From: Chromatiales bacterium
Lineage (GTDB): Bacteria > Pseudomonadota > Gammaproteobacteria > Chromatiales > Chromatiaceae
Reading direction: 5' to 3'
NCBI GenBank assembly: GCA_024762485.1
Contig: JANTHH010000002.1
Coordinates: 1-40,117, forward strand
Length of the DNA: 40,117 nucleotides
Position 1 is the first letter of the stretch. Each line of letters opens with the position of its first letter. Made by a program: the position numbers and the translations under genes. Positions 1-40,117 of this stretch are shown here, piece by piece. The notes below the pieces were generated by a model. The model was given only the letters and a program-made list of their open reading frames with translations. It searched no databases and was not told where the DNA came from.

Positions 1-242
1 TCGATGCGCTCCTCGTATTGATCGAGGGGCAGCGTCCACAGCTGCTGCCAGTCCCCGACGTCGAGTATCCGCAATCCGCCTTGCTCGATGGCGCGATGGT
101 CCTGCCAGACGAACTCGCCCGGGAGGCTGCTGAGATAGATGATCAGCACGGCCAGTGACAGCAACGCGAGGTGGAGTGCCCGGCTTCGCGGTCTGAGGCC
201 GTCCGTTGCGCCCGGCAGGGTCTGGGAGGATTCCGTTGCCAT
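1..242 (-). CDS. N-terminal part of a membrane protein, truncated by the window edge
   Basis: Hand translation from ATG at 242: MATESSQTLPGATDGLRPRSRALHLALLSLAVLIIYLSSLPGEFVWQDHRAIEQGGLRILDVGDWQQLWTLPLDQYEERI; one TM helix, resembles N-termini of TPR/TMTC-like membrane proteins. Confidence 0.5.
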   Translation of the reverse strand, partial: MATESSQTLPGATDGLRPRSRALHLALLSLAVLIIYLSSLPGEFVWQDHRAIEQGGLRILDVGDWQQLWTLPLDQYEERI

Positions 243-244
243 GG

Positions 245-667
245 CTATACCGGGCGGACGGTGGCCAGCAGCACAATGGCGACGAGGAAGATCACCGGTA
301 TCTCATTGAACCAGCGAAACCAGACGTGGCCATGGCGGTTGCGGTCGTGCTTGAAGTCGGTCACCAGCCTGCCGCAGACCAGGTGGTAGACCACCAGCAG
401 CGCGATCAGCACCAGCTTGACCTGCAGCCAGAGCATGCCGCCGTAGGCGGCCCAGGCGTAGTCGATCAGCATCCAGATACCGAAGACGAGGGTCGCGATA
501 CCACCGGGCAGGGTGATGCCGTAGTACAGCTTGCGTTCCATCACCTTGAAACGCGCATTCGATATCTCGTCATCCGCCATGGCGTGGTAGACGAACAGCC
601 GGGGCAGGTAAAACAGCCCGGCGAACCAGGTCACCATGAAGATGATGTGCAATCCCTTCAGCCACAT
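245..667 (-). CDS. hemJ: Protoporphyrinogen oxidase HemJ / CopD-family membrane protein
   Basis: MWLKGLHIIFMVTWFAGLFYLPRLFVYHA... typical HemJ N-terminus with several TM helices. Confidence 0.88.
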   Translation of the reverse strand: MWLKGLHIIFMVTWFAGLFYLPRLFVYHAMADDEISNARFKVMERKLYYGITLPGGIATLVFGIWMLIDYAWAAYGGMLWLQVKLVLIALLVVYHLVCGRLVTDFKHDRNRHGHVWFRWFNEIPVIFLVAIVLLATVRPV

Positions 668-669
668 GA

Positions 670-1179
670 TCAGGTCCTCGGCAGCAGGTCGAGAATGAGG
701 GAGCGGGTCTGCGCCATGTCCAGTGCACCGGTGTGCCTGAAGACGATATCGCCCGCGGGGCCGACCAGCACGTGGGTCGGGGTGACACGCACGTCACCGA
801 AGGCCCGGGTGACGCGTGATTCGAGGTCGAAGGCGAGGGGGTAGGGCGGGTCGAGCCGCTGTTGTACCTCGAGGATGCGAGCCGGTGGGTCATGGGGCAT
901 GGCCACGCCGATCATGCCCAGGCCGGCGGGTGACAGTTCGTGGTAAAGCTCGCCCAGTTCGGGCATCTCACGCAGGCAGGCAGGGCAGTCACTGGCCCAG
1001 AAACTGATCAGCAGGGGCCTGCCGCGGAAGTCGGCGAGGCCCAGCTGGCCACCCCGTGTGAGCACGAAGCTCACGGCCGCCGGGTCGATCCGCGCCTGCC
1101 GTTGCGAGGTCAGAGAGACGACGAACACCACTGCCAGCAGCGGCACGGCAATGGCCAGGCGTCTGGCGGGAATCCTCAT
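670..1179 (-). CDS. TlpA-like thioredoxin-fold protein
   Basis: N-terminal signal/TM segment; LLISFWASDCPACLREMPEL contains a CPAC active site. Confidence 0.88.
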   Translation of the reverse strand: MRIPARRLAIAVPLLAVVFVVSLTSQRQARIDPAAVSFVLTRGGQLGLADFRGRPLLISFWASDCPACLREMPELGELYHELSPAGLGMIGVAMPHDPPARILEVQQRLDPPYPLAFDLESRVTRAFGDVRVTPTHVLVGPAGDIVFRHTGALDMAQTRSLILDLLPRT

Positions 1180-1898
1180 GGTTCGTCACGGGGCCCGGGG
1201 AGAGGGGTCGGCGGCGCCCCGGGGCCCTCGCCGGGAGGGGCACCCGGAGGTGGGGGTGTGGCGGTCGTCGTCCCGCTGACCGGGGCGGGCTGCGCGGAGC
1301 CCCCGCCGAGCATCCGTCCGAGGGCGGCGAACAAACGCTTCAGGGTGCGCCAGATCTTCGGCAGCAGCCAGGCGACGATGAGGATGAAGACGACCAGCGC
1401 GGCGATGAACAGCCAGGGGTGATGCAATGCGGCCCACATGCCGGCGAATACCGAGATGTCCTCCGCGACCGAGGCGGTCCAGTTGCTGAAGGGTTCCGGC
1501 GAGGTGTTGATCAGTGCCCGGGAGCCGGCCTTGGTGGCGTGGCTGGCGGTGGCCAGGGTGCCGCCCACCAGCAGCGCGGCGAACTCCGCCGCCGGCCCCA
1601 CGTCCAGACCCTGTGCGGCGCCCGCGGCGAGCACGGCCCCGGCCGGGATGCGGATGAAGGTGTGCAGGGTGTCCCAGGCGGAATCGACGCCGGGCACCTT
1701 GTCGGCGAAGAACTCGATGGCATACATCAGGCCGGCAGCGCCGAGCACCAGCGGGTTCTGCAGGATCTCCAGTTCTGGCGGCAGGTCGATCTGACCGGTG
1801 ACGCCCATCCAGCCCAGTGCGAGCACGGTGGCGTAGAGGTTGATGCCGGCGGCCCAGGAGGCCCCGAGCATGATTGAAATGGTGTGGACGGTATCCAT
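1176..1898 (-). CDS. DUF4126-like membrane protein with Pro/Gly-rich C-terminal tail
   Basis: GASWAAGINLYATVLALGWMGVTG...; overlaps the downstream CDS by 4 nt. Confidence 0.75.
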   Translation of the reverse strand: MDTVHTISIMLGASWAAGINLYATVLALGWMGVTGQIDLPPELEILQNPLVLGAAGLMYAIEFFADKVPGVDSAWDTLHTFIRIPAGAVLAAGAAQGLDVGPAAEFAALLVGGTLATASHATKAGSRALINTSPEPFSNWTASVAEDISVFAGMWAALHHPWLFIAALVVFILIVAWLLPKIWRTLKRLFAALGRMLGGGSAQPAPVSGTTTATPPPPGAPPGEGPGAPPTPLPGPRDEP

Positions 1899-1901
1899 AC
1901 G

Positions 1902-3212
1902 TCACTTCCTATGGCTTTTCTGTGCCTTCGGGGTGTCGTCCTCGCTGCGGAGGAAGGCCTGGGCGAGGCTCGCATACAGCGGTTGTGGACAGACCAGGTG
2001 GGCGCTCCCCGAGGCGATGAACGCGGTGGCCATCAGTGCCAGCAGCATGTCCTGGTTGGCAGTCATTTCCATCACGATGACGAAGGCGGTGATAGGCGAC
2101 TGTACCACGCCGGAAAAATACCCGACCATGCCGAGCAGGATCATCACCGACAGCGGTGCCACCGGCAGCAGATGGCCGATATCTGCACCGACCCCCGCGC
2201 CGGTGGCCAGCGAGGGCGCGAAGATGCCGCCGGGGATGCCGCTGAGGTATGAGGCCAGGGTCGAGCCCATCTTGTAGAACGGATACCAGGGATCCAGCGG
2301 GGCGTTGCCGTCGATGATGGCCTTGGCCTCGGCATAACCGGTGCCGCTGGCCGTGTAGCCGGAAAGATAGCCGATGACCGCCACCGCGATGCCGGTCAGC
2401 AGGGCCACCAGCAGCGGGCGGCTGCGGGCGGCGGGAGCGATCCAGCGTACCCCCTGGATCATCCCGGTGCTGAACAGCCCGCCCAGCAGGCCACCGAGCA
2501 CTCCGCAGATCGGTACCGCGAGCCAGGTGCTCGCCTCACCCATCATGGCATCTGACTGGCCGAAGTAGGTATAGGGGCCGGAGATCGCCAGCGCGGTGAC
2601 GCCGGCAAACACCACTGCGGTGATGACGATGCCGCTGGTGCGCTGCTCGAAGGAGCGGCTCATCTCCTCGATGGCGAACACCACCCCCGCCAGCGGCGTG
2701 TTGAATGCGGCGGCGATGCCGGCGGCACCACCGGCAAGGATCAGCCCACGCTCCATGTAGTGGGCGGGAAAGCGGGCAAAGCCGCCGAGCGAATGCATCA
2801 GTGCTGCGCCGATGTGCACCGAGGGGCCCTCGCGGCCGATGGAGGCCCCGGACAGCAGGCCGAGCAGGGTCAGCAGGACCTTGCCGATGGCGATCCGGAT
2901 CGACAGTAGTGCGTCGCGGCGACGCATCTCCAGCGAGGCGATGACCTGAGGGATGCCGCTGCCCTGCGAGCCGGGGAAGAAGCGGCGCGTGAGCCAGGCG
3001 ATCAGCACCAGACCCAGGGGTGTCAGTGCCAGGGGCAGCAGCGGATTGTATTGCGCCAGCTGGATGAACAGTCCATTGGCATGCTCGGCCAGTTCTGCGA
3101 ACAGGGCGCAAGCCAGACCCACCAGGACGGCACCCAGCCAGAACACCAGGCGCACCTTCCAGGCCCTGGCGGAGAGCAGTTTTCGCCGTGCGCGGCGGAT
3201 ATGGCGACGCAT
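1902..3212 (-). CDS. ClC-family chloride channel / H+/Cl- antiporter
   Basis: GSGIPQV, GREGPSVHIG and GGIFAPSLATGA motifs. Confidence 0.93.
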   Translation of the reverse strand: MRRHIRRARRKLLSARAWKVRLVFWLGAVLVGLACALFAELAEHANGLFIQLAQYNPLLPLALTPLGLVLIAWLTRRFFPGSQGSGIPQVIASLEMRRRDALLSIRIAIGKVLLTLLGLLSGASIGREGPSVHIGAALMHSLGGFARFPAHYMERGLILAGGAAGIAAAFNTPLAGVVFAIEEMSRSFEQRTSGIVITAVVFAGVTALAISGPYTYFGQSDAMMGEASTWLAVPICGVLGGLLGGLFSTGMIQGVRWIAPAARSRPLLVALLTGIAVAVIGYLSGYTASGTGYAEAKAIIDGNAPLDPWYPFYKMGSTLASYLSGIPGGIFAPSLATGAGVGADIGHLLPVAPLSVMILLGMVGYFSGVVQSPITAFVIVMEMTANQDMLLALMATAFIASGSAHLVCPQPLYASLAQAFLRSEDDTPKAQKSHRK

Positions 3213-3333
3213 GTTCTTGTGCTGTTGTCAGCCTTTTAACCGGGTCCTGAGTGTATCATGGGGTATTTAGGCCCGGACGGCGCAGTGCTGCCCGGTCGGG
3301 TCGGTGACATCATCCAGCGACCAGAGAAGGCAC

Positions 3334-4362
3334 ATGATCAAGATCGGCATCGTCGGCGGCACCGGCTACACCGGGGTGGAATTGCTGAGGTTGCTCGCCA
3401 CCCATCCCCAGGCAAGTCTCCAGGTCATCACTTCCCGTTCCGAGGCGGGGACCCCGGTGGCCGACCTGTTCGGCAACCTGCGCGGTCACGTCGACATCCC
3501 CTTCACCGCGCCCGACAGTGCCTCGCTGGCGGCGTGCGACCTGGTGTTCTTCGCCACCCCCAATGGCACCGCCATGAAGCGGGTGCCGGAGTTGCTGGCG
3601 GCGGGGGTCAGGGTGATCGACCTGGCAGCGGACTTCCGTCTCAGGGACCCGGCGGAGTGGGCGCAGTGGTACGGCATGCCCCATGCCTGCCCGGAGCTGC
3701 TGGCCGAGGCGGTGTACGGCCTGCCGGAGGTCAACCGCGAGGCGATCCGCGGTGCGCGCCTGGTGGCCAACCCCGGCTGCTATCCCACCGCGGCCACCCT
3801 GGGCCTGCTGCCGCTGGTGGAGGCAGGGCTGGTGGACAACCAGACACTGGTGGCCGACTGCAAGTCGGGCGTCAGTGGCGCGGGTCGCGGCGCCAGTGTC
3901 GGCACCCTGATGGCCGAGGTCAACGAGAGCTTCAAGGCCTATGCGGTGCCCGGCCATCGTCATCTGCCCGAGATCAGCCAGAATCTGGGCGAGGCGGCCG
4001 GCGGCCGTGTCGGCCTGACCTTCGTCCCCCACCTGTTGCCGATGACCCGCGGCATCCATGCCACCCTTTATGCCCGTGGCGTGGCCGATGTCGACCTGCA
4101 GGCGCTGTTCGAGCAACGCTACGCCGGCGAGCCCTTCGTCGACGTGCTGCCCGCCGGCTCCCATCCCGAGACCCGGACCGTACGCGGGGTGAATCACTGC
4201 CGCATCGCCGTGCACCGGCCACAGGGGGGCGACACCGTGGTGGTGCTGTCGGTCATCGACAACCTGACCAAGGGCGCCGCCGGCCAGGCGGTACAGAACA
4301 TGAATCTGATGTTTGGCCTGGATGAGGCCGCGGGCCTCGGTCAGGTCGCGCTGCTGCCCTGA
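3334..4362 (+). CDS. argC: N-acetyl-gamma-glutamyl-phosphate reductase
   Basis: [34 protein letters not shown]; start set at 3334 rather than ORF start 3304. Confidence 0.96.
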
Positions 4363-5096
4363 TGAAACGGGTCAGGCCGCCGCGTATCGTCACGCCGCAT
4401 ATCAGCCAGCCGGGTGGCAAGGGCTCGTTCTGGCTGCTGATCCTGGGTCTGGTTGCCCTGTTCTTCTGGACCTGGCAGGTATTCGATTACGGCCGGGAGT
4501 GGGCGGGCTACGAGGGCGAGCGGACGGCAGAAGAGCTGGCGTCACTGCAGCAGCAGGTGGCCGATCTGGATGCCGAACGGGACCGCCTCAAGCTGCAACT
4601 TGCCACCTGCACACGCAACGGCCAGATCGACCGTGATGCGGTCCGCCGTGCCCAGGTCGAGTTGCGCGAGCTGCAGACGCGGCAGGCGAGTGTGCAGCAG
4701 GAGCTGGAGCTGCTGCGCGGGGTGCTGTCCCGGGGTGAGGGGCCGTTGCAGGTGCGGAACCTGAGACTCCAGTCGCTGCCTGAAAAGGGACATTTCCGCT
4801 ACAGTTTCACCATAGCCCAGGTGTTGAGCGGTCTCGGCAAGACCACCGGGACCGTGCGTTTCCTCCTCCGAGGCAAGGCCGACGGCAAGGCGAAGGCGCT
4901 GAAGATGAAGGAACTGACGGGGGGCGAGCGGGATATCCACCGCCTTGATTTCACCCATTACCAGGATTTCAGCGGTGAACTGCAACTGCCGGCAGGTTTC
5001 AAGCCGGAGACCCTGACGGTGGATATCCGTCCGGCCGGCAAGAAGCTGCGCCGGGAGACGCTGGACTTCCAGTGGCAAAAACTCATCCGGCCCTGA
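4362..5096 (+). CDS. DUF6776-like protein: one TM helix plus coiled coil
   Basis: TM near N-terminus (FWLLILGLVALFFWTW), then a long coiled coil; TGATG overlap with argC. Confidence 0.7.
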   Translation: MKRVRPPRIVTPHISQPGGKGSFWLLILGLVALFFWTWQVFDYGREWAGYEGERTAEELASLQQQVADLDAERDRLKLQLATCTRNGQIDRDAVRRAQVELRELQTRQASVQQELELLRGVLSRGEGPLQVRNLRLQSLPEKGHFRYSFTIAQVLSGLGKTTGTVRFLLRGKADGKAKALKMKELTGGERDIHRLDFTHYQDFSGELQLPAGFKPETLTVDIRPAGKKLRRETLDFQWQKLIRP

Positions 5097-5148
5097 TGCG
5101 CTCGGGTCGCAGCGAAAAGACGGAATACGGAATAACGAGGGCAGGACA

Positions 5149-5565
5149 GTGAGAAGGAAGAAGCAGAAGACACCCAAGGTCAGCACTGTCATCGGTCAGG
5201 ATACGGTGATTACCGGCGATGTGATGTTTGCCGGCGGCCTGCATCTGGACGGCGAGATCCACGGCAACCTCGCCACCTCCCCGCAGGCCACCTCCACCCT
5301 GATCGTCAGCGAGAAGGGTCGGGTGGAGGGCGACGTCCACGTCGATACCCTGATTCTCAATGGCACCATTGTCGGGGATGTCTACGTCAACGAGCGGGTC
5401 GAGCTGGCGGCGCAGGCGCGGGTCTCCGGCACCGTCCGTTATCGCATGCTGGAGATGGCCATGGGCGCGGAGGTCAACGGCCAGTTGGTGCGCGTTGACG
5501 AACCGGACGGCGGCGCGACACCACTGGCCACCACCCCCACCGACGTCGACCCCGAGGCCGCCTGA
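5149..5565 (+). CDS. Bactofilin (polymer-forming cytoskeletal protein)
   Basis: GTG start; TVIGQDTVITGDVMFAGGLHLDGEIHGNL... VEGDVHVDTLILNGTIVGDVYVNERVEL beta-helix pattern. Confidence 0.93.
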   Translation: MRRKKQKTPKVSTVIGQDTVITGDVMFAGGLHLDGEIHGNLATSPQATSTLIVSEKGRVEGDVHVDTLILNGTIVGDVYVNERVELAAQARVSGTVRYRMLEMAMGAEVNGQLVRVDEPDGGATPLATTPTDVDPEAA

Positions 5566-5571
5566 AGTGAA

Positions 5572-5603
5572 ATACTTGACTGTTTTGCTCGGAAAATTAT
5601 ACT
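5572..5603 (+). promoter_or_regulatory. Candidate erpA promoter with overlapping IscR type-1-like site
   Basis: TTGACT (5576-5581), 16 bp, TATACT (5598-5603). 5572-5596 ATACTTGACTGTTTTGCTCGGAAAA agrees by eye with about 20 of 25 positions of the remembered consensus ATASYYGACTRWWWYAGTCRRSTAT. Confidence 0.6.
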
Positions 5604-5651
5604 GACCCGATCCGGTCCCCGTGACCGCACGAGATTAACAGGTGAAAGGCT

Positions 5652-6005
5652 ATGACAGAACAGGCTGCAGAACATACGGACTCTCTCGCGTTCACCCCGG
5701 CCGCGGCCGCCAAGGTGGCCTCGCTGATCGAGGAGGAAGGCAATCCGGACCTGATGCTGCGCATCTACGTGCAGGGTGGTGGTTGCTCCGGCTTCCAGTA
5801 TGGATTCACCTTCGATGAAAACATCAACGAAGGCGACGAGAAGGTGGTGACCGATGGCGTGACCCTGCTCATCGATCCCATGAGCGTGCAATACCTGATG
5901 GGTGCCGAGGTCGATTATTCCGAAGGACTCCAAGGGGCGCAGTTCGTGATCCGTAACCCCAATGCGACCACTACCTGTGGCTGCGGGTCGTCCTTCTCCG
6001 TCTGA
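5652..6005 (+). CDS. erpA: Iron-sulfur cluster insertion protein ErpA
   Basis: A-type carrier with [14 protein letters not shown] and [12 protein letters not shown]. Confidence 0.96.
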
Positions 6006-6028
6006 CCAGTCATGCTGGCAGCGGTTTG

Positions 6029-6054
6029 AAAAAAGCGCCTGCGGGCGCTTTTTT
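6029..6054 (+). terminator. Rho-independent terminator
   Basis: AAAAAAGCGCCTGCGGGCGCTTTTTT: GC stem, short loop, T run, just after erpA. Confidence 0.88.
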
Positions 6055-6072
6055 CGTTAGGATGCGCTCTCC

Positions 6073-6829
6073 ATGCGCGTCATCACTCTCAACGTCAACG
6101 GTATCCGTTCCGCCGCCCGTAAGGGGTTCTATTATTGGCTGCGCCGGCAAAAGGCCGATGTGGTCTGCCTGCAGGAACTGAAGGCCCAGTTGCACCAGTT
6201 GGAGGACAGACAGTTCTGGCCTCCGAGTTTCAATTGTTACTACCACACGGCTGAACGCAAGGGTTACAGCGGCGTCGCTATCTATGCCCGTCGCGAGCCG
6301 GATGAGGTGATCACGGGCATCGGCTGGCCCGAGTTCGATGCCGAGGGTCGCTGGATCGAGGCCCGCTTCGGCGCGCTCAGCGTGGTCTCGCTGTACCTGC
6401 CGTCGGGTTCCTCCGGCGAGGCCCGTCAGCAGGTCAAGTTCGAGGTCATGGAGCGGTTGCTGCCCTACCTGCGCGAGCTGCGGCACAGCGGCCGCGAATA
6501 CATCCTCTGTGGCGACTGGAACATCGCCCACCGGCCCATTGATCTGAAGAACTGGCGCAGCAATCAGAAGAACTCCGGTTTCCTCCCCGAAGAACGGGCC
6601 TGGCTCGACAAGCTGTTCGACGAGGTGGGGTACGTGGATGCCTTTCGGGTCGTCAACCAGGAACCGGAACAGTACACCTGGTGGTCTAACCGGGGCCGCG
6701 CCTGGGAGAAGAACGTGGGCTGGCGCATCGACTACCAGGTGATCACCCCCGGTCTGCGCGACAGGGTGCGCGCCGCGAGCATCTACACCCGCAAACGCTT
6801 CTCCGACCATGCCCCGCTGATCATCGATT

Positions 6830-6846
<17 letters not shown>
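6073..6846 (+). CDS. xth: Exodeoxyribonuclease III
   Basis: MRVITLNVNGIRSAARKGF, CLQELK, GDWNIAH, SDHAPLIIDY. Confidence 0.94.
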
Positions 6847-8211
<1,365 letters not shown>

Positions 8212-8212
<1 letters not shown>

Positions 8213-8922
8213 TGGAATTCCACAACCTGCTGGGCTTCGAGATGGGCTGGCTGAGCATCTTCCTGCTTGGCCTGCTTGGCGGCGTGCACTGCGTCGGCAT
8301 GTGCGGGGGGATTGTCGGTGCCCTGACCCTCGGGTTGCCGGACGAGATGCGTGGCGGCTGGCGCATGTGGCCCTATCTGCTGGCATACAACGCCGGCAGG
8401 ATCACCAGTTACGTGCTGGCAGGGACGATTGCTGGCGGCCTGGGCTGGCTGCTGGCAGGTTTTCTTCCGGTCCAGCTGGCGCAGAATCTGCTACTGGGAT
8501 TCGCCGGTATCTTCATGGTGCTGCTGGGTCTCTACCTCAGCGGCTGGTGGCCGGTGCTGTCACGGCTGGAAGCGCTGGGAGGCGCCCTCTGGCGGCGAAT
8601 CGAGCCGTGGGGGCGCGGTCTGATGCCGGTCAGGAATGTGCGCCAGGCGCTGCTGTTGGGGATGCTCTGGGGCTGGGTGCCCTGCGGCATGGTCTACGGT
8701 GCGCTGGTGGGCGCGGTATCGGCGGGTGGACCGCTCAGCGGCGGTGCCTGGATGCTCGCCTTCGGTCTCGGCACCCTGCCCAATCTGCTGCTGATGGGTG
8801 CGGCCGCTGGCTGGCTGGCGCGTTGGGTCAGGCACCCGCTGGTACGCACCCTCGCCGGCACCCTGGTGTTGGCGATGGGGGTGATGACGTTGCTGCGCGC
8901 GGCCCAGGGACTCTGGGCCTGA
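8212..8922 (+). CDS. Sulfite exporter TauE/SafE-family protein
   Basis: GLLGGVHCVGMCGGIVGALTLGL; start at 8212 overlaps the upstream stop (TGATG). Confidence 0.85.
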
Positions 8923-8927
8923 AGTGC

Positions 8928-9371
8928 TCAGTCGGTATAGAACTCGTGGGTCATGCGCGCCCTGTAGGGCAGGCGCTCACCCTCCGGTATCACCTCGATG
9001 AGGAAGTTCAGCCGTTCGCGGTGGGCCACCGGAAAATCGCCGATGTAGTAGACGGCATCGCCATCACGTATCTCCCGCACCGGGATCTGCCGTTCCTGGC
9101 CGATGAGGTTGCGTGCACTGACTCTGACCCTGGCCGGGACCGGTTTGCCGGTCGTGCCGGGGATCTCCTTGATGACACTGATGTTGATCATCGCCCGGCT
9201 CTTGCTGCGCTTGATGCCGTAGTTCGACGCCACCTTGGGGTCGAGGATGTCAGTGGTCAGGGCGTTGTGGTGGATGGTGTAACCGGGTACCCGTGTGCTG
9301 TTCTCGGCAGTTGCGCTCACTGACAGCAACAGCAGCAGGCAGGTCGTGATGAGGCTTGCTGGTCTTCTCAT
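8928..9371 (-). CDS. DUF4426-like secreted protein
   Basis: Signal peptide MRRPASLITTCLLLLLSVSATAEN; ISVIKEIPGTTGKPVPARV. Confidence 0.72.
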   Translation of the reverse strand: MRRPASLITTCLLLLLSVSATAENSTRVPGYTIHHNALTTDILDPKVASNYGIKRSKSRAMINISVIKEIPGTTGKPVPARVRVSARNLIGQERQIPVREIRDGDAVYYIGDFPVAHRERLNFLIEVIPEGERLPYRARMTHEFYTD

Positions 9372-9462
9372 GGGGACACCTCTTTTTTTGTTGGCTCCAT
9401 GAGACTGACTATAGACGGTTTTGTCATCGGGCGAGCCCCGCCGCCCGGTTGTCCCTGGAACT

Positions 9463-11436
9463 TCAGGAGGCGCCATCGGCGAGCAGACTGCTGTCCTCTT
9501 CGTAGCTGCCTGCCGGTTCGAAGCGTTTCGACAGCTCGGCGACGGCATTGTCGATGTAGTCCTGTTGCATCTGCAGGTGGGTCTGTTGAGCCTTCAGTTC
9601 GGTGATGCGTTGTTCGAGGGTCTTGCGTGAACTGCCGGTTTCCTTCAGATCCTGTATCTGCTGGCTGAGGTCTTCCTTGTAATCCCGTATCTGCACGGTC
9701 AGCGGTGTCAGTGCATCGGAAAGCCAGTCGTTGACCTCCTGCCGCGTGGTGACGAAGACGTTGCGTGCACGGTCCACCTGGGTTTTGAAATATCTGCGCA
9801 CCACGAAGTTCTGGGTGCTGACGGTGGTGACCGGACTCTTGCGGTAGATCTCGGCCTCCTGTGCCAGCAGGTCGAGCTCGACCTGGTATTTGACACTGGA
9901 GATCATCGGCGGGTTTACCGGCTTGATCCCGTGGTGGCTCTCCAGCCGGCGGTAGATCGCCCGTATCACCCGGCGCAGGGTCTGGGACTGGGTGTTCACC
10001 ACCTGCATGCGTGCCTGCATGTCGTCGAAGACCACGCCCATGCCCTTTTTCAGGCCACGGGTGGTCCAGGCGCCGAGCATCTGCTTGCGGGCCTTCTCGA
10101 TGGTCTGGTCGAGTTCGGCGAGATCCAGGCTGTCGAGCAGCAGCCGGCCCTGCCTTTCAAATTCATCGCGGCTCTTCTTGTAACTCTCGAGGGTCTCCTT
10201 GTACTGCTGCTGATTGCGCTGTGCCTGGTTCATCATGTGCTTGAGCGCCGCCGAACTCTGGCCGCTCAGGTCATGCAGCTGATCCGCCTGCCGGCTGATA
10301 CGCAGTTCGCGGTCACCGAGCAGTTCCTTCAGGGTCGACAGCATGTTGCACACGGCGTTGGTGCATTCGCTGTGCAGGAAGCCCTGGCGATCATTGACCA
10401 GCGTCCTGGCGAGATATTTCTCGAGCTTGGGGATGCCACTGCGATGATCGAGGATCGCGTCCTCGCGGATGCGCGCAAGCAGGCCCTTCTGGGCCGAGAC
10501 CGCCAGCACCTTGTTGTCGCTGAGGCCGAGATGCCGGGCCACCACCTGCCGCTGCTGACGGATGTCCTCGTTGATGATCTCGACGCTGCGAAGTTCATCC
10601 CACAGGGTGTCGATCTTGTTCAGCACGGCCATGATGCCGGGGCGGTTGGTGCTCCCCGGCATGCTGGTGAACTGCTGCCACATGCTCAAGTCCGACTGGG
10701 TGATGCCGGTGTCGGCGCCGAGTACGAACAGCAGGGCCTGGGCGCTGGGGAGCATCTCGTAGGTGAGCTCGGGTTCGCTGCCCAGGGCATTGAGGCCGGG
10801 GGTGTCGAGGATGCGCAGACCCTTGGCCAGCAGCGGATGGCGGAAATTGATCAGTGCCAGCCGCCAGGCTGGGATCTCGACCGGTTCGTCGTCGGCGGGG
10901 GGCTGGCCGTTGATTTCGGGCGGGGCGAGTCCCATTTGCGCGGCCTCTGCAGCGCTCACCTGCGTGGTCCCGGTAACCTCCAGCAGTTGCTGCTCCAGTA
11001 CGGCCGGGTCCTCGAGGTTCAGCTCGATACGGGTCCAGCGATCGGGCTGGCGGCGAAGCTCTGCCAGCGAACTGTCCTCCAGCCGGCTGTCGATGGGCAG
11101 CAGGCTGAGGTAGGGCAACTCGTTGTTGTCCTGGAATATTTCCGTCGGGCACATGGTGGTGCGCCCCGGGGTGGTGGGCAGCAGGCGACGGCCATGATCG
11201 CAGAAGAATAGGGCGTTGATCAGCTCGGTCTTGCCGCGGGAGAACTCGCCGACCACGGCAACGGTGATCTCGTCGCTGGAGAGGGCGCGAGCACCATGCC
11301 GCAGTGCACGCTGCGCCTGCCGTGTGAGCAGCCCCTGGTCCTTGAGCCAGTTCGCCAGTTGCTGAAGGCGGCGTTTATGCTGCAGCTTCCAGTCAGCAAG
11401 TTGCCCCAGGCGCTGTTCCAGCTTGTGCTCCGACAT
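9463..11436 (-). CDS. Dynamin-like GTPase
   Basis: G1 GEFSRGKT, G2-like TTMCPTEI, G3 DTPGLNALG, G4 LNKID, then long helical/coiled-coil region. ORF start at 11445 is possible; the ATG at 11436 has better SD spacing. Confidence 0.88.
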   Translation of the reverse strand: MSEHKLEQRLGQLADWKLQHKRRLQQLANWLKDQGLLTRQAQRALRHGARALSSDEITVAVVGEFSRGKTELINALFFCDHGRRLLPTTPGRTTMCPTEIFQDNNELPYLSLLPIDSRLEDSSLAELRRQPDRWTRIELNLEDPAVLEQQLLEVTGTTQVSAAEAAQMGLAPPEINGQPPADDEPVEIPAWRLALINFRHPLLAKGLRILDTPGLNALGSEPELTYEMLPSAQALLFVLGADTGITQSDLSMWQQFTSMPGSTNRPGIMAVLNKIDTLWDELRSVEIINEDIRQQRQVVARHLGLSDNKVLAVSAQKGLLARIREDAILDHRSGIPKLEKYLARTLVNDRQGFLHSECTNAVCNMLSTLKELLGDRELRISRQADQLHDLSGQSSAALKHMMNQAQRNQQQYKETLESYKKSRDEFERQGRLLLDSLDLAELDQTIEKARKQMLGAWTTRGLKKGMGVVFDDMQARMQVVNTQSQTLRRVIRAIYRRLESHHGIKPVNPPMISSVKYQVELDLLAQEAEIYRKSPVTTVSTQNFVVRRYFKTQVDRARNVFVTTRQEVNDWLSDALTPLTVQIRDYKEDLSQQIQDLKETGSSRKTLEQRITELKAQQTHLQMQQDYIDNAVAELSKRFEPAGSYEEDSSLLADGAS

Positions 11437-11522
11437 GGCGTACATTCCCTCTGGTGATGTCTTATTAATTGTTGTTTCACGGCAGTTTAGGTGATTTTTT
11501 TAATCTTCTGGGAAATAAGCGA

Positions 11523-11810
11523 CTAAGTTTGTCGTTCGATATCGGGCGGGAGTTGGCGGGGCGCATGGATGGCGACCCGTTTCTGCCGGCCGCTCTCGCC
11601 GCTGAGCAGTGTCACCGCCGATCTGGCGACACCGAATTGTTTTGCCAGGTAGGCGATGAGGTGGCTGTTGGCCTTGCCGTCCACCGGCGGGGCCGTGATG
11701 CGCAGCTTGCGCTGTTCGCCCATCACCTCGGCGAAGCCGTCACGGCTCGACCTGGGCTGTACCCGCAGTTTCAGGATCAGCTGCTCACCGCGCCATTCAT
11801 ACCAGCCCAT
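11523..11810 (-). CDS. yggU: DUF167 / YggU-family protein
   Basis: LILKLRVQPRSSRDGFAEV..., PPVDGKANSHLIAYLAKQFGV. Confidence 0.9.
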   Translation of the reverse strand: MGWYEWRGEQLILKLRVQPRSSRDGFAEVMGEQRKLRITAPPVDGKANSHLIAYLAKQFGVARSAVTLLSGESGRQKRVAIHAPRQLPPDIERQT

Positions 11811-11816
11811 GAAGGT

Positions 11817-12392
11817 TCACAGGAGCTGGCCGATGAGGTGCTCAATGGGGGGAATGAGCAGCATCTTCAACAGCATCAGAGCGATGATCAGCACCATCGG
11901 GCTGAAGTCCATGCCGCCAGCCGGCGGCAGCAGCCGGCGCACCGGTTGCAGCAGCGGTTCCGTGAGACTGCTGAGCAGGGCGATGGCCGGGTTGTAGCCA
12001 CTGGGTGCGAACCAGCTGAGGATGGCAAGGATGATGGTGGCAAAAAGAAAGACATTGATGATCAGCGAAAGCAGTTCAGGGATTGCCAGCAGCAATGGCG
12101 CGGCGAAGTGCAGGCCCCGGCCACCGATCCACAGCACCAGCAACAGTTCGATGGCCTTGACCAGCCAGGCGAGCAGCAGCGATGACAGATCCAGTTTGCC
12201 CGCGCTGGGGATGATGCGCCGCAGGGGTGTCACCAGCGGGCTGGTGAGCTTGACCACGAACTGGGACAGGGGGTTGTAGAAATCGGCCCTGACCACCTGC
12301 AGCAGGAAGCGCAGGATGACGACGAGGGCGTAGAGCCCGAATGTCACCTGTACCAGGAAGGTGGCGGGGTTGGCGAGGTAATTACTGTCCAT
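11817..12392 (-). CDS. yggT: YggT-family membrane protein
   Basis: Two repeated YGLT-type blocks (LRFLLQVVRADFYNPLSQFVVKLTSPLVTPLRRIIP). Start MDSNYLANPATF at 12392. Confidence 0.88.
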   Translation of the reverse strand: MDSNYLANPATFLVQVTFGLYALVVILRFLLQVVRADFYNPLSQFVVKLTSPLVTPLRRIIPSAGKLDLSSLLLAWLVKAIELLLVLWIGGRGLHFAAPLLLAIPELLSLIINVFLFATIILAILSWFAPSGYNPAIALLSSLTEPLLQPVRRLLPPAGGMDFSPMVLIIALMLLKMLLIPPIEHLIGQLL

Positions 12393-13224
12393 TGCGGCTG
12401 TCCAGGCTGTTGGAGAGTTCAACTGATCGCTCGTGTGCGGCCTTCAGCGCCTCTGCGAACAGGCGCGGCAGCCCGCCGTCCTGCAGGCGCTGCAGGGCCG
12501 CCTCGGTGGTCCCCCCGGGGGAGGTCACTTTCTGTCGCAGCGTGGCCGGGCCGTCATTGCTTTCCATGGCCATGCGTGCGGCACCCAGTGCGGTCTGCAG
12601 GGTCAGCAGGTGCGCGGTATCTGCTGGCAGGCCGAGCTCGATGGCGGCCGCCTCCATGGCCTCCATCACCAGGAAATAATAGGCCGGCCCGCTGCCGGAG
12701 ACGGCGGTGACCGCGTCCATCAGCGACTCGTCATCGAGCCACAGGGCGAGGCCCACCGCACGCATGATCTGCTCGGCGGTGTCGCGCTGGGCGGCGCTCA
12801 CCCCGTCGGCGGCGAACAGTGCCGTGGCGCCGGCCTGGATCATCGCCGGGGTGTTGGGCATGGTGCGCACCACGGCCAGCCGGTCGTTGCCGAGCCAGGC
12901 GCGGAGGGTGTCGGTACGGATGCCGGCGGCGATGGAGATCAGCAGGGGACCCCCGGGAGAGGACAAGGTGGGCGCCAGTTCCCGGGCCACCGTCTCCAGC
13001 TGCTGCGGCTTGACTGCGAGCAGCAGCACGTCGGCGCGGTCCGCTGCCTCGGCGTTATTCGCCACGGCGGTGATGCCGAAGCGCTCGGCCAGGGCGCCGG
13101 CCTTGGCCTGGTCGGGATCGGATACCAGCAGCCTCGATGGCGGCATGCCATCTGCGATCAGGCCGCCGATCAGGGCCGCGGCCATGTTGCCGCCGCCGAT
13201 GAAGCCGATGGTTTCCGTATGCAT
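12382..13224 (-). CDS. proC: Pyrroline-5-carboxylate reductase
   Basis: IGFIGGGNMAAALIGGL, AVKPQQ, MPNTPA, VSGSGPAY. Confidence 0.95.
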   Translation of the reverse strand: MHTETIGFIGGGNMAAALIGGLIADGMPPSRLLVSDPDQAKAGALAERFGITAVANNAEAADRADVLLLAVKPQQLETVARELAPTLSSPGGPLLISIAAGIRTDTLRAWLGNDRLAVVRTMPNTPAMIQAGATALFAADGVSAAQRDTAEQIMRAVGLALWLDDESLMDAVTAVSGSGPAYYFLVMEAMEAAAIELGLPADTAHLLTLQTALGAARMAMESNDGPATLRQKVTSPGGTTEAALQRLQDGGLPRLFAEALKAAHERSVELSNSLDSRNGQ

Positions 13225-13284
13225 GTCAGTTGTCTTCCGCGCCGGTGGTGAGAGGGATTGTCGAAGGACAGTAGTCTAACGATA

Positions 13285-13986
13285 TCACCGGCGCGGGCCA
13301 AAGATGGCCGTGCCGATCCGCACCAGGGTCGCACCTTCGCAGACCGCGGCCTCCAGGTCACCGGACATGCCCATGGACAGGGTGTCGAGTCCGAAGCCCC
13401 GTTCGTTGAGCTGGTCGCGCAGTTCCCGCAGCTGACGGAACACCGCACGCTGGCGGTCGCGGTCGTCGCTCGGTGCCGGCAGCGTCATGAGACCGCGCAG
13501 GCGCAGGTTGGGCAGGGCGGTGATCTCCGTGGCCAGCGCCTCTGCCTCGTCCGGTGCGATGCCCCCCTTGCTCTGCTCGCCGCTGAGGTTGATCTGCAGA
13601 CAGACGGCTAAAGGTTTGTGCCCGGCCGGCCGTTGATCATTCAGACGGCGTGCGTGCCTGGCATCGTCCAGGCCGTGGACCCAGTCGAACAGGCTGGCGA
13701 TGGGCCGGGTCTTGTTGCTCTGGATGCGGCCGATGTAATGCCAGACGATGTCGAGGCCGGCCAGGGCGCGGATCTTCCGTTCGGCCTCCTGCAGGTAACT
13801 CTCGCCGAAGAGTCGCTGGCCGGCGGCATGTGCAGTGGCGATATCCTCTGCAGGTCGGGTCTTGCTGACCGCCAGCAGGGCGATGTCGGCGGGGTCCCTT
13901 CCGCAGTCGGTGGCGGCCTGCAGAATGCGTGAATGCACCTGTTTGAGACGTTGTTCAATTGGGTTCATGGAGGGATTGTGGTTCAC
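13285..13986 (-). CDS. yggS: YggS-family PLP homeostasis protein
   Basis: LLAVSKTRPAEDI, GESYLQEAERK, WHYIGRIQSNK, GMSGDLEAAV. GTG at 13986 or ATG at 13968. Confidence 0.93.
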   Translation of the reverse strand: MNHNPSMNPIEQRLKQVHSRILQAATDCGRDPADIALLAVSKTRPAEDIATAHAAGQRLFGESYLQEAERKIRALAGLDIVWHYIGRIQSNKTRPIASLFDWVHGLDDARHARRLNDQRPAGHKPLAVCLQINLSGEQSKGGIAPDEAEALATEITALPNLRLRGLMTLPAPSDDRDRQRAVFRQLRELRDQLNERGFGLDTLSMGMSGDLEAAVCEGATLVRIGTAIFGPRR

Positions 13987-14109
13987 TAGGGTCCAGGCGT
14001 CATCAATAACATAATCAACGGGATGGCGGTGCAGGGATGACAGCGCCCCTTGCCGCCCGAGTCACCTGAACGGCTGCCTGTCCGGTGGCCGGGATATTTG
14101 AGGTAGTCG

Positions 14110-15147
14110 ATGGATATCACAGAACTGCTTGCCTTCAGCGTCAAGCACAACGCCTCGGATCTGCATCTCTCGGCGGGCCTGCCGCCGATGATCCGGGTCG
14201 ATGGCGACATCCGGCGTGTCAACGTGCCGGCACTCGAGCACAAGATGGTACACGCGCTGGTGTACGACATCATGAACGACAAGCAGCGCAAGGACTTCGA
14301 GGAATTCTTCGAGGTCGACTTCTCCTTCGACATCCCCGGCCTGGCGCGTTTCCGGGTCAACGCCTTCAACCAGGAGCGTGGTGCTGCGGCTGTGTTCCGC
14401 ACCATCCCCTCCAAGGTGCTGACTCTGGAGGACCTGGATGCGCCGTCCATCTTCCGCACCATCAGCGACAACCACCGCGGCCTGGTGCTGGTCACCGGAC
14501 CCACCGGCTCGGGTAAATCCACCACCCTGGCCGCCATGGTGGACTACAAGAACGACAACGAGTACGGCCACATCCTCACCATCGAGGACCCCATCGAATT
14601 CGTGCACCAGAGCAAGAAGTGCCTGGTGAACCAGCGCGAGGTGCACCGTGACACCCTGGGCTTCGCCGAGGCCCTGCGCTCGGCCCTGCGCGAGGACCCG
14701 GACACCATCCTGGTGGGCGAGCTGCGGGACCTGGAGACCATCCGCCTGGCGCTCACCGCGGCGGAGACCGGTCACCTGGTATTCGGCACCCTGCACACCA
14801 GTTCGGCGGCCAAGACCATCGACCGGATCATCGACGTGTTCCCCGCCGGCGAGAAGTCCATGGTGCGTTCCATGCTGTCCGAGTCACTGCGTGCGGTCAT
14901 CTCCCAGTCGCTGCTGAAGCGCGTGGGCGGTGGGCGTATCGCCTCGCACGAGATCATGATCGGCACCCCGGCGATCCGTAACCTGATCCGCGAGGACAAG
15001 GTGGCGCAGATGTACTCCGCCATCCAGACCGGTCAGGCGCACGGCATGCAGACGCTTGACCAGAACCTGCAGGATCTGGTCAAGCGCGGGCAGATCGCCA
15101 AGGCCGAGGCGAAGGCCCGTGCGGTCAACAAGGAGACCTTCACCTGA
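14110..15147 (+). CDS. pilT: Type IV pilus retraction ATPase PilT
   Basis: ASDLHLSAGLPPMIRVDG, GPTGSGKST, TIEDPIEFVH, ELRDLETI. Confidence 0.95.
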   Translation: MDITELLAFSVKHNASDLHLSAGLPPMIRVDGDIRRVNVPALEHKMVHALVYDIMNDKQRKDFEEFFEVDFSFDIPGLARFRVNAFNQERGAAAVFRTIPSKVLTLEDLDAPSIFRTISDNHRGLVLVTGPTGSGKSTTLAAMVDYKNDNEYGHILTIEDPIEFVHQSKKCLVNQREVHRDTLGFAEALRSALREDPDTILVGELRDLETIRLALTAAETGHLVFGTLHTSSAAKTIDRIIDVFPAGEKSMVRSMLSESLRAVISQSLLKRVGGGRIASHEIMIGTPAIRNLIREDKVAQMYSAIQTGQAHGMQTLDQNLQDLVKRGQIAKAEAKARAVNKETFT

Positions 15148-15266
15148 TCGTGGGCGGGGGCGGGGAAGCAGCGGTCGTCGGGTATCAATCCATGTCCGGC
15201 AGATGAACAGGAAAGACCGGGTGGGCCGACGTATCGATCGGTGCCAGCGGCAATCAGGGAGGCGAG

Positions 15267-16388
15267 ATGGAATTTACAGATTTGTTGAAGAAGATGGTGG
15301 ACAAGCGGGCATCCGACCTGTTCATCACCGCGCACCTGCCGCCGACCATCAAGGTCAACGGCCGCATCATACCGGCGAGCAAGACCGTGCTCGACGAGCA
15401 GCAGGCGCACGAACTCGTCATGTCGCTGATGACCCCTACCCAGCGCGATGACTTCAAACACACCAAGGAATGCAATTTCGCCTTCAGTGCCAAGGGCGTC
15501 GGACGCTTCCGGGTCAGCGCCTTCATCCAGCGTGACACCTCCGGCATGGTGTTGCGTCGCATCGAGACCAACATCCCGATGGTGGAGGACCTGGGGCTGC
15601 CCGACACCCTCAAGGACCTGGCGATGAGCCAGCGGGGCATCGTCTTCCTGGTCGGTGCCACCGGCACCGGCAAGTCGACCACCCTGGCGGCGATGGTGGG
15701 GCACCGCAATCGCAATGGCTCGGGCCATATCATCAGCATCGAGGATCCGATCGAATTCCTGCACAGCCACGACAACTGCATCGTCACCCAGCGCGAGGTG
15801 GGGGTGGATACCGAGTCCTACGAGGTGGCCCTGCGCAATACCCTGCGGCAGGCGCCGGACGTGATCCTGATCGGCGAGATACGCACCCGCGAGTCGATGG
15901 AGCATGCCATCACCTTCGCCGAGACAGGCCACCTGGTGATGACCACCCTGCACGCCAACAATGCCAACCAGGCGATCGAGCGCATCCTGCATTTCTTCCC
16001 CGAGGATCGCCGTGCCCAGGTGATGATGGATCTGGCCCTCAACCTGCGCGGCATCGTTGCCCAGCAACTGATCCCGCGGGTGGACGGCCACGGCCGGCGC
16101 GCGGCCATCGAGGTGATGCTCAACTCGCCGCTGATGGCGGAGCTGATCCTCAAGGGCGAGGTGAGCAAGATGAAGGAGCTGATGAAGCGCTCGGGCGAGA
16201 TGGGGATGCGCACCTTCGATCAGCATCTCTACGAGCTGTGCAGACGCGGTGAGATCTCCGAGGAGCACGCACTGCGCTACGCCGACTCGGCCAACGAGGT
16301 GCGGCTTATGCTCAAGCTCGGCGGCAACCAGCGCGACCTGGTGTCCCAGGTCGAGGCCAGCGGCGGGATGCCCAGTTTCCTGGAGTAG
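15267..16388 (+). CDS. pilU: PilT/PilU-family ATPase
   Basis: GATGTGKST, SIEDPIEFLH, EIRTRESMEHAI; directly downstream of pilT. Confidence 0.93.
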   Translation: MEFTDLLKKMVDKRASDLFITAHLPPTIKVNGRIIPASKTVLDEQQAHELVMSLMTPTQRDDFKHTKECNFAFSAKGVGRFRVSAFIQRDTSGMVLRRIETNIPMVEDLGLPDTLKDLAMSQRGIVFLVGATGTGKSTTLAAMVGHRNRNGSGHIISIEDPIEFLHSHDNCIVTQREVGVDTESYEVALRNTLRQAPDVILIGEIRTRESMEHAITFAETGHLVMTTLHANNANQAIERILHFFPEDRRAQVMMDLALNLRGIVAQQLIPRVDGHGRRAAIEVMLNSPLMAELILKGEVSKMKELMKRSGEMGMRTFDQHLYELCRRGEISEEHALRYADSANEVRLMLKLGGNQRDLVSQVEASGGMPSFLE

Positions 16389-16396
16389 GGCCGGGG

Positions 16397-17260
16397 TCAG
16401 AACACCCGGTAACCGTCGAACACGGGCCCGTCCACGCACACCCGCTGCATGGCCGGGCCCGTATCCGTCTGCACCTCGACCACGCAGCCGGCGCAGCCAC
16501 CCACCGCGCAGGCCATGTATTCCTCCAGCGAGACCTGTACCGGCAGGTCGTAGTCTCTCGCCAGGCCGACCACCGCCTCCAGCATGGGGTGAGGCCCACA
16601 GGCATGGAGCGTCACTTCACTGCGCGCCTGCGCATCCAGGCCGTCCAGCCAGTGGCGCGCCAGATCGGTGACATAGCCGTCGAAGCAGCCGGCGTAGCCC
16701 TGCAGGCTGGCGAGGCGACTGGCAATGCCCCAGTCCTCGAGCAGTGGCATGGCAGCGATCACGCCCTCGGGTATGCCCGGCAGCATCAGCTGTGACGGGC
16801 GGGGGTGGAACGGAAAGGGTACCTCCGAGCCGAGGATGACGAAGGGCTGGCTGTCGCTGCCCTTGAGTGACTCGGCGATGCAGATCATCGGCGGCATGCC
16901 GACACCCCCGCCGATCAGCAGCGGACGCCGGGATACGACCTCGAACGGTCTGCCGATCGGTCCCATCACACTCAATCGCTCACCGCTTTGACGCTGTGAC
17001 AGCAGGCGCGTGCCCTCACCAACCACCTTGTAGAGAAAGTCGACCCAGCCCTGCTCCGGCGAGTGCCGCATGATGGAGATGGGGCGGCGCATCGGCCGCA
17101 GCGGCGATACGGTGATGTGGGCGAACTGACCGGGCAGCGCGGCCGCGGCACATTGGGGCGCCTGCACCCGCAGGATGTGCTGGTCGCCGTCGAGGGCCTC
17201 GTGGCTGAGGATCTCGGCGTCCTCGACGAAAATGGTGTCGCGGTGGGGCCTGGCATTCAT
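16397..17260 (-). CDS. PyrK-like dihydroorotate dehydrogenase electron-transfer subunit (FAD/2Fe-2S)
   Basis: RRPISIMR, GGGVGMPP, ACGPHPML, and CAVGGCAGC...C with CX4CX2CX15C spacing. Confidence 0.82.
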   Translation of the reverse strand: MNARPHRDTIFVEDAEILSHEALDGDQHILRVQAPQCAAAALPGQFAHITVSPLRPMRRPISIMRHSPEQGWVDFLYKVVGEGTRLLSQRQSGERLSVMGPIGRPFEVVSRRPLLIGGGVGMPPMICIAESLKGSDSQPFVILGSEVPFPFHPRPSQLMLPGIPEGVIAAMPLLEDWGIASRLASLQGYAGCFDGYVTDLARHWLDGLDAQARSEVTLHACGPHPMLEAVVGLARDYDLPVQVSLEEYMACAVGGCAGCVVEVQTDTGPAMQRVCVDGPVFDGYRVF

Positions 17261-18561
17261 GGTCGTGGGTCCTGTGTGTGGTCATAGACCACGCGGCCGT
17301 TGAACAGGGTGTGGGTGACCCGGCCGCGGAATTCCCAACCGGCGAAGGGGGTGTTGCGGCCTGCGCTGGCCATGCCGGCGGGGTCGAGGGTCCATACGGC
17401 GGCGGGGTCGAAGATGCAGATATCGGCGGTGCGGCCCCTGCCGAGTTCACCCAGTGGCAGGCCCAGCACGCCCGCGGGTCCGACGGTCAGCCGGGCGATG
17501 GCGGTGGCGAGGTCGAGCACGCCCTCGTCCACCAGGCGCAGGGTGAGTGGCAGCAGGGTCTCCAGGCCGGAGATGCCGGGTGCGGTCTCGGGGAAGGGCG
17601 CCTGCTTGGCATCCTCTTCGTGCGGCTGGTGATCGGAGCAGATGACGCCGATGCTGCCGTCCGCGACGGCCCGGCGCAGCGCCTCGCGGTCGCCCAGGGT
17701 GCGCAGCGGCGGGTCGACGTGGCAGAGGCTGTCAAAACCGTCCACGTCCATCTCGGTGAGATGCAGCTGGTGGGCGGCGACATCGGCGCTGACCAGCAGC
17801 TGGCCGTGCTTCGCCTCGCCAACCATGGTGGCCGCCGCAGCGGTGGAGAGGGAGCGAAAATGCACCCTGGCACCGGTGTGCTCGGCCAGGGCCAGGTCGC
17901 GGGCCACGGCGACACTCTCGGCCGCCGAGGGGATGCCGGGCAGTCCCAGCCGGGCGGCCACGGCACCCTCGTGTGCGCAGCCGTCGGATTTCAGGTGGGG
18001 ATCCTGCGAGCGCAGGAACACGGTGAGACCAAAGGTCGCGGCATACTCTAGGGCGCGGCGCTCCACCAGGGTGTTGGCCAGTGGCCGGTTGGCATTGCCG
18101 ACAGCGACGCAACCGGCGGCCTGCAGCGCCGCCATCTCCGACAGGTGCTCGCCGCCGAGGCCCTCCGTCAGGGCGCCGCAGGCGAGCACCCGCGCCTGGG
18201 CACAGGCCTTGGCGCGGCGGCGGATCAACTCCCATACCGCCGGGGTGTCGATGGCCGGGTCGGTGTCGGGGCTGCAGATCAGGGTGGTGATGCCGCCGCG
18301 AGCCGCCGCCACGGTCTCGCTGGCAATGGTGGCCTTGTTCTCCTGGCCGGGCTCGCGCAGGTTGGCGGCCAGGTCGATCAGTCCCGGGCATACCACCTTG
18401 CCGCTGGCGTCGATGGTGGTATCCGGCTCGAAACCCGGCGGCAGGTCGCCGATGGCGAGCACCTGTTCACCGCTGATATGCAGGTCGCTGATCTCGTCGA
18501 TGCCATTGGCAGGATCGATCAACCGGCCACCCGTGATGCTGATGTTGCCGGGGTGGCTCAT
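17257..18561 (-). CDS. Dihydroorotase-like protein, probably non-catalytic PyrC'
   Basis: Amidohydrolase fold; [13 protein letters not shown] where active enzymes have DxHxHxREPG; ICSDHQPH retained. Confidence 0.88.
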
Positions 18562-19553
18562 GCCGGCGCCTCCTCTTTGCTGGCCGCGGCAGTGCGTACC
18601 TGCATCGCCATGGACATCACCGCCATGCGGATGGCGATGCCGTAGCTGACCTGCTGCAGGATCACCGAGCGCGGGCCATCGGCCACCGCAGAGTCCATCT
18701 CCACGCCGCGGTTGATGGGGCCGGGGTGCATCACGATGGCGTCGGGCCTGGCATTTTCCAGGCGCTCGTCGGTGAGTCCGTAGAGCTGGAAATATTCGTG
18801 CTGGGAGGGCAGCAGCGCGCCCTTCATGCGTTCGTTCTGCAGCCGCAGCATGATCACCACGTCGACATCGCGCACCCCGTCCTCGAGGTTGTGGTAGACG
18901 TGCACGCCCATGGCGCGCGCCTCGCCCGGCAGCAGGGTGCGCGGGCCGATCACCCGCACCTCGGTGACGCCGAGGGTGTTGAGCGCCAGGATCTGCGAGC
19001 GGGCCACCCGGGAATGCAGCACGTCACCGACGATGGCCACCCGCAACGGGGTGAAATCGCCCTTGTGCTTGCGGATGGTGAACATGTCCAGCATCGCCTG
19101 GGTTGGGTGGGCGTGCTGGCCGTCGCCGGCATTGACCACGCTGACACCGGGTGCCGCCTGCCCGGCGATGAAATGGGCAGCACCGGACTGGGCGTGGCGC
19201 ACCACGAACATGTCTGTGTGCATGGCCTCGAGATTGCGCAGGGTGTCCAGCAGGGTCTCGCCCTTGGAGGTGGCGGAGACACTGACGTTGAAGTTGATCA
19301 CGTCCGCCGACAGCAGCTTGGCCGCCAGTTCGAAGGTGGTGCGGGTGCGGGTGCTGTTCTCGAAGAACAGGTTGGTGATGATCTTGCCGCGCAGCAGCGG
19401 CACCTTCTTCACCGGCCGGCCGGGCAGGCTGGCGAAAGACTCCGCGGTATCGAGGATCTCGGTGAGCAGGTCACGGCCCAGTCCGTCGATCGTGAGAAAA
19501 TGGCGCAGCCGTCCCTGATCGTCGAGCTGCAGGTCCTGGTTCTGGTTGGCCAT
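18558..19553 (-). CDS. pyrB: Aspartate carbamoyltransferase catalytic subunit
   Basis: [40 protein letters not shown]. Confidence 0.96.
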
Positions 19554-19555
19554 GG

Positions 19556-20107
19556 TCAGTCCTGGGTCTCCTGGTGGCGGTGGGTATGGCTGCGGCCGAT
19601 CTCCAGACTCAGCGGTGCGGGGCCATTGAGGCGGATGTGCTCCTGGGGCTCCAGCGGCGGGCGCAGCCCGCTGACATCGGGCTGGATCGGCAGCTCGCGG
19701 CCGCTGCGCTCGATCAGGGTCACCAGGGTCACCGAGGCGGGCCGGCCGTAGTCGAAGATCTCGTTCAGCGCGGCGCGGATGGTGCGCCCGCTCTGCACCA
19801 CGTCGTCAACCAGGATGATGTGGCGGTCCTCCACCTCGAAGTCGATGGCCGAGGGCCTGACCTTGGGGTTCATGCCGATGCGGGTGAAGTCGTCTCTGTA
19901 GAAGCTGATGTCCAGCTGGCCCAGCGGGTCACGGATGCCCAGCAGCCGGTGCAGCTGCTCGGCGATCCAGACGCCGCCGGTGTGGATGCCGATCATCGCC
20001 GGGTCGTCGAAGCCCCGGTCCTGCAGACGGTGGCGCAGCACCCGTGCCATACCCTCGACCAGGTCGTGGATGGCATCGTGCTGCATGAAGAGTTTGGTGT
20101 CAGTCAT
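19556..20107 (-). CDS. pyrR: PyrR bifunctional regulator / uracil phosphoribosyltransferase
   Basis: [29 protein letters not shown]. Confidence 0.94.
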
Positions 20108-20498
20108 TGAGCCAGGTTTCCAGGATCAGTTTGGCCGCCATCGCGTCGACCCGCGTGACATCCTTGTGGGCGTCCCTGCCGAGCCGGGTCCAGGCCTCGC
20201 GTGAGGTCAGGCGTTCGTCCACCATGTGCACCGGCAGGTTGAAGCGGCCGTTGAGCTGGCGGGCGAAACGTTTTGCCCGCCCGGCCACCTCGGCCTCGCG
20301 GTCGCTCATCTCGTAGGGCAGCCCCACCACCAGTGCCTCGGGCTGCCATTCCTCGATCAGTCGGGCAATGGCCGCCCAGTCCGGTTTCTGCTGCACCGCC
20401 GACAGGGTGGTGAGCGGATTGGCGGTGCCGGTCAGCGTCTGGCCGACGGCAATGCCGATCTTGTGGGTGCCGTAGTCGAAGCCGAGCAGGGTTCCCAT
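20100..20498 (-). CDS. ruvX: Holliday junction resolvase-like RuvX/YqgF
   Basis: [38 protein letters not shown]. Confidence 0.93.
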
Positions 20499-20509
20499 CG
20501 GGCACCGGC

Positions 20510-21073
20510 TCAGGCATGACCCGCGTCGGTGCTGAGCAGATTCATGTCGACACCGAGCAGGCGGGCCGCCGCGGTCCAGCGCTTGTCGGCGGGCATGTCG
20601 AAGAGGATGGCCGGGTCGGCCGGGCCGCTCAGCCAGGCATTGTCCTGTATCTCTTCATCCAGCTGTCCCGCACCCCAGCCGGCATAGCCGAGTGCGATCA
20701 GGGATTTCTCGGGCCCGTTGCCGTTGGCCATGGCTTCGAGGATGTCGCGCGAGGTGGTGATGCTGATGTCATCGGTGATGGACATGCTCGAGTCCCAGTC
20801 GGCCGCCGGTGTATGCAGCACGAAACCGCGTTCCTCCTCCACCGGGCCGCCGAGATAGACCGGCTGCTGGTCGAGTCCGGGTGCCTGCGGATTGATGCCC
20901 ATGTGCGCCAGTACGTCGCTCAGCATCAACTCGGAGGGGCGGTTGATGACGATGCCCATCGCGCCGTCTTCGTTGTGTTCGCAGATGTAGGTGACGGTGC
21001 GCGCAAAGTTGGGGTCCTCGAGGCCGGGCATGGCGATGAGGAACTGGTTCTTCAGTGAGGAGTCTTCGCTCAT
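20510..21073 (-). CDS. yqgE: YqgE/AlgH family protein
   Basis: FLIAMPGLEDPNFARTVTYICEHNEDGAMGIVINRP; start set at 21073. Confidence 0.93.
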   Translation of the reverse strand: MSEDSSLKNQFLIAMPGLEDPNFARTVTYICEHNEDGAMGIVINRPSELMLSDVLAHMGINPQAPGLDQQPVYLGGPVEEERGFVLHTPAADWDSSMSITDDISITTSRDILEAMANGNGPEKSLIALGYAGWGAGQLDEEIQDNAWLSGPADPAILFDMPADKRWTAAARLLGVDMNLLSTDAGHA

Positions 21074-21150
21074 GGGCGCATTATCCGGCCGTGGTGGTGA
21101 TGGGGGCAAGCCGTGTCGGTGTCATGGCCGTCCACGCCTGCCGTCGGTGA

Positions 21151-22038
21151 TCAGTTGGACGTGGACAGCTGGTTGCCGCTGCGGAATTGCCAGGTCCGGG
21201 TGATATCGAGGATATCCACTTCCTTGCGGATCTCCGGCGGAAAGGGTGAGAAGGGGGCGGCGAGGCGGACGATGCGGATGGCCGCGTCGTCCAGCACCTT
21301 GTGCCCGGAGGAGCGCACCAGGCGGATGTCGGCGACGCTGCCGTCGCTGCGCACGGCCACGTGCAGCAGCAGGTCACCGGTGAGCCGCTGCCGCTTCGCC
21401 TCGTCCGGGTAGTTGAGGTTGCCGATGCGCTCCACCTTGTTGCGCCAGTCCTGCAGGTAGGCCGCGTACTTGTATTCCTGGGTGCTGGCATTGATCGCCT
21501 TGCGGCGGTTCTTGCTGGAGGCAAGCCGGTTCTGCCGGTCGATCTGCTCGGTCAGCTGGGTGATCTCCTGCTGGGTGCTGGCCAGCAGTTGGGCCATGGT
21601 CGGTCTCGGCCTGGCCTGCACCGGGGTGTTGGTGGGACGGCTGTCGGCCGCCTGCCGGGCCTCGCGGGTGGTCAGCAGCGTCTGCTCGGTCTCCGCCGAC
21701 GGGGCCTGGCTGCCGCTGCGCTGGGCCTCCATGACGGCTTGCGGGCGCGCCTCGGGGGTGGGCTGGCTCGGCAGGCTGGTCGGCGGCTTGTCGATGAGCT
21801 CCTCGCCACCACCCTCCTGGCTGCTCTGGGCCAGGAACTGGGGATCCTCGACCGGTTTCGGCGCCTCCCGGGGCGCCACCATGGTGATGTCGATGGTGCG
21901 CTCGGCGGGCCGGGACTGGCCGCGGTGGATGTCAAAGCCCAGGCCGAGGATCAGCAGGGCATGGAAGGCGAGGGCGACCAGCAGCGCGGGACCCAGCGGG
22001 TCGGTCTGGTCGAAACCGGGTACGGACAGCTGGGTCAC
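21151..22038 (-). CDS. TonB-like energy transducer (TonB3-like by context)
   Basis: N-terminal TM, Pro/Gln-rich linker, C-terminal TonB domain. Confidence 0.85.
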   Translation of the reverse strand: MTQLSVPGFDQTDPLGPALLVALAFHALLILGLGFDIHRGQSRPAERTIDITMVAPREAPKPVEDPQFLAQSSQEGGGEELIDKPPTSLPSQPTPEARPQAVMEAQRSGSQAPSAETEQTLLTTREARQAADSRPTNTPVQARPRPTMAQLLASTQQEITQLTEQIDRQNRLASSKNRRKAINASTQEYKYAAYLQDWRNKVERIGNLNYPDEAKRQRLTGDLLLHVAVRSDGSVADIRLVRSSGHKVLDDAAIRIVRLAAPFSPFPPEIRKEVDILDITRTWQFRSGNQLSTSN

Positions 22039-23102
22039 GGCGTGCTTGCGCTGGCCGGGGTGATGACGATGTCAGCGCCGTCGGCGTCCAGGAGATGCAG
22101 CCGTTGCTGCATTGCCGGCGTCATGTGCAGGACACCGGCGCTGTCCACCAGCAGGACCTGGGTGATGCCCATGCGCGCGGCGATGCGCGGCCACTGTGCC
22201 GGTCCGGCGACGAACAGGGCCGTGGCGGCGGCATCGGCCGTGGCGGCATCGGTGGAGACTACGGTGACCGAGCGCGTGCCCTGTGCCGGGTAGCCGGTGC
22301 GCGGGTCGATGATGTGGTGATAATGCCGCCCCTCCCAGGTGAAGCCCCGTTCGTAGTCGCCCGATGTGAACACGCTCTCGTCGCCCGTGGTCTCCAGGTA
22401 ACCGAGCACGCCCTCGCCGTCCGCGCCACGGATGGCGATGCGCCAGGGGCGATCGCCATTGCGGCCGATGGCGCGCAAGTCGCCGCCGGCATTGATGATG
22501 GCATTGTCGATGCCCAGTTCACGCAGGTGGGCGATGCCGAGATCGATGCCGTAGCCCTTGCCGATGGCGCCGAAATCGAGCTGGACCGCCGGGTTGCTGG
22601 ATTTCAGGCGGTAGTCGTCGATGGTGATGTCGCTCATGCGGGGTCTTTTGGCCACTTCCTGGCGAATCAGTTCCGCATCGGGCGGCGGACGCGATCGGGT
22701 CGGCTCGTCACTCTGGAAGCCCCACAGGCGGATGAGTCGGCCGATGGCCGGGTTGAACAGGTTGTCACTCTGTTCCGCCAGGCGTTTCGAGAGCGCGACC
22801 AGGGGCAGCACCGAGGGAGGCGCCGAAAAGGTCCTGCCCTCGGCCAGCAGGCTGTTGGTGCGCGTCAGCGGGCCTGGGGTCCAGGCATGCCACACCGCAT
22901 GCATCACGCTGAAGTCATCCTCCAGGGCCTTGCCGGCGGCGCTGGCGCGGTCCTCGGGCACCCCGGCGATAGTCAGGTCCATGAGGGTCCCGAAGGCAAG
23001 GAAGCGATGATGGTAGGTCCCGGGTTCGGGGGAGCAGGCGAGCAGCATCGACAGCAGCCCGATCGCCAGCAGCGGGATACGCCAGGGTGAGGTTCTCGTC
23101 AT
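22035..23102 (-). CDS. apbE: FAD:protein FMN transferase, lipoprotein
   Basis: Lipobox LLAC; DFGAIGKGYGID, NAGGDLRAIG, HIIDPRTGYP. Confidence 0.92.
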   Translation of the reverse strand: MTRTSPWRIPLLAIGLLSMLLACSPEPGTYHHRFLAFGTLMDLTIAGVPEDRASAAGKALEDDFSVMHAVWHAWTPGPLTRTNSLLAEGRTFSAPPSVLPLVALSKRLAEQSDNLFNPAIGRLIRLWGFQSDEPTRSRPPPDAELIRQEVAKRPRMSDITIDDYRLKSSNPAVQLDFGAIGKGYGIDLGIAHLRELGIDNAIINAGGDLRAIGRNGDRPWRIAIRGADGEGVLGYLETTGDESVFTSGDYERGFTWEGRHYHHIIDPRTGYPAQGTRSVTVVSTDAATADAAATALFVAGPAQWPRIAARMGITQVLLVDSAGVLHMTPAMQQRLHLLDADGADIVITPASASTP

Positions 23103-24049
23103 CGCTTGAGCCGTTTCTCGATACGGTCCATCAGCATGCCACTGATGTTCAGGTCAAATTGGGCGTCCAGTTCGCGGATGCAGGTGGGGCTGGTGACGTT
23201 GACCTCGGTGAGATAGTCGCCGATCACGTCCAGGCCGGCAAACAGGATACCCGCTTCGCGCAGGCGCGGCCCCACTTGTGCCGCGATCCAGTGATCGCGT
23301 TCACTCAACGGCTGTCCCCGGGCACTGCCGCCGGCCGCCAGGTTGCCACGGTTCTCGCCCTCGCGCGGGATCCGTGCCAGGGCATAGGGTACGGCCTCGC
23401 CGTCAATCATGAGGATGCGCTTGTCGCCTTCGCTGATCTCCGGGATGAAGCGTTGCGCCATGGCGTAGCGCCGGCCGTTGCCGGTCAGCGTCTCGATGAT
23501 CACATTGCTGTTCGGGTCGCCGGCCCGGATACGGAATATGGAGGCACCGCCCATGCCTTCAAGTGGCTTGAGGATGACATCCCCATGGTGCGCCAAAAAA
23601 TCATCGAAGTCCTGGTGCCGGCGGGATACCAGAGTGGGTGGTGTGCATTGCGGGAACCAGGCGGTATAGAGCTTCTCGTTGGCGTCGCGCAGGGCGGCCG
23701 GCCGGTTCACCACCAGGGTGCCGCGGGCCTCGGCCTGCTCCAGCAGATAGGTGGAGAAGATGTACTCCATGTCGAAAGGTGGGTCCTTGCGCATCAGCAC
23801 CACGTCGAGTTCATGCAGTGGTGCCGTCCGGTGTTCGATGACCTCGAACCAATTCTCTGCGTTATCAAAGACCTGGATGCGCTGCATCCGGGCATGGGTC
23901 ATGTTTTCCTCAAGAAAAAGATCTTCCTGCCGCATATACCACAGAGGCCAGCCGCGACGCTGTCCCTCCAGCAGCATGGCGAAGCTGCTGTCCTTGAGGA
24001 TTTTGATTTGTGTGATGGGGTCCATCACGATGCCGAGAGCATGGGTCAT
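23099..24049 (-). CDS. gshB: Glutathione synthetase
   Basis: LGIVMDPITQIKILKDSSFAMLLEGQRRG, RKDPPFDMEYI, PLEGMGG. Confidence 0.95.
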   Translation of the reverse strand: MTHALGIVMDPITQIKILKDSSFAMLLEGQRRGWPLWYMRQEDLFLEENMTHARMQRIQVFDNAENWFEVIEHRTAPLHELDVVLMRKDPPFDMEYIFSTYLLEQAEARGTLVVNRPAALRDANEKLYTAWFPQCTPPTLVSRRHQDFDDFLAHHGDVILKPLEGMGGASIFRIRAGDPNSNVIIETLTGNGRRYAMAQRFIPEISEGDKRILMIDGEAVPYALARIPREGENRGNLAAGGSARGQPLSERDHWIAAQVGPRLREAGILFAGLDVIGDYLTEVNVTSPTCIRELDAQFDLNISGMLMDRIEKRLKR

Positions 24050-24094
24050 GAGGTGCGCCGCCTGATGGCTTGTGAATGGGTGGCAAGTTATGGG

Positions 24095-24152
24095 AACTAT
24101 TGTTGCAGAGGATGGCGGTGCTTGCTATTTTCCTCATTTAATAACAATAGTT
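24095..24152. repeat. 10-bp perfect inverted repeat in the gshB-pilG divergent region
   Basis: AACTATTGTT (24095-24104) and AACAATAGTT (24143-24152), 38 bp apart. Confidence 0.7.
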
Positions 24153-24314
24153 AGCCCGGAATTTGCGGAAACAACGTGAATATCCAGAGGGCAGTGTTGC
24201 ACTTGCCAAATAAATGGACCGCGGTGTTTATGTGATGGATGGAGGGTCTGCCGTCCCCGGAGAGGGATGCATGGGCCTTGTTTTTGGTAGTACCCAGACA
24301 TTATGGAGGTGGCC

Positions 24315-24722
24315 GTGCAGAATGCGGATGCAGACTTGAGTGGTTTGAAGGTGATGGTGGTGGATGACAGCAAGACCATCCGCCGCACGGCTGAGACCCT
24401 GTTGAAAAAAGCCGGTTGCGAGGTTCTTACGGCAGAGGACGGATTCGAGGCGCTGTCGGTGATAGCCGATAACCATCCCGATCTGATCTTCGTCGACATC
24501 ATGATGCCCCGCCTGGACGGCTACCAGACCTGTGCGCTGGTCAAGCGCAACGAGATGTTCCGTTCCACCCCGGTGATCATGCTGTCCAGCAAGGATGGGC
24601 TGTTCGACCGTGCCCGCGGGCGTGTGGTGGGTTCGGAGGAATACCTCACCAAACCCTTTACCAAGGAAGAGCTGCTTGACGTGATCCGCAAGCATGCCTT
24701 CACCAATTCCGATGCTGCCTGA
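24315..24722 (+). CDS. pilG: Response regulator PilG
   Basis: VMVVDDSKTIRRTAETLLKKAGCEVLTAEDG. GTG at 24315 follows GGAGGTGG (24305-24312), which overlaps ORF start ATG 24303. Confidence 0.92.
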   Translation: MQNADADLSGLKVMVVDDSKTIRRTAETLLKKAGCEVLTAEDGFEALSVIADNHPDLIFVDIMMPRLDGYQTCALVKRNEMFRSTPVIMLSSKDGLFDRARGRVVGSEEYLTKPFTKEELLDVIRKHAFTNSDAA

Positions 24723-24767
24723 CAACGCCCTGTGACCAGGACAGCAAACTAACGAGTAATTTTCAAG

Positions 24768-25130
24768 ATGGCAAAGATCCTGATAGTTGATGATTCCCCG
24801 ACAGAGCTGCACGTGCTGACACAGATGCTCAAGGGGGCGGGCCACGAGGTGGTGGCGGCTGAAGATGGTGAGGAGGGCATCCTCAAGGCCAAAGAGGAGA
24901 TGCCTGCGCTGATCCTGATGGATGTGGTGATGCCGGGCCTGAACGGCTTTCAGGCCACGCGCAAGCTCAGTCGTGACGATGCGACCGGTCATATCCCGGT
25001 GATCATGGTGACCACCAAGGACCAGGATACCGATCGTGAGTGGGGCATGCGCCAGGGCGCCAAGGATTACCTGGTCAAGCCGGTCGACGGCAAGACCCTG
25101 CTGAGCAAAGTCTCCGAGCTGTTGGGCTGA
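24768..25130 (+). CDS. pilH: Response regulator PilH
   Basis: ILIVDDSPTELHVLTQMLKGAGHEVVAAEDG...LMDVVMPGLNGFQATRKL. Confidence 0.94.
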   Translation: MAKILIVDDSPTELHVLTQMLKGAGHEVVAAEDGEEGILKAKEEMPALILMDVVMPGLNGFQATRKLSRDDATGHIPVIMVTTKDQDTDREWGMRQGAKDYLVKPVDGKTLLSKVSELLG

Positions 25131-25140
25131 GGACGCGCCA

Positions 25141-25692
25141 TTGACCGAGCAGATTACGACCTCGCAACAGGTTTTCGAGCTCCTTGCGGATCTCGAGCAG
25201 CGCAGTCATACACATGCCCGTGTGCTGCCGATGGAAGTTCAGCAGGCAGATGTCTGGTCCGGGCTCACCTTCATGCTTGATGGCGTGCGCATGGTCTCGG
25301 CGATGAACGAGACCAACGAGATGCTCGCCCACCCCGAGCACATCACCGCGGTGCCCAAGGCGAAACCGTGGATGCTGGGGCTGGCGAATCTGCGCGGAAA
25401 CCTGATGCCGATCATCGATCTGCAGGCGTTTGTCGGCGGCAAGCCTATTGTGCCCGGCAAGAGCACACGGGTGCTGATCATCAACCAACGTGGCCTCACC
25501 TGTGGCCTGCTGGTTTCCAATGTGCTCGGCATGCGTCATTTCAACGAGGCGAATCGAATCAGTCACGCGCGAATGGATGGCACCATCGGCAATTACATCT
25601 TCGAGGCCTTCGGTCTCAACAAGGAGGTGTGGCCGGTATTCAGCATGTCGGCCCTGGCCGCGGACCCGGAGTTCCGATCCGCTGCGGCCTGA
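25141..25692 (+). CDS. pilI: CheW-like adaptor PilI
   Basis: TTG start; CheW-like fold ([23 protein letters not shown]); between pilH and pilJ. Confidence 0.93.
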
Positions 25693-25756
25693 GGCTGCCT
25701 TTATAACGAAGAAACTGGAAGTCTACTGGCCGTCGAGACGACGCCATACCAGGGGG

Positions 25757-27811
25757 ATGTCAATGAAGTCTGTGATCAAGAAAAGTGGCCGCGAAGGCAG
25801 CAAGGCCATACCGTTGCTGGCCGGGCTGCTGGTCATCACCATCGTGCTTGCGGCGCTGTCTTTCGCGCACGTCTCGAAACAGCAGTCCTATAACGAGCAA
25901 TATCTGCTCAATGCCGCAGAGCAACAGGTACTGGCACAGAAGATCGCCAAGTATTCCATCGAGGCCGCGTTGGGTGACGAGGCCTCGTTCCCCCCGCTGA
26001 AGACCGCGCGCGACCGTTACGAGCAACTGCTGAAGGAATTGCGCGACGGTAACAAGTCGAAGGGATTGCCGCCGTCACCCGAGCCGGTCGCCCAGGAACT
26101 TGCCGCTGTCGAGACTGCATGGAACGAATTGCGTGACCGGGCAGATGAGATCCTCGTCAACCGCGAGGCCATCGTGACCATCGGTGAATTCATCAGTGTC
26201 ATCACCGAATTCATCCCCCAGTTGTCGGAGGTGTCGGATCAGGTGGTGCAGATCCTGATCCGCAAAAAGGCCGATCCGCACCAGATCTATCTGGCCAGTC
26301 GCCAGCTGATGCTCGCGCAGCGTATCGAGAACAACGTCAAGCGGATCCTGGAAGGTGGTTCCTCCACCGCAGTGGCCATCGACCAGTTCAGCCAGGATGC
26401 AGATCAGTTCGGGCGGGTGGTCAACGGCATGCTCAAGGGCGACAGCAGCATGGGCCTCAAGCGGGTCGATGACCCGGATGCGGAGCAGAAGCTGCGCGAG
26501 GCACTGACGCTGTTCAATTCGGTCAGTGACCATGCTGACGAGATCATCGAGACCACCCCGTCGGTGCTGCCCGCGCTGGAGTCGGCCAGCGACATGGGTG
26601 AGGTCTCCGAGGAGCTGGATGCCAGGACGCGTGAGCTGATCACGGCCTATGAGAGCGTCCCCGGTCTGCTGCATGTGGGTCCGATCCGTATTGACCTCAC
26701 CGTGGTGACAATACTGGGCGCCGCAGCCCTGTTCTTCCTGGTGTTGCTGGGTTTTGCCCTGGTGAACGACGCACGCCGCCGGGAGCGGGAAAGCGCAGAG
26801 CAGTATCAGCGTAATCAGGCGGCCATCCGCCGCCTGCTGGATGAGCTCGGCGATCTCGCCGACGGTGATCTCACCGTCGAAGCGACAGTCACCGAGGACA
26901 TCACCGGCGCCATCGCTGACTCCATCAACTACGCCATCGAGGCCATGCGCGGACTGGTCGCCACCATCAACGATACCGCCGGCAAGGTCTCGACCTCCGC
27001 CCAGGAGACACGTTCGACCGCCATGCAGCTGGCCGAGGCATCGGAGAAGCAGCACGACGAGATTGCCGGCACCACCGAAACGGTGCGCGAAATGAACAAG
27101 GCCATCGAGCAGATGGCAGAGGACGCCGGCAGCTCGGCAGAGATCGCACAGCGTTCCCTCGACGTCGCAGCCGAGGGCGGGGAGACGGTACGCCGCTCCA
27201 TCAGCGGCATGGACAATATCCGTGAGCAGATCCAGGAGACATCCAAGCGGATCAAGCGCCTGGGCGAGAGTTCACAGGAGATCGGCAACATCGTGGAGTT
27301 GATCGAGGATATCGCCGACCAGACCAACATCCTGGCCCTCAACGCCGCCATGCAGGCGGCGATGGCCGGCGAGGCAGGTCGTGGCTTCGCGGTGGTTGCC
27401 GACGAGGTGCAGCGACTGGCCGAACGCTCCTCCAACGCCACCAAGCAGATCGAGGCACTGGTGAAGACCATCCAGGCGGATACCAGCGAGGCGGTCAGCT
27501 CGATGGAATCCAGTACTTCCGAGGTGGTCAGCGGTGCCAAGCTCGCCGAGGATGCCGGACAGGCGCTGCAGGAGATCGAGGAGGTCTCCCGCAATATCGC
27601 CGAGGTGACCCGCCGGATCGCCGAGTCCGCGCGCCACCAGTCGGAGGAGACGAGCCAGATCAACGACAGCATGAACCACATCCAGGAGGTCACTACCCAG
27701 ACCACCGAGGGCAGCAACCAGACGGCCGCGGCCATCGGTACCCTCGCCGACATGGCGGACGACCTGAAGAAGTCAGTCTCCGGCTTCCGTCTTCCCGAAG
27801 AAGACAAGTAA
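25757..27811 (+). CDS. pilJ: Methyl-accepting chemotaxis protein PilJ
   Basis: Two TM helices, HAMP-like region, MCP signalling tip [42 protein letters not shown]. Start 25757 or 25763. Confidence 0.94.
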
Positions 27812-27853
27812 GCGGTTTCGGGCCGATTCACGGAGAGCTGGGAGTCATACGTC

Positions 27854-30800
27854 ATGCAGCCTGAACAGGCACAGGATTTCAGTACCCTGCGATGGGTTCG
27901 CACGCCGCTGGATGAGACCATCCGCCAGGCGAGACGGGCCCTCGAGGCCCACGTCGAAGGTGACGGCGCAGATGCGGGCATGGTCGCCTGTGCCAAGGCG
28001 TTGCACCAGCTCAATGGTGTGCTTCAGGTGGTGCAGGTCTATGGCGGCGCCATGCTGGTCGACGAGATGGAGCAGGTTGCCAAGGCCATTGCGGATGGCA
28101 GGGTGGGGCGTGAGAAGGATGCCCTCGAGGCCCTGGTTCTCGGTCTGGTGCAGCTGCCCGCCTACCTTGAGCGCGTGGAGATGGGTGAGCCGGACATCCC
28201 GCTCATCCTGTTGCCGTTGCTCAACGACCTGCGTGCCGCGCGTGACAGGCCGCTGGTCTCGGAGATCTCGCTGTTCGCGCCGAATCTCGAACAGCTGATC
28301 AATGCCGAGACGGTGGTGCCCGGCAGCGGCAATCCGGAGCTGCCGTCGATCATACGCAAGAACCGGGCGGATTTTCATCGTGGCCTGCTGAGCTGGTTCC
28401 GTGACCAGGACAGTGCCGTGGGGCTGCGCCGTATCCGCGCCTTTCTCGAGGCAGTCAGCAGCCAGAGCGGCACCTCGCGGCTGCGTCGCATCCTCGATGC
28501 GGCTGATGCGCTGGTGGTGGCCATCCAGGAAGGCACGCTGGACAACAGCATGGCGATCAAGCTGATCTTTGGCCAGCTCGACCGCTTCCTCAAACGGGTC
28601 ATTGATGACGGTGAAGAGGCGGCGGTCAGCGATTTCCCCATCGAACTCCTGAAGAACCTGCTTTATTACGTCGCCCTCTCGCCCTCTGACAACCCCGTGA
28701 TCGAGGCGGTGCGTCATTCGGCTGATCTGGCCAACACCTTCCCGGTTCACGAACTGTCCGAACTGGCGGATGACCGACTTGGCGGTGCCGGGCGTGAGTT
28801 GTTCGAGGCCGTCAGCAACGCGCTTCGTCAGGACCTGCTGCAGGTCAAGGACGAGCTCGACCTCTTCATGCGCGCGGACGATGCTGACACCAGTCGCCTG
28901 GCCGGGATGATCGAGCCGTTGCGTCGCTCTGCCGACACCCTGGGCATGATCGGTCGTGGCGAGCTGCGGGCGCATCTGAAGGATGCGGGCGACCGCCTTT
29001 CCGATTGGGCCGATCAGGGCGAGCGACCGGCAGAAGACGATCTGCTCGCGGTGGCCAGTGCCATCCTGCGCGTGGAATCGGCGCTGGCGGGTCTCGAGCC
29101 GACGGTGAAGAGCAGCCAACCGGTGGCCGAGCAGTCTGCGGAGCAGGCACTGACCAGCGGCGAGCTGCAGGTTCATGTCGCTGCAGCCATCCAGGAGGCG
29201 TTTGTCGATCTCTCACGGGTCCGGGAATCGGTCAGTGCCTATCTCGATGCCCCGGATGACGTGAAGCGGCTGTCCGGACTGCCGCGCAGGCTGCACAGCG
29301 TTTCGGGCGCACTGCGTATCCTCGAGCAGCCGGAGGTGGCGGGCCAGCTCGATCATCTCGGTGCCTATCTGGAGGGGGTGGCCCGGGGGGATTCGACCGC
29401 TCCCGACGCCGCGCAGCGGGATGCTCTCGCCGAGATCATCACCGGCATCGAATATTACCTGGAGGCGGTGCAGGAAGGCCGCCCGGGCGAGCAGGAGATC
29501 CTCGACTTCACCCAGCAGGCGGTACGGCGTCTGAATGTCGGTGATCTGCTGACGAAGATGGAGGAGGCGCCGGCAGCACAGCCACAGGCCCAGCCAGTCG
29601 AGCCGGTGGCCGCCGCAGCCCAGCCGGTCTCGGAGGATGTGGATCAGGAGATCCTCGATATCTTTCTCGAGGAGACGGAGGAGGAGCTCGAACGGATCCA
29701 GGAATTCTATCCCCGCTGGCGAGCCGATCAGCAGGACCAGGAGGCGTTGCAGACCGTGCGGCGCTCCTTTCACACGCTCAAGGGCAGCGGCCGGCTGGTC
29801 GGCGCCCTGACGATCGGCGAGTTCGCCTGGTCGATCGAAAATCTCTTCAACCGGATCATCGACAACACCATAGCGATCACCGATCAGGTGCTCGCCCTGC
29901 TCGACGAGGCCGTGGCCATGTTGCCCGAGATGGTGGCCGCACAAGCCACCGGAACCGTGCCGCAGGTCGATCATGCCGCGATTGAGGCGCGGGCCTTCGA
30001 GCTCGCCAGTGGCATGCCCCAGGAGGGCGGCTCAGTGGCACCGGCTGGAGAGGCCGGTGTCGTCGCCTCGCCGGAGCCGGCTGCAGCGGAAGAGTCGTCC
30101 ACGGAGGAGGTCTCCGATGCCGAACGCGCTGCACTGGAGACCGACGAGGCCGAGGTCGCCGCCGAGCTGGCCGATCTCGACGAACTGGTCTCCACGCCGC
30201 TGGAAGAGATCGAGCTTCCGGACCTGGAGATGCCAGAGCTGGATGTGTCCTCGCACGAGCAGCTGGTGTCTGAAGAGGAGGACCTCGAAGAGATCACCCT
30301 CGATGCAGACTCCGTCCCGGCGCTTGCCGAGGAGTCGATTGAAATCACCCCCCCGGCCGAAGAGACGGTTGACCGGGAGCCTCAGACCGGCCCCGTTGCG
30401 GGGGAGGAGAGACACGAGGTAGACGCGTCAGAACTGCAGGAGGAGGAGGCCCAGGAGCCTGAGTCCATCCTCCTGATGCCCGAGAGCGAGCCCGAAACAG
30501 AACCCGAGATCGAGCCGGAGCCTGCGGCCATCACACTGGATCCAGCCCTGGCGGAGATCTTCGGCAATGAGGCCAAGGTCCACCTGCAGACGCTGGCGGA
30601 CTTTCTCGCCGAATGCGATACCGCACCCTGCGAGCCCACTGACGCACTGGCGCGTGCCCTGCATACCCTGCGTGGCAGTGCACATATGGCCCAGGTCGAC
30701 CCTGTCGCCGAGGTGGCGGGTGCCGCGGAGGATCTGGTCAACCTGTTGCGCCAGCATGGCCGGCGCGCAGAGTCGCCGGTCATCCGGATGTTGCAGGAGG

Positions 30801-33547
30801 TCCGGGATACGATCCGTGCCGTGCTCGATGTGATCAACGTACCAGGCAGCGAGCTGCCGTCCTGGATGGATTTGCAGTCCGCACTACAGGCGAGCCGCGC
30901 CGCACTGGAAGAAGAGATTGAACGTCAGGCTGCGGTGGACGCGATCAGCCAGCCGAGCGAGGTGGTCGACGAGGAGCTGCTCGAGATCTTCCTCGAAGAG
31001 GCCCGGGAACTGTTCGAGCAACTTGAAGCGGCCTACGGCCGCTGGGTGTCGAAGGCCGACGACGAGGCGTTGCTCGAGTTGCAGCGTGCGCTCCATACCT
31101 TCAAGGGCGGTGCCAGGCTCGCGGGGCTGGTTCAACTCGGTGATCTTAGCCACGCCATGGAGTCGTTGTTCGATGCCCTGGTGGAAGGCCGAGTCCCCGC
31201 AGACGAGACAGTGCATGCACTGGTTCGAAGCGGCATCGATCAGCTCGCCGTGGAGACCGATCGTGTCGAGCGCAGGCAGGTGCCCGGCGACACGAGTGCG
31301 CTTGTCCATGCCATGGAATCCGCTGCGCGTGGTGAACTGGCCGCTGCGGCAGAAACCGTCTCCGGGACCGCCGTCTCCACCCCGAGCGACGAAGAGGTGC
31401 TCTCCGAGCCGGTATCCGAGCCCCAGCCCGAGGTTGAGGAGTCGATCCTCATGGAGGAGGTGGACTCGTCCCTGGAGGAGGCCTCATCACTGCTCGCCGA
31501 TTCGTCACTGATCCGCGATTCCCAGCTGCTGACCGATTCCGAACTGCTGGGTGAAACCGATTTCTTCGAGGACAGCCAGGCGACCTTTGAGACGAGCGAA
31601 GGTGAAAGCCGCATCATTCGTTTCCCAGGCAGTGAACTCGAGGAGGGCGCTGACGTGCCACGCCGGTTGCCTCCCGAGCCGGAGGCGGCCGAACCGGCGA
31701 GCGCCAGCCAGGAACAGGTACGCGTGCGCGCCGATCTGCTCGACCAGCTGGTCAACAGCGCGGGCGAGATCAGCATCTATCGGTCACGCATGGAGCAGCA
31801 GAACCTGACACTGGGGTTCAACCTGCAGGAACTGGGACAGACCACTGCCCGCCTGCGCGATCAGCTGCGTCATCTGGAGATGGAGACCGAGGCACAGATC
31901 CTGGCGCGCTTCGAGCGCGAGCGGGAGGAGCAGGAGGCGGTTGAAGGTGACTTCGATCCGCTGGAGATGGATCGCTACTCGACCATCCAGCAATTGTCCC
32001 GCTCTCTGGTGGAGACAGTGACAGACCTTGCCAGTATCGGTGATGCACTGGAGGAACTCGGCCGTGATACGGACACCCTGCTGCTGCAGCAGGCGAGGGT
32101 GGGTAATGATCTGCAGGACGGTCTGCTGCGCACCCGCATGGTGCCCTTCGGCACCCAGGTCAACCGTCTGCAGCGAGTGGTGCGTCAAGCGGCGCAAACC
32201 ACCGGTCGACAGGCGGAACTCGTGGTCAACGGTGCCGAGGGCGAGGTGGATCGCAGCATTCTCGGCCGTATCCTCGGCCCACTGGAGCACCTGCTCCGCA
32301 ACGCGGTGGCACACGGCATCGAGCCGGTGGCCGGACGCCGTGCGGCTGGCAAACCTGACACCGGGAGGATCGAACTCTCGGTCAGCCGGGAAGGCCCGGA
32401 TGTGTTGATCCGGGTCCAGGATGACGGCGCGGGTCTGGATCTCGAGGCGATACGCGAACGCGCCATCGCCAAGGGCATGCTCGACCCGCAGGCCGAGGTC
32501 AGCGATGCAGACCTGCAGCAATTCGTGCTCGAGCCCGGCTTCAGCACGGCCGACGAGGTCACCCAGGTGGCCGGACGTGGCGTCGGCATGGATGCCGTGC
32601 TCAGCGATGTCAAACAACTTGGTGGCTCCCTCGACCTGTCTTCGGAGACGGGCCACGGACTGGGGATCACCATACGGCTGCCATTCACACTGTCCATCTC
32701 CGAGGCCCTGCTGGTGACGGTCGGCGACGACGTCTATGCCGTGCCCCATGCCAACGTGGATGGGGTGGCGCGGATCTCACGCGAGGATCTGCTGGCCTGT
32801 TATGAAGGACGCAAGGCATCGTTCGAGTATCTCGGGCAGGAATACCTGGTGCGTTATCTCGGCGCCTTCATCGACGCCAGTGCGGCGGTTCTGCCGGAGA
32901 GCCAGAAGTGGTTCCCGATCCTGCTGTCGCGCGTCGGCGATCACCGGGTCGCACTGCACGTGGACAGCCTGATCGGCAACCGTCAGGTGGTGACGAAGTC
33001 GGTCGGTGTGCAGCTCAGCACGGTGCGCTCCATATCCGGCGGCACGATTCTCGCCGATGGGCGCGTGGCGTTGATCCTCGACATCAAGGGACTGGTCCAC
33101 ATTGACACCACTCAGCCGGTGATGCCTGTCGAGCCGGTTGAAACGGTGGAGGAGGCAGCCGCACCTGAGGCGACGACGGTCATGGTGGTGGATGACTCGA
33201 TCACCGTGCGCAAGGTCACCAGCCGGCTGCTGGAGCGGCACAACATGAATGTAGTGACGGCGAAGGATGGTGTCGATGCGGTGACGCTGCTGGAAGAGCA
33301 TCACCCGAGCATTATGCTGCTGGACATCGAGATGCCGAGGATGGACGGCTTCGAGCTGGCCCGTCATATGCGCAATACACCGGAGCTGCAGGATATCCCG
33401 ATCATCATGATCACCTCGCGGACGGGTGAGAAACACCGGCAGCGGGCGATGGACCTCGGTGTCCAGCGCTACCTGGGCAAGCCCTACCAGGAGAACGAGT
33501 TGCTCGACAATATCTACACGGTGCTTGCGGAGGCCGGACATGCTTGA
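27854..33547 (+). CDS. chpA: ChpA-like multi-Hpt CheA hybrid histidine kinase, 1897 aa
   Basis: Hpt motifs SFHTLKGSGRL, ALHTLRGSAHM, ALHTFKGGARLAG; H-ATPase NAVAHGIE...GRGVGMDAV; CheW domain; C-terminal REC VMVVDDSITVRKV...LLDIEMPRMDGF. Confidence 0.95.
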   Translation: MQPEQAQDFSTLRWVRTPLDETIRQARRALEAHVEGDGADAGMVACAKALHQLNGVLQVVQVYGGAMLVDEMEQVAKAIADGRVGREKDALEALVLGLVQLPAYLERVEMGEPDIPLILLPLLNDLRAARDRPLVSEISLFAPNLEQLINAETVVPGSGNPELPSIIRKNRADFHRGLLSWFRDQDSAVGLRRIRAFLEAVSSQSGTSRLRRILDAADALVVAIQEGTLDNSMAIKLIFGQLDRFLKRVIDDGEEAAVSDFPIELLKNLLYYVALSPSDNPVIEAVRHSADLANTFPVHELSELADDRLGGAGRELFEAVSNALRQDLLQVKDELDLFMRADDADTSRLAGMIEPLRRSADTLGMIGRGELRAHLKDAGDRLSDWADQGERPAEDDLLAVASAILRVESALAGLEPTVKSSQPVAEQSAEQALTSGELQVHVAAAIQEAFVDLSRVRESVSAYLDAPDDVKRLSGLPRRLHSVSGALRILEQPEVAGQLDHLGAYLEGVARGDSTAPDAAQRDALAEIITGIEYYLEAVQEGRPGEQEILDFTQQAVRRLNVGDLLTKMEEAPAAQPQAQPVEPVAAAAQPVSEDVDQEILDIFLEETEEELERIQEFYPRWRADQQDQEALQTVRRSFHTLKGSGRLVGALTIGEFAWSIENLFNRIIDNTIAITDQVLALLDEAVAMLPEMVAAQATGTVPQVDHAAIEARAFELASGMPQEGGSVAPAGEAGVVASPEPAAAEESSTEEVSDAERAALETDEAEVAAELADLDELVSTPLEEIELPDLEMPELDVSSHEQLVSEEEDLEEITLDADSVPALAEESIEITPPAEETVDREPQTGPVAGEERHEVDASELQEEEAQEPESILLMPESEPETEPEIEPEPAAITLDPALAEIFGNEAKVHLQTLADFLAECDTAPCEPTDALARALHTLRGSAHMAQVDPVAEVAGAAEDLVNLLRQHGRRAESPVIRMLQEVRDTIRAVLDVINVPGSELPSWMDLQSALQASRAALEEEIERQAAVDAISQPSEVVDEELLEIFLEEARELFEQLEAAYGRWVSKADDEALLELQRALHTFKGGARLAGLVQLGDLSHAMESLFDALVEGRVPADETVHALVRSGIDQLAVETDRVERRQVPGDTSALVHAMESAARGELAAAAETVSGTAVSTPSDEEVLSEPVSEPQPEVEESILMEEVDSSLEEASSLLADSSLIRDSQLLTDSELLGETDFFEDSQATFETSEGESRIIRFPGSELEEGADVPRRLPPEPEAAEPASASQEQVRVRADLLDQLVNSAGEISIYRSRMEQQNLTLGFNLQELGQTTARLRDQLRHLEMETEAQILARFEREREEQEAVEGDFDPLEMDRYSTIQQLSRSLVETVTDLASIGDALEELGRDTDTLLLQQARVGNDLQDGLLRTRMVPFGTQVNRLQRVVRQAAQTTGRQAELVVNGAEGEVDRSILGRILGPLEHLLRNAVAHGIEPVAGRRAAGKPDTGRIELSVSREGPDVLIRVQDDGAGLDLEAIRERAIAKGMLDPQAEVSDADLQQFVLEPGFSTADEVTQVAGRGVGMDAVLSDVKQLGGSLDLSSETGHGLGITIRLPFTLSISEALLVTVGDDVYAVPHANVDGVARISREDLLACYEGRKASFEYLGQEYLVRYLGAFIDASAAVLPESQKWFPILLSRVGDHRVALHVDSLIGNRQVVTKSVGVQLSTVRSISGGTILADGRVALILDIKGLVHIDTTQPVMPVEPVETVEEAAAPEATTVMVVDDSITVRKVTSRLLERHNMNVVTAKDGVDAVTLLEEHHPSIMLLDIEMPRMDGFELARHMRNTPELQDIPIIMITSRTGEKHRQRAMDLGVQRYLGKPYQENELLDNIYTVLAEAGHA

Positions 33548-34028
33548 TTCAGCTTTTCGCCCGGGCAACGAGATCCGCAGCGTCTTCATTCCGGTGGGTG
33601 ACACGCGTCTGCTGCTGCCGAACGCGGTGGTGGCAGAGATCATCGATTACCGCGCATCGGCCGCAGACCATGAGCTTGGCGAGCACGACTGGTGGCGAGG
33701 CATGGTGCCGTGGCGCCAGCACAAACTGCCCCTGGTCGCCTTTGATGTCCTGATGGGTGGTGAATTCTCCCGGCCGCGACGGGCGCGGATCGTCGTCTGC
33801 AATGCGCTGAGCGACGAGGCGCTGGAGGATTTTATCGGCATTGTTTCAGCCGGCATCCCGCGCATGGTGCTGGTGAACGAGGCCGAAATCGAGGTGCTGC
33901 CCGCCGAGCCGGGCGACGAGGAGCGGGCCATCACCGCACGGGTGCGTCTGCACGATCAGGAGGCCCTGATCCCGGATATGAACCGACTCGAGGAACTGGT
34001 CGAGGAGATGACGGCCACCTCCGCCTGA
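33540..34028 (+). CDS. chpC: CheW-like protein ChpC
   Basis: MLDSAFRPGNEIRSVFIPVGDTRLLLPNAVVAEIIDY; overlaps chpA end by 8 nt. Confidence 0.85.
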   Translation: MLDSAFRPGNEIRSVFIPVGDTRLLLPNAVVAEIIDYRASAADHELGEHDWWRGMVPWRQHKLPLVAFDVLMGGEFSRPRRARIVVCNALSDEALEDFIGIVSAGIPRMVLVNEAEIEVLPAEPGDEERAITARVRLHDQEALIPDMNRLEELVEEMTATSA

Positions 34029-34084
34029 GCAGGCGCCCGCGCGGCACTGTCCCGGCGACTGTTCATTCCCACACGCTCAACCTG

Positions 34085-34810
34085 TCAACCCATATCCCCC
34101 CACAAGACCTGTATGGCTGCCAGTGCAGCCAGGGGCGCAGTCTCGGTGCGCAATATCCTCGGTCCCATGCGGATCGCCTGGAATCCCGCGACCATGGCCT
34201 GTTCCCGTTCCTCCGCCGTCAGCCCGCCCTCCGGCCCGACCAATAGACTGATGGCGTTGGCGGGTGGTGCAAGATCAGGTAGGCCGCGGCTTGCCCGGTG
34301 GTCGAGCAGAAGCCCGGGAGGGGCATCGTTCAGCCAGTCGCCGAGCGCGGCTGCAGAATGCAGCGAGGGCAGCCGACGCCGGCCCGATTGCTCGCAGGCG
34401 CCGATCATGACCCCCTGCCAGTGGTTCAGGCGCTTGTGCAGCCGCTCGCCACTTAACCGGACCACGCAGCGTTCGGTGAACAGCGGGGTGATGGCGGCGA
34501 CGCCGAGTTCCACCGATTTCTGGATCACCAGGTCCATGCGGTCGCCCTTGGAGATGCCGATGCCGAGGTGGATGGAAAGGGGGGGCTCCGGCTCGGGCTC
34601 GCCGCATTCTTCGACCCGTATCACGGCGGCATCCCTGCGCGGCTGCAGCAGGGTTGCACGGTAGTCGCAGCCATCGCCGTTGAATACCACCAGGGTGTCA
34701 CCCGCCCGCAGTCGCATGACCTGGGTGAGATGGCGTGACGGTGCCTCAGGCAGGGTGACGGTCTGTGCCGTGGTGAGGTCGATGTCGGCATAGACGCGGC
34801 GCGGACGCAT
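34085..34810 (-). CDS. rsmE: 16S rRNA m3U1498 methyltransferase
   Basis: HLGIGISKGDRMDLVIQKSVELGV, LLVGPEGGLTAEE, LGPRILRTETA-type motif (MGPRILRTETA). Confidence 0.95.
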   Translation of the reverse strand: MRPRRVYADIDLTTAQTVTLPEAPSRHLTQVMRLRAGDTLVVFNGDGCDYRATLLQPRRDAAVIRVEECGEPEPEPPLSIHLGIGISKGDRMDLVIQKSVELGVAAITPLFTERCVVRLSGERLHKRLNHWQGVMIGACEQSGRRRLPSLHSAAALGDWLNDAPPGLLLDHRASRGLPDLAPPANAISLLVGPEGGLTAEEREQAMVAGFQAIRMGPRILRTETAPLAALAAIQVLWGDMG

Positions 34811-34812
34811 GC

Positions 34813-36162
34813 TCAGCCCCGTGTTGCCAGATCGATGCCCTCGGCCGTCACCCGTCCGAGATGCGCGATGTGTTCCGGCTCGATGACATACGGCGGCATC
34901 CAGTAGACCACGTTGCCCAGGGGGCGCAGCAGCGCCTGATTGGCCAGGCCATGCCGATAGACATCGAGTCCGCGCCGCTGCTGCCAGGGGAAGGGCGTGC
35001 GGCGGGCCTTGTCGGCGACCATCTCGATGGCCAGGATCATGCCGTGCTGTCGCACCTCGCCGACATGGGGGTGGTCGGCCAGTGGTGCGGCGGCCTCCGC
35101 CATCAGTTGTGCGGTGGTCCGGTTGCGTTCAATCACGCCGTCATGCTCGATGATGTCCAGGCTGGCAAGTGCCGCCCGGCAGCCCAGCGGGTTGCCGGTA
35201 TAGCTGTGCGAGTGGAGAAAGGCAGTGAGGTTCTCGTAATCGTCGTAGAAGGCCTCATAGATGCCGTCGCGGGTCATCACCAGCGACAGCGGCAGGTAGC
35301 CGCCGGTCAGCCCCTTGGACAGGGTCATGAAGTCCGGCGTGATGCCGGCCTGCTCGCAGGCGAAAAGCGTGCCGGTGCGACCGAATCCAACCGCGATCTC
35401 GTCGGCGATCAGATGCACGCCGTGACGGTCGCAGGCATCACGCAGCAGCTCCAGGTAGACGGGATGATACATGCGCATGTTGCCGGCGCACTGCACCAGC
35501 GGTTCGACGATCACCGCGCTCACCGTGTCGGCATGTTCATTCAGTAACGCCTCCATGTGGCGAAACTGCTGGCGTGAGTGTTCCTCCCAGCTGGCCCCCG
35601 GCTCGCGCTCGAAACAGTCGGGCGAGGGAGCCGTGAGCACCTCCATCAACAGGGGCTGGTAGGTTTCCTTGTAGAGTGCCACGTCACCCACGGCCAGCGC
35701 GCCCAGGGTCTCTCCGTGATAGCTGTTGGAGAGCGTGATGAAGCGATGCTTGTCCGGCTTTCCGCTGTTGCGCCAGTAGTGGTAGCTCATCTTCAGCGCG
35801 GCCTCCACCGCGGAGGAGCCGTTGTCCACATAGAACACCCGGGACAGCCCTTCGGGGGCAAGTTTTACCAGGCGCTCTGCCAGGGTGATCGCCGGCTCAT
35901 GGCTGAAGCCGGCCAGCAGCACGTGCTCGAGAGTATCAAGCTGATCCTTGAGTGCCGCATTGATGCGCGGGTTGGCATGGCCGTGCAGATTGACCCACCA
36001 GGAACTGATGGCATCGAGGTAGCGATTGCCGTCGAAGTCTTCCAGCCATACGCCTTGGCCGCGCCGTATCGGCACCACCGGCAGCCACTCATGGTCTTTC
36101 ATCTGGGTGCAGGGATGCCAGAGCACACCCAGGTCGCGTTGCATCAGTTGGTCGTTGTCCAT
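34813..36162 (-). CDS. bioA: Adenosylmethionine-8-amino-7-oxononanoate aminotransferase
   Basis: VLWHPCTQMKDHEWLPVVPI, SSWWVNLHGHANPRIN, DEIAVGFGRTG, LSKGLTGGYLPLS. Confidence 0.96.
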   Translation of the reverse strand: MDNDQLMQRDLGVLWHPCTQMKDHEWLPVVPIRRGQGVWLEDFDGNRYLDAISSWWVNLHGHANPRINAALKDQLDTLEHVLLAGFSHEPAITLAERLVKLAPEGLSRVFYVDNGSSAVEAALKMSYHYWRNSGKPDKHRFITLSNSYHGETLGALAVGDVALYKETYQPLLMEVLTAPSPDCFEREPGASWEEHSRQQFRHMEALLNEHADTVSAVIVEPLVQCAGNMRMYHPVYLELLRDACDRHGVHLIADEIAVGFGRTGTLFACEQAGITPDFMTLSKGLTGGYLPLSLVMTRDGIYEAFYDDYENLTAFLHSHSYTGNPLGCRAALASLDIIEHDGVIERNRTTAQLMAEAAAPLADHPHVGEVRQHGMILAIEMVADKARRTPFPWQQRRGLDVYRHGLANQALLRPLGNVVYWMPPYVIEPEHIAHLGRVTAEGIDLATRG

Positions 36163-36258
36163 CGGCTCATTGTATACGACCCTTCGTGCCAGCCATGATG
36201 GCCGGCCGCGACAATGTATGGCCGGCGGCTTGTCCTGTGTTCAGCAGAGCGCGGGACC

Positions 36259-36627
36259 TCAGTTATAGCCGAACTCGCCCAGCCAGCGATCCTGTCGGTA
36301 ATCGATGTGCAGCCAGTGCGGGACAAATGCCGCAGGGTTGGCGATGGGAAAGGCCGTGACCGGCGGGGCATTGCCAGCAACCTCTTCGACGTTGCAGGAC
36401 TGGGTCATGACCGGCTGAAAGCAGACATTGAGTCCGCTGGTCACCGCCACCTGTCCCGCGGCGCCACTGTCGGACTCGCGGAAGAGGATCTGCTTGCGCA
36501 CCAGGCAGCTGAAGTAGAGCTCCATCTCGGCCAGCAGGGGTCGCTCACGGTTAGCCAGGGCAGCGATGGCGCCTGGGCTCAATTCCACGTCCAGGGGTTT
36601 GTCGTAGATCTGCACGGTCGTCTTCAT
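36259..36627 (-). CDS. Hypothetical protein, 122 aa
   Basis: Open frame on the local coding strand; no family recognised. Confidence 0.6.
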   Translation of the reverse strand: MKTTVQIYDKPLDVELSPGAIAALANRERPLLAEMELYFSCLVRKQILFRESDSGAAGQVAVTSGLNVCFQPVMTQSCNVEEVAGNAPPVTAFPIANPAAFVPHWLHIDYRQDRWLGEFGYN

Positions 36628-36750
36628 CGGGCACTCCTCGCGGCAACTGGAAAACAGGGACGCATCCCGTCAGGTGACCCGGTCGGAGACCGTTTACTTG
36701 CAGCCTGTCCCGTGTGCCCGGTTACCAGACGGTGATGACAGGGTGTGCGG

Positions 36751-37161
36751 TCATTTCAGCGGTGCCGGTTCCTTGAGGGCGGGGATGACCTTGCCATCCA
36801 TCAGCACCACGAAGTAGTGCAGTGCATGGTTGCTGTCGTCCGGGGTGTGCAATACCGCGAGATAGTGCCAATGGTCGGGGTGGCGGGGAATGCGCTTGAG
36901 TTCGACCTCTGCGAAGCTGGCATCGCCGAGCGCCGGGTGCTGTTCGGCATAGGCCCGCAGCTTCTTCACCAGATTGCCGATTTCCAGCGGCGGCGCTGCC
37001 GTTGCCGGATCCCAGGTCGGTGATTGCTGGATGTCCCGCTCGTAGACAAAGGCCACCACCTTGGTGTCATCGATGTATTCGATGATCTCGATGGGAAAGG
37101 TCGATGCCTGAACCTGCGAGGTGAGCAAGAGCAGGAACAGGGCGGGGATTATTCTCGACAT
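36751..37161 (-). CDS. Hypothetical secreted protein, 136 aa
   Basis: Signal peptide MSRIIPALFLLLLTSQVQAS; no family recognised. Confidence 0.65.
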   Translation of the reverse strand: MSRIIPALFLLLLTSQVQASTFPIEIIEYIDDTKVVAFVYERDIQQSPTWDPATAAPPLEIGNLVKKLRAYAEQHPALGDASFAEVELKRIPRHPDHWHYLAVLHTPDDSNHALHYFVVLMDGKVIPALKEPAPLK

Positions 37162-37243
37162 GCGGTTTCTCCAAGGGAGTCGGTGCGATTATAACGCCTT
37201 GCCTGAGCGGGCGGGTGATGCTGCGCCCGGTCAGTGCCTGCCA

Positions 37244-38086
37244 TCAGCCCCCCAGCCCCAGCCTGCGCCAGATGGCCAGCGACGGGCCGGCCTGGTTCAT
37301 AGTGTAGAAGTGCAGTCCGGGCACGCCGCCGGCCAGCAGACGCTCGCACAGTGCCGTGACCACGTCCTCGCCGAAGGCGCGGATGCTGGCGATATCGTCA
37401 CCGTAGGTCTCCAGGCGCTTGCGGATCCAGCGTGGGATCTCGGCGCCGCAGGCGTCGGAGAAACGGGCCAGGTTGCTGTAGTTGGTGATGGGCATGATGC
37501 CGGGGACGATGGGGATGTCGATGCCGGTCTGCTGGCAGCGGCCGACGAAATCGAAATAGGCATCGGCATTGTAGAAATACTGGGTGATGGCACCGTTGGC
37601 GCCGGCATCCACCTTGCGCTTGAAATTCGCCAGATCGGCATCCGCGTTGGCTGCCTGCGGGTGTACCTCGGGGTAGGCGGCGACCTCGATGTGGAAGTGA
37701 TCGCCCTGCTCGGCGCGGATCAGTGCCACCAATTCGTTGGCGTAGCGCAACTCGGACAGGGCTCCCAGGCCGGCGCCCGAGGGCAGGTCACCACGCAGTG
37801 CCACGAGGCGTCTGATGCCCTGCTTTCTGTAGCGGTCGAGGATATCGAGAATCTCGTTGCGGTCCGAGCCGATGCAGGAGAGGTGTGGCGCGGTCTCGAT
37901 GCCCTGGTCGCACAGCCAGTCCACGGTGGCGTAGGTGCGCTCCCGGGTGGAGCCGCCGGCACCGTAGGTCACCGAGAAATAGGTCGGACTGACGGTGTTG
38001 AGTTCGGCCACTGCGGCCTTGAGATTGTCCATGCCCTTGTCGGTCTTGGGCGGGAACAGTTCGAAACTGAAAGTCTTGTCTGCCAT
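37244..38086 (-). CDS. metF: Methylenetetrahydrofolate reductase
   Basis: FSFELFPPKTDKGMDNL, SVTYGAGGSTRERT, LVALRGDLP. Start MADKTF at 38086. Confidence 0.95.
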   Translation of the reverse strand: MADKTFSFELFPPKTDKGMDNLKAAVAELNTVSPTYFSVTYGAGGSTRERTYATVDWLCDQGIETAPHLSCIGSDRNEILDILDRYRKQGIRRLVALRGDLPSGAGLGALSELRYANELVALIRAEQGDHFHIEVAAYPEVHPQAANADADLANFKRKVDAGANGAITQYFYNADAYFDFVGRCQQTGIDIPIVPGIMPITNYSNLARFSDACGAEIPRWIRKRLETYGDDIASIRAFGEDVVTALCERLLAGGVPGLHFYTMNQAGPSLAIWRRLGLGG

Positions 38087-38119
38087 GGCAGAAAGGCCCC
38101 CTTGTTCAGGAAACAGGAT

Positions 38120-38150
38120 GGGGCGGGTCGCCATTCAGGTGACCCACCCC
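38120..38150 (-). other. Strong hairpin between ahcY and metF
   Basis: Minus strand GGGGTGGGTCACC-TGAAT-GGCGACCCGCCCC; 12 of 13 pairs allowing GU; no U run. Confidence 0.55.
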
Positions 38151-38195
38151 GTGCCGTTCAGGTTTGGCAGCACCCCGGGGTGCGCCGCTGCCTGC

Positions 38196-39602
<1,407 letters not shown>

Positions 39603-39629
39603 GGTTGATTGCCTCTTTGTTCAAACGTG

Positions 39630-39705
39630 AGTGAGCGTCGTTGAGTCTGTGGCACCGTTTCCGAGCCTGGCGACATTCGTTGATGTCGTCGCAACGCTCC
39701 TCGGG
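39630..39705 (-). ncRNA. SAH riboswitch upstream of ahcY
   Basis: Minus strand CCCGAGGAGCGTTGCGACGACATCAACGAATGTCGCCAGGCTCGG...AACGACGCTCAC. P1 CCGAG/CUCGG, inner CGACAU/AUGUCG hairpin, pseudoknot GAGCGU/ACGCUC. Confidence 0.93.
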
Positions 39706-39711
39706 AACAGG

Positions 39712-39728
39712 CCCCGGCACGGCCGGGG
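39712..39728 (-). other. GC hairpin between metK and the SAH riboswitch
   Basis: CCCCGGC-CGT-GCCGGGG, 7-bp perfect stem; no U run. Confidence 0.45.
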
Positions 39729-39791
39729 GATGATGTGATAGGCCTTATCGTCTGGCGATGTCCTTTCTTGATGGTGCGCCCTCGAGCCGGC

Positions 39792-40117
39792 TTACAGGCC
39801 GGCGTCGGCCCGCAGGGCCTCGGCGCGATCGGTGCGCTCCCAGCTGAAGTCCGCGTCCTCGCGCCCGAAGTGACCATAGGCGGCGGTCCGGCGGTAGATC
39901 GGCTTGATCAGGTTGAGCATCTGCATGATGCCCCAGGGACGCAGGTCGAAGTGTTCGCGGACCAGTACGGCGATGCGATCCTCGTCGATCTTCGAGGTGC
40001 CAAAGGTGCTGATGTTGACAGAGGTGGGCTCGGCCACGCCGATGGCGTAGGAGACCTGGATCTCGCATTTCTCCGCCAGCCCGGCGGCGACAATGTTCTT
40101 GGCCACGTAGCGCCCGG
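39792..40117 (-). CDS. metK: S-adenosylmethionine synthetase, C-terminal part, truncated by window edge
   Basis: [40 protein letters not shown]. Confidence 0.95.

Follow-up and report, generated by a model that had tools for sequence, protein, structure and literature searches.

What controls the S-adenosylhomocysteine hydrolase gene ahcY in this member of the Chromatiales, how might the signal reach the gene, and does it extend to metF, the next gene downstream? The locus lies on the minus strand at the end of the window, i.e. the whole analysed stretch of 40,117 nucleotides. The original prediction placed an S-adenosylhomocysteine (SAH) riboswitch there, within a metK-ahcY-metF cluster, and proposed that SAH might control metF by read-through as well.

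The aptamer and its genes

The covariance-model search suggested along with the original prediction (cmscan, Rfam 15) gave a match to the SAH riboswitch RF01057 at 39708-39626 of the minus strand, with 61.4 bits (gathering score, 37 bits), an E value of 4.5e-9 and full coverage of the model (positions 1-78 of 78). No further Rfam family matched in the window; the SAM/SAH riboswitch RF01727 was considered as well and has no match there. The element is the only copy of the SAH riboswitch in the host genome, and none of the control genomes (0/14) contains RF01057. Of 194 genomes in the host's family, 176 carry it (153 of 156 if only good-quality genomes are regarded), and so do 154 of 369 genomes sampled from the class. 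Its occurrence in 153 of 156 good family genomes marks the element as a regular representative of a class already known.

The conserved core segments GAGGAGCGUUGC, CCAGGCUCGG and ACGCUCAC are all present, as predicted. Besides the core, the prediction had named P1, an inner hairpin and a pseudoknot of 6 bp. According to the Rfam alignment, P1 is formed by UUCCCGA (39701-39707, minus strand) and UCGGAAA (39658-39664, minus strand) with six standard pairs out of seven, the remaining one being a C.A mismatch (a small correction), and the P2 hairpin CGACAU-CAACGA-AUGUCG (39671-39688, minus strand) has all of its six. The pseudoknot is present too, but is best counted as 5 bp between GAGCG (39695-39699) and CGCUC (39633-39637; both minus strand), with GUUG/CAAC adjoining. 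As the pseudoknot is not part of the Rfam model's scoring, it was tested separately on 258 distinct aptamers. Compensatory changes were found at three of its five pairs (AAGCG/CGCUU five times, GGGCG/CGCCC four times and GAACG/CGUUC twice), and a broken pair in L213 and L216 only.

Gene identities were assigned by NCBIfam profiles, which bore out the metK-ahcY-metF cluster. The ahcY gene (38196-39602, minus strand; 468 amino acids; TIGR00936, 655 bits, cut-off 497.6) directly follows the riboswitch. Its AUG (39602) lies 23 nt beyond the last position of the Rfam match; counted from the CGCUCAC core, the distance is 27 nt, close to the 28 nt originally given. The next gene is metF for methylenetetrahydrofolate reductase (37244-38134, minus strand; TIGR00676, 335.8 bits, cut-off 293.7). 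Such a position upstream of a gene for SAH recycling (ahcY, metF or metH) is characteristic of the class and is found likewise in the relatives. The longest metF frame carries an N-terminal extension of 16 residues; homology and a purine-rich site favour the internal Met at 38086, which is probably the true start. On the other side of the riboswitch ends metK (39792-40115, minus strand), represented by its C-terminal 107 amino acids only (TIGR01034, profile positions 276-375) because the contig ends at 40117. The closest AhcY in named genomes (93% identity) belongs to an unclassified gammaproteobacterial metagenome-assembled genome (BWSM_30), followed by those of Candidatus Thiodiazotropha, Sedimenticola and Chromatiales (82-84%).

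No sigma-70 promoter was found between metK and the aptamer in the window, and no intrinsic terminator on its minus strand, either from the aptamer to ahcY or from ahcY to metF. GC-rich hairpins without a clear U tract occur in the ahcY/metF gap (38087-38195) and in the metK/aptamer gap (39715-39735); they were set aside, as these spacers differ in the near relative L222/L032. Elsewhere in the window, a PilJ-type chemotaxis receptor (25490-27811) is followed by a Hpt/CheA-type kinase of 1897 amino acids with CheW and receiver domains (27854-33547); the two make up a Chp-like pair for type IV pilus signalling.

SAH riboswitches bind SAH, discriminate strongly against SAM and activate gene expression upon ligand binding; the class is reportedly the subject of a paper by Wang et al. 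from 2008 (Mol Cell 29:691). Judged by its sequence, the element preceding ahcY is a true SAH riboswitch of the ordinary kind, and the call of the original prediction is confirmed by the full-length match, by ahcY immediately 3' of it and by the same arrangement throughout the family. The sequence core, P1, P2, the pseudoknot and the position before ahcY are those of the class, and the aptamer itself shows no differences; particular to the lineage of the window is the proposed expression platform, in which the pseudoknot 3' strand has its partner in ahcY codons 1-3. The SAM/SAH riboswitch RF01727 overlaps with the class in ligand range, also possesses an H-type pseudoknot and also controls a methyl-cycle gene, but it has another fold and another target (metK in Rhodobacterales, PMC2864571).

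The riboswitch in related genomes

ahcY and metF are the core of the SAH riboswitch regulon in beta- and gammaproteobacteria (PMC4239095), and both core targets recur here. In the relatives, metF directly follows ahcY at 112 of the 133 sites for which enough sequence was available; the end of metK lies no more than 400 nt upstream at 153 of 203 sites. Taken together with the published core regulon, these counts identify the cluster of the window as the normal arrangement. SAH riboswitches have been stated not to control metK (PMC4239095). The metK gene of the window precedes the riboswitch and is outside its control. However, at eight sites in relatives (L170, L185, L197, L159, L054, L056, L061 and L067), all in metK-ahcY-metF clusters, an SAH riboswitch is located directly before metK, with a gap of 27-151 nt between aptamer and gene and with alternative hairpins of its own; three of the eight have a second copy before ahcY. 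By their sequence, these metK-linked riboswitches appear contrary to the published statement on metK and would extend the known regulon. At three further sites (L160, L187 and L196), ahcY, metF and metK are all absent from the 3.3 kb downstream of the riboswitch, and the targets are perhaps metH or rRNA methyltransferase genes. The latter have been named in the literature in connection with SAH riboswitches.

Predicted pairing of the pseudoknot strand with the ahcY start

The 3' strand of the pseudoknot together with its tail forms the sequence GCUCACUCA (39628-39636, minus strand; here referred to as the switching strand), which is complementary to AUGAGUGAGU, i.e. to the ahcY start codon and codons 2-3. 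Folds were calculated with ViennaRNA, whose model includes neither pseudoknot nor ligand. In the ligand-free minimum-energy fold of the leader, GCUCACUCA (39636-39628) pairs with UGAGUGAGU (39601-39593), and in the free ensemble the start region (AUGAGUGAG and the following U, 39593-39602, minus strand) pairs with the switching strand with a mean probability of 0.89. The Shine-Dalgarno sequence AGAGG, as read from the sequence (39612-39616, minus strand; 9 nt before AUG), is placed in the loop of this hairpin. The hairpin and the pseudoknot share GCUC and are therefore mutually exclusive, which predicts activation by the ligand. With -15.4 kcal/mol, the start-codon hairpin has a z score of -2.9 (reached by 11 of 1000 shuffles), similar to the class mean for the local hairpin (-2.75, 53 leaders); the leader as a whole is no more stable than its shuffles (z -0.79). 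When the pseudoknot 3' strand is blocked, at a cost of 9.0 kcal/mol, the mean unpaired probability of the start rises from 0.11 to 0.33 (0.43-0.71 for the AUG itself). As ACUCAC still pairs with GUGAGU in this state, the predicted release is partial.

The complementarity to the start codon might be incidental, if the aptamer acted sterically near the ribosome site, or if Met-Ser-Glu were kept for the sake of the protein or of initiation efficiency. The Shine-Dalgarno sequence is unpaired to ~0.7-0.8 in both predicted states, as this explanation would have it, and the joint occurrence of tail and start clusters by phylogeny. Of 133 family sites, 90 possess both the CACUC tail and the AUGAGUGA start and 43 possess neither, with no discordant site (this split pools two sets, 37+16 and 53+27, and counts L251, the start of which was mis-called, as concordant). 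On the AhcY tree, however, it corresponds to 5-6 changes only, so that the association holds consistently but has no independent significance; independent pairs all point in the same direction (two on supported branches, five in all), too few for a sign test.

The codon evidence is the stronger part of the sequence comparison and argues against an incidental match. Where family members start with Met-Ser-Glu/Asp, AGU serves as codon 2 in all 50 rows and GAG as codon 3 in 49 of the 50, whereas codons 4-11 of the same rows vary synonymously. With codon usage inside the same ahcY genes as the reference for ATGAGTGAG starts, AGU is rare, accounting for 4.7% of the other Ser codons. Conserved codons have a median of nine changes on the tree and codon 2 has zero, a count that is less independent than it looks, since the start class is partly defined by AGUGA. 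Furthermore, L189 and L121 share the N-terminus MSEFTDYK but encode its Ser by UCU, and they have no CACUC tail. In family members with Met-Ser-Asn/His/Gln starts, the Ser codon is AGC and the tail is GCUCAU, which is complementary to AUGAGC. Across 72 families (one site each), own tails pair better with the downstream region than foreign ones (-12.3 vs -9.4 kcal/mol, p 5e-10).

Two cases of triple covariation, in which the 5' and 3' strands of the pseudoknot and the downstream partner change together, also speak against the incidental explanation. GAGCG/CGCUCAGU/ACUGA is changed to AAGCG/CGCUUAGU/ACUAA (L310, L316 and L319, which represent one genus, compared with L226, L249 and others), and GAGCG/CGCUCAUUAUU/AAUAAUGAGC to GAACG/CGUUCAUUAUU/AAUAAUGAACG (L061 compared with L197). 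This is the pattern expected of a strand that can pair with either of two partners. L230, with GAC as codon 3 and GUUC in the pseudoknot strand, was rejected as a further compensatory pair, as its altered bases do not pair with each other. All in all, we consider an incidental complementarity improbable.

Transcriptional control, in which the RNA would terminate before or early in ahcY when free of SAH and be read through into ahcY and metF in its presence, appears less probable still. It draws on relatives from other families, in which the switching strand is part of a terminator-like hairpin with U residues behind it (L184, GCUCAUC..GAUGAGC-UUUUUUU; L157), whereas no terminator-like site was found between aptamer and ahcY in the window, where the gap to the AUG is only 23 nt and the switching strand has the start codon as its predicted partner. 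A degenerate or chance match devoid of riboswitch function, for which one could cite the single C.A mismatch in P1, is hardly conceivable in view of the score and E value, the occurrence in the family (176 of 194 genomes, or 153 of 156 when only good ones are counted) and the compensatory changes in the pseudoknot.

Probable translational control and its consequences

The RF01057 riboswitch of the window is thus most probably a translational ON switch, with SAH freeing the ahcY start codon. Class membership, gene context and the mutually exclusive complementarities with their comparative conservation have direct support here; that SAH is bound, and the direction and level of the control, we infer from what is known of the class and from the two competing pairings. 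In the absence of SAH, GCUCACUCA would pair with UGAGUGAGU to give a hairpin of 9 bp, which would bury the ahcY start codon together with codons 2-3 and carry the Shine-Dalgarno sequence in its loop. Once SAH is bound, the pseudoknot would keep the 3' strand paired with GAGCG, so that the hairpin would lose its base and the AUG would become available. AhcY would then remove SAH, closing a feedback loop. A similar principle is known from the add adenine riboswitch of Vibrio vulnificus, a translational ON switch in which the ribosome-binding site and the AUG are occluded without ligand and freed by it (PMC10907184). Aptamer and ligand are different there, and in our case, where the sequestering hairpin is a predicted one, the switching strand also makes up one half of the aptamer pseudoknot.

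Across the class, this strand has different partners. In some lineages its partner is the start codon (e.g., GUUCAU with AUGAAC), and in others a sequence close to the Shine-Dalgarno (L178, CUCAUACU/AGUAUGAG) or a terminator-like hairpin (L184). It is likely, if with less confidence than the ON switch itself, that the riboswitch of this gammaproteobacterial lineage reaches into the coding sequence, with ahcY codons 1-3 acting as an anti-pseudoknot strand that is kept at the nucleotide level, and that, more generally, the 3' strand of the SAH pseudoknot is a portable switching strand, the partner of which has shifted between start codon, Shine-Dalgarno region and terminator in the course of evolution.

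As to metF, its place under SAH control stands as a matter of regulon membership, which has already been published (PMC4239095), but the proposed read-through is disfavoured. Read-through implies transcriptional control, yet no intrinsic terminator was found from the aptamer to ahcY or from ahcY to metF, and the predicted switch is at the ahcY start. Any response of metF would be indirect, with translational coupling, mRNA stability or Rho-dependent polarity being likelier causes than read-through.

The riboswitch itself is a textbook one, and metF is an established regulon member. The start-codon platform appears well supported by the comparisons and predicted folds, and it is possibly undescribed. 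It would give SAH riboswitches a concrete expression platform in which the pseudoknot strand can pair alternatively with the ahcY start codon, and the three-way covariation supports switching between two folds. It would also represent a case of regulatory RNA constraining synonymous codons within a gene, as the sequence comparison suggests that this lineage has retained codons 2-3 of ahcY as an element of the switch.
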